A DNA stretch of 64,000 nucleotides from Branchiostoma lanceolatum (Eukaryota; Chordata; Leptocardii; Amphioxiformes; Branchiostomatidae): NCBI RefSeq assembly GCF_035083965.1, contig NC_089739.1, positions 7,924,001 through 7,988,000 of the forward strand, written 5' to 3'. The stretch's first letter is position 1; every line of letters starts with the position of its first letter. Below are positions 1-64,000 of this stretch, piece by piece. The position numbers and the translations under genes were made by a program. Under the pieces are notes generated by a model. It saw nothing but the letters and a program-made list of their open reading frames with translations. It was not told the DNA's origin and made no database searches.

Positions 1-1154
1 TGTACCCTTGGCCTGCGTTGTGGTGAACTTTGCTCAGACCCACTTTACTAGATGGCGATCCCTGAACGACCTTTGAGCGACCAAATTGGATTTGTGTGAC
101 CTTTGGTTTTGTAATTGAAATATGATGCACGATTATTATTCAAAACAATTACGTGTAAAACAAAGCATACAAAACTTTGAAGATTCGTTCTTTGTCTATG
201 AAAGTCGTTGAGCGATACGTCAAATTTTTGGTCGCTCAAGAGTCGCAGCCTCCATTGGAAAGGGTGTTTGTCACCGTGGGCCATGCAATTCGTTATTGTG
301 TTAAAGGTAAATGCTTCAAAAAGAGGACAAACAAAAATACTGTACTGTTTCACTTGGGTTTGTTTTGTTTTTCTTGTCACCGTAAGCGATTGTACACATA
401 TTGAGGGTTGTCAAGGGTTTAACTAAAGCACAAACATTTTTTGGCAAATAGACTCAGTCTAAACTCTTGCATGAGTAATACCAGATTTATTCAATGTAGT
501 CATTATGTTTTAAGATTCTCACCTTCTAGTTGGTGAAGGCAATCATTACAATTTTATTCATTTCATAACTCAACAAAACAGTTTGTTGCCCTTAATGATT
601 CGTACTAAAAAATGACCAGTGCAACAAACAGTACAGTTTACACAGACCACACGCATTCATAAGCTGTACGCTTTTTTATTTTATGTAAAGTTGCAAATTT
701 ATGTTAGGTTTGATATATAAAACAAGTTCTAAAATAGCTATCATTTAAGATATCCTAATCTACCAACTGCCACTCCTCCACAACATGTGCCTCTCCATTT
801 GAACCAGAAAATTACTTCAAAATGGTTATTCAAAGTACAATTAAGGCTAATTATAACTGGGAGCACTTTCAAAGTCATCCACATCCTTGGCAGCAAAGGA
901 GTCAGAAATATTGCACATAAGCACCAAATCACTTCATAGGATATTATTATAAAATTCTATTTCAAATGGATGCCTAACTTCTGACAATTGTCAACCGAGA
1001 ACAAAGAATTTAGCCGCGAGGTTAACATCTGGATCAAAGTATTAAAATGGTGAGCTTTCGAAAGTACAAATTTGCAAATAGATACCAAAAGACGTTGGTT
1101 GTAGAAGATGGAAAGTTCCCACGGATAAATGCACAGAATAATCTCTTGGGAGGT
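1..1154. other. 3' flank of the glycosyltransferase gene, noncoding
   Basis: AT-rich sequence with no convincing exon on either strand. It lies downstream of the minus-strand glycosyltransferase stop codon, so part of it is probably that gene's 3' UTR. Candidate AATAAA signals on the minus strand (TTTATT on plus) occur near 486 and 674. The short open frames here have no recognisable domain and no splice-site support. Confidence 0.5.
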
Positions 1155-2386
1155 TTACTTAGTGCCACAGCACGCCTCCAGGAAGGCCTTGTGAGACTCT
1201 TCCCAGTACTTGGACGCCAACAGTTCCTTCTTGAACTGTGCGGCCTTCTTGAATTCAGACTTCAAGCTCATGTCGTCGAGAATGTCCACGATCTTGTCCG
1301 CCCAAATTTGGGCCGACTGCTCCAGGTCGGACTCTCGGACGCTGGTGGTGACGATCTTGTGCCGGAAATCCGCGGAGACTTTCCCCTTCTCCATCAGCTC
1401 TCTCATCAGATCTGCGAGCCCGGATTGGTCCGAGATGAGGACGGGGATGCCCGCTACGATGGCCTCCAGCCCGACCATTCCGAACGGCTCTGCGCGGGAC
1501 GGCATCAGGACCAGGTGGGCTTGCTTGATATCCTGGATGATCTCCCTCTCCGTTCCATACGGCAGTAGCGTCGGCGTCAGCTTCCCGCTGTCGAGGTTGT
1601 CCTCAAGGATCTTCTTGCTTCTCGCGTAGTCATCGGAAGCAATCCCTCTGACTCGCAATCGCGCGTTCGGGATCTTCTCAACCACTTTCCCCATGGCTTT
1701 TGCAGCTATATCGAGCCCCTTCAGTCTCTCTACCCTCGTCACTCGTCCGACGGTGAGTACAATCTTCTCGCCGACGCCGTAACGCACGTTGGTGTTCGCA
1801 AAGGTTTCCGAAGGCCGTGGGAGGAACAGATGGTGGGAGATCGGCGGGTCATGCACTCTGTAGTGGTTGTCGTAGTGGTTGTGGATGCGCTTACCGACAG
1901 AGAAGACAGCGTGAACATCCTTAGCCTCTTTGGTCAGACGTTTCTCTTTCCCATCCGCAGCTATGGCCGCGGCGTTTCCCTTGAAGTGGTCGGTGTCAAA
2001 CGGTATAATGTGGTTGCAGAGGACTGTTTTAGCATCGGGATAGCGCGCGCTGATGTTCTTGGCCGCTTGGCTGGTGATGGGGAAGTGGCCGACGATGATG
2101 TCTACCCGTTCCGGCAGGTTCCGGTAGCGGGTCATGTGATCGTACGTCAGCCATTCGATGCACGGCTCACGCGGGTCGTCAGGATCACGGAATGGGGTCA
2201 GTAGTATGACGCCGTCGCTTTCTGCGCATTCTATATCTTCCTTCGGAGGTGGATACAGAACCGTGTTGTAGACGACGACATTGCCTTTCCGTAGCAGCTT
2301 GGCCACCTCGCGGTTGACGGTGGAGATGCCACCCTTGGAACTGCCGTACTCGTCATTGACCAACAGGGCTATTATCTTTATCGTTT
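1155..2386 (-). CDS. GT4-family glycosyltransferase, C-terminal exon (5' part unresolved)
   Basis: This is one long exon, read leftward from a probable acceptor (polypyrimidine tract then CACAG) next to 2386 to a TAA at 1155-1157. The first visible residues read ETIKIIALLVNDEYG, a beta strand followed by the glycine-rich loop SKGGIST typical of the N-terminal Rossmann domain. About 200 residues in is TVGRVTRVERLKGLD, the start of the second Rossmann domain. Then come SRAEPFGMVGLEA and AGIPVLISD, the GT4 nucleotide-sugar site with the family's two glutamates spaced E-x7-E. Members transfer a sugar from an activated donor with retention of configuration; the substrate cannot be told from sequence. 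No signal peptide or membrane segment is visible in this exon. The open frame has no ATG at its upstream end, and the exon starts in the middle of a codon, so at least one upstream exon exists but was not identified. The glycosyltransferase call is secure; the full gene model is not. Confidence 0.85.
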
Positions 2387-5300
2387 CTGTGGAAATTACA
2401 TCGATGTGATGCGGCGTTAAAAAGAAAGATAATCATTGTTTGCTTCCATCATACACAATTGGAAAAAAGCGTTATGTAACAGCTATAGTATGCTCTTTAT
2501 TCACATTTTACGAGACGGCTATATAGTTGTTTCGCCTGTTACACGCCTACAACTTTGTGGTTTATTCTAAAACATCTGAAATTATGATACATTTACTGTT
2601 AATTTAGATCTGTTATCAGCCCACTAACAAAATAGATAGAATCTGCATAGCTTAATCATTGAACAGCAAAAGGTGATACGGCTATGAGTGTTGTGAAAAC
2701 TTACCAGCCATATTTGACGGACATAGTCCTCTGCCATTCTGATCCACAGCTTAGCAGCGCTCGGTTTGTTGATATACCTACATTGGAGAGAGGTAGAACC
2801 AATTACAACAACCACAGGTATAAGTATGCAGGAAGTCATAATATGACTTTAATACAACCGTGACCGCCAAGTAAACTGAAGTATCTATTACCTATTAAAC
2901 CTCCTTGCTATTACATAGCTTAGTCTGTCGAGAAAAACTGACCTTCAGTCTCTTTATTATAAGAAATCCAACCCGTGCCTGAACACCAGCACCCCGATAC
3001 CTGGGCGAAAAGGTTAATTTGTTCGCGCAGGTGTTACATGATCATGGGGTCCAGATGTAACATGTTAGCAATTATTGTAACCATTATGGTGGCTAACCTT
3101 TGCTGAAAACAGAACATTTCAGAAAAATGTGTTCCATGAACCACATTTTGGTTGAGAGCAAAAGCCACAAAACAGGTTATTGCCAGACAGACATAAATAG
3201 TGCGCTGACGTCGAACAATGGCGGAGCGTAGACAGGTACACGTACAAAGGTCACCAGGTGTGAAGCCGTCACGCAACAGTGACTCCTTATAACAAGTGCA
3301 TTGGCTGAACTACATAACACCAGGACCAGTCGTCTATGGCCTTGTCGTGTTTTTCACTTAGGCCCATTGCAGTTGAAAACTGTCAGAATCTCTATATGAA
3401 GATTATAGAATTGATATATGCACCCCCATGACACAGACCGTGAAAAAGTCTGACCTTCGCTTTGTTGAAAAGACCTGTGCATTTTCGCGGTGAAATTGGC
3501 TTTCTATTCAAAAATGGTTGTAACCTTAACTTTTGAGACACTGCCACAGTTGCAGTAGCAACACAGGTAAACAATTTAACCATACAACCTCTGTTAAACG
3601 GCCATCTTACCTTAGTTTGTTGACCCATACGCTGATTACGTGGTCACACCTTGACGTCACGTACCAATTTCGTCCGAACTCTCAAACCTTAAGGGCTGAC
3701 TGCGTGTGCCTATCCGCAAGTATACAAAAAGTAAGAGTAAATCGGTACTACAGGAGTGAAACGTATCCTATTATAGAACCCACTCATGTACAATCTGTTT
3801 TATTGTTCTATTGTTTAACAGGTGTTGAATGCTAATGACCAAGCAGTAGTTTGTGCAATCGAAAAGGAACTTTCTTTTCTTTGACGACCATTTCACTTGG
3901 TGGCCTTTGTATCCATGCGCCACTGAGGTTACACTTCTGACTGTGGTGGTGTAATTAGCCTCCTTTGGGCTTATAATACACTTTTTGTTGATGACGTCTT
4001 TTGTACTAGGGAGTTTGAGCCGCCGACGGACCTATGATTACGGGCTGGCTGCACGAACGACCCAGTACAAAAAGAAGTCATCAGCAAAACGTGTATTATA
4101 AGCTCCCACCCCTATAAAAAGCCCCAGAGAGCCTGCTATGGAGGCTATGGTGTAATAGCGTCATGACTGATTACCCTCAAGGGCGGGATATCCGTTACTT
4201 GACAGAAGGATGCGACTACGTCAAGAGAGATAAAATTGCAGGATTGAGGGCTCATTAATAAGAGGCTGATACCCCTCCTTTTTATGGGATAAATCCTTTG
4301 ATAACAGCAACAAAATACCAACAACATCCACATGTGACAATTGAATTAAGGTCCTGAACAAAAACAAACACCCTATTTAGACTGGACTCATTTCTCTCCC
4401 CCCCCCCTTTATAACTTCCAAACGGTATGGTGTATGATCAAATTTGCAGGGGGTGATAAGCATGTAAATATTAATCACTCTCCATAATAAGCCTTGATTA
4501 TTTGGCGAAGATAATGTGTTCTTGGAACTCTAGTTAAGTTATACAGAGGTGCATAACATTAGACAAATGTTATGTAAATTATGGAAACGTTTGCATAGCT
4601 AATGAGGTGATAATTTTAGTGAAGGTATAGGGTCTTGTACAGTTATACTTTAGCTCTTAACGTTTATGTTGTCAAAATGTCAAAGACATTTTGGACTTTC
4701 TTTGAAGGAAACATCGGGTCTTACATCGGTGGCCATAGTCAATACACTTAGGTGTCCTGAGCAACCACCTGTCCTCAGCAACCATTTCCTCAGTCCCTTG
4801 AGTGCTTGCTGAACCCAGGTTTGATTGTAGCTTTAATTTTCAGGCAAAGGCTACTTGTATTGATCTCAGTTTCAGACTTAACACACATGCACACCTGCAA
4901 CATTCATGAATAGTCCAATTTAATGTCATATAGGATAACTTCGCAACAGCATGTAATCAAATGTATCTACTTTGATATTTCCACCAATTTACGATAATAC
5001 ATAAAGTAGTCATACAAAACACAAAACAGTAATACTTAATCTATACTACACACTTAACAAAATCAAACACACAAATACAAACATTTTGCTATATTTATAA
5101 CAACAACAAAAACACTGTCTCCTTTGCAACTGAAAAAAAACAAGTCATGAAAGCACACCAGTATTTTCCATTTCCTATCATATTTTTCAGCTTTGTTTAA
5201 GAACTCCTAATAAACATGACCAACTGTATCAACTACAAGAGTGAGACATCTCAACTACTTGCACAACCCAGTCCAGGTTCATATGTTCACAAGTGGCACA

Positions 5301-6375
5301 TTTCTACCCCTGGACTCTCTTAACTTTATGCTGGCCTGGTATCCAAACCTATCATAGCTCCAGAGTCTCTTCTGTCCTCTTTGAAAATAAGCTAACTTAA
5401 TACTGCACTAAGTATGATTGTGACATTGTGCTTAATGTACTGCATTGTAATGAGGACAAGATTTCTGACCAGTTAATCTGCACACAATTGTACAAAAATT
5501 GGTATCAGGAAATAACCTTGTTTTCATGGTGAATTCTACTTTTCCTTTGCACCTGGTGAACAGCAAATCAAAGTACATATAATCTCACAACATCACATTC
5601 TACAATGTACATTTGTATTTTACTCTCTGAAGCATTTCATTTTAAGCCTGCAATATCTTTTTTTATTTTAAACTTTGCTATCTTACTGTTTTTTACAAGC
5701 AGTTACAGACAGAGTGGAGGGACATGTGTTAGGATGGAAGTTGGACACAGAAATGGGCAGCTAGGAAAACTTAACGATTTAGCCTCCCCAATATCTGCTT
5801 GGAGACTAGGGATCTGTATATTAGCATTCCGGTATTATAGACTTTCTAAGCTATACATGTAAATATTCTTTTGTGAAACACCTATGCCATTTGATGATGT
5901 AGGTGAGACTTCCTCGGATTGTGCTACACCCACAACATATTTCTCTCACCATACCCCATGTGACATTGAAATCATGGCATGACATTCTAATGTTTAAGTA
6001 CTATGGATATTTAGCAAGCAACATCCCTAAGTTGGATAGTTGTTCTAGACATCCTTTTATCTCTTGAAAAGATGTTAGTTATCATCATCATCATCAATAA
6101 TACTCTTAAAGAGTTGGAGCTTTGAAGGCATTCCTTAGTTAGAATGAAAGCTCATCTGCATTGGTGCAATACGTATTCAAAGTTTCTTTAATTGTATTGC
6201 GAGACAAAACTTTAACCATTTCTAATTAGCAATTCAATCTTTGGAAACATAGCCAGCAGTATCCATTCAAGGTTATTTTCAGTATCCCTAGAACATTTCA
6301 CCGTCTCACAAATACAGGATATTCCTTTGACGTTAAATATTTGTCATGCCACCAATGTTGGTCATCAGAACGTCA
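2387..6375. other. Intergenic region between the glycosyltransferase and SPAG1 genes
   Basis: It should hold the unlocated upstream exon(s) and promoter of the minus-strand glycosyltransferase on its left side and the 3' UTR of minus-strand SPAG1 on its right. A canonical CRE-like octamer TGACGTCA is at 3652-3659. A foldback repeat is annotated separately at 3967-4107. From about 4900 to 6375 the sequence is AT-rich and featureless, as expected for a long 3' UTR. No exon could be supported. Confidence 0.45.
3967..4107. repeat. Foldback element (long inverted repeat)
   Basis: The sequence from 3967 (GGGCTTATAATACAC...) is repeated in inverse at 4061-4107 (...GTGTATTATAAGCTCCC). The arms are about 45 nt with a few mismatches around a loop of about 50 nt. 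Size and structure resemble a small nonautonomous DNA transposon; the family is unknown. Confidence 0.65.
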
Positions 6376-9300
6376 TTAGAAGACAAATGCCTTCTTAAGT
6401 GCATTGATGTCTTCTTTTGTGTACTCCGTACATGGCTGGTTCAGGAGGCAGTTCAGGGTAGAACAGATATCTGTAAAAAGAGAATGGCATGAATCTCAAA
6501 AAATTGACAAGACAAAGTATGAAAAGTCTTCAAAGTATACATTTATTGAGGGCAAACAGTAACAACAAAATTTATGTTGGAAACAAAGTAGGGTACAACT
6601 CGCGTTTTCAGCCAAGCATGCCGGGTCACCCTAATCTTCTTGATATGTGTTTACTTAGGTTTTTTTAGGTGCAGAGGTTTGATTCCTGAAGCTGAGCCTT
6701 ATACATGAGGATGCCGGCTTTATGCCACCATTCAAAATGCCGGCTTTATGCCACCATTCAAAATGCAATTCAAAAAACCCTGTGATCTCTTTTACACTGT
6801 CTGAATATTTTAAAACTACTGCAAGTCAATTTCTTAGTGTTGTATTTTCTAACATACTGGTATGAGGCATTTGTGCAGTCCCATTTCAATAAAGCTAAAA
6901 CAAGGTGACCCCTGCAATACTCACAGTTCTTATCCTTGGCAGTAAGGAAGGTTTTCAGAATGTTGAAGCGGTTGGCCTTTGTGATGTAGTAGACATACTG
7001 GTACACCAGGGCTGGCTCTGAAGAAAACAAAAAATATAGAATCAAAACAAACTTCATAAAAACATTCGAGAGGGAGGGACAGGTGTCTTGGAAGGAAAGG
7101 TGTTCGAATTCCTCACTATTCCCACTTGATTATATTAATACATGTACCGTATATTAAAGTAGTACAATGTACGTCTTATCCAAACACATGTATATATAAT
7201 GCTACACTAATTTAATTTCTTGGTTAACAGATTTTTTGGTAAAATTCTAGCACAAGGACATCATTAAAACAGAAGGCTGGGGTTAAAACTTGCACCCGAC
7301 CCTGTTCACTCCCTGAAACTGTGTGCACCAAAGTACAAACTTTCCTCTGAGATTCTGTGTTCATGTTGATTTTCCAATCTAGCATTTTTTTTTAATTCCA
7401 TTATATATACACCAAGAAAATAAATTGGTCTGGCCTAATCTATCATAAACTTGTCTGATTATTTACAGTTATTACACACAAATATTGTTCTTTTTTTTCA
7501 ACCAGGGCGGCTCTCGCATCTACCCACTACTTTTCAGTGAGGCCCTAGAAATGATATCACAATTTTGCAACATCTTAGAAACAAAGGAAAACTGGCATGG
7601 ATGTGCAGAAAGTATACCAAAGAACTGTTTCAAAGCTGTGGGAGTTATTATCTTATTATATTGTAGACCCACCTCTGTTGACAACATCCTCTTCCTTCAA
7701 GACATGGACTATCTTGTTGATCATGTCGGCGTCCATCTTGTTACTCACAACTGAAAAATAAAGTACATGTACATTATTATGAAGCCATCATGAAGCAATT
7801 ATGAAGGAAAGTACATGTATGTGTACTGTGCACAGATGGACCCTTTGAAGTGTCCAGATACATTTGGTGTAGGTTTTATAAAAAGCTAGTGATGCTGAAA
7901 GAGTTTAATGGACTTGGAGAGGAACATGATGTAAAAGGCTTATCAACTTTGACTTTGTGTTAGTCATATACGGTAACATTTGTATGATATTGTATTGTGT
8001 TGACTGTTTGCATTTAATCATTTCATGACAAATGGTCTTGACCATGTGCCCTTCCAATGACACAAGCAAACACAAAAACAGGGGGACAAGCACCTTTTGG
8101 CAACTCATCTGGAGCGATGCTCTTGAGCAGACCCAAGTACAGCTCATTGTCGTCACTGTTCTTTAGGGCGCTCCAGGCGGTCATGAACAGGTACGGAGAA
8201 CTCTGCAGGAAAAAAGGAATGAGGTTGAAGACAACGTTTTTGTTCTAATGATGGTCCAAGGAGCAATAATACGTATCTAAGATGTCTTCCATGGGAAGCT
8301 AAGAAAAATGTAAAGAAAGGTTTTTCTTTTATACGTTGATGAAGGTTAGACATCAACATCACATAAGATATGCTAAATAACAGTTACTCAAGCAACTCGA
8401 TATAATTTTTATTTTGTTTGATACATTAACCTTCAGCAATCTGAGTAGTAGTTTGGCACCCAATTCTCTGGGTTCCAAAGTCGGGCAGCAGGGAGAAGGT
8501 TAAAATGTTAACCTTAAGCTAGAAATAAAAGCTCCTCAGAATCACCTTGGCTTGCCTTGATGCTTCCTCAACTTTGGCCTTCAGCTTCCTCTTGGTGGAG
8601 GGACTTGTCGCTTTGGGCCCCTCAGGTTCCATGGGGTCTCCCTTAATACCCTCCGCCTTAAGGAATAAGAAACAAAGTCGAAGACATTAGCTAAAACTCC
8701 TGGCAACTGAAGAGGTTAACTGGTTAGTTAAACTAGTATTGATAGCATTAAGCAATACAGGCACTAGTTTGAATCACAATGCTTGCTAGTCTACTTTCTG
8801 CATTTGATACTACACGTGTACATGCATTTCACTAGTGTTACGTTGACTACGCAAAAATGGAAAATAACAGCAGGACTAGAAACACTCAATGCTTAAAATT
8901 TGATGTAATTCCTTGGCTGAAATTTTGTTACATCTCCAAAAACACCCAAATAGTTGCTCTTTCAAAAGTTTTGCTTGCTCAGAATTCAAAAAGTTTCAGA
9001 TATAAAAGAATTTGTTTATTATGCCAAAAAACAGCTACTCAAGCAACTGAATAATTTTGAAACAGTCAGACGTTTCAGACAGCATCCGCTATCTTTTGTC
9101 AGTGACTAAAGGAAAGAACTTGAGAACCAGGTTTTATACCAGAACTGTGAATTGATAATGTTGAATTTCTCTTATGAAAATTTTCTTTTTTGTTTGTTTA
9201 TTTCTAGCCCTGCTGTTTATAACCTACCGTTGTTTCCTCCTCGCTGTCGCTGTCTTCCCCCTCCTCAACTACTACTCTCCTCCTGCTCTTCCCAGCATCC

Positions 9301-12300
9301 TTTGTAGCCTTCCCAGAATCCTTATCTTTACCCCCTTGAAGCGATCTGAGCTCCTATAGGTGGGGATTCCAACACGGCATGCACATGCTATCAGTACACA
9401 CATGCTAAACATACTCCACACAATGCAACATTAGTGGTGTTTTGTTCTTGTTAGACTGTTGAATTGGTTACCCAGAATATTCTGTCCATAGATATTCATT
9501 TTTGTTGCCCATGATGGCCTGAATGATATTTCATTTTGTGTATAAAGGAAAAGAGCTTAATGAACTCTGTTGAAGTTGAAGGTCAGTCCCATAATCGCAC
9601 AAAAAGTGAGTAAAATCTCTCCTGCTACCAGAATTTCGGCCAATATCTTGAGGTATACAATGTAGGTGCTACAATGTACATTTTCTACATACATGTAATA
9701 CAGCTTTGTTGAACATGGTTTAGGTGTAGGCCTATGACTGATTTTGCATCATAATCTCTTTTCCCTGAGACATATATATTAGTTCCAATTTTTTGACAAT
9801 AAAGATTATTGAAAAGACTATGTTTGATTTCTGAAAATGGAGGGGAATGCGAACAAGTGAAGGAAGTCAACATAAAAAAGGGGATATTGAGATTTTTTCG
9901 AATCATGACCTTGAATGTATCAATGATAAAAGAGAATGTCTAGTACTAGAAAGTCAAAGTAGAAAAAATTAAAACTGTGCTCGTAAATTCTGAAGATGAA
10001 ATGGACAGAAGGCAAAAAGTTTTGAGGTAAAAATAGAACAGAACAAATACCAGGAAGAACAGAAGGGCGGTTAGGATGCCAAAACATTTCAAATCCTGCA
10101 CCCCCCCCTTTTTTAGAGTGCATTAGACATGCAACATTCCAGACACAAAAACCATGCAAGTTCCCACATCCCCCTCCTCACCTGTCTCCACAGTTCCTTG
10201 ACGTCGTCCAGTTCAATTTTAGCAGCCTTATTCTTGGGGTCAAGTTTGAGCAGCTCAGTCAGATCCTTCGCAGCCTCGCTGTACCTCTTCAGCATCTGGG
10301 GTTACAGGAAGGGTAAGTAAAATATGTCTACAAACAAGGTTGAAGGACCCTTATGTCAGGATAGGAGAGATGCAATGTTCATACTTGTAAGTTCTAGAAG
10401 TGTTCTGTAACTTCTCCATACATCCATGCAGTCTTAACTATCGAGTAACTAAATCTTAGCTATTAATCCAGCAGTATACTGAACATGCTTTGATTTGAGA
10501 TTCTTTTCCTTAGTTTATTGAAAATCAAGGTACATGTAGTCGACTTCTTTTACTTCTTTTTTCCCTTTGTTTAAAAATATAAGTAGGGTAGAATGTGATT
10601 TTACATAAAAAGTCTTAACATTTATCAAATATTCCTTTGTTGTGCATTGTATGACAAACTCAAACTATCTTCTTTATGAATTGAAATGAGGTAGACTCTT
10701 ACTCATCATTACTCAAGACATGCATTTCTAGTAGACTGGATAATAACTGTCCTCTTACCTTCCTGGCCTGAGCCCGTCTGAAGTAAGCCTTGATATTCTT
10801 CTCCTCCAACTCCAGGGTCTTGTTACAATCAGCCTCCGCTTCATTAGGCTGGGGAGGGCAGAAAACATAGATGTCTTGTTACAATAGAGTTGTACAAAAA
10901 GGCACAAATATTGAAAGATAAACCAAGGACATCCTATATAATGTCCTTGGATAAACAAACCCTTATCTTCAGCCTGAGTTCAAAGTTAGATTTTAAAAAT
11001 CCAAAAGCTTGCAGATGAACATCAATAAAGACTAGATTATCATCATTGATTAACTGTCTTCTTTTACCCATCAAATACTAGTACTTAGGTGAGGAGTCCC
11101 TTTCTCACAACAACTTTAAAACAAGCTTACAACTCCAAAGAGGTAGGTTTGTAGAAACAAGAGCAAGGGAGTGGGAGAGAGAGGAAGCACATGAGAAAGA
11201 GAGAGGGAGAGGAGAAAGAGAGAAATATCTAGACTTACCCTGGTCATTTTCAGATGGCAGAGAGCTCTGTTACAGTAAGCCACAGCCTGGTCAGGAGAGA
11301 GCTCTATACACTTGGTGTAACACTGGGTAGCAGGCCCAAAGTGTCCTTTCTTGACTAGTGTGTTCCCTTTTTCCTTAAACTGCAGGAAAGTATCTCGAGG
11401 GGACGTTGATTTTGTTTGCTTTTTCTCACTTTTTGTGGGCATTTTCTTTTTATCTTCCTTCTTTGCTTCCTTCTTTGCTTCATTCTTTGCTTCCTTCTTT
11501 GATTCCTTCTTTGCTTCCGTCTTGTCTTTCTTTGTTTCGTGTGCTTTTTTGGAACTTTCAGCCTTTTTACTTGTAGATTTTTCCGCATTTTCCTTTTCTC
11601 TGTTTGGTTTGGATGCTTTTGTTTCATTGGCTGATGGCTCTTTGACTCCATTGACCATTGGTTGTTTGGTTTCAGGTGCTTTAATTTCATTGGCTACCGG
11701 CTTGCTAGGTTCTGGGATCTGATTGGTTGGTGGTGGGATTGCCGGGGAAACAGTTCTATGTGCACTCTGGGGGCTGTAAGTGGGAATGGTGGGTAGTTTT
11801 GTCCTCCAGTTGGGTCCATCTAAGTCTTTCAGCATTTGTGCTGATCTAAGAAGAGAAATCAACAATTCATATCAGTATTACATATACAGTATACTTATAC
11901 AGCTATTTCTATTTGTTATGTGTGTTAGTTTCCTAACTTTTTGAGGTTTTTAACAATGATTTCTTCCCCTTACTTCTGCCACAAACTATGCAAGAAACAT
12001 TGTGAAAGACACCTGAGAGAAACCAGTTGAAGTGTAATCTAACTTTTCTGATTGACCACAAAAAAATCACATTGTGTTGTAATAAAACATAAGATGTTTG
12101 AAGGTGCCGGTCCAATAACAACAAGACTGATTGAGGGTCATTTGAGGACACTGACCTGTGTGACCCCTGCTGGGCCTGTATGTTGCTGGGGTCGATGTTC
12201 AGCACATGTTTGTAGTCAACATACGCCTGCCTGAACCTGGAACATACAAACAGAAATTCGTCACCATTTCCTTTTCATCAAAATAAAATTGTGCTCTAAC

Positions 12301-15300
12301 TGAACCAAACATGATGAATAAATGCACACAACAGGAAAAAGTCATCATACTGTTAGCACTGAACAACTAAGGTAATATCATTAGAATTAGCTATAGAATT
12401 ACAGATTGAAGTTGTTAAGAGAGGCAGTACGATTTGTAATAATTATGTTTTGCTGACATTCTACTATCTTATTTTGTGCACCCAAAATTCTTTCTGTTCA
12501 CCTAGCTATAGATTTTTACGTTAGGGGCACCAGTGCACCTATCCCCCTAAAAATGAATTTCAAGGCTCAGCCCTGCATAAGGGAACAGCTTACTTCTCAA
12601 GGTGCTCGTAAGCCGTGGCCCTCCTGAGGAGGGGTTTCCAGGAGTGTGGCTGGAGCTCTAGGGCGTGGTCACAGTCATCAAGGCAACCCTTCACATCTCC
12701 GACCTTATTCTTACCGGCTGCACGGTTACTGTACAGGGTAGACAGGCCCTGACTGTGGTCAGCTTCTTCTACAAATGTCAATATACAAAAGAGAGTAAAA
12801 GAGTTATTCCATGGAGTGATACAATGTGTAATTACAGTTAGATGTCAACAAACACAAAGACACTGCATATTTAAACCTCTGCCCTCTTATGGTTCTACTA
12901 TATCAGCTGATTTTGTCTTATTACCTTCGCGACGAATGGTTTCGTCGAGAAGGTTATGCGACGGTGCTTGTCTGTGTGTCTGTTAGTGAACAGAATAAGT
13001 CGAGAACGCCTGGATGGTTTGTTGTCGTAGTTGGTGTGTCGGTGTGTATGTGGCAAATCTCAAGATGATTAGATTTTGGGCGAAGTGTTTTGCATAATTA
13101 ACGAGAAAAGTGTAAAAATGTGTTCAATTGTATGCTTTACTATGCGTTCTGGTTGCGACGTGTGGGCTGTATAATGTTTCAGGGGATATTGATGGGGTCA
13201 CAGATGGGGGGCAAAGTTGGTCATGAGGGGTCATGAGGCAGGCAGGAAACCGTCAGTTACATGTACTGCAGCTGCCAGGGACAAATTGGCTATCAGCCAG
13301 CTGTAGGGCAGATACAAGAGATAGGCTTGCCCTGGTAGGCAGTAATGCTTTAAAGCACTAAAACAAGGGCTCAGAAAAGGATTCACCTTAATTGCAAGCC
13401 CCAAAAATTCTTATGCACCAGAAAGCCACATCTGTCTACTTTAGAATCATGCAAAGAAAATAGACAGTTGACCAGCTGGTTCTCTCGTAACAGCTGACAG
13501 ACGAAAACAATCGTCAACTTTGACCTACTCCCAGCCTGGAAGAGTCCACTCGGAGCATGTGAAACCAAACCACAAAGATATCTCCTTACACCAATTAAAA
13601 GACTGAAACATACAAATTTTGACCAAAGTTGGATATACACGGCCTTATATGAGTAAGAACAGTCATTAATGCAGTGCCACAGCATGGGAATACCGAGCAT
13701 GTCTGTGTGTCTGTTAGTGAACACGATAAGTCGAGAATTCTTGGAAGGATTGTCTTGGTATTTGGTATGTTGGTAGGTCTCGATGAAACCTGAAAATGAT
13801 TAGATTTTGGGCCCCCTATCGGCTTGTTACGGTACTGCAGCGGAACTTCATGTTATGATATCTCGTGTTGTGGACATGCTATGGAACTGATTTTTGAGTG
13901 GTAGATAGCTCGTTGGGCAGAGAGTAAGTGGTATAGGTTTGGGCCCCCTAGCAACTTTTTTGGAACTGCAGGGGTAGGTTTTGCTTCAGACATTGAAAGG
14001 GAATAACTCAAGAAGGGCTTGATGGAAGGTCATGATTTTTTGCATGTACATAGCTTGAGCGATGATGTACATGATTGGATACTTATTATGCAAATCAGTA
14101 ACTAATTTGCATAATTAATGAGGAAAGTTTATACATTCATCAATTTCCATGATAGGACTCGCAAACATGTGACATATGTAACTGAGGAAGAGAGAAATAT
14201 TAATAGATATCAGCTATGCAAATGAGAACCTCATTTACATAATCAATGAGAAAATAATATAACTCGAGATGGGCTTGATGGATGGTCATGATTTTTGGTA
14301 TGTAGATAGCTTATGTGATGCTTTGTATGATTGGATGATAATTATGCAAATCAGATTATAATTAATGAGGCAATTTTAAAAACCTGCTGTGTTCCATGAT
14401 ATGACTATTCAAATATGTGACATTTGTAACTGAGGAAGAGAGGAATGTCAATAGATAGAAATTATGCAAATGTAGGCCTAATTTGCATAATTCATGAGAA
14501 ACTACTATCATTCCATACTAGTAAATAACGGCAATTTCATACTTGTTGCATTTAGAAGTTGTGTGAATGTGAACACCATTGAATCAAATTATGCTAATAA
14601 GGAGCTTATTTGCATTATTGATGAAAAATGTTAGCATAACCTTCTTTGTTAAGCTCATAATCATAACAAGGAGGTTTGGACAACTTATGTTATTTGGGTG
14701 AGGAGGATCAACTGGTATGATTTTTGATTGATGAAAAACACTCCTAATACGTCAGTCATAAAGGTCAAAATCATTTCGCGAAGGTATGAGGTCGTAGAAC
14801 TCTTGTTATATATCATAATAGGTACTTCAAATTCAAAAGACAAAGTTTAACCTATTACAACCTTTAAAAACACTCAAAGGGCACGAACGTCTTCCAAGGC
14901 AGAAAGTCTTTTGCCACATTTACAATGATCATCAACAATGCAATGTACATTTCTGGATCTGCCACAAAATCTATCAAATTCTTAGGCAGTAAGGCTAATA
15001 GTGCAACTGCATTGCATCTGCTATCCGCTACTGAAAAAGCGTTATGCTTCGTCTCAACTCTCAAGCAATACGCTTCAAGTTCCACAGAAGAAAATCTTTG
15101 CAATGATAGGAAATACAAATGAATGGCAGACCAACCTTTCTCCAGCTCAGTGATAGCCTGGGTGTACTTTTTCACTGCTGCGGCATACTGGCCCTGTTGG
15201 TACAGACTGTTCCCAGCATCCTTCAGGCGGACCACACCATCTGGCAGTGGGGGCGGGGGTGATGGGGTTGGAGCAGGAGGGGCAACATTTTCCTGGCCGT

Positions 15301-18300
15301 TTGTTACATTTTCTTGAGCAGCTTCTTCTGTGCTAGAAGATTTTTCTGTGTCTTCAGGTTTTGTTGTTTCTTTTTGTGCTTCTTTTGGTGCCGAGGTTGG
15401 TTCTACAGTAGACTCAGATTTTGTGATTGTTTCTACTGAGGTTTCCACAGGAGTTTCTACAACTTTCTTCTCTTCCTGAAGCTTTTCCGCAGGTTTAGAT
15501 GCGTCTTCTTTCTCCTCCTGTGAAATGGCAAAAATCACATGCATTTCAGTTCAATACACTTCAAAAGTATTTCATGTGTCAAAACAACATGCCATTACCT
15601 TTGTTAATCCATGTGAAAGGACCATCAAAATGATACCTCATATCCTTTTTATTGTGAGTTTTTCAATTTAACTTTTCCCTACTTTTAAGAGAGCTGTATG
15701 CTAATCCCGAAGTCAGTTAAGCAACAACTTGGGGGGAAAAAACTCCGCTAGAATAGCTAAATCTATAACTAGCACAATTCTTTGTGAGAGAAACACAAGA
15801 GCTTGGCCTCGAGTAAAGCTTACATACTCGAAAGTTTTTGTAACAAAATTTCTTACATCTTGAGCATCCTCAGCTTCCTTTTCTTCCTCCTCAGACTCAG
15901 TGTCTCCCCCCTCCACATCCATGGTACCATCCACCTCCTCAATCACCATCCTGCGACCTTTACCCTTTGACCCTTCCTTTGAAGTTGTGTCTTGTATATT
16001 TTTCAGCAGCTCCTTTGACTTCTTGGCCTCCTCTGCTTTTTCAGTGGCTTTTTGATCTTGGACTTCTTTCAGCATGGCCTGTGGAGAATTCATCAATGAA
16101 GGGTTAAAAAGAGCTTGTCAATAGTCTAACAGGTATAACACAAATTCTCACTGCCCAAGGCTCTATGGAGCCCCTACCAGTAAGGGCTCTGACCAGTGGG
16201 AAAGGTGCTAGAAGCATGATTTGGTTATTGGGTACATTTAAAATTAGGTAGGCCGACTACTCTCTCTTTGTAGCCAGGGGCTGAATTGCGAGGAGCCCAC
16301 AATTGGCAGGGCTTAATTGCAAAAGTCTGTGGCTCAATATGACAATAGCACTAGGTACTTTAACCATAGGACTGTAGGTTTTGAACCATCAGTCGTAGTG
16401 GGATAGACCCCTACTGTTTCCAATAAGTGCGGTGGTTTTTTTTAAACATGCTTGAGGTGTGGATTTCCTCAAACAAGTCCATAATAAGCAGTGTTATTAC
16501 CTTTGCCTTGGGGTTGTGTGGCTCCTGTTCCAGTACAACAGTCAGGTCAGCTATGGCCTCCTCCCGCTGTCCCAGTCCCTTTCTACCCATGGCTCTTCTC
16601 AGCAGGGCTGTGGGGAAACATCAAGTCTTAGAATTAGATCATTTTGGGGACATGATAATTTGTGTTCATATAGCTATAATGACATCTATCCAAAAATCTA
16701 GTTGAGAAAAATGTCCTAGTATATTGCCAGCTATCAATCCATCTCCAAGTAAATGTAGCATTCAGGCTTTTTTTTAACGTACTCAGCAGTATTTACGTTT
16801 TCACGAATGAAACTCCACCAATTACGCTCAAAACAACCTTCACTGGTGCATCTGCTTGAAGATTAGCTAGCAATCAATCTCCAAGTAAATGTAGCATTCA
16901 GGCTGTTTTTGAGCATACTTAGCAGTATTTACGTTTTTACGACGAAACTCCACCAAATACGCTCAAAACAACCTTCACTTCTTCATCTGCTTGAAGATTA
17001 GCTACCAATATGGTCCGTTCTGTATCACCAAAATATAAATGCCAAAGTAAAAATGTCTAATGGAAGGCTAGAAAATTTATATAACATGGATCACAGTACC
17101 TTTCAGGTTGCCTGGTTCCATCTTCAGTACCACGTTGGTGTCATCTACTGCGTCCTGCCATTTCTCCTGCCTCAGTTCTGTTAGCGAGGTAAAAAGGTCT
17201 GATTTGAGCTCAGAATAACACACATACTTCAGTTTCCCTTACGGTGTTTCTCAAAACTATATACTAGTAATCATTAAGTTAAAGGACCTTACTAAGTATA
17301 ATAATAATAAAAGTTAAATGAACTTAGTATGGAAAATGATAAATTAATGCTACTTACTGGCCAGTGCCCTGTTGTTGTAGGCTGCTGCAGAGGGAACAAT
17401 AGAGATGCTCCTGGTGTAGTACACCTCAGCCTCCAGGTAGTCATTAGCCTTGAAGGCCTGAAATATAATACAGAAATACAACAATGTAACTGAGCCCTGC
17501 AACATTTGTGCACTTTCTGTTTTCTCACTTTGGAAGGTAATTTCAGAGATCAACATGGTAATTATCAAGGAAAGACACTGTCAAATTGGGGGACGAGTAG
17601 GCAAATCTTGTACAAGGAAAAGAACAATTAAAATCATACAACACTATGTTCATCATTTCATAACATTTTTCACCTCATTTCCTTTGTCTTTTTCCCTCTC
17701 TGCTTTTCTGGATTTTTCTTCATCTGACATGTCTGAAAACAATGAAAAATATGAGAAATTTCATTTCAAACTTCATGCCTTTATGATCATAAATCAACAC
17801 AATTGATTAACCATAATGTATTTAATCCAGTACATGTACTTTGACTGCCCAAATTTGGGGAAAGCAAACATTGATCCACATACAGCAAGTCTCATTCAAA
17901 ACAAGGCGTCAAACATCTGAGCACTGTTAACTTGATTCCTCCCAAGCTTAAGCCTATAAATACAACCAAGCACATGTGCACATGTAATACATTATACATA
18001 CTCTTGCTATAGCAACCAACAGCTGAAAAAATATCAGAAAGACATAAAAGCATCCAAAAATAGTACCAGTAAAAATGCTTGAAAAAGTAGATCGAACAAA
18101 ACAGGCATCAAACCCTAAGTTAAGGAAAACAATATCCAATACAATCTCAAGGATGAATTTTTTGAAGCAATGAAATTATATAGACAGTGCACACATATAA
18201 TCTAGGTGATGATGAAACTACCATGTGAGCACATGTGGGCAACCATGCCAGCATGGAAAAACCCTCGACATGCTTTCAAAGTTTCATACTTGACGTATGT

Positions 18301-21300
18301 CACTCAATGACACACAAATTCAGCACATATTCAAATACAAAACCACAGCAACAAACATTGCATTAACGATTGTAAAGAGAGCTCTAGCACTTACTTGTAA
18401 CCATTATACTGGCAAAATGGCACCTAAAAGTCTCCTCAACAAAACGATTTAAGATGAAACATTGACATATGAACCCAGCTGTCAACACAGGCCTGGGTGT
18501 TAAAGGTCAGGAGACAGATCATGTGACCACAATCTGCAGCTCTGATTGGTGGCTAAATTTGGGGGAACCCCTAAGTCCAAATATAGCTCTGGATGGAATG
18601 TGGGGCATGCCATTCAGTCTGGCTGGGGAAGTCACAAAAGGAAGACATGTTCTCATGTTTTAGGACATGGAATGATCTAGAAGCATCTACTGCCCTGCAA
18701 ATGTATGTCTATAAACCTAGAACCTTCTCTGTGTTGAAGTCAGCCTATCTGTCTTTCCAGAACTTTCCTTGTTCTAACTTCTAGGGTTTTCTAAATCAAA
18801 TTTGAGAAATATCAAAAATCTATAAAAAAATCTATATTTCTGCATCACACAAGAGCTCTGTTCAGTAATACAATGAATATTCATTGCAGCTCCTTGCCAA
18901 AAAGGCTTATTGCAAGTACCAATAGAAGGTAATAGTAAGGAATACTTGTAACACAGCTCATACAAAGACTTTAATAGCAAAATAGACCTATCATGAAACA
19001 AATAAGAAACTATCCACTACAGCAAATTTCCTTGCTTATGAAAGACAATCTTTTTCTGAGAATATCATCTGTACCCTATGTCAATAATACATACCTGGCC
19101 ATATTTCTATACGGATTTACATTTAAATCTGGCAATTCAACAGTTAGAATTTGTATTTTCATCCATTGAAAATGTGACTGACAACAGGAACTTAAGTATG
19201 TCAAATTCCTTGAGTAAAAGCTATTTCAGATTTATAAAAGTACAAGTTGCAGTTAGGTATGGATTTTGATTTTTTTTTGTATCAAAAATTGCCTTATTGT
19301 ATTATGTCAGTAATTCATGCAATTTTTATGCTACCACGATGACGTCATCAATAGTTATGGGGCCATCCCATTTTTAGAAAAATCGGATTTTCCTGCTAGA
19401 TTTTCAGTTGAAATCAATGGTAAGACAAGGGGGAGTATTAGTACCTGAGGTGTTCATCTCCTGCTGTAGCTTGTTCACCTTCGCCAGGTTCTGGGTGATG
19501 TTCTTGGAGTCTTCCTTCACTCCTTGGTCCTGGTCCATCTTCTCTAATTCCTTGTCTACATCAAATCTACAAAAAAAGAATAATACAAGTTTGAACATTA
19601 ACTCCCAGCTTCCATACTTTTGAAACAGAGACGATAAAACATGTTGTTTCTGTTATGTTTTTTGTTCCTTTCTATCTTAATGAAAACAGTGTTTTTTCCT
19701 AACCGAACAAATGTAGACGTAATAATTCCAAGCATTGACACTTATTTAAAGAAAAACACCTTGAAAGATTTTCTGACCGCCTTTCAACATTTTGAAATCA
19801 GGTCAGCCCAAACTGAGAAGTTGAAAGAGACTGCATGTATGAAGAATCAGTGCAAAATGAATCTGCCAATACAATTTTGTCAGAGATTGAAAATAAAGCT
19901 GTACTTTGCTATGTGAAGTTATACACATACAATGTACCTACCCTCTATTACAACAGTAAAACAACTTTTTGAAGCCCATTTTTGACAAAAAACAACAGCA
20001 CTTGTCTTGTGCAGTTATATTCACAGCTGTTCAGATTTTCACACTATGGTAATTTTCAACATGTAGATGAGAGTTTACAGATGAAAAACTTGAAAGGGGT
20101 ATTTTTCTATGCTTAAAAAGTACCTATAATGAAAATGGGATATTCCAACATCTATATGAACACCATATGAGTGGACTGTACCATTGTGAGTAAGAGGGAT
20201 GTACAAGTTCTATCAAATTCAATGTATCCAGCTGTTGGGACAACCCATGTTGGCTACAGGGGGTCTTTCTCAAATGAATAATTATAGCAGGTGCGCAGAT
20301 GACTAGTCAATCCCCTCAATACATGCTAAATGGTTTGGACTACTTTTCACCTACGTGTGAATTTCATACAGCAACTGCATTCAAGTCATATTACATACAT
20401 ACATGACATAAAGAGAAAAATAACAATGATTAACATGGTCTATATTTTGTTAGTCTTTCTACAACATCAATTCATTACAGCATGGTAAGATTTTCTACTT
20501 ACAATAGTAAATACATATCTATTAGCTGTTAACAATTTTTTTTCAAAACCAAATGTTCAATATAAGTACATTTCTGATAATTTTACTGATTGGTTTTCTT
20601 AGAACATATCTTCATCGCCCTAAACTTCCTTAGATCACAAAGGTTTTTAAATACCTCCTTGCTTCAATGTAACTTTACCTTAAGTTTGCAAGGAACAAAG
20701 AACAAGTTTGCAAAGAACAAATAATTTTACTGACTTGTCCCAAGCCCTATAGTCTCTGGGCAGGCTCTGTTTTTGGGAGGGCTTGTTTTGGTGGTTGGCT
20801 GGAGAAGTGCCGGAATCAGGCTACAAAGGTGGATATACATTGTAATACAATTAGTAATTGATAAATCTAGTAGACATATGATTGGATTCTTTTTTTTGTA
20901 TAAGGCACTATCTAAAGGACAAAATGAAAAAGAAACAACATATAAAATTTTCAAAATGACCAACTATTGCACAAATCGAGAAAAACAAATATCAATATCA
21001 ATGCACATTACTTGTTTTGAAGATATTTGACCAAGTGGTTTAAAACTCTTTCATAATCAATTATGGCATTTGTATCATAAACAGGGACTTCAATAACCTG
21101 ACCACCCCTACCTTACTGGTCCCAATGGTCTGTCCCGACCCCCTGATCGGTGGAAGTTTCCCATCATGCACCACCTGCTGTCGCTGCTTCTTCAGGTCCT
21201 CCTCCTTCTGCTGAATCTCCTCCTCCCAGCTCTGGACATGTCAATCAATGTGTCAATCATCATCACATTTACCATATATGGGTTTGATAACCAAAGAAGG

Positions 21301-22567
21301 CTTTCCACCTCCCAGCTCTGAATATGTCAATCAATGTGTCAATCATCATCACTGTCATAAACTACATTTACCATATATGGGTTTGATAGCCAAATAAGGA
21401 TCTCCTCCTCCCGGCTATGAACACATCAACCAATCTGTTATTCTATCCGTCAATCAATCAATCAATTAATCAATCAAGCTGTTAATCAATCAATCAATTT
21501 GCCAACCTGACAATCAAAGCAATCCTTAGTATTTCAACAACAAAACCAAAGAAGTTCCTGTCTTCGATTGCACTTACCATAGCCTGGGTGCCATGAAATT
21601 ACTACCTGAAAGGGTAGCGAGCGCAGGAGCCCTGGTAGTAATCAGATGGCACCCAGGCTACACTCACCATACAACAGCTTTATATATATGTCTGTAACTT
21701 ACCTACCAGGCAGCAAGGAAAGAAATTTTCCAGAACCATGTACTTACTGTAATGTCCTGTGTAATCTCTGTCCACTCCTTGTTATCAATGTCATATGGCC
21801 TCTTAGCGGGCAGGTCCACTCTCAGGGCTTTACTGTAAGTGAGACGGGGTTATACTGTATTTTAACAACTATATGTGGATTTTTTTTCAAAGACAGGCAA
21901 GGCAATCAGAGATGGCAGACTTCATCCATCCCCTTATCCGTAATACCTTGCAACTCTTACAGTCCTACAGACAAAAATAGAAGCATTAAAACTAAAGTTT
22001 ATTACGGTTAAGCGCCATTGTGTGTGTTGGAATTCACAAAAAATTGGGATTTACAGAAACACACACAGACAGACACACATACACACAAAGCCACACATAC
22101 AAACGCACACATATACAAACACACACACAGATAGACACACATAAAAAAACACATACACCGAGGCAGACACACACATACATACACAGACATGCCAAATGCA
22201 ATGCTTCACTCCCTTGGGATGAAGTAAAGACAAAGAAAATTACTACATATCATATCATTCAAATCATCTTATCGTCAAAATCAAACCACAGATCTACAAG
22301 GGAGATACTTAACTTTTAATCCTTCCTAGAAAAATTGACTAAATATCATTTTAATCCTTCCCCATACCTGTCAGGTTTCAGAGACTCCAGTCTCTTCTCA
22401 CAGAAGTTGATGAGTTCAGGGTAGATCCCCTCGTCCCCCGATCGCAGCTCGTACAGAATCTTCTCCAGCTCACGCGCATTCTCACACCCCTCGATGTACT
22501 TGTAGTCCAGGTGTTCAATGGGGATGTTGTATCTTTTCGTGGTCTGACCAAACCCCACTGATGACAT
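6376..22567 (-). CDS. SPAG1: SPAG1 (sperm-associated antigen 1), dynein axonemal assembly co-chaperone
   Basis: Coding exons, in transcript order: 22567-22368, 21832-21748, 21231-21117, 20798-20735, 19566-19445, 17732-17674, 17457-17358, 17177-17100, 16607-16501, 16078-15857, 15517-15136, 12768-12594, 12236-12156, 11845-11239, 10848-10759, 10295-10182, 9353-9228, 8656-8546, 8202-8094, 7750-7673, 7017-6925, 6470-6376. Phase closes at every junction, giving 3213 nt, 1070 residues and a TAA stop. The start is an ATG at 22567. The N-terminus (PIEHLDYKYIEGCENARELE) and the RDYRAWDKFDVDKE segment are diagnostic of SPAG1. TPR units lie near residues 196-310, 479-597 and 749-867, separated by acidic or lysine-rich linkers. 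Residues about 946-1070 form the RPAP3_C domain. In vertebrates SPAG1 is a cytoplasmic HSP70/HSP90 co-chaperone needed for dynein arm preassembly, and RPAP3_C domains bind RUVBL1/2. Human SPAG1 is about 926 residues; the excess here is mostly linker. It is head-to-head with the ADAM17-like gene. Confidence 0.93.
11440..11530 (-). repeat. Lysine-rich coding repeat inside SPAG1 exon 14
   Basis: A degenerate 12-15 bp repeat (TTCTTTGCTTCC on the plus strand) encodes successive KKEAK-type units in the linker before the third TPR unit. It is in frame and likely to be length-variable between alleles. The segment is highly charged and probably helical or disordered. Confidence 0.7.
12925..14800 (+). 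repeat. Large interspersed repeat in SPAG1 intron 11
   Basis: The sequence opens with a hairpin-prone stretch (CCTTCGCGACGAA / TTCGTCGAGAAGG). It contains two copies of a segment starting TGTCTGTGTGTCTGTTAGTG (about 12970 and 13700) and ends near ...TCGCGAAGGTATGAGGTCG. Related pieces occur at about 34660-34930 (same strand), and at 45735-45915 and 57935-58740 (opposite strand). No protein-coding capacity is seen. It behaves like a nonautonomous transposon family of uncertain class. Confidence 0.65.
16730..17006. repeat. Tandem duplication of about 138 bp in SPAG1 intron 8
   Basis: Two consecutive copies share CTCCAAGTAAATGTAGCATT, CAGCAGTATTTACG and GCTTGAAGATTAGCTA. The first runs about 16730-16868 and the second about 16869-17006. 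They are noncoding and lie just downstream, in the transcript direction, of exon 8. Confidence 0.8.
21225..21420. repeat. Tandem echoes of the SPAG1 exon 3 acceptor region
   Basis: The block covering the first bases of exon 3, its acceptor and intron sequence (CTCCCAGCTCTG followed by ATGTCAATCAATGTGTCAAT) is repeated at about 21308 and again, more degraded, at about 21405. The copies lie in the upstream intron in transcript direction. They carry acceptor-like AG sites but no recognisable full exon. Confidence 0.75.
21580..21660. mobile_element. Foldback MITE copy 1, with 9-bp target duplication
   Basis: The terminal inverted repeat TAGCCTGGGTGCCAT faces ATGGCACCCAGGCTA; arms of about 27 nt match at 24 positions around a short loop. 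The flanks are CACTTACCA on the left and CACTCACCA on the right, an 8-of-9 match that reads as an aged 9-bp target-site duplication. It belongs to the same family as 38394-38493 and 59723-59806. Confidence 0.8.
22060..22190. repeat. Degenerate (CA)n microsatellite
   Basis: A long run of ACAC, ACAGAC and ACATAC units in SPAG1 intron 1. The open frames across it are products of the repeat and are not genes. Confidence 0.9.
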
Positions 22568-23598
22568 CTTTTATTCTTTTGAAACAAACAAAAAGACGAC
22601 AAAAACCGTTATAAAATAAAATTGTCATAGACAATGGATTCAATACATCCCTATTGCAATCTATATCACAATCAAATCATATAAAACATTTTAGTGTCGG
22701 CTATTATAATATTTCACATGATTGAATTTGTACTAGGGTTATAAATCACTTTTACATGTTCCTCTGCTGATAGCAACCGATGATATCATTATGGGATGTA
22801 AATGATAGCTGAAACACTAGTATACTATGTGTATACGTTAACAGTTATATATGTTATTGAACACGTTGTAGCTAACCACTGTCGAATGTTCCCGAAGTCG
22901 AACCACCTGCCCTAACAACTTTTACTTTCAGTTCAACAACCTCTATCATTCCAACATTCTCCTGTCTACATTTGCCACTTGTTTGATGTTTAAGAACACA
23001 TTTGTTCCAGCTTTATTTTGATTCACATCTTATAATAAAACACAACAATCTTATATCTAGTCACCCCAAACAAATAAAAGTCAACAAATCATCAACAAAA
23101 GTTAGCGTTGCGGTGCCCCCCTCCCCAAAAATATCCGATTCGAATAAACCACTGTCTAATCTCTTCTTCTCATGTTCTGCTTCCAATTTCTTATGCCTAA
23201 GACATAGGACAAGCCTGAACCCACCTGTAAGACGTTAGAGTTGTTCATACACGACAAACAAGGATTTGCCGGCGGAAAGTTGCAGGTGGAAAACTGAAAC
23301 TTCAAAATTTATTTCCTTCGCAACAAACGTCCCAGAGAGCAGTGCGCTTAGGTGTTCATTACATCTTTTTAAAAATGCCCAAAATACGTAAAATACGGTT
23401 TTCATAAACGCTGTTGTGTCTTATTTACGAAGAAAAATCTCTTTTTTTGAACTAGCGAATCTATTTTTGGTAAATAACTCATTGTCCATGCAATCTCACT
23501 TTATTTTCATATATGAAGACTTTTCAGGCGATCTACTGAAGACAAGAGACAGCCAAAACGATTACCCGGAAGCAGGAACTGACTTGTCCATAGGAAGA
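22568..23598. promoter_or_regulatory. Head-to-head interval between SPAG1 and the ADAM17-like gene
   Basis: The two start codons point away from each other across about 1.03 kb, so both promoters and 5' UTRs must lie here, unless far-upstream noncoding exons exist. The sequence is AT-rich with no obvious TATA box at a sensible distance from either start. No binding site is strong enough to call. Confidence 0.5.
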
Positions 23599-26500
23599 AT
23601 GTTGTATATTTTTGTCTGCCGTAAAAACACTATGATTTTCGCATTTATTTTGCCACTATTTGTATTACTGCAACTTATAGACTGTGTCCACCAATCTGGA
23701 GGTAAGAAAAATGTTATTCGCGCTGTTTTGTTTAAGAAATTAAGGGGAAAATACGCTTGTAGTTTCATGGGGAGGGGGGCTGTTGTGTTTAGGTGTGGTA
23801 TAGGTGTGGTATCTTTCAAATTCTTGTCTCCAAATGTTTAATTTTCTACTCATACAGCTAAAGAAGCTGTCATCATGGTCTCAGGATCTTAAGCATTCCC
23901 ATGATTTGTATATTGAATATATTACAATGAGTGTCTATAGGTAACAGTGTTCATGCTAGAGCCATAATAGAAATAGAAAATGAAAAATAGAAAATATCTT
24001 CAAGCAGTGTTATTAGTTATTTTGTGTATCTTGTGTATACTGCAAGCACATTATCATAACTTCTTAGAGTCAGCAACCCACCATATATATGGAATAAATG
24101 GAATTACATGTAAATTTAAGGGTGGGATATATCAGTGACTATTTGCTTAGAAATATTGCCATGTTATATTACTAGTGCTAGTAAGTTCTCATATTAGCGA
24201 GTGATAACTAAGGAAACGTAGTGAGCATGAGAAGAATAGACCTTTGTGACGTTTATCAAGCTGTGAAGAGTTGTAGCAATTGGGAATCCAAGTAATTCTG
24301 ATTTACAATAATTTCATATTTTCCCACTCACTCCCATTCACAGGTGGTCTGGTCCATGTCTTAAAACAGTATGACACCTTAAAGACGACGGACTTGAGAC
24401 ATCATTTCTTGTCCAGACACAAGCGGTCCGCGGGAGAACACCCCCCTCCCTACCCCAGACAGATGGAGTTTAACACACTGGGCAAGTAAGTTAGGAAGAA
24501 CACAGACAAATGTTCCAAGATTAGTTTTTTTCGATGTCCTCTTAGTTAATTTAATGTTGTGGTGAATTCATTTGTGCTACACCTACCGGTAGTAAAACAA
24601 GAAAAGAAAAGAAAAAGAATGGTGGGGTTGTGTGGCGTAATGGCAGGGTTTTCGGCTCAGAACCCAGCGGTCCCGGGTTCGAATCCCCTGATGCCACTGA
24701 TGTTGTGCCCTTGTGAAAAGGCACTTTACACAGCTTTCCTCACTTCACCCAAGTGTAAAAACGGGTATATTATGTATGTGTGGGTCACGACACCAGCAAT
24801 AGCTGCCTGTGTCCCACGTGTATTGCACTGTTGCAAATCTGATAAAATCAAATCAAATCAAAAGAATAATATTTAGCAAAATGTAATACTAATACAGTGA
24901 TGGTCATGATTTCTCCCCAGACATTTCCACCTGTACTTAGAGCCCAGGACTGGGCTGCTCAGCCCCAAGTTCAAGGCTTACGGCGTGGACTCCAGAGGAA
25001 ATGTCAAGTATGAACAGGTCGACAAGAACAGCTTTTTCACTGGACAAGTCTTAGGTGAGACCATTTTAATTTTGTGCATTTGTCTGTGTATGTGTAGACG
25101 TGCCTATGTATGTGTGTATTCATGTGTGTGTGTTTGTGTCTGTGTGTGTGTTTGTTTAGGTGTATAATGTGTTTGTGTGACTGTATGTGTTTGTGTATGT
25201 TCATCTCATAAAGGAATCTTATGGGCCCCCTAGCAGTTTTCTTTTGTACTGCAGTTGAATGGAACAATGATTTTTTGTTTTTCATTGTCCTCTGTCCTCT
25301 TTAGGTGAGCCGGGGTCTACAGTTGAAGCTCACCTGGAAGACGATGGAGTCCTGTCTGCCAGGGTCACAGTGGGGGAGGACATCTACTTCATAGAGGTCA
25401 GAAACAGCTTAATCCTTTCCGTGCTAAGTGCTGTGGTAAACCATCTCGCTCCTGCAGACCGTTGTAGTGCCTAGTGGCACGAAGGGCAGCAAGTTTCCTT
25501 ACTGTTTCAGTAGCAGGGTATATTTCAACAGGAAGGGGTTGCTAGCCCTTCCCCTATTTGACATGCTCAAGGCACCTCCTCGAAGACGGGACCCCCGTTT
25601 TACGTCCTTGGGGCACCTTCTTGAGCAGGGGCCCCCCATTTTAAACTTTACGTGACCCCCTTCTGAAAGATGAGTGCATTGTACAGTTAAACATGGATCC
25701 AGCAACCACTTATGAGACAGATGATTGCTGAGGACAGGGTGGGGTTAACTATGTAAAAATGGACTATTTTAATGTGGCTTGTGACTGGAGGTGGTTGCCT
25801 GCGCCATGTGGTTGCCCGACCAGGTTTGAGTGTATTCTAATACATGTACTATATTTGTCCATTTCAGCCCTCCTGGAGACACCTTCCCTCAGGTGAGAAT
25901 GTGACGATGATCTCCTACCGCGCCCGAGACGTCAAGTTCAATTTCACAGGGGCTGGGGCCAAACAATCACCTGGAGTAGGGTGAGTTTATTCTCTCACTT
26001 AGCTGATACTAACTGTTAGCATCTACTAACATAATTCCACCAGGGTACATAATACCGCCAGCCTGAAAAGATACGTCTAAACAGATCTCCAACCCAACGT
26101 CCCCCAGTATAATGCACTCCTGTATATCTTAGACTGTGCATACCTTGGAGTGCTGTACTAGAGATCTCTCAAACCTACTGTTTTTCAAAGTAGCGGATTT
26201 ATGTAACCTGGCAGATTAATGTTAATGGAGGTTAAATCCACCCTGAACATTGAGACAAATTAATTCCTACACATGTGTATATCTTCTATTATGATATGTA
26301 AGATTTGTATGAAAAAAAAATTAAAAGAAAACCTGCCATGTTTCTGGTTTTAAATTTTGTGTTCCAAGTTAAGGTTAAATTTCACTTTAAAAAAAAGTCA
26401 CAATAATTTTGCATTTCTTTAGATTCTGTGCTGAGTTTGATGATGATCAGCTGCCTCTTCCAAAGGGCCATCGAAGACAAACTACAAATGGTGAGTTTGG

Positions 26501-29500
26501 TGGTTTCTTCAACATAAAGCCATACAAACAGATCAAATCCAGGCCATACTAATTCAATTATATGGATAACATCCTCCAGGCACCTAAAACTTAATCAGAT
26601 GTTAAGGTGAAAAAACAAAAATTGAGCAAAAAAAGTCTAAACCTTACATGGTATCACTGTTAGGTCTATCTTACCTCAAATGTGGTAAATATACAAATGA
26701 ATAAAAAAATGGTCAACTGATCTTCATTTATTTGTTAACGTTAAACAGACAGATCAAGGAGGCAAACAGGGGGTCAGCCCCCCCAGTTTGAGAGTCCGAC
26801 CCCCCCTCCTGCCGACATGGACTGTGATATCAGAGGACCGGCCAAGAACACCTGCAGAATGAAGCTGGTCGCAGACTACAGATTCTTCACCGAGATGGGC
26901 CAGAGTAGCCTGCGACAGACTATCAACTACCTGGTAGGTTATGTGCTATACTAGTTAAACCAAACCAAGTTGGGCCGGAGTTACCTGTGCCGGACTTTTG
27001 TCTTGTAGTGCTGATCTGTACATTTCAGTTCTATACTTACCGTCTAGTAAAACTGTACTAAGTTGGCCCAGAAAATCCTGTGACAGAGTATCAACTACCT
27101 GGTAGGCTTTGTCTTTTATTGCTGGACTTGTACATGTCAGTGCTATACTACTGTGAAAGACTTTTAGTTCACATTCATGGATTTAATTTCTTGATACCAA
27201 GATGCAAGAAAATGGAGTGTTTGCATTGGTTTTAAGTTCGCAACTGTTGCAACAATAGCAGTGCTACAGTCAGGAGACAGAACATTTTAGACAGGTTTTA
27301 AGTTTGTGGCGAACACTAAACCTCTGCGAACATTTCCCTTTTTACAGTAGATGAATTGAGCAGAGATGGGCTAAAAAAGCCTGTTCCAGTTTTGCGGAAA
27401 CGTACATGTCAGTGCTACATGTACAGCTACTGTAGTTAAACTGTACTGAGATGGGCCAGAGTAGTCTGTGCCAGACTATGAACATTCAAGCTGATCTTGA
27501 TATCATTTTTCTCCCCAGATTAACTTGATTGAAGGCGTGGACAGAATATTCCGCTGCACTCAATGGGGGAAAGACATGGGTGGCTTCGGCTTTGAGATCA
27601 AGGAGGTAAGTACCGTCTTAATGTTCATGTCCTATTTCTACTTCACTCAACAAGTTCAGAAACTTAATAATAAATCATTTCTCTGTTGTATGGTATCATG
27701 TACAATGTATCATCGAAAAGCTTGTTAATAGTTGATAAAGGTTACACCTAAATGTCCATCGTCATCAACATAAGTGTACATTTTTGTCAGATCAAAGTGC
27801 ATGAAGAGCCCACGCCACCCACTGGTGCTGAACGCTACAATATGGAGCTGCAGGGGATGACATGGCAGGTTAAGGATCTGTTGGCAGTAAGTACCTTATT
27901 GTCTCTTCTGTCTTTTGTCAGATCAAAGTTCACGAAGAGCCCACCCCTCCCGGTGGCGCGGAACATTACAACATGGACATGCAGGGGCTGACGTGGCAGG
28001 TCAGGGACCTTCTCGCAGTAAGTACCGGAAATCTTCAAATCTTTGCGAGGGAGGGCTGTCTCCAGTACCCGTCCCTTCTAGGACAATAACTTTACTTCTT
28101 GATATGGACAAAATTTCACCCCATCCATCCAAAAAATTTGAACTTCATGACATTCTTGAATGTGTTCCCCTCCTAGAACATGTCTCCATGACCACAGTAA
28201 GTTCTGGATGTTCTTGTGTTCTGTTCCTAGAACTTGTCTCTATGACTACAGTAAGTTCTATATGTTCATGTATTCTGCTACTTAACATGTCGTGTTGTGG
28301 CGTCGTGTGGCGCAACTGTAGAGCACGCGACTGTCAAACAATGGGCCCCGGGATCTAATCCCAGGTGTGCCCAGAGACATGTCCGAACTTGCGCCCCGAC
28401 GTTGTGCCCTTGGGAAAGGCACTTAACACGACTTTCCTCACTTCACTCAGGTGTAAATGAGTACCTAGCTCATCTAGGGTTAGGGACGTCCCTCGGATAG
28501 GACGTTAAATGGAGGTCCCGTGTTTGGGGAGAGCCACACCCCGCGCACGTAAAAGAACCCACCACACCTTTCGAAAAAAGAGTAGGGGCATGCCCCGGTG
28601 TGCGATGGTCCAAATCTTACAGTCCGGTCTGGGATGGCATCTTGAAAAGGTGATAGTTCACCTGTTATGTCAATCCTTCCACAAAATGTGGTAAATCAAA
28701 ATAAATAAATAAATAAATGTCTCTTTGACTACGGTAAGTTCTGAATAACCTTGTGCTCCCCTCCTAGAACTTGTCTCCTTGACAACAGTAAGTTCTGTAT
28801 GTTCTTGTGTTCCCCTCCTAGAACTTGTCTCCTTGACAACAGTAAGTTCTGTATGTTCTTGTGTTCAGCTCCTAAAACTTGTCTCTATGACTACAGTAAG
28901 TTCTATATGTTCTTGTGTGCCGCTCGTAGAACTTCAGTCTCCATGACTACAGTGACTTCTGCCTGGCGCATCTCTTCACATACCAAGACTTTGACCATGG
29001 GGTTCTGGGACTGGGCTGGGTCGGGACTGACCGGAAAGCAGGCATCGGCGGAATATGCACGGATGGTAGGTCAAAGTTTAAGGTTCAAGGGTCAGGATCC
29101 TGGCTTTATACAGGTCATAGACATTTTGATTTTTTTTCAAGGTTGAAGGTGCCATGAGTGCACGTGGTGTCACCATTTTTGAGGTGAAATAAAGTTCAAA
29201 GTCTCAGACCAGAGTTCTTTTCACAACCTCAAAGCTTTTTGACTGCTTTATGCACATGGATTATGGTATCATCATGGGACTAAGACTAGGACCATGCTGG
29301 GCAATAAAGAGACTGTAAGTCCGGGGGGAATCTCTTTGAAGGGTTGGTCAAAGCATATCATTTGAACATTTCTCCACAGTTTCTGGCAACACCTAAAGGG
29401 TAGAGGCATTATGGCATCATTGCAATCAATACATGTATTTCCTTGCAAAACCTTGGAAGAAGTAACTTGTCTTTAAAAACCTCCTACTCATTGAGGTAGA

Positions 29501-32500
29501 ACTCATGAAGCAGTAAAGGCGTACAACAGATTTCACGCTAGCTTGAGCTACTAACCCCACCATGCATGCATATCTGACCCAAAGAACCCGGCATGTTTTT
29601 GTTCTAGCGTTGAGGTGCACCAACGACCGTTCCGAATGGGAAGTGTGCAGGAATGCATATGGTAAGACTCAGTCTCCCTGAAGCTGTCGGGTGAAATCTC
29701 AAGATGTCTTCTGAGTCTCCTCTCCTGGATCTTTAAGGACCTATCTGGCAGGATTTTTTGCACTTGAGTTGTTAAAGTGTTACAAATAATATTATGCTGT
29801 CTCGGCTTTTGCATACCAGATCCTCCCAATGCAGAATACTAACTACAAATACTAGTTGGCATTGCAAATGGAGATATACCGATACACTAATTACCATTGG
29901 CCATTGGTGTCACGCACAGTGATTGAATCTCAATATAGAATTGTGTAACTATGTTTACTCCAGTTTAATTGCATAGTTTTATTACTAAGAAATCGATGCC
30001 GCTCCCAACTTTCTTAAAACGTGCAAAATCATGATTAGACTCACAACATTGAACAATTTACTAGACCTTGCCTATTTCAAAAAGAGCACAGAAATTGTTG
30101 CATTATAGAATTTTTACATTTTGAAATATAGGCAAAACAAAACAAATCTCAGAATAGCAAGGTTCTTTTATTCACAACCAAGTATTTATAAGAGCCAACA
30201 TTTCGATGACTGTCTGTCATCTTCATCAGGGCAATACTGACTGTATTGCCCTGATGAAGATGACAGACAGTCATCGAAATGTTGGCTCTTATGAATACTT
30301 GGTTGTGAATAAAAGAACCTTGCTATTCTGTCATTCACCAACCTGATGAAATTATTCAGAGATGAAAAACAAATCTCAAGTGCAAAGAATCCACTGAATG
30401 ATCCTTCGCAGAACTCTTTCCTAATTAACCTGGTGCTTTCTCAGGGCAATCACGCAGAGTGCAGCTCTCCTGGTGGAGGCACTGTTTCCAGTCTGCCTGC
30501 TGTTTCTCCATTCTGCTTGCCAATCAGCCTTGTATGAAGCAGCTTCAAGTACTGTAAATGCATTTAAGTTTGTGGTGGTTTTATGTTCACGGTTTTTGCG
30601 GTGACCTCTTCACTGCAAGCTCAACAAGTTTGTTCTGTCTTCCGCCCGCCTACCCCCTTGTCTAAGCATTCCATGTACGTAATGTACATTGTACAGTATC
30701 CTGATGTGTTGGAGATGACAGTTATGTCTGCCTGTAGTACCAATGCCGAGTCCGTAGTAGGTGGTTTCTGTAAAGGAGCCGGTGTTTCCATTGCTGTAGA
30801 AGTATGTGACTATTTAGCACTATCGCAACCTCAAAACCACCGCAAATACTCCATTTTTCTCCTTACCGGGAAGTTAAATCACTGCCAACTTAAATGCATT
30901 TACAGTAGTTTTAGCAAGATTTGTGATTATAGAGTTTGCAGCTCAACTCACAGGGGTAAAGCTCTACCAGCCTTCTGTGTTTACTTCTGAACAGACTGTC
31001 ATTTTTGGCCTGGTGTCATGTTTGGTACACTGTGTGTTTGTAACACTTTGCTTGATGTGGTTTGATCTAAAATGTTCGGATCTCAAGCTCTGTTCTTTGA
31101 TTCCTTGTCTTCATGTTTTCTCAACAGACTGTCAACTTTGGATTGGTATTAAAAAATGTGTTGTTTTTTAATCAAAAATGTCATTACAAAGTGCTATTAA
31201 GGTTCCCCCTTTCTGCTGTGATTACTCATTTTTGTTTTGACGTGAGGCAATTTTTTTCCAACCTGTGTAGTACAGCATAAAGGCAACAAACTTATTGATA
31301 GATAGATAGATTTAACATTGACATGTTGTTGCACTGAGGATTCTTTTGCGTAAGTCTTTAACATTATTTGAATGGAAAAAATTCCACGCAGCTTTCAGAG
31401 ACTACAATGAACTGATGAATAATTGTAACTCAATCCTGAACATGTCCCTTCAGACTATTGGAACTCTTATTGTGTAAGTTTTAAATTGTTTGAATCGAAA
31501 AAAATCTACACAGCCTATCTCCCTGTTGTGTATAGGAAGCAGCAAGTGACCCTTTTCTTTAAAAAAAACCCTCAGCTTGCAAAGACTGAAATGATCTGAC
31601 TCAAAATTGAAACCAATGAACATTTGCACAAAAGTTGAAACTTCAGCACCCTAGACAGCAAGTATCAGGAAGCATCTACTTTAGAAAAAAACTGAAAAGA
31701 GACAAAATCAGCAGCCTTCAAATTTTAATCTTCAGGCACCATACATGTACTATAACTCAGATTCAACTTTGACATGTACCATATTGGCTCATATATTCCT
31801 AACATTGTTTGAAAGGAAAACCTTGTACACAGCCAGAAGCAGTAGATGACCTTTTTCTGTGCAAACAAAACTCAGCTTTCAGAAATAGTCTTCAAAACTT
31901 CAGCACCCTTGACAGCAAGCATCTACTGCAGATAAAAGTAAGAACTTAAAGAGACAAAATCAGCAGCCCGCTAATTTTAATCTTCAAGCATTATACATGT
32001 ATTATAACTCTTCAACTTTGACGTGTACCGCATTGGCTTCTATTATCTAAACCTTTTATTTATTCATGTACAATGTATTTGCATCAGGCACATGGCCAAT
32101 ATTTCCAACAAACTCTAATACAGAAATACACTAACAATATGCCAGCAAATCTTCTACTTACAAAATAAAAACTACAGGATAAGGAAAACAAACTAATTTG
32201 AATATATCAAACTTTGACATGTTGTACATAGAATTCTTTTAAGTCTTAAATAACATTGTTTGAATGGAAAAAACTTCCACCAGCCTATCTCCCTGCAGTG
32301 TATAGGAAACAGCAGGTAACCTTGTACCTCAACACGGGCCTCACTAGCACCCTCAACTGGAAACGACGTATCCTCACGCGGGAGGCAGACCTCGTCACGG
32401 CACACGAACTGGGGCACAACTTCGGCAGCGAACACGACACGGATGATGCAGAATGTTCGCCGAACCCAGAACAGGGTGGGAAGTATATCATGTACCAAGT

Positions 32501-35500
32501 AGCTGTCAGCGGAGAAGAAAGAAACAATAAGGTATTATTTCAGACAGACCAGTGGATAAAGAAAGAAAGATACAATAACTTAAGGTAAACAAATCCAGAA
32601 TCCTCGCTAACCCCAAAATGGGGGGGAAGTATGTAATGTACCAAGTAGCTATCAGCGGGGAAGAAAGAAACAATAAGGTGTTATGCTTACGTGTATATGA
32701 TGTTAGGTCTTAAAATTTAGTATTGATACTCAAGACATGTTTATGTAACCTCTTTCAACATTTATTGGCTGAGTTACGTGTATCCACATCATTTGCATTT
32801 TTGTGAAACTTAAATGGCACCCAGACCACTGTCTTTTCCCCCCTCTTCAGCTGTTTTCTAACTGCAGTAAGAGATCAATCTACAAGGTGCTGTCAGCCAA
32901 GCACTCCCTATGCTTTGTAGGTAAGTTTGTCATTAGATTTCATTGTCTTTCCAAAAGGTAAAGCAGTCATCCTCTATTGAGGTGAAAGCACATGATGCTT
33001 TTTCAAGTATACAGTGGTAGTGAAATGCGGCTTTGCTACGGCTCACATTTTAGCCAAGCACACCAGGTCACCCCTCAATAAGTTGTTTGATTCTTATGTG
33101 CATATACTAAGGTTTTATACTTGGGGCTAAATCCTAAAGCTCCCTCACACAGGGGGCTAGGATCTAGAGTTCAGGAGCTTGAATCATGGCTTTTGTCTCT
33201 CACCCGACATGCATACTACTGGAAAGGATCGCAATCCTTGGGACATTAAGCCATGGTCCAAGAGTTATAGGGGAATTACTCTGGTACAAGAAACTTGTAG
33301 ATACTGTACTAAAGAAGTGTCTGTCTTCTGTGTAACGACCAGTGGGAGATTAGCTCTTCAGGGAGTTAAACTGGCCCATGGATTGAGATCACTTTCCTTT
33401 CTTTTTAGAGCCGCAGAAGTCCCTCTGTGGTAACTACCGTGTGGAGGAGGGGGAGGAATGTGACCCTGGTCACCTTGGCAACAAGAACACCGACCCCTGC
33501 TGTACCGGGGAGTGTAAGTTCAGGGGAACTGCAGTGTGTAGGTAAGCAGTGCAAATGTTAAATACATGTACTTGCAAAAGTCTGTAAGACACAATGGTGT
33601 TTGTGGTGTGGGCTAAGGTGTTTCATACCCTTTGTACCAGGAATAACAATTTCTTTAAAACCTGTTTCTATTTATGTCCAGGTAGTTGTTTACTATAACA
33701 CTAGTGACTAGTAACCTATCGTAGAGTCAAACTCGTTGCCACCAAGTATTGCAAGATCATCCTCATTAGATAGCTTTAAACAGTGCTTACAGTTAGATAT
33801 GTGAAGATTAGGTGTGACAGGTTGATCAGTGTAATATAACCAGCCACTTCCACACCATGTGCCTGTGGAACTGGTGTGTCATGCTGGCTATACAGATACC
33901 GAAAATTAACAATGATTTTACCAAGTTAATAGGTTTGAAGGAGGTGGAAAAATTGTGTGTATGTGCGTGGGGGGGGGGGGGCGTTAGGGGTGCGTTGAGG
34001 AGTGTTAGACATAGGATACCGTGCTTGTTGGCAACGAGTTCCACTATATGATAATTGTAAGGAAAAGCAAAATTGTGACCACCTCAATGTTGGTTTGTTT
34101 GCAGTGACAACAACTCCCCCTGCTGTCTGAACTGCACCTTCACTCCCAGCTCCCACATTTGTCGGAGGGCCGCGCCCCCCGAGGACGACGCAACCTGCAA
34201 ACAGGCCGCCTACTGTACATATCCTTTACATGTATAACACTGCCTACAGTACTGTACATATCCTTTACATGTATAACACTGCCTACAGTACTGTACATAT
34301 TATCCTTTACATGTATAACACTGCCTACAATACTGTACATATCCTTTACATGTATAACACTGCCTACAGTATTGTACATATTATCCTTTACATGTATAAC
34401 ACTGCCTACAGTACTGTACATATCCTTTACTTGTATAACACTGCCTACAATACTGTACATATCCTTTACATGTATAACACTGCCTACAGTACTGTACATA
34501 TCCTTTACTTGTATAACACTGCCTACAATACTGTACATATCCTTTACATGTATAACACTGCCTACAGTACTGTACATATCCTTTACATTACAATGAAAGT
34601 CAAGTTACAAAAAGGCTAAAACATAAAATTCTGATGTGATCCTTGTAGTTTTCTTTGATCTTACCTCCTCATTACCTCCATAAGACTTGGAGGTATTGTT
34701 TTTTGGTGTGAATACCGGTATTGTGTTTATCTGTGTCTGTGTGTAAACTTTGTGTTTCTGGATACATAGTATTTGTGGTCAGCATAACCGTAGCACCTCT
34801 GGATGGATTGTAGTGATATTTGGTAATGTGGATAGGTGTTGGGAAGACGAATGTCAAGGTCAATTTTGGGCCTCCGGACAGCTTTCCTTGGTACTGCAGT
34901 ATCTTTTGTCCTGGACCTGTAAGCAGTTTTGTAAATGGTCAGACATTTCAAATAGCATTTGTTGTCTTTCATCAGTGACCTACTAGTAATTTGTTGAAAG
35001 TCTTTAACACTGTCTACTGGAACCAGTCCAGACTGTCCAGCTTCTGAACCCAGGAATAACGGCACCTGTATTGCGGAGTAAGTCTCCATGTTTGTATAAC
35101 CTTCTGCCTGCTAAATTGGAGTAATTTCTGTATACTGAAAATGCAGAAATGTTTGCTGTGGTTTTATGTTTGCGGTTTTCGCAGTGACCATTTCACCACA
35201 AACTTAAAACCACCGCAAATGTTTTTGTCCAATACTGTAGCAGTATGTGACTTAAGCACTGCCGTGAATTTAAAACCACCGCAAACACTCATAGCGCAAA
35301 ATAAAAGACACGCAAACTTTAAACAAGAAATGGTCAGAGACTTCCACCCAATAAGGTCTGTGACGTACATGTACATAAACTCAATTTTTCATATGCTATC
35401 ACTGGCACCTGTAAGAAAGCAAAAACATTCATGTGTCTAAAACTTATGGACATTGATCTGACAGAAAAGGCAGCATTTTAGGGCACCTTTCTAAGATTGC

Positions 35501-38500
35501 CATGCACTTGAACTGACAGGAAAGCTTATCCGGTATCAATCATGGAAAGAGCATCTTGGTTGGGGCTGTTTGCTGCCCTATGTGCCACTAAGGCACTACA
35601 AGGCCTTGGGCAAACGAAAGAATAATCAGGACTTCTTCATGTACAAATATGATAACGTTTGAATTGAAACCTTTTCCACACATTGTTTTTTTTTCTCCAG
35701 TGGCCAGTGTAGGAATGGAACCTGCATGCCTTTCTGTGAGAGCCGCGGGCTCCAATCCTGCCTGTGTCAAAACGGTAAGTGACGTGGCTACATCAATGCT
35801 GGGTTATGCGTCGGTCCCAATTGTGCCGGTGCCCGTCAGAGGTGTAGTCCCAGCCGGGCCCCGAAGCCACAAATGTGTCCCAGTGGGGGTTACGATAAGG
35901 TCACAGCGTCCATTTGTTTTCAGGTCCCGTTTATGAGTTAAAATGATTCAGGTTCGTTCGGCCCCCAAAATAGCATGTCAAGATTTATGAGAGTCCTAGT
36001 TCTCACAGAAAAAACAAACCACTTTCAGTCAGCATACAATGTATATGCTGACTGAAAGACAGTGTAGGGGCCTAAATGACAGTCTAAGGGGCCCCTATGG
36101 TCAAACTATGCTAACTAGAACATGATTGTAGAGTATCTTGAATGAATAGGGGTTTTCTGTTTTTCCAAGTGAGCGAGGCGTGCAATGTGTGCTGTATGAT
36201 TGAACATGTCCTACCCTGTGTGTAAACCCTACCGAGGGGACACGCTGCTAATGTATTCACCCCCGCCCTTTCAAAGTGGGAAGCCTTTCTGCGGCCAAAC
36301 TAATTCATATCCGGGTGCTACGTTGGGCCTAAATTCTTATTTCTTTATTTCCAGTGAGCGAGGCGTGCAATGTGTGCTGTATGAACATGTCCCACCCCGT
36401 CTGTAAACCCTACCGAGAATCACCCCAGGCTGAGCTTAAGTGGCAACAAGAGGGCAAACCCTGCGTACAGGGCTACTGCTACAAAAGCGACAAAAATGTA
36501 AGAATGCTCTTTCTGTTTACATTTATGAAGGTTATACATCCAGGTAACCTGTATTTTAAGACAATTTTATCTCTACATCTGGATTTTAAAGATTCAGAGA
36601 AGAAAAAGAGTGATGGATGCCACTTGAAATGTTAAATTCATCCAAGCGTAAACTCGCGAGAGTCACAGACACCTGACTTTATGGACGCCTGCCTTTATAG
36701 ATATGTGATGTCAACAATTGGTCAAATGCTGCCGACGTCACGTATCCGTAAAGACATGTGTGAATCAAGTCATGTGTCTGGAACTCTCACGAGTTTACGT
36801 TCGGAAGTGATTGGTCATTATCGATCCTGAAGAAGGCGACAGTGGTTGTTGAAAATTTGATCCGTGAATACATTAACGTTGGAAGAAAGTTTAGCATTGT
36901 CTTATGATAATTTCTCACACAGATGAGCTTCCATTATGACTGTCCACTTTGTTTTCAGCTCCAGTGTGTGAAGCAGGCTTCGGACCTAGTGAATCGCTTC
37001 TGGGACATTATGCAATGGATTTCGCCTGACAAGATTGGTATGTATCGATTCAGTACTGAAAATCACTGAACATTAACAAGAAACTGGATATGATTTTGGA
37101 AACCAAAGAATGAAGACAATGATATGATTTTCCAAAATCATATCCAGTTACTTGAGCAACTACTATTTGGCATATCTTATTACTTGGATGTCAAACCATC
37201 ATCAACAATGTTACAAAAACTTACATTTTAATTTTGTATATCACCCCCTCCCTAGCTGAAACAATGGCAGCCAACATTGTCGGGACTGTGTTGATCCTAT
37301 CCCTGATGTTCTGGGTGCCTTGTGGCTGTCTGGTGCATGTGGTGGTAAGAGATATCCTTATGTATTATGTAATTTATTACATATTTGTATATTGTCCCCT
37401 CTGCAGCTGTGACAGCCGCTTTTAAGGGGGTGGAATCTCACCCGTGGGTAAAATTCATTCCGAGCCATAAACCAATACTAATTTTGTGGTGCATCTTTTG
37501 TAAACATAGTAAGTGCTGTGGTGAATTGAAGAAAGCAATGATGGTCCCTTTATATCATACATTAATAATGATAATTATGTGGCTCATATCAAGTCGTAAA
37601 AGGCAGTGTTTTGCACATTTCGATGAGAACAAACCAAGAGTTCAAATTTTGTTTAATAAACTTTTCTCTACATACTTATTAGGTGTAGTACCAATCCTAT
37701 CTTTTCCATCCACCTGTGTATGTTAAACTTTCTTTTGTTCCTCTCTCTTCTTTGTCTCCACAGAAAGACAAACCTAGACATGATATTCAAGGTCTTCTTC
37801 CTTTGAAATCTTTTATTTTGCAAAAACACTGGGATTTTGATGCCATGTTGTTTAACTAATAACATGAATCCCATGTCTTCATTTGATGTTCTTTTACTGC
37901 CTGGCTTTTGTTTTGGAAAGTTCAGTCAATTTTTTTTTGTCTTTACCTCACCTTCTTTTAAGATTGAATAGTTATGACATTGTAGTATATTTCAAGACCT
38001 AGCTTGTTGCCTGCCTCTTCTTTTTTGGGTTACTTAGTAATTCCTTCTTTACTTCAAATAGGTTTACCTTGAATATCGCACCTTCTTTGTCCATTTGATA
38101 GATTAATTGAATTCAAAGCATTCTTTACTTTTTTGAATTCATGTTTTGCTTCTTTTTTTTTTCAGGACAAGAGGAGGTTGAAGAAGAGGCAGCTTGAAGA
38201 TGAAGCATCCAAGGTTTGTTTATTTAGCGTCCATTATGCTTCATTGATTGTTTACATGGTGGCACAGTGGCCTGGTGGTTAGGGTTGTTGACTCAGAACC
38301 TGGAGGTACTGAATTTGAATCCCTGACAGGTACCGATGTTGTACCCTTGGAAAAAGCACTTTACACCAATTTCCTCACTCGATGGTGTAAACGTAGCCTG
38401 AGTGCCTGCATTTTTAGCTTCCGCACGCTACCCAAGCTTGCGCAGCGGAGCTTGTGTAGCGGACGGAAGCTAAAATGGCTGGTACTCAGGCTAGTGTAAA

Positions 38501-40307
38501 TGAGCTTCGTCTAGGGATGTCCCACAGATAGGACTTTAGATGGAGGTCCAGAAGAGCCACACCTCAAGCATGTTAAATAACCCACCACACCTATCAAAAA
38601 GGGTAGGGGTGGTTCCCAGTGTGAGTGGATAGAATAAATCTGTCCAGATATGCAGCTTGTACTCTTCAGTACAAACCTGGTATGAGGCAGTTTAATGGGT
38701 AGGGAATGATGTTCGTCCATCGTTGTCGATGAAGACCTCGACTTCACTTCAGTTGTGAATAGGGAATACAAACAAAGAAACAAACATACTGTAGGTGCAT
38801 GGGTTAAGGTTAGGGGCAGACAGCCTTGTAGCACTGGCACTAGAAATATGCTGCATGCTCAAATGAAGATTTTAACATCACTCACAGTGGTCAATTCTAC
38901 ACATTTATATTTTGTTGTCTTGTTTTTCCCTTTCCTTCACCTGCATGGATGTGCATGATCTGATTCTGCCAGAGGGCGTTTGTTTGGTTCTGAGGTTGGA
39001 CACCGTTTTGTCATTTGTTCTTTTGGCCGCACTAATTCATCTATTGGTTCTCAGACTAAAACAAGATAAAGCCTAGGAAAAAAATGTTGTATTTCCTGTC
39101 ACCTGACTGACCCCAGCAAAAACTTGCCGACCCTAGCCTTTTTTTAGGCAATCACTTGCAAGGGACAAGAAATTTTCGATCTGTCATCTGAGTGATGAAA
39201 TTCAAAATAGACTTCCTGTATTCAAAACTTTGCACCCCTTTGTTTAGTTACAGCTCTCTGTATGATTATACATATCATATGATACTATATGATTACAGTA
39301 TGATGTTGAAAATATAAGTGTTTTCACAGTGTTACACTGAATTTGTTTGATCGCTTTGGCTGAAATCTAAAAAGGAAAAGAAACAAAGAGAGAATCCCTT
39401 ATTTCTTCAGGCTCGTAACCGGAAACACAACATTTCTTTCTTAGGCCTAATGCTGAACTCTTTCCTGAACGCTTTCCTAAGCCAAATGCTTTGAGTTTGT
39501 CTTAAATTTCATTTGAAAACGTCAAAGAAGCTAGGAAATAAATTGGTGTGGCCTTGGTCTGCGGACGCCCCTCTAATGAAAGCTGCATAACATAAAAGGT
39601 TGCCACTACTTTCTGTCTTTTAGGTTGTTTTTGCAGAATTTTCTTCTCCGTTCACGGTTGAAACAAGGGGGTAGGTAGGCAAGAGACAGAACAAGCAGTT
39701 TCACGGTGGCTTTAAGTTCACAGTGAAGAAGTCATCTAGAAAACTGCAGACATTAAACCACTGCAAAAAATTCAACATTTATAGTGCATGCGTAGTGTGT
39801 CTTTCTTGTCTCAGTTGTCATGGTAATGATTTTGTTTGCCCCCTGAGCAACCCATAGTACTCCTCTTCTCCCAGCATGCAATGGGACCCATGAAAAGGTC
39901 TGGATATGTTGGATTTCTTGATTTCATTGCGTAACATTTTCTCTTACCAGAACACACTTGTGCGCGACGAAGACAAGCATCGCATCAAGCCAGGTTCCGT
40001 CCAATGGCTTCCCTCCCGTGGGTCCCGCCTCCCGACCCTCGGACCGATGAAATCTGATGCCTCCAGCCCTCCCTTACGCCAGCGGCCGACGCTACGCCAT
40101 CGCCATGACGCCACAAGCGACGATGCCCAACCCCCCTCCCCAACCTCTAGCACGGACACAGTTCCTATCGATGACCTCTTGGCGCAGTACACGGACAGGG
40201 TCACGGAACTGGCCGCAGCGAGTGATGACCGGTTAGATGACTGTTTGGGTACAACCAAGGCAGACATTGAAGCTGCCCAACCCGTTGAAAGAGAGACTGT
40301 CATTTAG
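23599..40307 (+). CDS. ADAM17: ADAM17/TACE-type membrane metalloprotease
   Basis: Exons: 23599-23701, 24344-24485, 24921-25054, 25305-25396, 25868-25980, 26423-26490, 26749-26933, 27519-27605, then 27791-27886 or 27922-28017, 28930-29065, 32299-32531, 32851-32920, 33409-33541, 34105-34231, 35001-35077, 35701-35774, 36355-36497, 36959-37037, 37256-37344, 38166-38213, 39951-40307. Phase closes throughout, for about 861 residues (human: 824). In order: signal peptide (an in-frame ATG at 23632 could also start it); prodomain with a cysteine-switch-like Cys (about 197) before QLPLPKG; furin-type RSRR (219-222); catalytic domain with [11 protein letters not shown] (about 421-431) and Met-turn [10 protein letters not shown]; disintegrin region from exon 13; membrane-proximal domain; juxtamembrane helix [10 protein letters not shown]; membrane segment about 703-727; cytoplasmic tail of about 130 residues. 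The family sheds surface proteins such as TNF and EGFR ligands; substrates here are unknown. The exon 14 end and exon 15 start are the least certain boundaries. Confidence 0.92.
24624..24864 (+). mobile_element. tRNA-derived SINE
   Basis: A tRNA-like head has an A-box-like TGGCGTAATGG and a perfect B box GGTTCGAATCC. It is followed by a body shared with the copies at 28291 and 38253 (GTTGTGCCCTTG, GGCACTT, TTTCCTCACTTCAC) and a short AAATC repeat tail. It sits in intron 2 of the ADAM17-like gene, on the same strand. Confidence 0.85.
25075..25200. repeat. (TG)n-rich microsatellite
   Basis: TGTG and TGTATG repeats in intron 3 of the ADAM17-like gene, immediately after the exon 3 donor. Open frames over it are artefacts. 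Confidence 0.9.
26934..27518 (+). repeat. Intron 7 with four echoes of the exon 7 3' end
   Basis: The end of exon 7 reads GAGATGGGCCAGAGTAGCCT and, further on, ATCAACTACCTG|GTAGG. Degenerate copies follow near 26957-26990, 27058-27106 (keeping ATCAACTACCTGGTAGG exactly), 27362-27395 and 27449-27483 (GAGATGGGCCAGAGTAGTCT). Linker sequence with TACATGTCAGTGCTA is repeated between them. The second echo keeps an intact donor-like sequence. Confidence 0.8.
27791..27886 (+). other. ADAM17-like exon 9a (first of two tandem alternative exons)
   Basis: A 96-nt, 32-codon exon, phase 0 at both ends, with acceptor TTTTTGTCAG and donor GTAAGTACC. It encodes [20 protein letters not shown] and continues to WQVKDLLA, in the catalytic domain before the zinc site. 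It differs from exon 9b at 21 nucleotides, of which 13 are synonymous, and at 6 residues. Confidence 0.88.
27922..28017 (+). other. ADAM17-like exon 9b (second of two tandem alternative exons)
   Basis: A 96-nt, 32-codon exon, phase 0 at both ends, with acceptor TCTTTTGTCAG and donor GTAAGTACC. It encodes [20 protein letters not shown] and continues to WQVRDLLA. The 9a-9b intron (27887-27921) is only 35 nt, so the two copies are unlikely to be joined to each other. Either one alone keeps the frame from exon 8 to exon 10. Confidence 0.88.
28150..28929 (+). repeat. 54-bp-period array echoing the start of exon 10, split by a SINE
   Basis: Units of the form CTCCTAG, then AACTTGTCTCCTTGACAACA, then GTAAGTTCTGTATGTTCTTG recur. 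The acceptor-like AGs at 28767, 28821 and 28929 fall on a 54-bp register; the copy between them, at 28875, has lost its AG. Two more copies (about 28176 and 28230) and a broken one lie left of the inserted SINE. The final unit is the real exon 10 acceptor. Each unit therefore looks like acceptor, 20-nt mini-exon and donor. Confidence 0.85.
28291..28718 (+). mobile_element. tRNA-derived SINE, long form
   Basis: A tRNA-like head (GTGTGGCGCAACTGTAGAG, degraded B box GGGATCTAATCCC) leads into the shared body GACGTTGTGCCCTTGGGAAA and a second conserved block around GGACGTTAAATGGAGGTCCC. The tail is AAATAAATAAATAAATG. It interrupts a unit of the 54-bp array, so the array is older than this insertion. 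Confidence 0.85.
30151..30329. repeat. 179-bp near-perfect palindrome with hammerhead-like cores
   Basis: The two arms are inverse copies meeting at about 30240. The right arm holds CTGATGA (30251-30257), then GATGAC, a 5-nt loop and GTCATC (pairing 30259-30264 with 30270-30275), then GAAA (30276-30279). This is the layout of a hammerhead ribozyme core with stem II. The left arm has the same core on the minus strand. Hammerhead motifs of this kind are known in Penelope-like retroelements. Stems I and III are not clear by eye. Confidence 0.75.
30552..30905. mobile_element. MITE with 17-bp inverted ends and TA flanks
   Basis: CTGTAAATGCATTTAAG at the left end is matched exactly in inverse (CTTAAATGCATTTACAG) at the right end, and TA lies on both sides. 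The interior has the motif TGTGGTGGTTTTATGTTC and its partner AACCACCGCAAATA. Related decayed sequence is visible near 27170-27350, 35125-35290 and 39690-39790. It is probably a TA-targeting DNA transposon derivative. Confidence 0.75.
31370..32298 (+). repeat. Echoes of the exon 11 acceptor region in intron 10
   Basis: The true acceptor context is TTGAATGGAAAAAACTTCCA, CAGCCTATCTCCCTGCAG and then TGTATAGGAAACAGCAG. Earlier copies start near 31372, 31490 and 31811. The one at about 31490 keeps CAGCCTATCTCCCTGTTG and TGTATAGGAAGCAGCAAG, but its acceptor CAG has become TTG. The copies look like dead duplicates of the 5' edge of exon 11. Confidence 0.75.
32608..32680 (+). repeat. Partial second copy of the 3' half of exon 11
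   Basis: It repeats the end of exon 11 ([19 protein letters not shown]) as [19 protein letters not shown], open in frame and followed by a donor-like GTGTTA. It begins inside the exon sequence and has no clear acceptor of its own. The region includes the Met-turn methionine of the protease. Confidence 0.8.
34211..34588 (+). repeat. 39-bp minisatellite at the exon 14 / intron 14 boundary
   Basis: About nine units of TACTGTACATATCCTTTACA plus TGTATAACACTGCCTACAG. Two carry a 3-bp insertion (CATATTATCC), and alternating CTTG/CATG variants show pairwise amplification. The first unit starts in the coding sequence (AYC codons of exon 14). Every unit contains a donor-like GTATAA and an acceptor-like TGCCTACAG. 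Long open frames through it are repeat artefacts. Confidence 0.92.
34660..34930 (+). repeat. Fragment of the large interspersed repeat family
   Basis: It starts with an inverted pair (TTACCTCC ... GGAGGTA) and continues with a block of the form GGATGGATTGTAGTGATATT ... GGTCAATTTTGGGCCTCCGG ... GGTACTGCAGTA. Similar sequence occurs at 13740-13860 and, inverted, at 58250-58620. It lies in intron 14. Confidence 0.6.
36166..36240 (+). pseudogene. Dead duplicate of ADAM17-like exon 17 (5' part)
   Basis: It matches the first part of exon 17 (SEACNVCCM...PVCKPYR) 185 bp upstream of the real exon. The acceptor CAG is AAG here, and two extra bases after the TGTATGA stretch shift the frame into an early stop. 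It cannot serve as a functional exon in its present form. Confidence 0.85.
36647..36799. mobile_element. Small foldback/MITE-like element in intron 17
   Basis: CGTAAACTCGCGAGAGTCAC at the left is matched by inverse sequence (...CTCTCACGAGTTTACG) at the right. The arms are about 27 nt and the element about 150 bp. No convincing target-site duplication was seen. Confidence 0.65.
37082..37149. repeat. Perfect 19-bp hairpin in intron 18
   Basis: AACTGGATATGATTTTGGA at 37082-37100 is followed 30 nt later by its exact inverse at 37131-37149. In RNA it would fold as a stable stem about 45 nt after the exon 18 donor. Function unknown. Confidence 0.75.
38253..38700 (+). mobile_element. tRNA-derived SINE interrupted by a foldback MITE
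   Basis: The head has an A-box-like TGGCCTGGTGG and a decayed B box (GAATTTGAATCC), then the same body as the other two copies (GATGTTGTACCCTTGG, AAAGCACTTTACAC). The downstream SINE blocks (TAGGGATGTCCC, TTAGATGGAGGTCC) resume after the insertion at 38394-38493. Confidence 0.82.
38394..38493. mobile_element. Foldback MITE copy 2, nested in a SINE
   Basis: The ends are TAGCCTGAGTGCC and GGTACTCAGGCTA; the arms extend about 38 nt, including TAGCTTCCG and its inverse. The flanks are GTGTAAACG and GTGTAAATG, an 8-of-9 match. The SINE copy at 28291 has a single uninterrupted GTGTAAATG at this point, so this is a true insertion with a 9-bp duplication. Confidence 0.88.
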
Positions 40308-42270
40308 ATCAAATATTAGAGTAGGGGTAGCCTGACAAAATACCACTTGCTCGCAATCATGACGATGCTAGTGAAATGCACCTAGCAGGTTTTATAGGTA
40401 AGATTGTAGAGACCACTACAACATGTATCATGACAGAAAGGACTAACAAATAGTCCAGTGTTGATTGAAGTAGAATATTGAAGTACAAAATTGTGTCGAA
40501 TTTAATTCCTTTTTTACCTTACTTAATGTAAGTTACAAGCTGCTACATAAGTGATGGAGATATTACAAATGTATGTTTTCTTTACAATTCTGTATGATAA
40601 TGACCAAAATGGGGTAAGATACAAGTTACTAGAAAATAGCTGCCAAATTAAAGCTGATTAAATGTTCTGAAATTTCTACTTTTATGCAATGTTACAGACT
40701 ATAGTATAAGAAATTAAAGATATCAAATGACGACTGTAGTTACATGTATGTGTTGAATTAGATGCAGATTGATATAGATGTCTTAGTTATCCAGAAAGAT
40801 CATGGGAAATGTGATAAATTCTTATGCCTGGAGATTCACAAAATGATACACAACTAGATCACTAGATAAGGTACACGCAAGCGTGTTATTGATTTTGTGT
40901 AAGGTTAACCACTGGTAAACACAAATATTTCACTGATTTTGATGAATGTGTATCAAACTGAATGAAGGCAAAATGAAAGGAGGAATGTCTACAATCTATC
41001 ATGCTTAAAAAAGCTTTTAAACATGTAAATAGCAAGACTATGATGATAAGTATAAGCTGGAAAGACAGAAAAACTATAAAACACAGCAATAGTTAGTATC
41101 ATTATGATAAAGATAGAAACTAACTCTGTAACATTATGGTCAATACATGTACTAACAATTTTTGTCTTCCAAATTTTAAACTAACCAATATGTAGATATA
41201 GGAAGATAGTTACTACTTATACTATGATATACAAAGATATCTACTTAATTATACTATACTTATATCTGATAGTTTATAACTTGTCTCGCAGTATTGTTCT
41301 AAATGAAGAAGACTGCATGTCAACAATAATGCTGATCAATCTCATTACCAAGTCAGTTTTAACATCATTGTAAATAATAGTATTATACTGTACAATAAAT
41401 GTCTTTGGTATACATACATATTATATTCTTATGACTAATTTGAACATTGCATGCATTCCATATCATGTTCTTTGGGCAGTAAGGTTCTTTATGTTGTATG
41501 TCATGTCACAAAGGCTTATACATTATATGTTGGCCTCTCTATGTCTGTTTATAATAACTTTTAGCACTCTGAAGTAGCTATTTGGCTGCCTGTTCACTAT
41601 TGTTTAGGGGGTAAGGCAGTAGGGAGAAGGTTGACATAACTGAATCATGTATGAGAGTAGATTAAATCAAACATCATTAAGTATCAAATGTGCAGTCACT
41701 ACATATTTGTTGTGCTATGTACAAGTAGAAAATTCAGTTCCAGTGTCAAGGCATTGTCAAAAACAGAGGAAGCTTTGCATCCAAAACTAAAATGTTCCAT
41801 TGAAGTGTTGTCAACTTGTATATGTACAGTATATAGTATATTTGACATTTTGTTTTGTTATATTTAACATGGCAAATGTTTTTTTGTGTCTGTAAATGAG
41901 ATATATGTTGCACATCCAAAGATGTAAACATTTTTTATCTTGTGATGATTAAAGTATCATCTCATTAAAACTGCTCCATTGTTGCAAAACTGTCAAATTT
42001 TGAGAGCGTTTATAATGTCAAGTACCCATTTGCAAACCCCAATGGTTCTCAGAATAAACCTAACGTAACTTCTACGCAAAGGACCACGAATGGCTCGAGA
42101 AACGTTAAAATTTGTTTAAACAACATGTAGAGTTCGCCCTGGGTAGCAGGACCTCGTGAGCAAGAGGACCGTACTGCAGTGGCCTCTAGCGACTGGTTTA
42201 GGACATGCAGGGTTAAACGAGGGCGAACTGTTGAATCCTGATGTACTGATCGCTAAGGACACCACATCTA
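40308..42270 (+). other. 3' UTR and flank of the ADAM17-like gene
   Basis: AT-rich noncoding sequence. A canonical AATAAA at 41394-41399 is the best polyadenylation signal, implying a 3' UTR of about 1.1 kb. ATTAAA-type variants near 41950-41970 could give a longer form. No exon is supported in this interval. Confidence 0.55.
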
Positions 42271-42615
42271 CTTACATTGTCCTTGGTACTGAACGCAAAC
42301 CACATCACAGCTACCTGTCCTTGGTACTCATCATAGCTTGTCGTTTATCTCTATCAAGTTCAGTGCACCTAGGAACTGAACACTATCTAACAATATTGAT
42401 ATAACAGCTAACTGCCCTGTCCTTGGTACTGAATACCGACAAGACTACAGCTTTCTACCCGGTCTTTGGTACCTTTCCTTGGTACTGAATACCAACCACA
42501 CCACAGCTTAAGTTACCTATCCTGTCCTCGGTACTGGACACTAACCACGGAACAGCTAACGTTGCCTACCCTGTCCTTGGTACTGACACTAACTACAGCT
42601 ACCCATTTTGTCGTG
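42270..42615. repeat. Degenerate minisatellite upstream of the CULT-protein gene
   Basis: Repeated modules of CTGTCCTTGGTACTGAA with ACTAACCACAC and ACAGCTACC occur at irregular spacing (about 45-75 bp) from 42270 to 42610. They end about 200 bp before the start codon of the next gene, so they may lie within its promoter region. Confidence 0.7.
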
Positions 42616-42809
42616 ATTTCCCCTATGATGCCAGGTCAGGAGCAGATTTAACCGATCTTAACCGTTCTCAGCAGATTGGTATGCAATGATACAGACCACT
42701 CATTAGCGCCCCCTTGCGGTTTAGTTACAACGTGTAAGCTGACGATAGATCGTGTAACTGTTACTAGTCGGGTAATCAGGTTTTCCGTAGAGGTCAGAGG
42801 TCAGCAAAC

Positions 42810-45087
42810 ATGGCAGACGACAAATTGACCAGAAATCTGCTCCTAGCAGTTTGTCTCGTTTTGCTCTATGTTCTCGATGTCCGAATCTGTTTCTGCGACG
42901 AAAATGCAAGCGACGAGTTTGAAGGTCAGTGCTTGAAAGTTTTCTAGAACATGGCATGCGATTGCGGAATGTATAAAGCTCGTACAAAATCATTTGGTGG
43001 GGGAGGGGGGCACACTGTAATACTAGAAGTAACTTATAACTTTAGCTAGACAGTAAACAAAGTCAGACTAATGACTTGATGTAAGCATTTGTCTATGGTG
43101 CTCATCATCTAGTCCGTTTGTATGAGTTTCAATGGCCGTACCAAATATTCGTGTAGAGCAGAAGACTAAGAATAAAGCTCTTGATTTAATAATAAATGCA
43201 GAGAAGGGTTCCCACCAGTTTTTAACATGTTGATGTGTATATTAATAAATGTAATACATAAACTCTAGCACAGTGAAAATGACATTGTATAAAAAGCTAT
43301 TTCGTATCTTAAAATGTATCAATCTTTTGATATGGATTAACAATGTTATGATAAATGTAACAATAAAGTATTTGTCTCAAGTTTTGAAACCAATGTGTGC
43401 CTACGTAGTGCTACCATATACCGTGTCTATTGGGAAATAAACCATTTTTGATTGATCAAGCCTTAAATTTCACCTCTCTTCTCCCCAGAGTACCTGCTAT
43501 GCCGACAGTGTGGACTGGAGATTGCCAAGGCCTCGGACTTGAACAAGAGACCAAGCAAAGCGGCGCACAGACAGAGAAACGACACCATCGCTGGGGTGGA
43601 CGGGGTGCTCATACAGCTCTTTAAAAACCCTCAAGGTGAAACCTGTGTTGTTGTTAACCTTGTAGCATCTAGTGACACATATAGGGCAGCAAGTTTGATT
43701 TTCGCAATTAGTATTTTTTTTAAAGGGTGGATTAGGGATTTGGTTGAGATAGTTATTTCTCTCATCCCTGATTTCTTCGGTTTTCCTTTTTGCTTTACAA
43801 ACCTGAGACTTTCATCAAGTTCATCCTTGCAATTTCTTTTCTCCTGCCACAGAAAACTATTTTGAAGTTATAACCGCAGAAACAGCCAATGTCCAACAAC
43901 ATGGACAGGTAGGCTTGCCTTTTCTTATTGATAAGTTTAACAATGCTTTTAATCTCATGGTGTTTATCTCTTGAATACTTTCTAACAAACAGGATTTTAC
44001 TGTAGACATTAAACTTCCTGCTAAGTGCTATCCCACAACTTGATGACCACTCCGTCGTAGTGTGTGTAGTCCAGTGGTTTGTAAGCCTGCCTCTAGACCG
44101 AGAGTATGGGAGTTTGAGTTGTGGCTGTTGTCACTCACCTGACATGCATGTTACTGGAAAGGCATGGTCCTCTGTCCATTGTACTTGTTGTAAAGAGCTA
44201 TGTACGGAAATTTCCCAGGTTCAAGGAGCCTGTAGATACTGTACAAAGCATACACGGTATGTATTCCCATTTGAGCTCAACTGGATTGAGATCACTTCCA
44301 CATTTTCACCCCCAGCCCTACAGACAGGACACGTGGTGGCCAGGCTTCTCCTGGAAAATCAGTATCTGCCCTCGCTGTGGCTTCCACCTCGGATGGTACG
44401 TGAACTACGTTGTCTGTTATATACAATATACAATACCATTGTAGTGTTGTTGTTTTTCACCTTTTAGTGCCTAGTGCAGCATCTACCTCAAAATGGTATT
44501 GTGGAGAAATGTACTGTCTGGTAACATCTCCGTCAATAGTTTGGTATTCTCTAGCTGTCAGCCTATCAGAGAATTGCCTACTACGTAGATGTTTTCTTTA
44601 GGTAAAGCTGATTCTCTGACAGCTGGTTAAGGCCACACTCACAAAGTGACCTCTCTCTCTCTTAATTACATTGTACAGTGTGAATATTTCCGCCTTACCT
44701 TTTCATCGTGATTTTTCAAATTCTACAGGTTCTATGAGCCATTCTCCCAGAAAGCAGAGGAGCAAACTTTTGTGGGGCTGATACTGGACAACTTGCTATA
44801 CCAGAAATGTGAGTCTTTAACATTAGCCACATTTCTGGTGACAAAATGTCTGATGTTCTTGCTCAAAGCTTAGTACTGACAATGAGTTGTTTTATGAGTT
44901 TCTTGATTCAAACTGGGAGAAATATGAATAAAAATACTCTCTAGACCACTGTAAGAATGTGATATCTCAAAGATGTACAATGTTTATGTACATCAATGAT
45001 TTCTATTACCAGTATGATAATTTGTTTCTCCTCCTTTTCACAGATGCAGACAACCTACTGGTGGTTCCAAAGTCCTACAGGAGTTGA
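42810..45087 (+). CDS. Secreted CULT-domain (cereblon-like) protein
   Basis: Coding exons: 42810-42924, 43489-43635, 43853-43908, 44316-44395, 44729-44808, 45044-45087. All phases close, giving 173 residues ending in TGA. Residues 1-27 form a signal peptide (KLTRNLLLAVCLVLLYVL core). The remainder is one CULT domain, the zinc-binding beta-tent fold that carries the thalidomide-binding pocket in cereblon. C43-x2-C46 and C124-x2-C127 are the zinc ligands. DTWWPGFSW and HLGW supply W113, W119 and W133, matching the three pocket tryptophans of human cereblon (W380, W386, W400). There is no Lon-like or DDB1-binding region, so this is not a cereblon E3 ligase receptor. Secreted single-domain CULT proteins are a described branch of the family with no settled function. 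The natural ligand is unknown. Confidence 0.9.
44058..44275 (+). mobile_element. Second-type tRNA-derived SINE fragment in CULT-gene intron 3
   Basis: It starts with an A-box match TAGTCCAGTGG and a weak B-box-like GGAGTTTGAGTTG. The body (TCACCTGACATGCATGTTAC, TGGAAAGGCATGG, TGTAGATACTGTAC) is shared with 33170-33330 in intron 12 of the ADAM17-like gene. Confidence 0.65.
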
Positions 45088-47399
45088 TGTCATCACCGGT
45101 GCTTATAATCATATACAGTTACAGGGGGTTGGCCAGGAAATCTGGGGTTTGTAATCATGTTGAATATGGGAAATTCTATACAAAAATTGCAATTTCTTTT
45201 AAAAAAAATACTTTTGATTGCTAAACCTTGATTGGACAAAAGAAACACAATTGGAATACATGTACATTAATCATGGAACAGCTCTTGTATACCATTTTAG
45301 TATTTCCAAGTTGATCTGAAAATGGCCTAAATTCTATAAACATGTACATGTATAATGTAAAATTATATAGATTTGTAAAGTAGAACATTGTAGACATCAG
45401 TATGTAGCTTGGCAGCCGGAAACTTCATGTCTTTCTTCCCATCATTATTTACCAAGCCTCTTTGGCTAATCCGTCTAAATGTGTGCCAAAAACACACTAC
45501 AGATTTGGTTGCTAATGTGCAAACATCTAGCACATTTGTCACCAAGAACCATATAATTATCATCATTACTATTTACTGTCTGTAAATTTATCTGTAAGTC
45601 AACTGATCGACTACAATGAGTTTTACTTGTGCCTTATGAAGAACCAATCATGTGGGTCGTACCATACATTATGGTATAGACAAAGGACCAATCAGATAAG
45701 CTGTACAATACGCAGATGAGAAATAAAGACAAACTAGAGTTCCACGACCTCATACCTTTGCCAAATGATTTTAACTGATGTATCATGAGTGTTTCTCATC
45801 GATTATAAATCATACCAGTTGATCATCTTTTCTACCAAATGACAGAAGTTGTCCAAAGTCTTCTTGAGTTATGCTGGTCATTTACAAACGCTACCCAAAA
45901 TATAACCTTCTCTGCGAAGGTACTGATCACAGACTTGCCTGTCTAAATTGCGTTCCTAGCGACCGGCCCGACAATTACCGCCCCCACCCAGCGAGAGATT
46001 GTGTAAATGCAGGCTAATAACAGTCCAGACGTACAGGAGGCTAGGCCAAAACTGCTATCATTGCATTGAGTTTAGGAAACACTGAAAACTGACAGTGACA
46101 TATTATCTATGACTATGGTTCTAGCTGAGTCTGTATTAATTTTCTCAACTGGGCACTCCTGAGCTGCGATACCTTCACCCTTCACTGGGCGGCGCTTCAG
46201 CACGGTCACACAGCCCGATTGTGACTGTGGATGGAGGTCAGCGGCTGCAGTACCTGCAGCTGTCACTAGGTAGCGCTTTATTAACTTGGCACGCGTATTA
46301 CGTTCGTTCAGGTGTGACCCGTTGGGTTTACGAATATGGATAGATGCAGCTGTGTTCAAAATCGTAGGAGAACGTAAGTTAGTACACAGGAGACAGAACG
46401 TTAGAAAAAAGTCCAAGAGAAGCGTTTTAGAGTTAGCTTGTGAGCTTTCATACTAAATGAGAGTCATCTGCAAACGTGTTTGACATTACGTCAAACATAC
46501 CGCTACGTTATATGTGTACCAGGTACCATCGTGAACTTAAGGTTAAAGGTCAGACAGTTCAGGTTTGTTGACGTTAAGCCCAGGTGAGTCCGCAGACGTG
46601 TGTTACCTGTGCACGTCTCAGACAGGATTTCTCGATTCCGCGGCTTTTCGGTGCAAGTTTAGAGGACCAGGTATGCAAGTATGTATCTTGTTGTTCCGGT
46701 TATGTCGATACATCGAGAGTTATGCCATGCTAATGCAATGTCAGTTGTTGTGGCTGTCTTATTTTGTATGTTTAGAACGATTTGTGGTTGTCCGCCTTAA
46801 TTACGTTTCAAGGATGTGCGGCGCCTTTTTAATACCAGAATAGTTACTGGCTCGTTTCGTGGATATATCATGAGGCAGGGGAGAGAAGCTTCTTCTACTG
46901 TTGTTGTAATTGTTATATCATCATCATCTGGTCGTGAAGGTTTCACGGATGTTTCATTATTGTCTAATGTCAGTAGTTAATGATGTATAAAACTATGGTA
47001 AGGTGAGTTATAGTTCCTTTCCCCAGTTTCTGCAGTGCTGGTCGCCGAGCTTGTCTGGGTGAACCCAAGGCCAGAGCCGGCATCTTCCTTCTGCTGGGGG
47101 AACAGGTGCAGAAGTTCAAAGAATCACAGAGCCGACATTTTCCTCCTGCTGCGGAAACCAGTGCAGAGCTCATCGGAGTCCATTTTATAGATGTAAAAAC
47201 ATAGAAATACCGTATTTCTATGATCTTACAACTGTAAAATGAATTCCCATGAGCTTCATACAGCATAAATATATCTGTCACTATTTCTTATGGAAACTTG
47301 AATATGAGTACTTTGGAAACAATTCAGTAAAGAAGTACTGTAAAATCTTCATAATTTACCAGAATGATAATAGATATATTCAACCTTAATGATGATCAC
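45088..47399. other. 3' UTR and intergenic sequence after the CULT-protein gene
   Basis: AATAAA at 45721-45726 could serve as a polyadenylation signal. Immediately after it, 45735-45915 is an inverted fragment of the large interspersed repeat family (CTAGAGTTCCACGACCTCAT ... CCTTCTCTGCGAAGG). From 46000 to 47300 there are short open frames on both strands without domain or splice support. Confidence 0.5.
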
Positions 47400-47859
47400 C
47401 TATCTTCACTGCGCGCTGATTGGATGATCCTGAATCACATGATTCTCACTACCATATAAGTACAGCGGAAGTTCACCTAGTATCTGCCTCTTGTTGGATT
47501 CGTCCGCGCCGCCGGAGGTCGCGAGTGAAGTCACGACCAGGTCCTCGCAGTTCACGGCTGCACGAACGCGTTTTGCCGTTGTGAAGAGTGTTTGTTGCGG
47601 GGGATGTGTGCCGGGCGGCCGGGCAAGTTCTTCTGGACCGAGATTAACGGCGGCCACTGAGGGGAAACAGGCCACCAGGATACGGCGACAGATGCGGCAA
47701 GCCATGCGGGCCAGGCACTCGGTGTGGTCGTCCGTGACTGCGTCGGGAAGCGAACGATGTTTCGTCACGTTTGAAGGTCGGAATTCGAACACCGACGGAC
47801 ACTAGAACCCTGTGTCTTGCTGTCGGGGTGAAGCCTCTAAGTACAGCGTTTGGGTGGAG

Positions 47860-49060
47860 AGTGCGGTAAAGTGACTCTTGTTTTGTTGGCGTTTTCTTGA
47901 AGTTTTGTTTTATTCTTTTTCGGACGCCGTCTGCACACGTGTTGATTTGCATTTGTGTAGGTGTGTGTCTGGCGTCAGCTTTTCTGTCTTTTGCACTGTG
48001 TGATTTGCATTTGATAGTGTGCGTGGGGAGGGCACTTTGTGAGGAATGGGTTTGGTACGTGGTTGAAGTATTTATCTGAGAAGGGAGGGAAACTCGTGAC
48101 AAGAATCCCATAGTGACCATGTTCGGTGTGTGCCGGCATGGCGGAGGACTGCTCGAGTGGGTCTTAGGTGTTTTGGATCATTCGTGTTTCTGACGTTGAT
48201 GTTCTTTTGATATTGAAGTTACAGTATGGCCACCGAGACCCGAGCCGTCCAGACATAATGGTCCAGACAGGAGATACCGAAGAGTGTGCAGCGGGTGCGG
48301 CGGACGCCGCCGCCGGTTTCCTCGGCTACGTTGACGCTGCTGCGGTGGGCGCCATCGGCACCACAGGGGATGCGGTTTCCACTAGCACTGGTGCCGGGGG
48401 AGCGAAGGATTCCGTCCACTCCGTTAGAGCGACAGATTTAACTAAGGTAAAGGTGTGGGTGGAGATTACGGTAAGGCGGCAGTTGTTATTTGTTGGAATT
48501 CTTGAATTTTTGGTTATTCCTTTTTTGGACGCCGTCTGCACACGTGTTGATTTGCTTTGGTGTTCGGGCGTTAGTTTTTTGCAGCTGCGTGATTTGCATT
48601 TGATATTGTGCTTTGGGAGGGCACTTTGTAAGGAACTGGTTTGGAACGGGGTTTGAAGTGACTTTGTGTTTAGAAAGGGAGGGAAACTCGTGACAAGAAT
48701 CCCATAGTGACCATGTTCGGTGTGTGCCGGCATGGCGGAGGACTGCTCGAGTGGGTCTTAGGTGTTTTGGATGTCTCACCCGTGTTTCTGACGTTGCTGT
48801 TCCTTTGGTAATGAAGTTACAGTATGGCCACCGAAAGCCGAGCCGTCCAGACAGAGGACACAGAGTGCAGTGGATGCCGCGGACGCCGCCTCCAGCTGCC
48901 TTGGCTACACTGACGCTGTTGCAGCGGGCTTCACCAGGACCAGGGACAGGGGTTGAGGGCTCCACTGGCGCCGGGGGAACGACGGCCTCCGTTTGCTCCG
49001 TTTGGGCGACAGAATCAGCAAGCCTTGCTGGCTCAGAACACTTTGCAATCGCCCGCAATG
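47860..49060. repeat. About 596-bp tandem duplication
   Basis: GAAACTCGTGACAAGAATCC, GGTGTGTGCCGGCATGGCGG and AGTTACAGTATGGCCACCGA recur with a spacing of about 596 bp (first copy about 48080-48260, second about 48676-48860). The preceding GGACGCCGTCTGCACACGTG blocks are duplicated as well. Open frames differ between copies, which argues against protein coding. Confidence 0.8.
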
Positions 49061-49660
49061 TCGTTGAGCGTTTCTGCATCCGTGGGGTTTCTCGTCAGGC
49101 TGTTTATAAATGTTTTGTTTGTATTTGCATACAGAGTCGGCGACACCGTGACACACGTCTAAGGGATGCAGGAGAAGTTCCCCAGGACGATGGTGGCATC
49201 ATCTTCACCATTAACAGTGAAAGATGGGCCAGGAGAGGAGCAGGGCAGCTGTAGCAGCAGTCACTCCGCAATAACAGCAGAAGCGGCACGCAGTGAGTAT
49301 CACTGCCGAGAGTCTTTTCCGACTCGGAGAAAGGAGATGTGCAGTTGGGTGGCTTAGGATTACATCAGTCCCGGGTACGGATTGCGCAAGTGAGCCAGCT
49401 GTAAGGAGTGGTTCAGTTTGTTTTAGCGTTTTTTCCATTTTAAGTTTGTATTATGATTATGTTGGTGACAATTGTTTAATTTGGTGCTGTTTTTAATGTT
49501 TTGCATCATGATTTCATTGAGTGTACTATGTGTTATTGTATTTTGGAAAACAGTGCTTGTACGGACTCCCGGTCGTTCGCGCTTGGTGTCACTGTTAATG
49601 TGTGAATATCAAGTTACATGGACCGGAGAGTTTCTGGTTATGGCGTGTTTTCATTTGTGA

Positions 49661-51560
49661 TGAAACGGCGCGCATGTGCGAACTTCTGATCGTTCGGGCT
49701 TGGTGTTTGCTAGCACTCTTAGTGTGCGAGCACCGGTTAGCGTTGGTCAGTCGTTCGCGTATGGCTGGTGTTTCATATTGTGAGAAACGGCGCGCATGTG
49801 CGGACTTCTGATCGTTTCGTGCTTGGTGTTTGCTAGCACTCTTAGTGTGCGAACACCGGGTAGCGTTGGTCAGTCATTCGCGTATGGCGGGTGTTTCAGT
49901 AGGGGAAAACGACGTACACATACGGGACTTCGGTCATTTGTGCTCGGGGTTTGTTACGTCTTCCATCGTGCAAACTTTGAGTAGCTTTGGCTGAGGGGAC
50001 CGTGATGGTGTGACGTGTTTTCATATTGATGAAACGGCGCGCATGTGCGAACTTCTGATCGTTTCGTGCTTGGTGTTTGCTAGCACTCTTAGTGTGCGAA
50101 CACCGGGTAGCGTTGGTCAGTCATTCGCGTATGGCGGGTGTTTCAGTAGGGGAAAACGACGTACACATACGGGACTTCGGTCATTTGTGCTCGGGGTTTG
50201 TTACGTTTTCCATCGTGCAAACTTTGAGTAGCTTTGGCTGAGGGGACCGTGATGGTGTGACGTGTTTTCATATTGATGAAACGGCGCGCATGTGCGAACT
50301 TCTGATCGTTTCGTGCTTGGTGTTTGCTAGCACTCTTAGTGTGCGAACACCGGGTAGCGTTGGTCAGTCATTCGCGTATGGCGGGTGTTTCAGTAGGGGA
50401 AAACGACGTACACATACGGGACTTCGGTCATTTGTGCTCGGGGTTTGTTACGTCTTCCATCGTGCAAACTTTGAGTAGCTTTGGCTGAGGGGACCGTGAT
50501 GGTGTGACGTGTTTTCATATTGATGAAACGGCGCGCATGTGCGAACTTCTGATCGTTTCGTGCTTGGTGTTTGCTAGCACTCTTAGTGTGCGAACACCGG
50601 GTAGCGTTGGTCAGTCATTCGCGTATGGCGGGTGTTTCAGTAGGGGAAAACGACGTACACATACGGGACTTCGGTCATTTGTGCTCGGGGTTTGTTACGT
50701 CTTCCATCGTGCAAACTTTGAGTAGCTTTGGCTGAGGGGGCCGTGATGGTGTGACGTGTTTTCAGTATTGATGAAACGTCGCGCATGTGCGAACTTCTGA
50801 TCGTTTCGTGCTTGGTGTTTGCTAGCACTTTTAGTGTGCGAGCACCGGGTAGCGTTGGTCAGTCTTTCGCGTATGGCGGGTGTTTCATATTGTGGGAGAC
50901 GGCGCGCATGTGCGAACTTCTGATCGTTTCGTTCTTGGTGTTTGCTAGCACTTTTAGTGTGCGAGCACCGGGTAGCGTTGGTCAGTCTTTCGCGCATGGC
51001 GGGTGTTTCGTACGTTGGGAAACGGCGCGCATGTGCGGACTTCTGATCGTTCGTGCTTGGTGTTTGCTAGCACTGTTGTGTGCGAACACCGAGTAGCGTT
51101 GGTCAGTCATTCGCGCAGGGCGGGTGTTTCATATGTTGGGAAACGGCGCGCATGTTCGGACTTCTGATCGTTCGTGCTTGGTGTTCGCTAGCACTGTTTG
51201 TGTGTGAACGCCGGGTAGCGTCGGTCAGTCATCGTGCATGGCGGGTGTTCTCATAGGTGTGATGAAACGGCGCGCATGTGCGAACTTCTGATCGTTCGTG
51301 CTTGGTGTTTGCTAGCACTGTGTGTGTGCGAACACCGAGTAGCGTTGGTCAGTCATTCGCGCATGGCGGCTGATTCATATGTTGGGAAACGGCGCGCATG
51401 TGCGGACTTCTGATCGTTCGTGGTTAGTGTTTGCTGGCTCTGTTTGTGTGCGAACACCGAGAAGCGTTGGTCAGACATTCGCGTTTGGCGGGTGTTTTTT
51501 ATATGTTGGGAAACGGCGCGCATTGAGGACTTCTGATCGTTCGTGTTTGGTGTTTGCTGG
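49661..51560. repeat. Satellite array with a 247-bp higher-order unit
   Basis: Four successive 247-bp units run 49783-50770; units two to four are almost identical. Each is made of two diverged halves of about 123 bp, one starting GAAACGGCGCGCATGTGCG and the other GAAAACGACGTACACATACG. On both sides are single monomers of about 120-126 bp of the first type, more diverged. Because 247 is not a multiple of three, the repeated 73-codon open frame cannot continue across units and is not a gene. Confidence 0.93.
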
Positions 51561-51779
51561 CATTCAACTCGGGTGCTTTACGTTTAGATTATGGTTACGC
51601 TACGAGATGGTGTATACAACGTGCTTGCTTTGGAATGAATAGTAGACCCATCCGCCCATCCGGATCTCGCCCATATTGTTTTGAAATGGATGTGTCATGT
51701 TGTGACATCAGGGACGGTTTTACAAAAGTATTGAAGTAATGGAAACCGGAGGTCCAGCAAAATATTTGATATCTGAAAC

Positions 51780-54450
51780 GTTTGAAACTTTTTGAAACTT
51801 TATTGACAAATACCACATCGCAGACTGGCAAGTCTGAATTGGCGAGTATTTTCACATTTGCTCGCATGAAATTGTGTGATTATATACAAATATACAAAGT
51901 TTACCAATGGTGCTATGTAAAATGACTTTTCATTTGCAACACAGAAAACGACGTGAGGACAGCTGACGTTGTAAACATTGAAACGTGACAGGATTGTATT
52001 GTTTGGTACAATGGAGTAGGGAAAACTCGGAATTGTTAAGGAGATCAGTCACTTGTTCAGCAGGGATACAAGGTACGGAATCGGAGAGTTTTTGAGTCTG
52101 TTGGTGCGGCAGAGTGGTGTGTTAAGTTTCTGTTTGTTTCTGGTGTTCCGGCCGGATATGTCCCCTCTTGTGCTCGGAGGCCAGCCCCTGAAGTTGGACT
52201 CCATCAGAGATCGTGCAAAGTTGAGACACAAGTCAGACAGAATGTGATGTGCATAGCAAGGCATTTAGAGTCGTTTAGTAGCATATGGTTGTTTAAAGTC
52301 CATTGGCATAACTGATCCAGATCAGACGGTAGGGTTGAAGGTTGTTTGAGCAGTCTTGATTGGAGCATGTTCATATCATCCACGTATGTCCATACCGGAC
52401 TAGAGGCATCAGAAGCAGCATCGTCAATCAGTACCAAGAATAATATGGGGCCTAGTAGAGTTCCCTGCGCAACTCCGCATGTCAGGTGTTCCCACTCTGA
52501 GAGAGCTCCACGGTAGCGCACGCGCTGTTTCCTGTCGGATATGAAGCTGGCCACCCACGGTATGAGTTCAGGTCGGAGTCCCATGGTTAACAGTTTCGTA
52601 ATGACGGTGTGATGGTGGACTCTATCAAAAGCTTTGGGAAACTCTTTAGCTACGAGAGTGCATACTGTAGATGGTTTGTCCGTCCCCTTGAATAGGCTGT
52701 CCACCAGGCTGACGAGTGCATGCACTGTAGACCGCCCTTTAAGGCTGCCAAATTATCGGTTGTCGAATGTAATGTCTTTCAAAATCCAAGAAAGGGCAAA
52801 GTGTTCCGCTATCTTTGAAAACTGGGAAGTCAGAGAGATGGGTCTAAGTTGATCGATCTTGGCTGGTTTGGTTTTTGGTACGGATACCACAACTGCTTGT
52901 TTCCACTGACAGGGTACTATGCCGCTTGCGAACGAGGCGTTGAGAACATGGCAGAATGGAGAGCTGATTTTACAAGCGAATTCCTTCAACAGTTTCAGTG
53001 GTATGTTATCCGGTCCCGGTGCCTTGTTTGTTTTCACTGCTAGGAGGCGCTTGTAAATGTCCCAGACTTGCAGGGTGCGCAGCTGTTGTGGGCCGGGAGA
53101 AAGGCGGGTAGTTGAGTAAAATCCAGCGCAGGAAGGGCTTTGGAGACTTCAGCAAATTTGGCATTTATGGCATTGGCAATGGTGGTGCTGTCTTCAGAGT
53201 CGAGCCCTGGGAGTGTGATTCCACAGTCAGACTTTCTCACGTTAGCCATGTTCATGATTTCTTGATACCACTGTCTTGGGTTGGCTGCCTTTAGGGATGA
53301 GACCCTGTCTGTGTAATATGTCTTCTTTGCTTTTGCCAGTGTTCTTTGTGTCAGGTTTCTGTAGAATTTCTAGACGGTCGGAGACTGTTTGTGAAAAGCC
53401 TTCTGGCGGAGGCTAATCAGCTGTTTTATCTTGGGCGTTACCCAAGGCTTGTCAGAGTTATGTACTTTGACAGACTTGGTAGGAAAGAAAGTGTTGATGG
53501 CGTTCTCAAGAGTGTTATGAAAGGCACTGGCCTTTTCTGAAACCCCCTGTGCATTATAAACTTCAGTCCACTTATGCGCCGTGATCCATTTGCCGAAGTC
53601 AAACATTCCCGTTTCATGATCACAGAGTTTACGGACCTGTTTCTTTGTACATTTGTTGTCAGTGGTTTTGGATTCAGGGATCCAAAGGACAGACGAATGG
53701 TCACCAAGGCCTACTGGAGGCAGTATAGAAGGACGCTTGTACAGGTATTTCATGTTGGTCAAGATCAGGTCGAGAATGGCGTTACCTCGGGTGTTGTCTT
53801 TTACAACTTGGGACAGGAGGCCGCCTCTGCAGATATCAGAAACATCAGTCCTATTAAAGTCTCCTAGTATTGCGAAACCACAATCTGGATACTTCGTGCG
53901 CATGTTGTCGGTGACTGCAAGTACATGGCCAGCAAAAGTGTCACGATGTGGGGAGTCAGGGGGTAGGTAGACTCCACAGACTACGATGCAGGACAGGGGT
54001 CTTGGGAGTCGTCGGGGTCTAGTCATCACAGGGCCCATACACATTCCAACTCATCCGGTACAGGGCACTCGCTGAGCTGTCTTGATGATATAGTCTGATC
54101 AACGTATACGGCAACTCCTCCGCCCCTTCGGTCCCTCCTGTGTTTAGAGAACAAGTTGTAGCCACTTACTGTTATAGCTGACTCGGGATGGTTCTCCGAT
54201 AGCCAGGTTTCCGACACGACCGCGATGTCGACCTGGTTTTGTGAGAGGGTGGCTTGAAATTCGTCGATTTTGTTGACTAAAGATCTCGGGTTGCACAGGA
54301 ACATTTGTGGGACACGGTGTTGATGACGAGTCTTCACAGTATCTGAGGACATATAAGAAAGGGTCGAAAGGCAGGGGTGAGAAGAAAGACAGGGGAGTTT
54401 GGAATGAGAAAACAAGTGTCCATACTCGTACTTCATAGTATGCAGATGGA
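51780..54450 (-). pseudogene. Decayed CR1-like non-LTR retrotransposon (LINE)
   Basis: On the minus strand, from right to left, it shows an apurinic endonuclease domain (LCNPRSLVNK, ETWL, RRGGGVAVY, ILGDFN, GLGDHSSV). A reverse transcriptase follows (NKAPGPDNIP, LRPISLTS, FDRVHHHTV, GTLLGPILF, active-site YVDDMN), then the C-terminal SPIPYLVSLLN tail. At least three frameshifts break the frame, near 54040, 53040 and 52200. The 3' end has AATAAAG followed by short GTTTCAAA repeats (51780-51800), typical of CR1-type elements. It lies between the satellite and the right end of the composite element. Confidence 0.88.
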
Positions 54451-54768
54451 ATGGTTTTGACGTCTAACAATAATTCCGATGATTGAAAGTTGGTGTGATT
54501 AAAAAACGTTGAAACATGAATAAACGTCTACTGTGTTTATTAGAAAGGGTAAGAGATAAGAAAGGGTGGTTGAAAGATTGAAGGCTATGAGGTTGGGGTA
54601 AATAGATGATGGTTGATAAGGATGGGGGTAATATATGAGAATTATCTAATGAGAAATAAAGTAACAAGATAGCATGGGAACGAGAGGAGACAAAGCGACT
54701 TCGGCATTCCCCCATAACTTAATCACACATGAAGGATGATCCAATGAGTGCGCAGTGTGGATAGGAAA

Positions 54769-55118
54769 CTATCTTCACTGCGCGCTGATTGGATGATCCT
54801 GAATCACATGATTCTCACTACCATATAAGTACAGCGGAAGTTCACCTAGTATCTGCCTCTTGTTGGATTCATCCGCAAAGCCGAGGAGCGTGGTGAGGTC
54901 GACCCAGAAAACGTTAGTGCTAGGGGTTCTCCGAGGTGGGAAACAGAAGGGTTTTTCGGCCTAGGGAAAGTCACCAGTTGACAACACACCCACCCACCCC
55001 ACCCTAGCTCACATATGTTAACAGTTTACAAGGGTCCGGCTCCGCCGCGCGACTTCGGCATTCCCCCATAACTTAATCACACATGAAGGATGATCCAATG
55101 AGTGCGCAGTGTGGATAG
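54769..55118. mobile_element. 350-bp MITE sharing both ends with the 7.4-kb element
   Basis: It begins CTATCTTCACTGCG and ends GCGCAGTGTGGATAG. GAAA lies on each side (54765-54768 and 55119-55122). Its ends match the larger neighbour almost perfectly, while its middle is unrelated to it. It is either a deletion derivative or a separate short member of one family. Confidence 0.8.
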
Positions 55119-55942
55119 GAAACTGTGTTACAGAAGCTCATCAACATAATTTACCCAAATGGTCTATTTTGTGCCAGGACCACAAGTGAAATATATATCC
55201 TGTGGAAGTAGTGTACCTTTCATTAGCATGAATCAGTGTAGAGTGACAAGTCAGTCTGTACTAGTGTCATAACGGAAAACGTTCATAAGTAAATCCTGTG
55301 CATATCTGCATATCTAAAGGGTTACAATAAGTCAGTGAGAGGATGATGTGTTAAATAAACAAATAGATAAATGAATAAATAGATATATTTTCTATCTTTT
55401 TGTAAGTAGAGTTATCCGTTCTGCTGTTATTGTTAGAAACCTCACAAGGTGGCCATGCTTTGCATGCATCTGTAATCAACTTGTGTGTATTTAGTCAAGT
55501 TTTGGATGTTGAGGTTTAGAAGCGTTACAAATAACAAAATATTTACTGTTAACTGAAATAAGGTTTGTTTTTATATCTTAAGTGACATTGTGAATGCATA
55601 CTAGTATAAGCACGAGAGAGTTCGTTTCAATGTACACTTTGGACGTTGTTCCTTTGTTAGATTTCTGGCAATAGCATTTATGACAGAATTAGATTCAGTA
55701 GATGTGTTTTTATTACCTTCTTTTCTTGTTTATGTCTAAAGTATTGAATGAAGAATACTTTTCTTTGAACTGTTTCTTTGCTTCTGCTTAAATGTCTTTT
55801 TGTATCCTCACGTCAGCTACTGGGCCTCCGGAGTTTGCCTACGATCAAATTGATTGATAGATGTCCTGACCAGTCTTCATAGTTTCTCAATAAGTCAATT
55901 ATTACAATCAGATTAATTACACTCACCTGTCTTACAGGTGTA

Positions 55943-57510
55943 TATCAACATAATTTACCCAAATGGTCGTTTTAATGTCCAGACCACGAACGAAAGATGC
56001 CTGCCCTTAAGGTAGTGTAAGGAATTCCGGGGGTGTAGGTGGGGCTGGGGTTACAAAAGGTCGTCAATAGCGCCGATAGAATTTGCATTCAATATTAAAC
56101 GTTGTATTGAGGGTAGGGCAAGAAGAGTCAGGGAAATTGTGGGGAAAATGAACTTATGATGATTAAATTGTTATATTTTGACTTTATTTCACATAATTCT
56201 GACCTAATGCGATATCGTGTTACGTGACGTCTTGCGACGCAGCCTGGCGTGACCAGACCGGCCTTGAGGGCACCGCGAAGGGCCCTAGCTTTTTGAGACA
56301 CTAAGCTCCCAGACAAAGAACTAGTGATCTCCTAAGCCATAGAACAGCTCAGCTCAGCCGTCCAAGGCTCGCACTTGTCAACCCGCCGAAGGGCTAACAC
56401 TTCTCCCAAAAGGAGGCTGTCATTTCAAGGAACGACATAACCAGAAGTTGTCACGGCAAGGGCCCGGACTAGCTCTCTCTCACTTTCGTTTGTGGTCTGA
56501 TCGTGAAGATAGTTTTGATAAATTACAGTATCCAACATCAGCAATCCGACGCCAAGAATCTCTTAACATCTCTATCAAATATGTTTTTATTATAGCAGTA
56601 AGTTACAATGTTAAACGTAACAATTATAAGATGTATTTTCCGATAGAACATACCTATATGAACAAATTACGACAGTAGCAGTGCATCCACCTTGCATTAG
56701 ACTCAGGTGTGATTAATTAGATAACCAGTCTGTTTCATTGGAATCAACACAGGCAGTTAGAATTAGCGTAACGTTTCATTGTACAACAGTTTCGACCGCG
56801 GTACATCGTAGGGGAAAGTGGAATAAACCTCATATCTTCGCCGTATGATATCAAACTTACCGACTGATGCAAGTACCAAATTCCCACCCTTACGTAACGT
56901 TATACCAATATGGCGTTATACAGCATTTTCTCATCAATCATTCAAATCAAGTCTTCATTTGTGGGAAAATGAACTTATAATGATTACATTTTGTTATATT
57001 TTGCCTTTATTTCACATAATTCTGACCTAATGCGACATCGTGTTACGTAACGTCTTGCGACACAGCCTGGCGTGGCCAGACTGGCCTTGAGGGCAACACG
57101 GAGGGCCCTAGTTTTTTGAGACACTAAGTTCCCAGACAGAGAACTAGTGATCTCCTAAACCATAGGACAGCTCAGTCGTCCAAGGCTCGCACATGCCAGC
57201 CTAGTTGGGATGGTATCTTCTCCCAAAACTGGGAGGCTGTCGTTCCAAGGAACGGCATAACTCGAAATTATCTTGCCTGAAGCCCAGAGTAGCTCTGTAG
57301 AATTTTCATTCAGTGTGATCCAACAACTGAAACGTTTGAAAAGGTACGTTTGATTCCTCCCCGATATACGCGTTAATTTATATATATTTGGATATCTTTG
57401 AAATGAAGAATACATATAATGTTTTTACGTATAACAATCATACCTGTTGTTGTCTTGCTCCGTTATATCACTTAATCAAGAGCAGACATAGCCATTTGGG
57501 TAAATTATGA
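55943..57510. mobile_element. 1.6-kb repeat with inverted ends and an internal duplication
   Basis: The left end (ATCAACATAATTTACCCAAA) is inverted at the right end (CATTTGGGTAAATTATGAT, about 57493). A further left-end copy in direct orientation lies at 55141-55200. Inside, a block of about 310 bp occurs twice (56139-56455 and 56960-57275), recognisable by CTGACCTAATGCGA, CTTGCGAC and GAACTAGTGATCTCCTAA. No coding region was recognised. Confidence 0.65.
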
Positions 57511-57574
57511 TAATATACCATTATCCATTACTGCAAATAAAGTTCTGGCCACGAACTGCAGGCTTTCAGTTGAT

Positions 57575-57870
57575 TTCACACGCAAACACATACATATTCT
57601 CTCATACACATACACGTGCACACACACACTGCTTAAGGCTGTCCGTCGTCGCCGACGATGACGTCAATTCCTGTGTGTCCTTCTGTGGCTGACCAGGCCA
57701 ATTCTGGACAGGCAAATCCTTCCGCATGTGTCGCATGTGTGTTCACCTCCTGTGTGGCAACACACACACACACTCACACACATGCATGCACACATGTACG
57801 AATACACACAGACACACACACATCACACACACACACACACATGCTCATACACACACACATGCATGCACCG
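57575..57870. repeat. (CA)n-rich microsatellite tract
   Basis: ACACAC runs mixed with ACATGC and CACAGAC, interrupted near 57630-57750 by unrelated sequence. Open frames across it are artefacts. Confidence 0.88.
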
Positions 57871-57934
57871 AATAAACCACAAAGTGATTGACTGACTATG
57901 AATATAACAAAGTATGAAAGTCTTATCTTAGCAA

Positions 57935-58740
57935 AGACGGGTATTGTAGCCTTTCCTTATAAACTATGTAAATGTGGCCCTCATTTGCATGATTTATGTC
58001 TGATAATATCTACTTAACTTCCAAGTGCTGCAAGAATGAAATCCCAATCATTTACCATTATGGAGTTATAGTATTTTTCCATTAATTATCTGAATTAGGT
58101 TTTCATTTGCATAATTGATATTCATCGATATTCCTCTCTTTCTCAGTTACCTATGTCATGTGTTTAAGAGTCCTATAATGGAATGCAACGGATTTATAAA
58201 AAAATCCTCATTAATTGTTATTTGCAAATTTGACCTCAAACTTCGAAGCTACGCTGCAGTATCTAAGGTACCTGCTAGGAGGCCCATCATCGAACTTGAC
58301 CTTTCCCTTCAAGAAACCTACCCATCTACTAAATATCATGCACAACCATCAACAGCTCCTCGAGGTATGCTGTCTACAAATATGCATACATACAGTCCGC
58401 TGCAGTACCGTAGGACAATGCCAGGTGACCCAATTTTGAACTTGGACCTCCATTTCCACAATTGCTGCGCACCCACAAGAAATCATGCAGATCTATCAGT
58501 AGTTCCTCGAGTTATATTGTCTACATACAAACACACTAACATACAAAGTCCACTGCAGTATTGTAGGAAAACGCCAGGTGGACCATTTTCGAACTTGACA
58601 CTTCGTTCTTACAACTGCTACTAACCTATCAAATATCACGAAGATCCATCAAAGGTTTCTAGAGTTATGCTCTTGACATACATAGAGACCCACTCCACAG
58701 CTGGTGTAACTGACAATATAACCTTCTCGGCGAAGGTAAC
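57935..58740 (-). repeat. Inverted copy of the large interspersed repeat family
   Basis: Three tandem blocks of about 150 bp share the motifs CTGCAGTA, AGGCCC/GGTGACC, GAACTTGAC, ATCATGCA and CCTCGAG. The sequence ends in the hairpin AACCTTCTCGGCGAAGGT at about 58718-58737. The 169-codon open frame over the blocks tracks the repeat and has no known domain. Confidence 0.7.
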
Positions 58741-59722
58741 AAGCTTGGGTTATAGGCTGAAAAAACAGGAACTATGCGGCTCCAGATGTCTTAATGAGGG
58801 ATGACTGTGGTGTGAAAGATGTCGGTTGGCTGAGGAATGAGTCCTTAGTGGCGTTGTTTTAGTGTATTTAGACGGCTAGGGTGCTCTGCCTTCCAATACC
58901 GTGCCCTAGATACAGTGATTAACAACCAACTGCCCCTACAGCCTCAAAAATGCTATGGGACTACCTTTACACTACCTACATGTACCTACTTCATAAAGAC
59001 GAACACGCTTGTCAGTTTGAACATTTAGATTTAATGTCACAGGTCCGTTGCACGTTACAGAGTCTGTACAACCATGTTAGTGGTAAACATGTACACAATA
59101 TATTATAGCAGCAAGCACCATCAAGACTCTCTTCTACAACAGTGTATACATACATCAGATATATCCAGAGAACCTGCTATGTACATGGCAGGACATGGGC
59201 TGTATCCACAACGATATGACCAAATACATCCTCCTATGCTAAGCCTAGTACTTGTCCAAAACTAGCAACAACCCTGGCGTAATGGCCTGCAATCCATCAA
59301 CATTTTAATCCACATTGTAACAGAATTTTGATCTTGCATACTTATTAACTTTTGATATAAACCTTTTGTGAAATTTTAAGGAATGTACCCGGTAAATTAG
59401 CTATAATTCATACCTTTTTGTATTTGCCAAATGCTAATAAAGTGCTTTTGAAATTTTTTAAGTCACCGGCCAATCACATCGCTGCCTACGGTCAAGAGGC
59501 CATGTCATTGGCTGGTAACTTTCCCTCCAACAAGAAGAGGGAGAGTATTTGATTGGCTGGCCAGGGCTAGCACAGCAAGGACAGATTGCAGGCCGGTATG
59601 CCAGGGCTGTTGCTTGAAATAGACAATTGGGCCTTGCTTGAGAGGATGGAAGAAATAAAGCTTGAGGGCAAACAAACAAACAAACAATACAAGATGGGTC
59701 AGGAATTGTTTTTGTTTGAGTG

Positions 59723-59806
59723 TAGCCTAGGGGCCATCCTAGTTAGCTTACCATAGTGAGGGAGTATGGAAGCCCGAGAAACTAAACTAGGACGGCACCC
59801 AGGCTA
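59723..59806. mobile_element. Foldback MITE copy 3, with perfect 9-bp target duplication
   Basis: The ends are TAGCCTAGGGGCCATCCTAG and, inverted, ...CTAGGACGGCACCCAGGCTA. The flanks are GTTTGAGTG on both sides, an exact 9-bp duplication. Same family as 21580-21660 and 38394-38493. Confidence 0.88.
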
Positions 59807-60564
59807 GTTTGAGTGATGTGTCGGTACCATAAAATTGTCAATTGGTGAGAAAATTAGTACAAAGACGTAAAACAACAGTTTCGTCGTTGATACAGGTATT
59901 TTGGGAGCTGCATATCAACTAACAGTAGCCTACATTGTAGGATCTACAGAGATTGTGCTAAAACTATAAACAGGTTTTCCTGTGTACAGTTGAAAAAAAC
60001 TTGTCAGAGTCTACCAGATAGAGAGGCTCATCAATGGTCATGATAACGTTTTCCTAATACTCGGTTGGTTTGGTCAGATTCCAAAAGCACCAGATAGTTG
60101 TACATGTGTAAAAGAAGCAACGGCCCAAAAAAGTCCCCCCAAATCTACATAATTTCACCTTTTCACAGGTTGACAATATCCATGTTCCTATGTGTAAACA
60201 GCTTTCCAACTTTGATATTTATACAATCCAGACAATGTTGTAGAGCCTACAGTCTAACATACAGACACTGAACACTACACCAAGTTTTCTTAAGTTATCA
60301 TCTTGACAGAATGTTTCACTCTTAAAACGTCGCATCGAATGGTTTCCTATCTTTGTCTCAAGTTTACAAAAATAAAGTGATGTTTATGTACGTTGTGAAC
60401 TTCTTCTACAGTTTGTAATTGTCAAACACTTCATGCATACAATGGTCTAAAAGGTGACAATGTGTTAAAACTATACGGCTTTGTGTCAATGATGTTAAAA
60501 CTGCAATGCTACATATAATCAATATTTACATTCAAATCTGCCACATTCTTTTTTTCCCAATGGC

Positions 60565-61010
60565 TTAACATGTACAAGTACATTTCATTCACTAACCTTC
60601 TAAATGCTGACCTATGTTACATTCTAATAAATCTGACGCATGGAGGAGCCCATAGTTAAGCAGGTATCGAGTCCCATGGGACAATTCATTTATCTTCTAG
60701 GGGAAGAAAGGAGGCTTGCTTCCATCAGAAGCAGATTTTTCCTATCAAGAAACCTGTCAGTGAAATGGTTTTCCCTGTGTTTCATTAACATGTACAAGTA
60801 CATTTCATTCACTAACCTTCTAAATGCTGACTTATGTTACATTCTAATAAGTCTGACGCATGGAGGAGCCCATAGTAGCATGATGGTTAAGCAGGTATTG
60901 AGTCCCAGGGGACAATTCATTTATCTTCTAAGGAAGAAAGGAGGCTAGCTTCCATCAGAAGCAGATTTTTCCTATCAAGAAACCTGTCAGTGAAATGGTT
61001 TTCCCCGTGT
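60565..61010. repeat. Tandem duplication with a period of about 220 bp
   Basis: TTAACATGTACAAGTACATT and everything up to GTGAAATGGTTTTCCC occur twice in a row, starting at 60565 and 60785. The second copy carries an extra 10-nt insertion (near AGCATGATGG). The high identity suggests a recent duplication. Confidence 0.9.
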
Positions 61011-62891
61011 TTCGCCACCCAGCCTTTGACTGCATTATCTTACAACTCTTCTTTATTTAGTTGTTTGTTTGTTTGTTAAACTTGTTTGTTTCAGTTTTAG
61101 GACTTTTATTTTTGTCTTTCTGTACATGTGCAGTGGACAGAGCCTCAGTATTCCTATTTTTAAGTTCTGTTTTTGGGGTATCCTGACATGGGCTTATAAC
61201 AAGTACCTGGACTTAGGCCCAACTTTTATTAGATCTGTGTCCATCAATTTTGAAGTAAAGAGAAATCAACATTTTGGGATCAGGAAATGGGATAGGTTGT
61301 GTTGAAATATACTTTTTAACCAAGAAGAAATGTACTTTTTGTAATCAGTCAAAATGTTCGGTGTGGGGTTGTGCATTGCTAAGTGCTTTCATGTACATAT
61401 GACGTACAAGGAAAGTTTTTGTAGCACCACTTTGTATTGGTCCTGATCTAGCAACATACATGTTACAGTACTAGATACGATTCTTTGTCTGCCACACATA
61501 CATGTACAACATGCGCATCCTTCCAGAGTATATAATACACACAAGACAGGAACTACTGCTGACATTTCTAGCAAGCAAGAGGAAAAGATTTTTTTTCATT
61601 TAGAGCAATTTGTACTAAGTACACTATACAATAGCTGTGCACCGACTTGAAGAATGATTCTTTGTCATGTCTTTTTTTCTTTCCACCCATCACTGATAAT
61701 TTGACAGCAGAGTCAAAGGTTTTTCCTACTTATGGTAATCCTCTCAGCAGCATCCATATTGAAATTTGATCTAATCTCATGATTTTTTAGTACATCAAAC
61801 TCATCAAAGTTTTATCTGCTTATTCTTTGCTTCAACTTGTAGTTTTACTTAGAGTCAACATTTAATGTTACCGTTCCAATTCACAATTACTGCCACTGGA
61901 TTCTTTTAACAGCAGGCTTTCTTATTTTTCTCCAGAAGACTGTTAAAAAAAATGACGAAGTACTGTTTTCAATATCATCAAGTCATACTATGATGTGTAT
62001 GTAATAACCTAAATAATGATTTTTCAGCCCTTCTCCTGGTCTGACACAAGCTTAATCAGTCCCTGACAGTGAGAGGTTGTGTAACACAGGCTATGTCTAT
62101 CTATAGGGTCGGTAGTGACGTCTATCCAGTTTTTCAATTGGTATGTTAGAATACCCCATTTTGCAGAATACAACCACTTTTAGTTTTAGACCATATTGTA
62201 GAATGGAGATTGTGTCAAAAATGCTGCTACTCGAGTAAAGGTAGACCTTCCACGAACATATGAATGGAATCTGACAGTGCACTAGCTAACAGTATCTTAA
62301 CAGCAAAATATGCATAATATTGTGCCTTTGTGCCTTAAATACACTTAGCCAATGGCTCTACCTTTTCCTCAAGAAGTATGACTTTTTTGACTGACACAGA
62401 TGAAAAAGTCCTTTTTGTAAATCGATAACTTACAACTCATATTTACTGAAAAACAATAAACACTTAAACAGTAACGAAATTCCTATCTTACACATAGATG
62501 TCAATCATAAAATTTTGGAAGCATGTAAAAAATCTTTTGTGTACAAAAAAATTGCATTCTTAATACATAAAAAGCAGCCGAGTTAGAAAAGCAAGGGGAA
62601 ATTTGTGGCAGTTCAACCTCAAAGAACGGCAGCTACGGCAGTTGAGAACAAACAATTTTACAAATCATCAGAGAACTCTATACTACATGTACTTCCTATT
62701 CTTATACAAAATATGTAGAGGTTTATCACTATTTACACCTTTATGACATGAACTGCTATAATAGCACAACTTAGCTCTATGATATTTGGGAAAATCTTCA
62801 ACATTCAGCAAGGAGATAATAACTTAAACAGCGTTTAGGTCTTCGTATGAGTATGTCCGTCTTATATTAATTCATTAAGGGATATTCCATG

Positions 62892-63459
62892 CTTAAAGGG
62901 GCATATTGTGACATGAACATAAAACAAAATTCTTTGTTTTTGATTATTTTTCTACATCATCAGTTGAATCTACCTTATTACACTGCACAGCAATATTCAT
63001 CACGTACGGATGCGACTTTGTAGTGTCGTGCGAACATCTTGAAAAGAATTATATACGCAATCCCCGCCGCCGCTTGAATTGGCCGCCATCTTGTCCAACA
63101 TCCCGACGAACCACCGAACACGCGATCGAACGCCCGACGTTCTGAAGTTTAGTCACTTGTGGTGATTTTCCTGTGACGCTCGAACTCCGACCATAACGGT
63201 CGATTCTGATTTTTCGTAGCGTTCTACGCTGGCTTATTTCCATTTTAAGTTGCGGGACGCAAGTTAATATGTAAATGAACCAGATTTTACACGTTTTGCG
63301 TTTTTCGTCGTTTGTTAATGGTGGAAATGTGACAAAATGACGGGAATATGTTGGAAATAAGTAACAAATAAGTTACAAATGTGAATCTTAGTGTAGATCT
63401 TTCAAATTCTTACTATTTGTAGTTTTTGCCCACCAGATTCTACAATATGCCCCTTTAAG
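62892..63459. mobile_element. 568-bp MITE with 18-bp perfect inverted ends
   Basis: CTTAAAGGGGCATATTGT at the left end is repeated exactly in inverse (ACAATATGCCCCTTTAAG) at the right end. The interior includes a GC-rich block with GCCGCCATCTTG. A clean target duplication is not visible. Confidence 0.8.
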
Positions 63460-63821
63460 ATTCATGGTCGGTCAGTTTTTTTCTTCAACAGTTGATCTAA
63501 AAGATGTTTGTCTTTAGAAAATTGCACGCTAAGGTAAAATTCCAGAAGTCTTAACCTGGAATGTGTCCTAACATAACAAAGGCAAGAATTCAGCACGGAA
63601 AAACGGCAAACTAAGTTAAGTTTTTGTCTTGCCTTATGACAAAAAATAACCCCCAATAAATTGTTATAATTACTCAGCTCCCTGTAACTACCTTTGAGCT
63701 AATGTAGGGGAGTCAAACTAACAAATGCAACAGTTAAAAAGTCGAGGGCTTCTGAGCTAGCTATGGCAAGGTCAGGGGACAAAGGTCAAGTTCAGAAGGT
63801 CAGGGTTTAGAGTTCAGTGAG

Positions 63822-63998
63822 TCACAGAAACCCTGAACCTAACTCTGCATATTCCTTTGGATGGTTGCCATGGAAACGTGACCCACTTCCTTCAGTTGAG
63901 TCGTTGCCATCTTGGAAGCTGTGATGTCTGCTACCCTTTGAACTTTCACCTTTGACATCTGACCCTTTATCCTCTCCACCCTCTCCACTTGGTTCTTC
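63822..63998 (-). CDS. Probable last coding exon of an unidentified gene, cut by the window edge
   Basis: On the minus strand an open frame enters from the right edge and runs 58 codons to a TGA at 63822-63824. It begins EEPSGEGGEDKGSDVKGESS and ends KEYAELGSGFL. It is hydrophilic, rich in Gly, Ser, Glu and Lys, and looks like a disordered C-terminal tail. No domain is recognisable. The absence of an in-frame start is expected for an internal or terminal exon. A chance open frame of this length is possible. Confidence 0.4.
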   Translation of the reverse strand, partial: EEPSGEGGEDKGSDVKGESSKGSRHHSFQDGNDSTEGSGSRFHGNHPKEYAELGSGFL

Positions 63999-64000
63999 TA

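Follow-up and report, generated by a model that had tools for sequence, protein, structure and literature searches.

A candidate pair of sterically enforced, mutually exclusive exons in the ADAM17 gene of the lancelet Branchiostoma lanceolatum

The ADAM17 gene of the lancelet B. lanceolatum carries two adjacent, in-frame copies of exon 9, here called 9a and 9b, that we consider to be a mutually exclusive exon pair enforced by steric hindrance, with a probability of roughly 0.78. The short distance between the two copies would almost certainly allow a cell to use just one of them at a time, so that the gene probably yields two enzymes that differ slightly. Both exons lie in a window of 64,000 nt (positions 7,924,001 to 7,988,000 of contig NC_089739.1), the whole stretch of DNA that was analysed, and all positions below refer to it. 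The original prediction placed two exon 9 copies of phase 0-0 here, 35 nt apart, with coordinates that are right to the base.

Gene model and anatomy of the exon pair

The features on which the argument turns are as follows.

27519..27605, plus strand: exon 8, 87 nt, phase 0-0, donor GTAAGTACC, in the open spliced frame and aligning to human ADAM17
27606..27790, plus strand: intron upstream of 9a, 185 nt, with a weak polypyrimidine tract (pyrimidines at 12 of the 22 sites from -25 to -4)
27791..27886, plus strand: exon 9a, 96 nt, phase 0-0, 32 residues, placed by sequence comparison and the spliced frame
27887..27921, plus strand: 35-nt GT..AG interval between 9a and 9b, which as an intron would appear to be unsplicable
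27898, plus strand: predicted branch adenine for 9b, in a match to the yUnAy motif (CTTAT), at base 12 of the interval and 23 bases upstream of 9b
27899..27921, plus strand: polypyrimidine tract and acceptor of 9b (pyrimidines at 18 of the 22 sites from -25 to -4)
27922..28017, plus strand: exon 9b, 96 nt, phase 0-0, 32 residues, donor GTAAGTACC
28930..29065, plus strand: exon 10, the downstream exon, placed by the spliced frame and alignment
32284..32531, plus strand: exon 11 with the zinc motif, placed by the spliced frame and alignment

Exons 7, 8, 10, 11 and 12 form one open frame of 273 residues with either copy of exon 9. When compared with proteins of solved structure, this frame matches ADAM17 best (E = 3.4e-76 for the form with 9a and 1e-76 for the form with 9b), far above the second-best structure, ADAM10 (2.2e-35 and 6.2e-35, respectively). 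Its Pfam matches are to the Reprolysin families, and exon 11 encodes the zinc motif HExxHxxGxxH. Judged by its sequence, the spliced frame is the metalloprotease domain of ADAM17 (TACE), as originally proposed. Exon 9 aligns to residues 282-319 of the human protein, which places it ahead of the zinc site (in the human protein the zinc motif begins at residue 405) and within the human catalytic domain, given as residues 215-473 (PMC12491190). The gene model was built from homology and splice motifs and comprises 19 placed exons, 9a and 9b included; it leaves out the initial exon, the point at which exon 14 ends and the exons that separate 14 from 17. Because the model is partial, exon numbers are provisional and follow those of the original prediction.

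Both copies have complete splice sites, with TTTTGTCAG before and GTAAGTACC after each of them alike. The donors of 9a and 9b score equally against a donor consensus (6.10 each, against 11.70 for the donor of exon 8). Judged against the U12 consensus, the donors of exons 8, 9a and 9b, which all start with GTAAGT, are of the U2 type, and incompatibility between U2 and U12 splice sites was thereby ruled out as a cause of exclusion. When read in the frame fixed by exons 7, 8, 10, 11 and 12, both copies are open, and neither has a stop, an indel or splice-site damage. The two neighbours are thus homologous exons of 96 nt each that share phase 0-0 and are identical at 26 of 32 residues, as mutually exclusive tandem exons should be. 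No third copy of exon 9 was found by tblastn with both peptides across the whole window at E values up to 1.

The similarity between 9a and 9b (self-BLAST E = 1.3e-24) reaches 9 nt past either end of the exon and then falls, with matches at only 2 of 11 sites further upstream and 3 of 11 further downstream. Lancelets are very heterozygous (3.2-4.2%; PMC12862219), and two haplotypes placed side by side during assembly might therefore be mistaken for a duplication. However, the copies are unlike at 21 of their 96 sites and so are their flanks beyond the 9 nt, which would not be so for alleles; we reject such an artefact as exceedingly improbable.

Divergence, selection and age

The 21 differences are distributed 4, 3 and 14 over first, second and third codon positions; 13 are synonymous and 8 are nonsynonymous. 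They change 6 of the 32 residues (T/G, R/H, E/D, L/M, M/L and K/R), exactly the differences first described. With BLOSUM62 scores of -2, 0, 2, 2, 2 and 2 these changes are mostly conservative, and a difference in function is therefore unproven.

Comparison of 9a and 9b by the Nei-Gojobori method gave dS = 1.34, dN = 0.115 and dN/dS = 0.086. The bootstrap 95% interval of the ratio is 0.007-0.293, and the ratio reached at least 1 in none of 10,000 resamples and at least 0.5 in 23; saturation of dS in 1,579 of these resamples, for which a value of 9 was substituted, depresses the low end of the ratio and makes the upper bound of dS not estimable. Neutral simulations with 21 differing sites produced a mean of 13.7 and a minimum of 7 residue changes compared with the 6 observed, and none of 20,000 gave six or fewer changes without a stop. 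This result and the self-BLAST E value rule out chance as the source of the likeness between the copies. The pairwise estimates indicate that the pair is under purifying selection, although such a ratio does not speak to the present-day constraint on each copy. The original suggestion that both copies look constrained thus holds for the pair.

Because the pairwise ratio is silent on which copy is constrained, we simulated evolution with one branch partly neutral. At dS = 1.34, the data were fitted by 0, 1, 104, 483 and 1,011 of 1,500 simulations when the whole, a half, a quarter, 17% and 10% of the branch, respectively, were neutral, and a repeat that started from both copies gave 0, 0, 124, 470 and 1,018. 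At dS = 0.541, the lower bootstrap bound, the corresponding numbers were 5, 288, 1,058, 1,222 and 1,361. The simulation permits no amino-acid change elsewhere and is thus lenient toward a silent copy. Since few simulated neutral branches fit, it appears very unlikely that either copy was never functional and, at the point estimate of dS, unlikely that either has been dead since long ago; a later silencing of either copy is possible.

Such a silencing would most plausibly concern 9a, the copy with the weaker acceptor, which might now be unused or rare as a duplicate whose decay is still to come. Its pyrimidine tract is poorer than that of 9b (12/22 vs 18/22), neutrality over 10-17% of one branch fits the data at dS = 1.34 (if dS is 0.541, 288 of 1,500 simulations still fit when half a branch is neutral), and other exons of the same gene have truncated copies. 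Nevertheless, both copies are undamaged, their dN/dS is low and each retains a residue matching human ADAM17 that is absent from the other, namely the His of human HYNM in 9b and the Lys of human DVK in 9a. We therefore regard a silenced duplicate as rather unlikely.

The truncated copies were found by searching the 19 exons with 15-nt flanks at E values up to 0.01, leaving out the 9a/9b matches and those of exon 14 to a minisatellite. Eight exon-edge copies were listed, from exons 7, 10, 11 and 17, and all eight are truncated. They and the local repeats near them are located as follows.

27061-27112 and 27445-27483: 3' end of exon 7, present twice more in the following intron as truncated copies, one of which keeps a donor-like GTAGG
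28161-28291 and 28717-28961: two blocks of a 54-nt tandem repeat with a unit like the exon 10 acceptor and first bases
31498-31551: copy of the exon 11 acceptor and 5' start, about 0.8 kb upstream of exon 11, with CAG kept and the frame open
32593-32684: 3'-terminal part of exon 11, copied in the intron that follows it, with 28 codons open and GT after them; the rest of the exon is absent and the alignment is 1 nt shorter
34211-34588: 39-nt minisatellite that starts within or just past exon 14 and blurs the end of that exon
36154-36236: copy of the exon 17 acceptor and first part, truncated, with insertions of 1 nt and 4 nt and the frame lost

Of the exon 7 copies, one is interrupted by an in-frame stop and the other has no donor. 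The three exon 10 matches fall 2 nt short and form part of the 54-nt tandem array, which has further units. Open frames of 22 and 28 codons persist in the two exon 11 copies, each of which is without most of the exon. Copies of exon 14 were dropped from consideration because the provisional end of that exon runs into the minisatellite. Across the whole window, 41 pairs of local repeats less than 1,500 nt apart were listed at E values up to 1e-6, with overlaps between many of the pairs. Tandem copying is thus common in the window, and duplication alone is therefore no evidence of function. Exon 9 is alone among the exons searched in having a complete second copy; the contrast with the other exons is imperfect, as a truncated copy would not have been usable to begin with.

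Several other features were seen in the window. Some of the 54-nt units have their own AG and GTAAGT and are possible decoy splice sites upstream of exon 10. Local repeats spaced at about 247 nt form a long array at 49639-51565, and a weak tetratricopeptide-repeat match below the curated cut-off, at 14864-15550 on the minus strand, likely belongs to a neighbouring gene. A tRNA scan of the window with the bacterial code found none, and searches for relatives in viral and prokaryotic contig collections returned 1 and 26 pattern matches, respectively, of which none was confirmed by tblastn.

At the DNA and protein levels, 9a and 9b are 78.1% and 81.3% identical. Orthologues of the Chinese and Florida lancelets, which split about 120 million years ago, are reported to average 79.5% and 81.2%, with virtually no similarity in introns (PMC4284660). 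Published lancelet rates of 4.65e-9 or 5.89e-9 per site per generation (PMC12862219) convert the dS of the pair into 144 or 114 million years, respectively, if one generation per year is assumed, with a very wide error and with a bias toward too low an age if gene conversion acted. The pair may thus date from around the time when the Chinese and Florida lancelets diverged, given a dS near 1.3 that itself has a very wide error.

Geometry of the 35-nt interval and exclusion

Joining 9a to 9b would require a branch point inside the 35-nt interval, in which adenines occur only at +3, +4, +7, +12 and +34, the last being that of the terminal AG. The branch adenine would therefore be at most 12 nt from the 9a donor. 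The sole yUnAy match in the interval, CTTAT at +12, lies 23 nt from the acceptor, and this predicted branch point is far nearer to the upstream donor than the approximately 50 nt below which steric interference is expected. The published minimum distance between donor and branch point is near 50 nt, and on an E1A transcript a distance of 35 nt abolished assembly (PMC6692369). Human introns of 43 nt do get spliced (PMC4463651), and a hard size limit can therefore not be claimed for every animal. The original claim that the interval is too short to splice agrees with these published limits, which are human, and the position of the branch adenine makes the steric case stronger than first stated.

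If the 35-nt interval could nonetheless be removed, both exons would enter one mRNA and add 32 residues in frame, as phase 0-0 preserves the reading frame. Some duplicated neighbouring exons, such as those of the vertebrate COE/EBF genes, do stay side by side in a single mRNA (PMC2394523), the human 43-nt introns show that short introns can be used, and the doubled protein is still a good match to Pfam Reprolysin_2 (105.4 bits). However, a branch adenine within 12 nt of the donor is at odds with the approximately 50 nt needed, and the 35-nt interval is the shortest of the 18 between placed exons, the next shortest being 185 nt (one of the 18 spans exons that were not placed). The doubled form also scores slightly below the single forms (109.4 and 109.7 bits), which is a weak argument. 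Overall, double inclusion seems very unlikely.

Retention of the 35 nt introduces a stop codon that starts 29 nt before the end of 9b; since this stop precedes later junctions, decay of an mRNA retaining the interval would be expected. Skipping of both copies removes 32 residues. A productive outcome should therefore require exactly one copy. Considered together, selection on the pair, complete splice sites, a common phase and the short interval closely fit the mutually exclusive pair that was first suggested.

Exclusivity might alternatively depend mainly on competing RNA structures of the docking and selector type, rather than on steric hindrance, and such systems are present in other genes (PMC6071210). 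But the region 27606-28120 is predicted to fold no better than shuffled sequences (z = 0.07, with 50 of 100 shuffles as good), and just three short, imperfect inverted repeats occur in 27606-28929. These analyses of the single sequence give no sign of control by RNA structure, and we consider it highly improbable as the main cause of exclusion.

The steric reading suggests the following scenario. The two exon 9 copies would have arisen long ago, when a unit of 131 nt, the exon plus 35 nt, was duplicated in tandem, and both would have been retained as functional, mutually exclusive exons. U1 on the 9a donor and U2 on the 9b branch site could presumably not both be productively bound, and a transcript would follow the path 8-9a-10 or 8-9b-10. 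The outcome would be two catalytic-domain isoforms that are six residues apart in the segment aligned with human residues 282-319. The choice between the exons might be regulated and the isoforms might differ in function: 9a is closer to exon 8 and has a weak acceptor, 9b has a strong acceptor and a crowded branch site, and trans factors could tip the balance between them.

Relation to known systems and possible meaning

Steric control of exon choice is an established kind of mechanism. Smith and Nadal-Ginard reportedly proved by experiment in 1989 that mutually exclusive splicing of alpha-tropomyosin is affected by the distance between donor and branch point (cited in PMC6692369), a feature that the 9a/9b pair, in a different gene, would share. 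The exclusive OGDH exons 4a and 4b are also similar to 9a and 9b, as their branch points are too near the upstream donor and the size of the intervening intron is limited (PMC7969005). However, the human OGDH branch points that keep the exons exclusive were experimentally mapped, at 25-41 nt from the donor (PMC7969005), whereas the position at +12 in the 35-nt ADAM17 interval is predicted from sequence alone. Lancelets are known to have a mutually exclusive tandem pair in a gene for a signalling protein, exons IIIb and IIIc of amphioxus Fgfr, but these encode part of a receptor Ig domain, are homologous to a vertebrate pair and are regulated by Esrp, and a cephalochordate-specific exon, IIIx, can be included there together with IIIc (PMC5703972); 9a and 9b instead encode part of a protease domain.

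Among human clusters of mutually exclusive exons, 57 (9%) were reported to have potential steric interference, with less than 50 bp between donor and branch point (PMC5740500). The main text of that paper has the string "adam" once, in an author name in the reference list (PMC5740500). No report of alternative exons in ADAM17 itself was found among the titles and abstract openings of the open-licence papers listed, which is weak evidence of absence. We know of no vertebrate counterpart of the exon 9 pair. Such a pair in ADAM17 is thus new as far as we found, and its spacer is unusually short.

We take the strand that enters exon 9 to be, as in metzincin topology generally, at the edge of the sheet remote from the cleft. 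The ADAM17 prodomain is reported to bind opposite the active-site cleft and to add two strands to the central sheet of the protease (PMC12184519). Given this binding site and the presumed position of the strand, the six changes may affect prodomain docking rather than substrate binding. Our guess is that the difference between the isoforms tunes the contact of the zymogen with its prodomain and not the active site. A broader and tentative possibility, which we think is more doubtful than probable, is that the pair is a lineage-specific switch between ADAM17 catalytic-domain isoforms that acts on the prodomain-docking face away from the cleft; its 35-nt spacer, in which the 9a donor and the 9b branch point virtually overlap, might rank among the tightest steric exclusions that animal genes contain, held for about 100 million years.

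ADAM17 frees TNF and ligands of the EGF receptor, and iRhoms and the prodomain are regarded as its main controls. The 35-nt spacer might serve as a clean natural test of the minimum spacing between donor and branch point, and a possible age near that of the split between the Chinese and Florida lancelets makes the prediction of such a pair easy to check in other genomes and with RNA-seq. If the pair is indeed mutually exclusive, alternative versions of a part of the enzyme domain would add a further layer of control over ADAM17 in an animal that is maybe near the base of the chordates.
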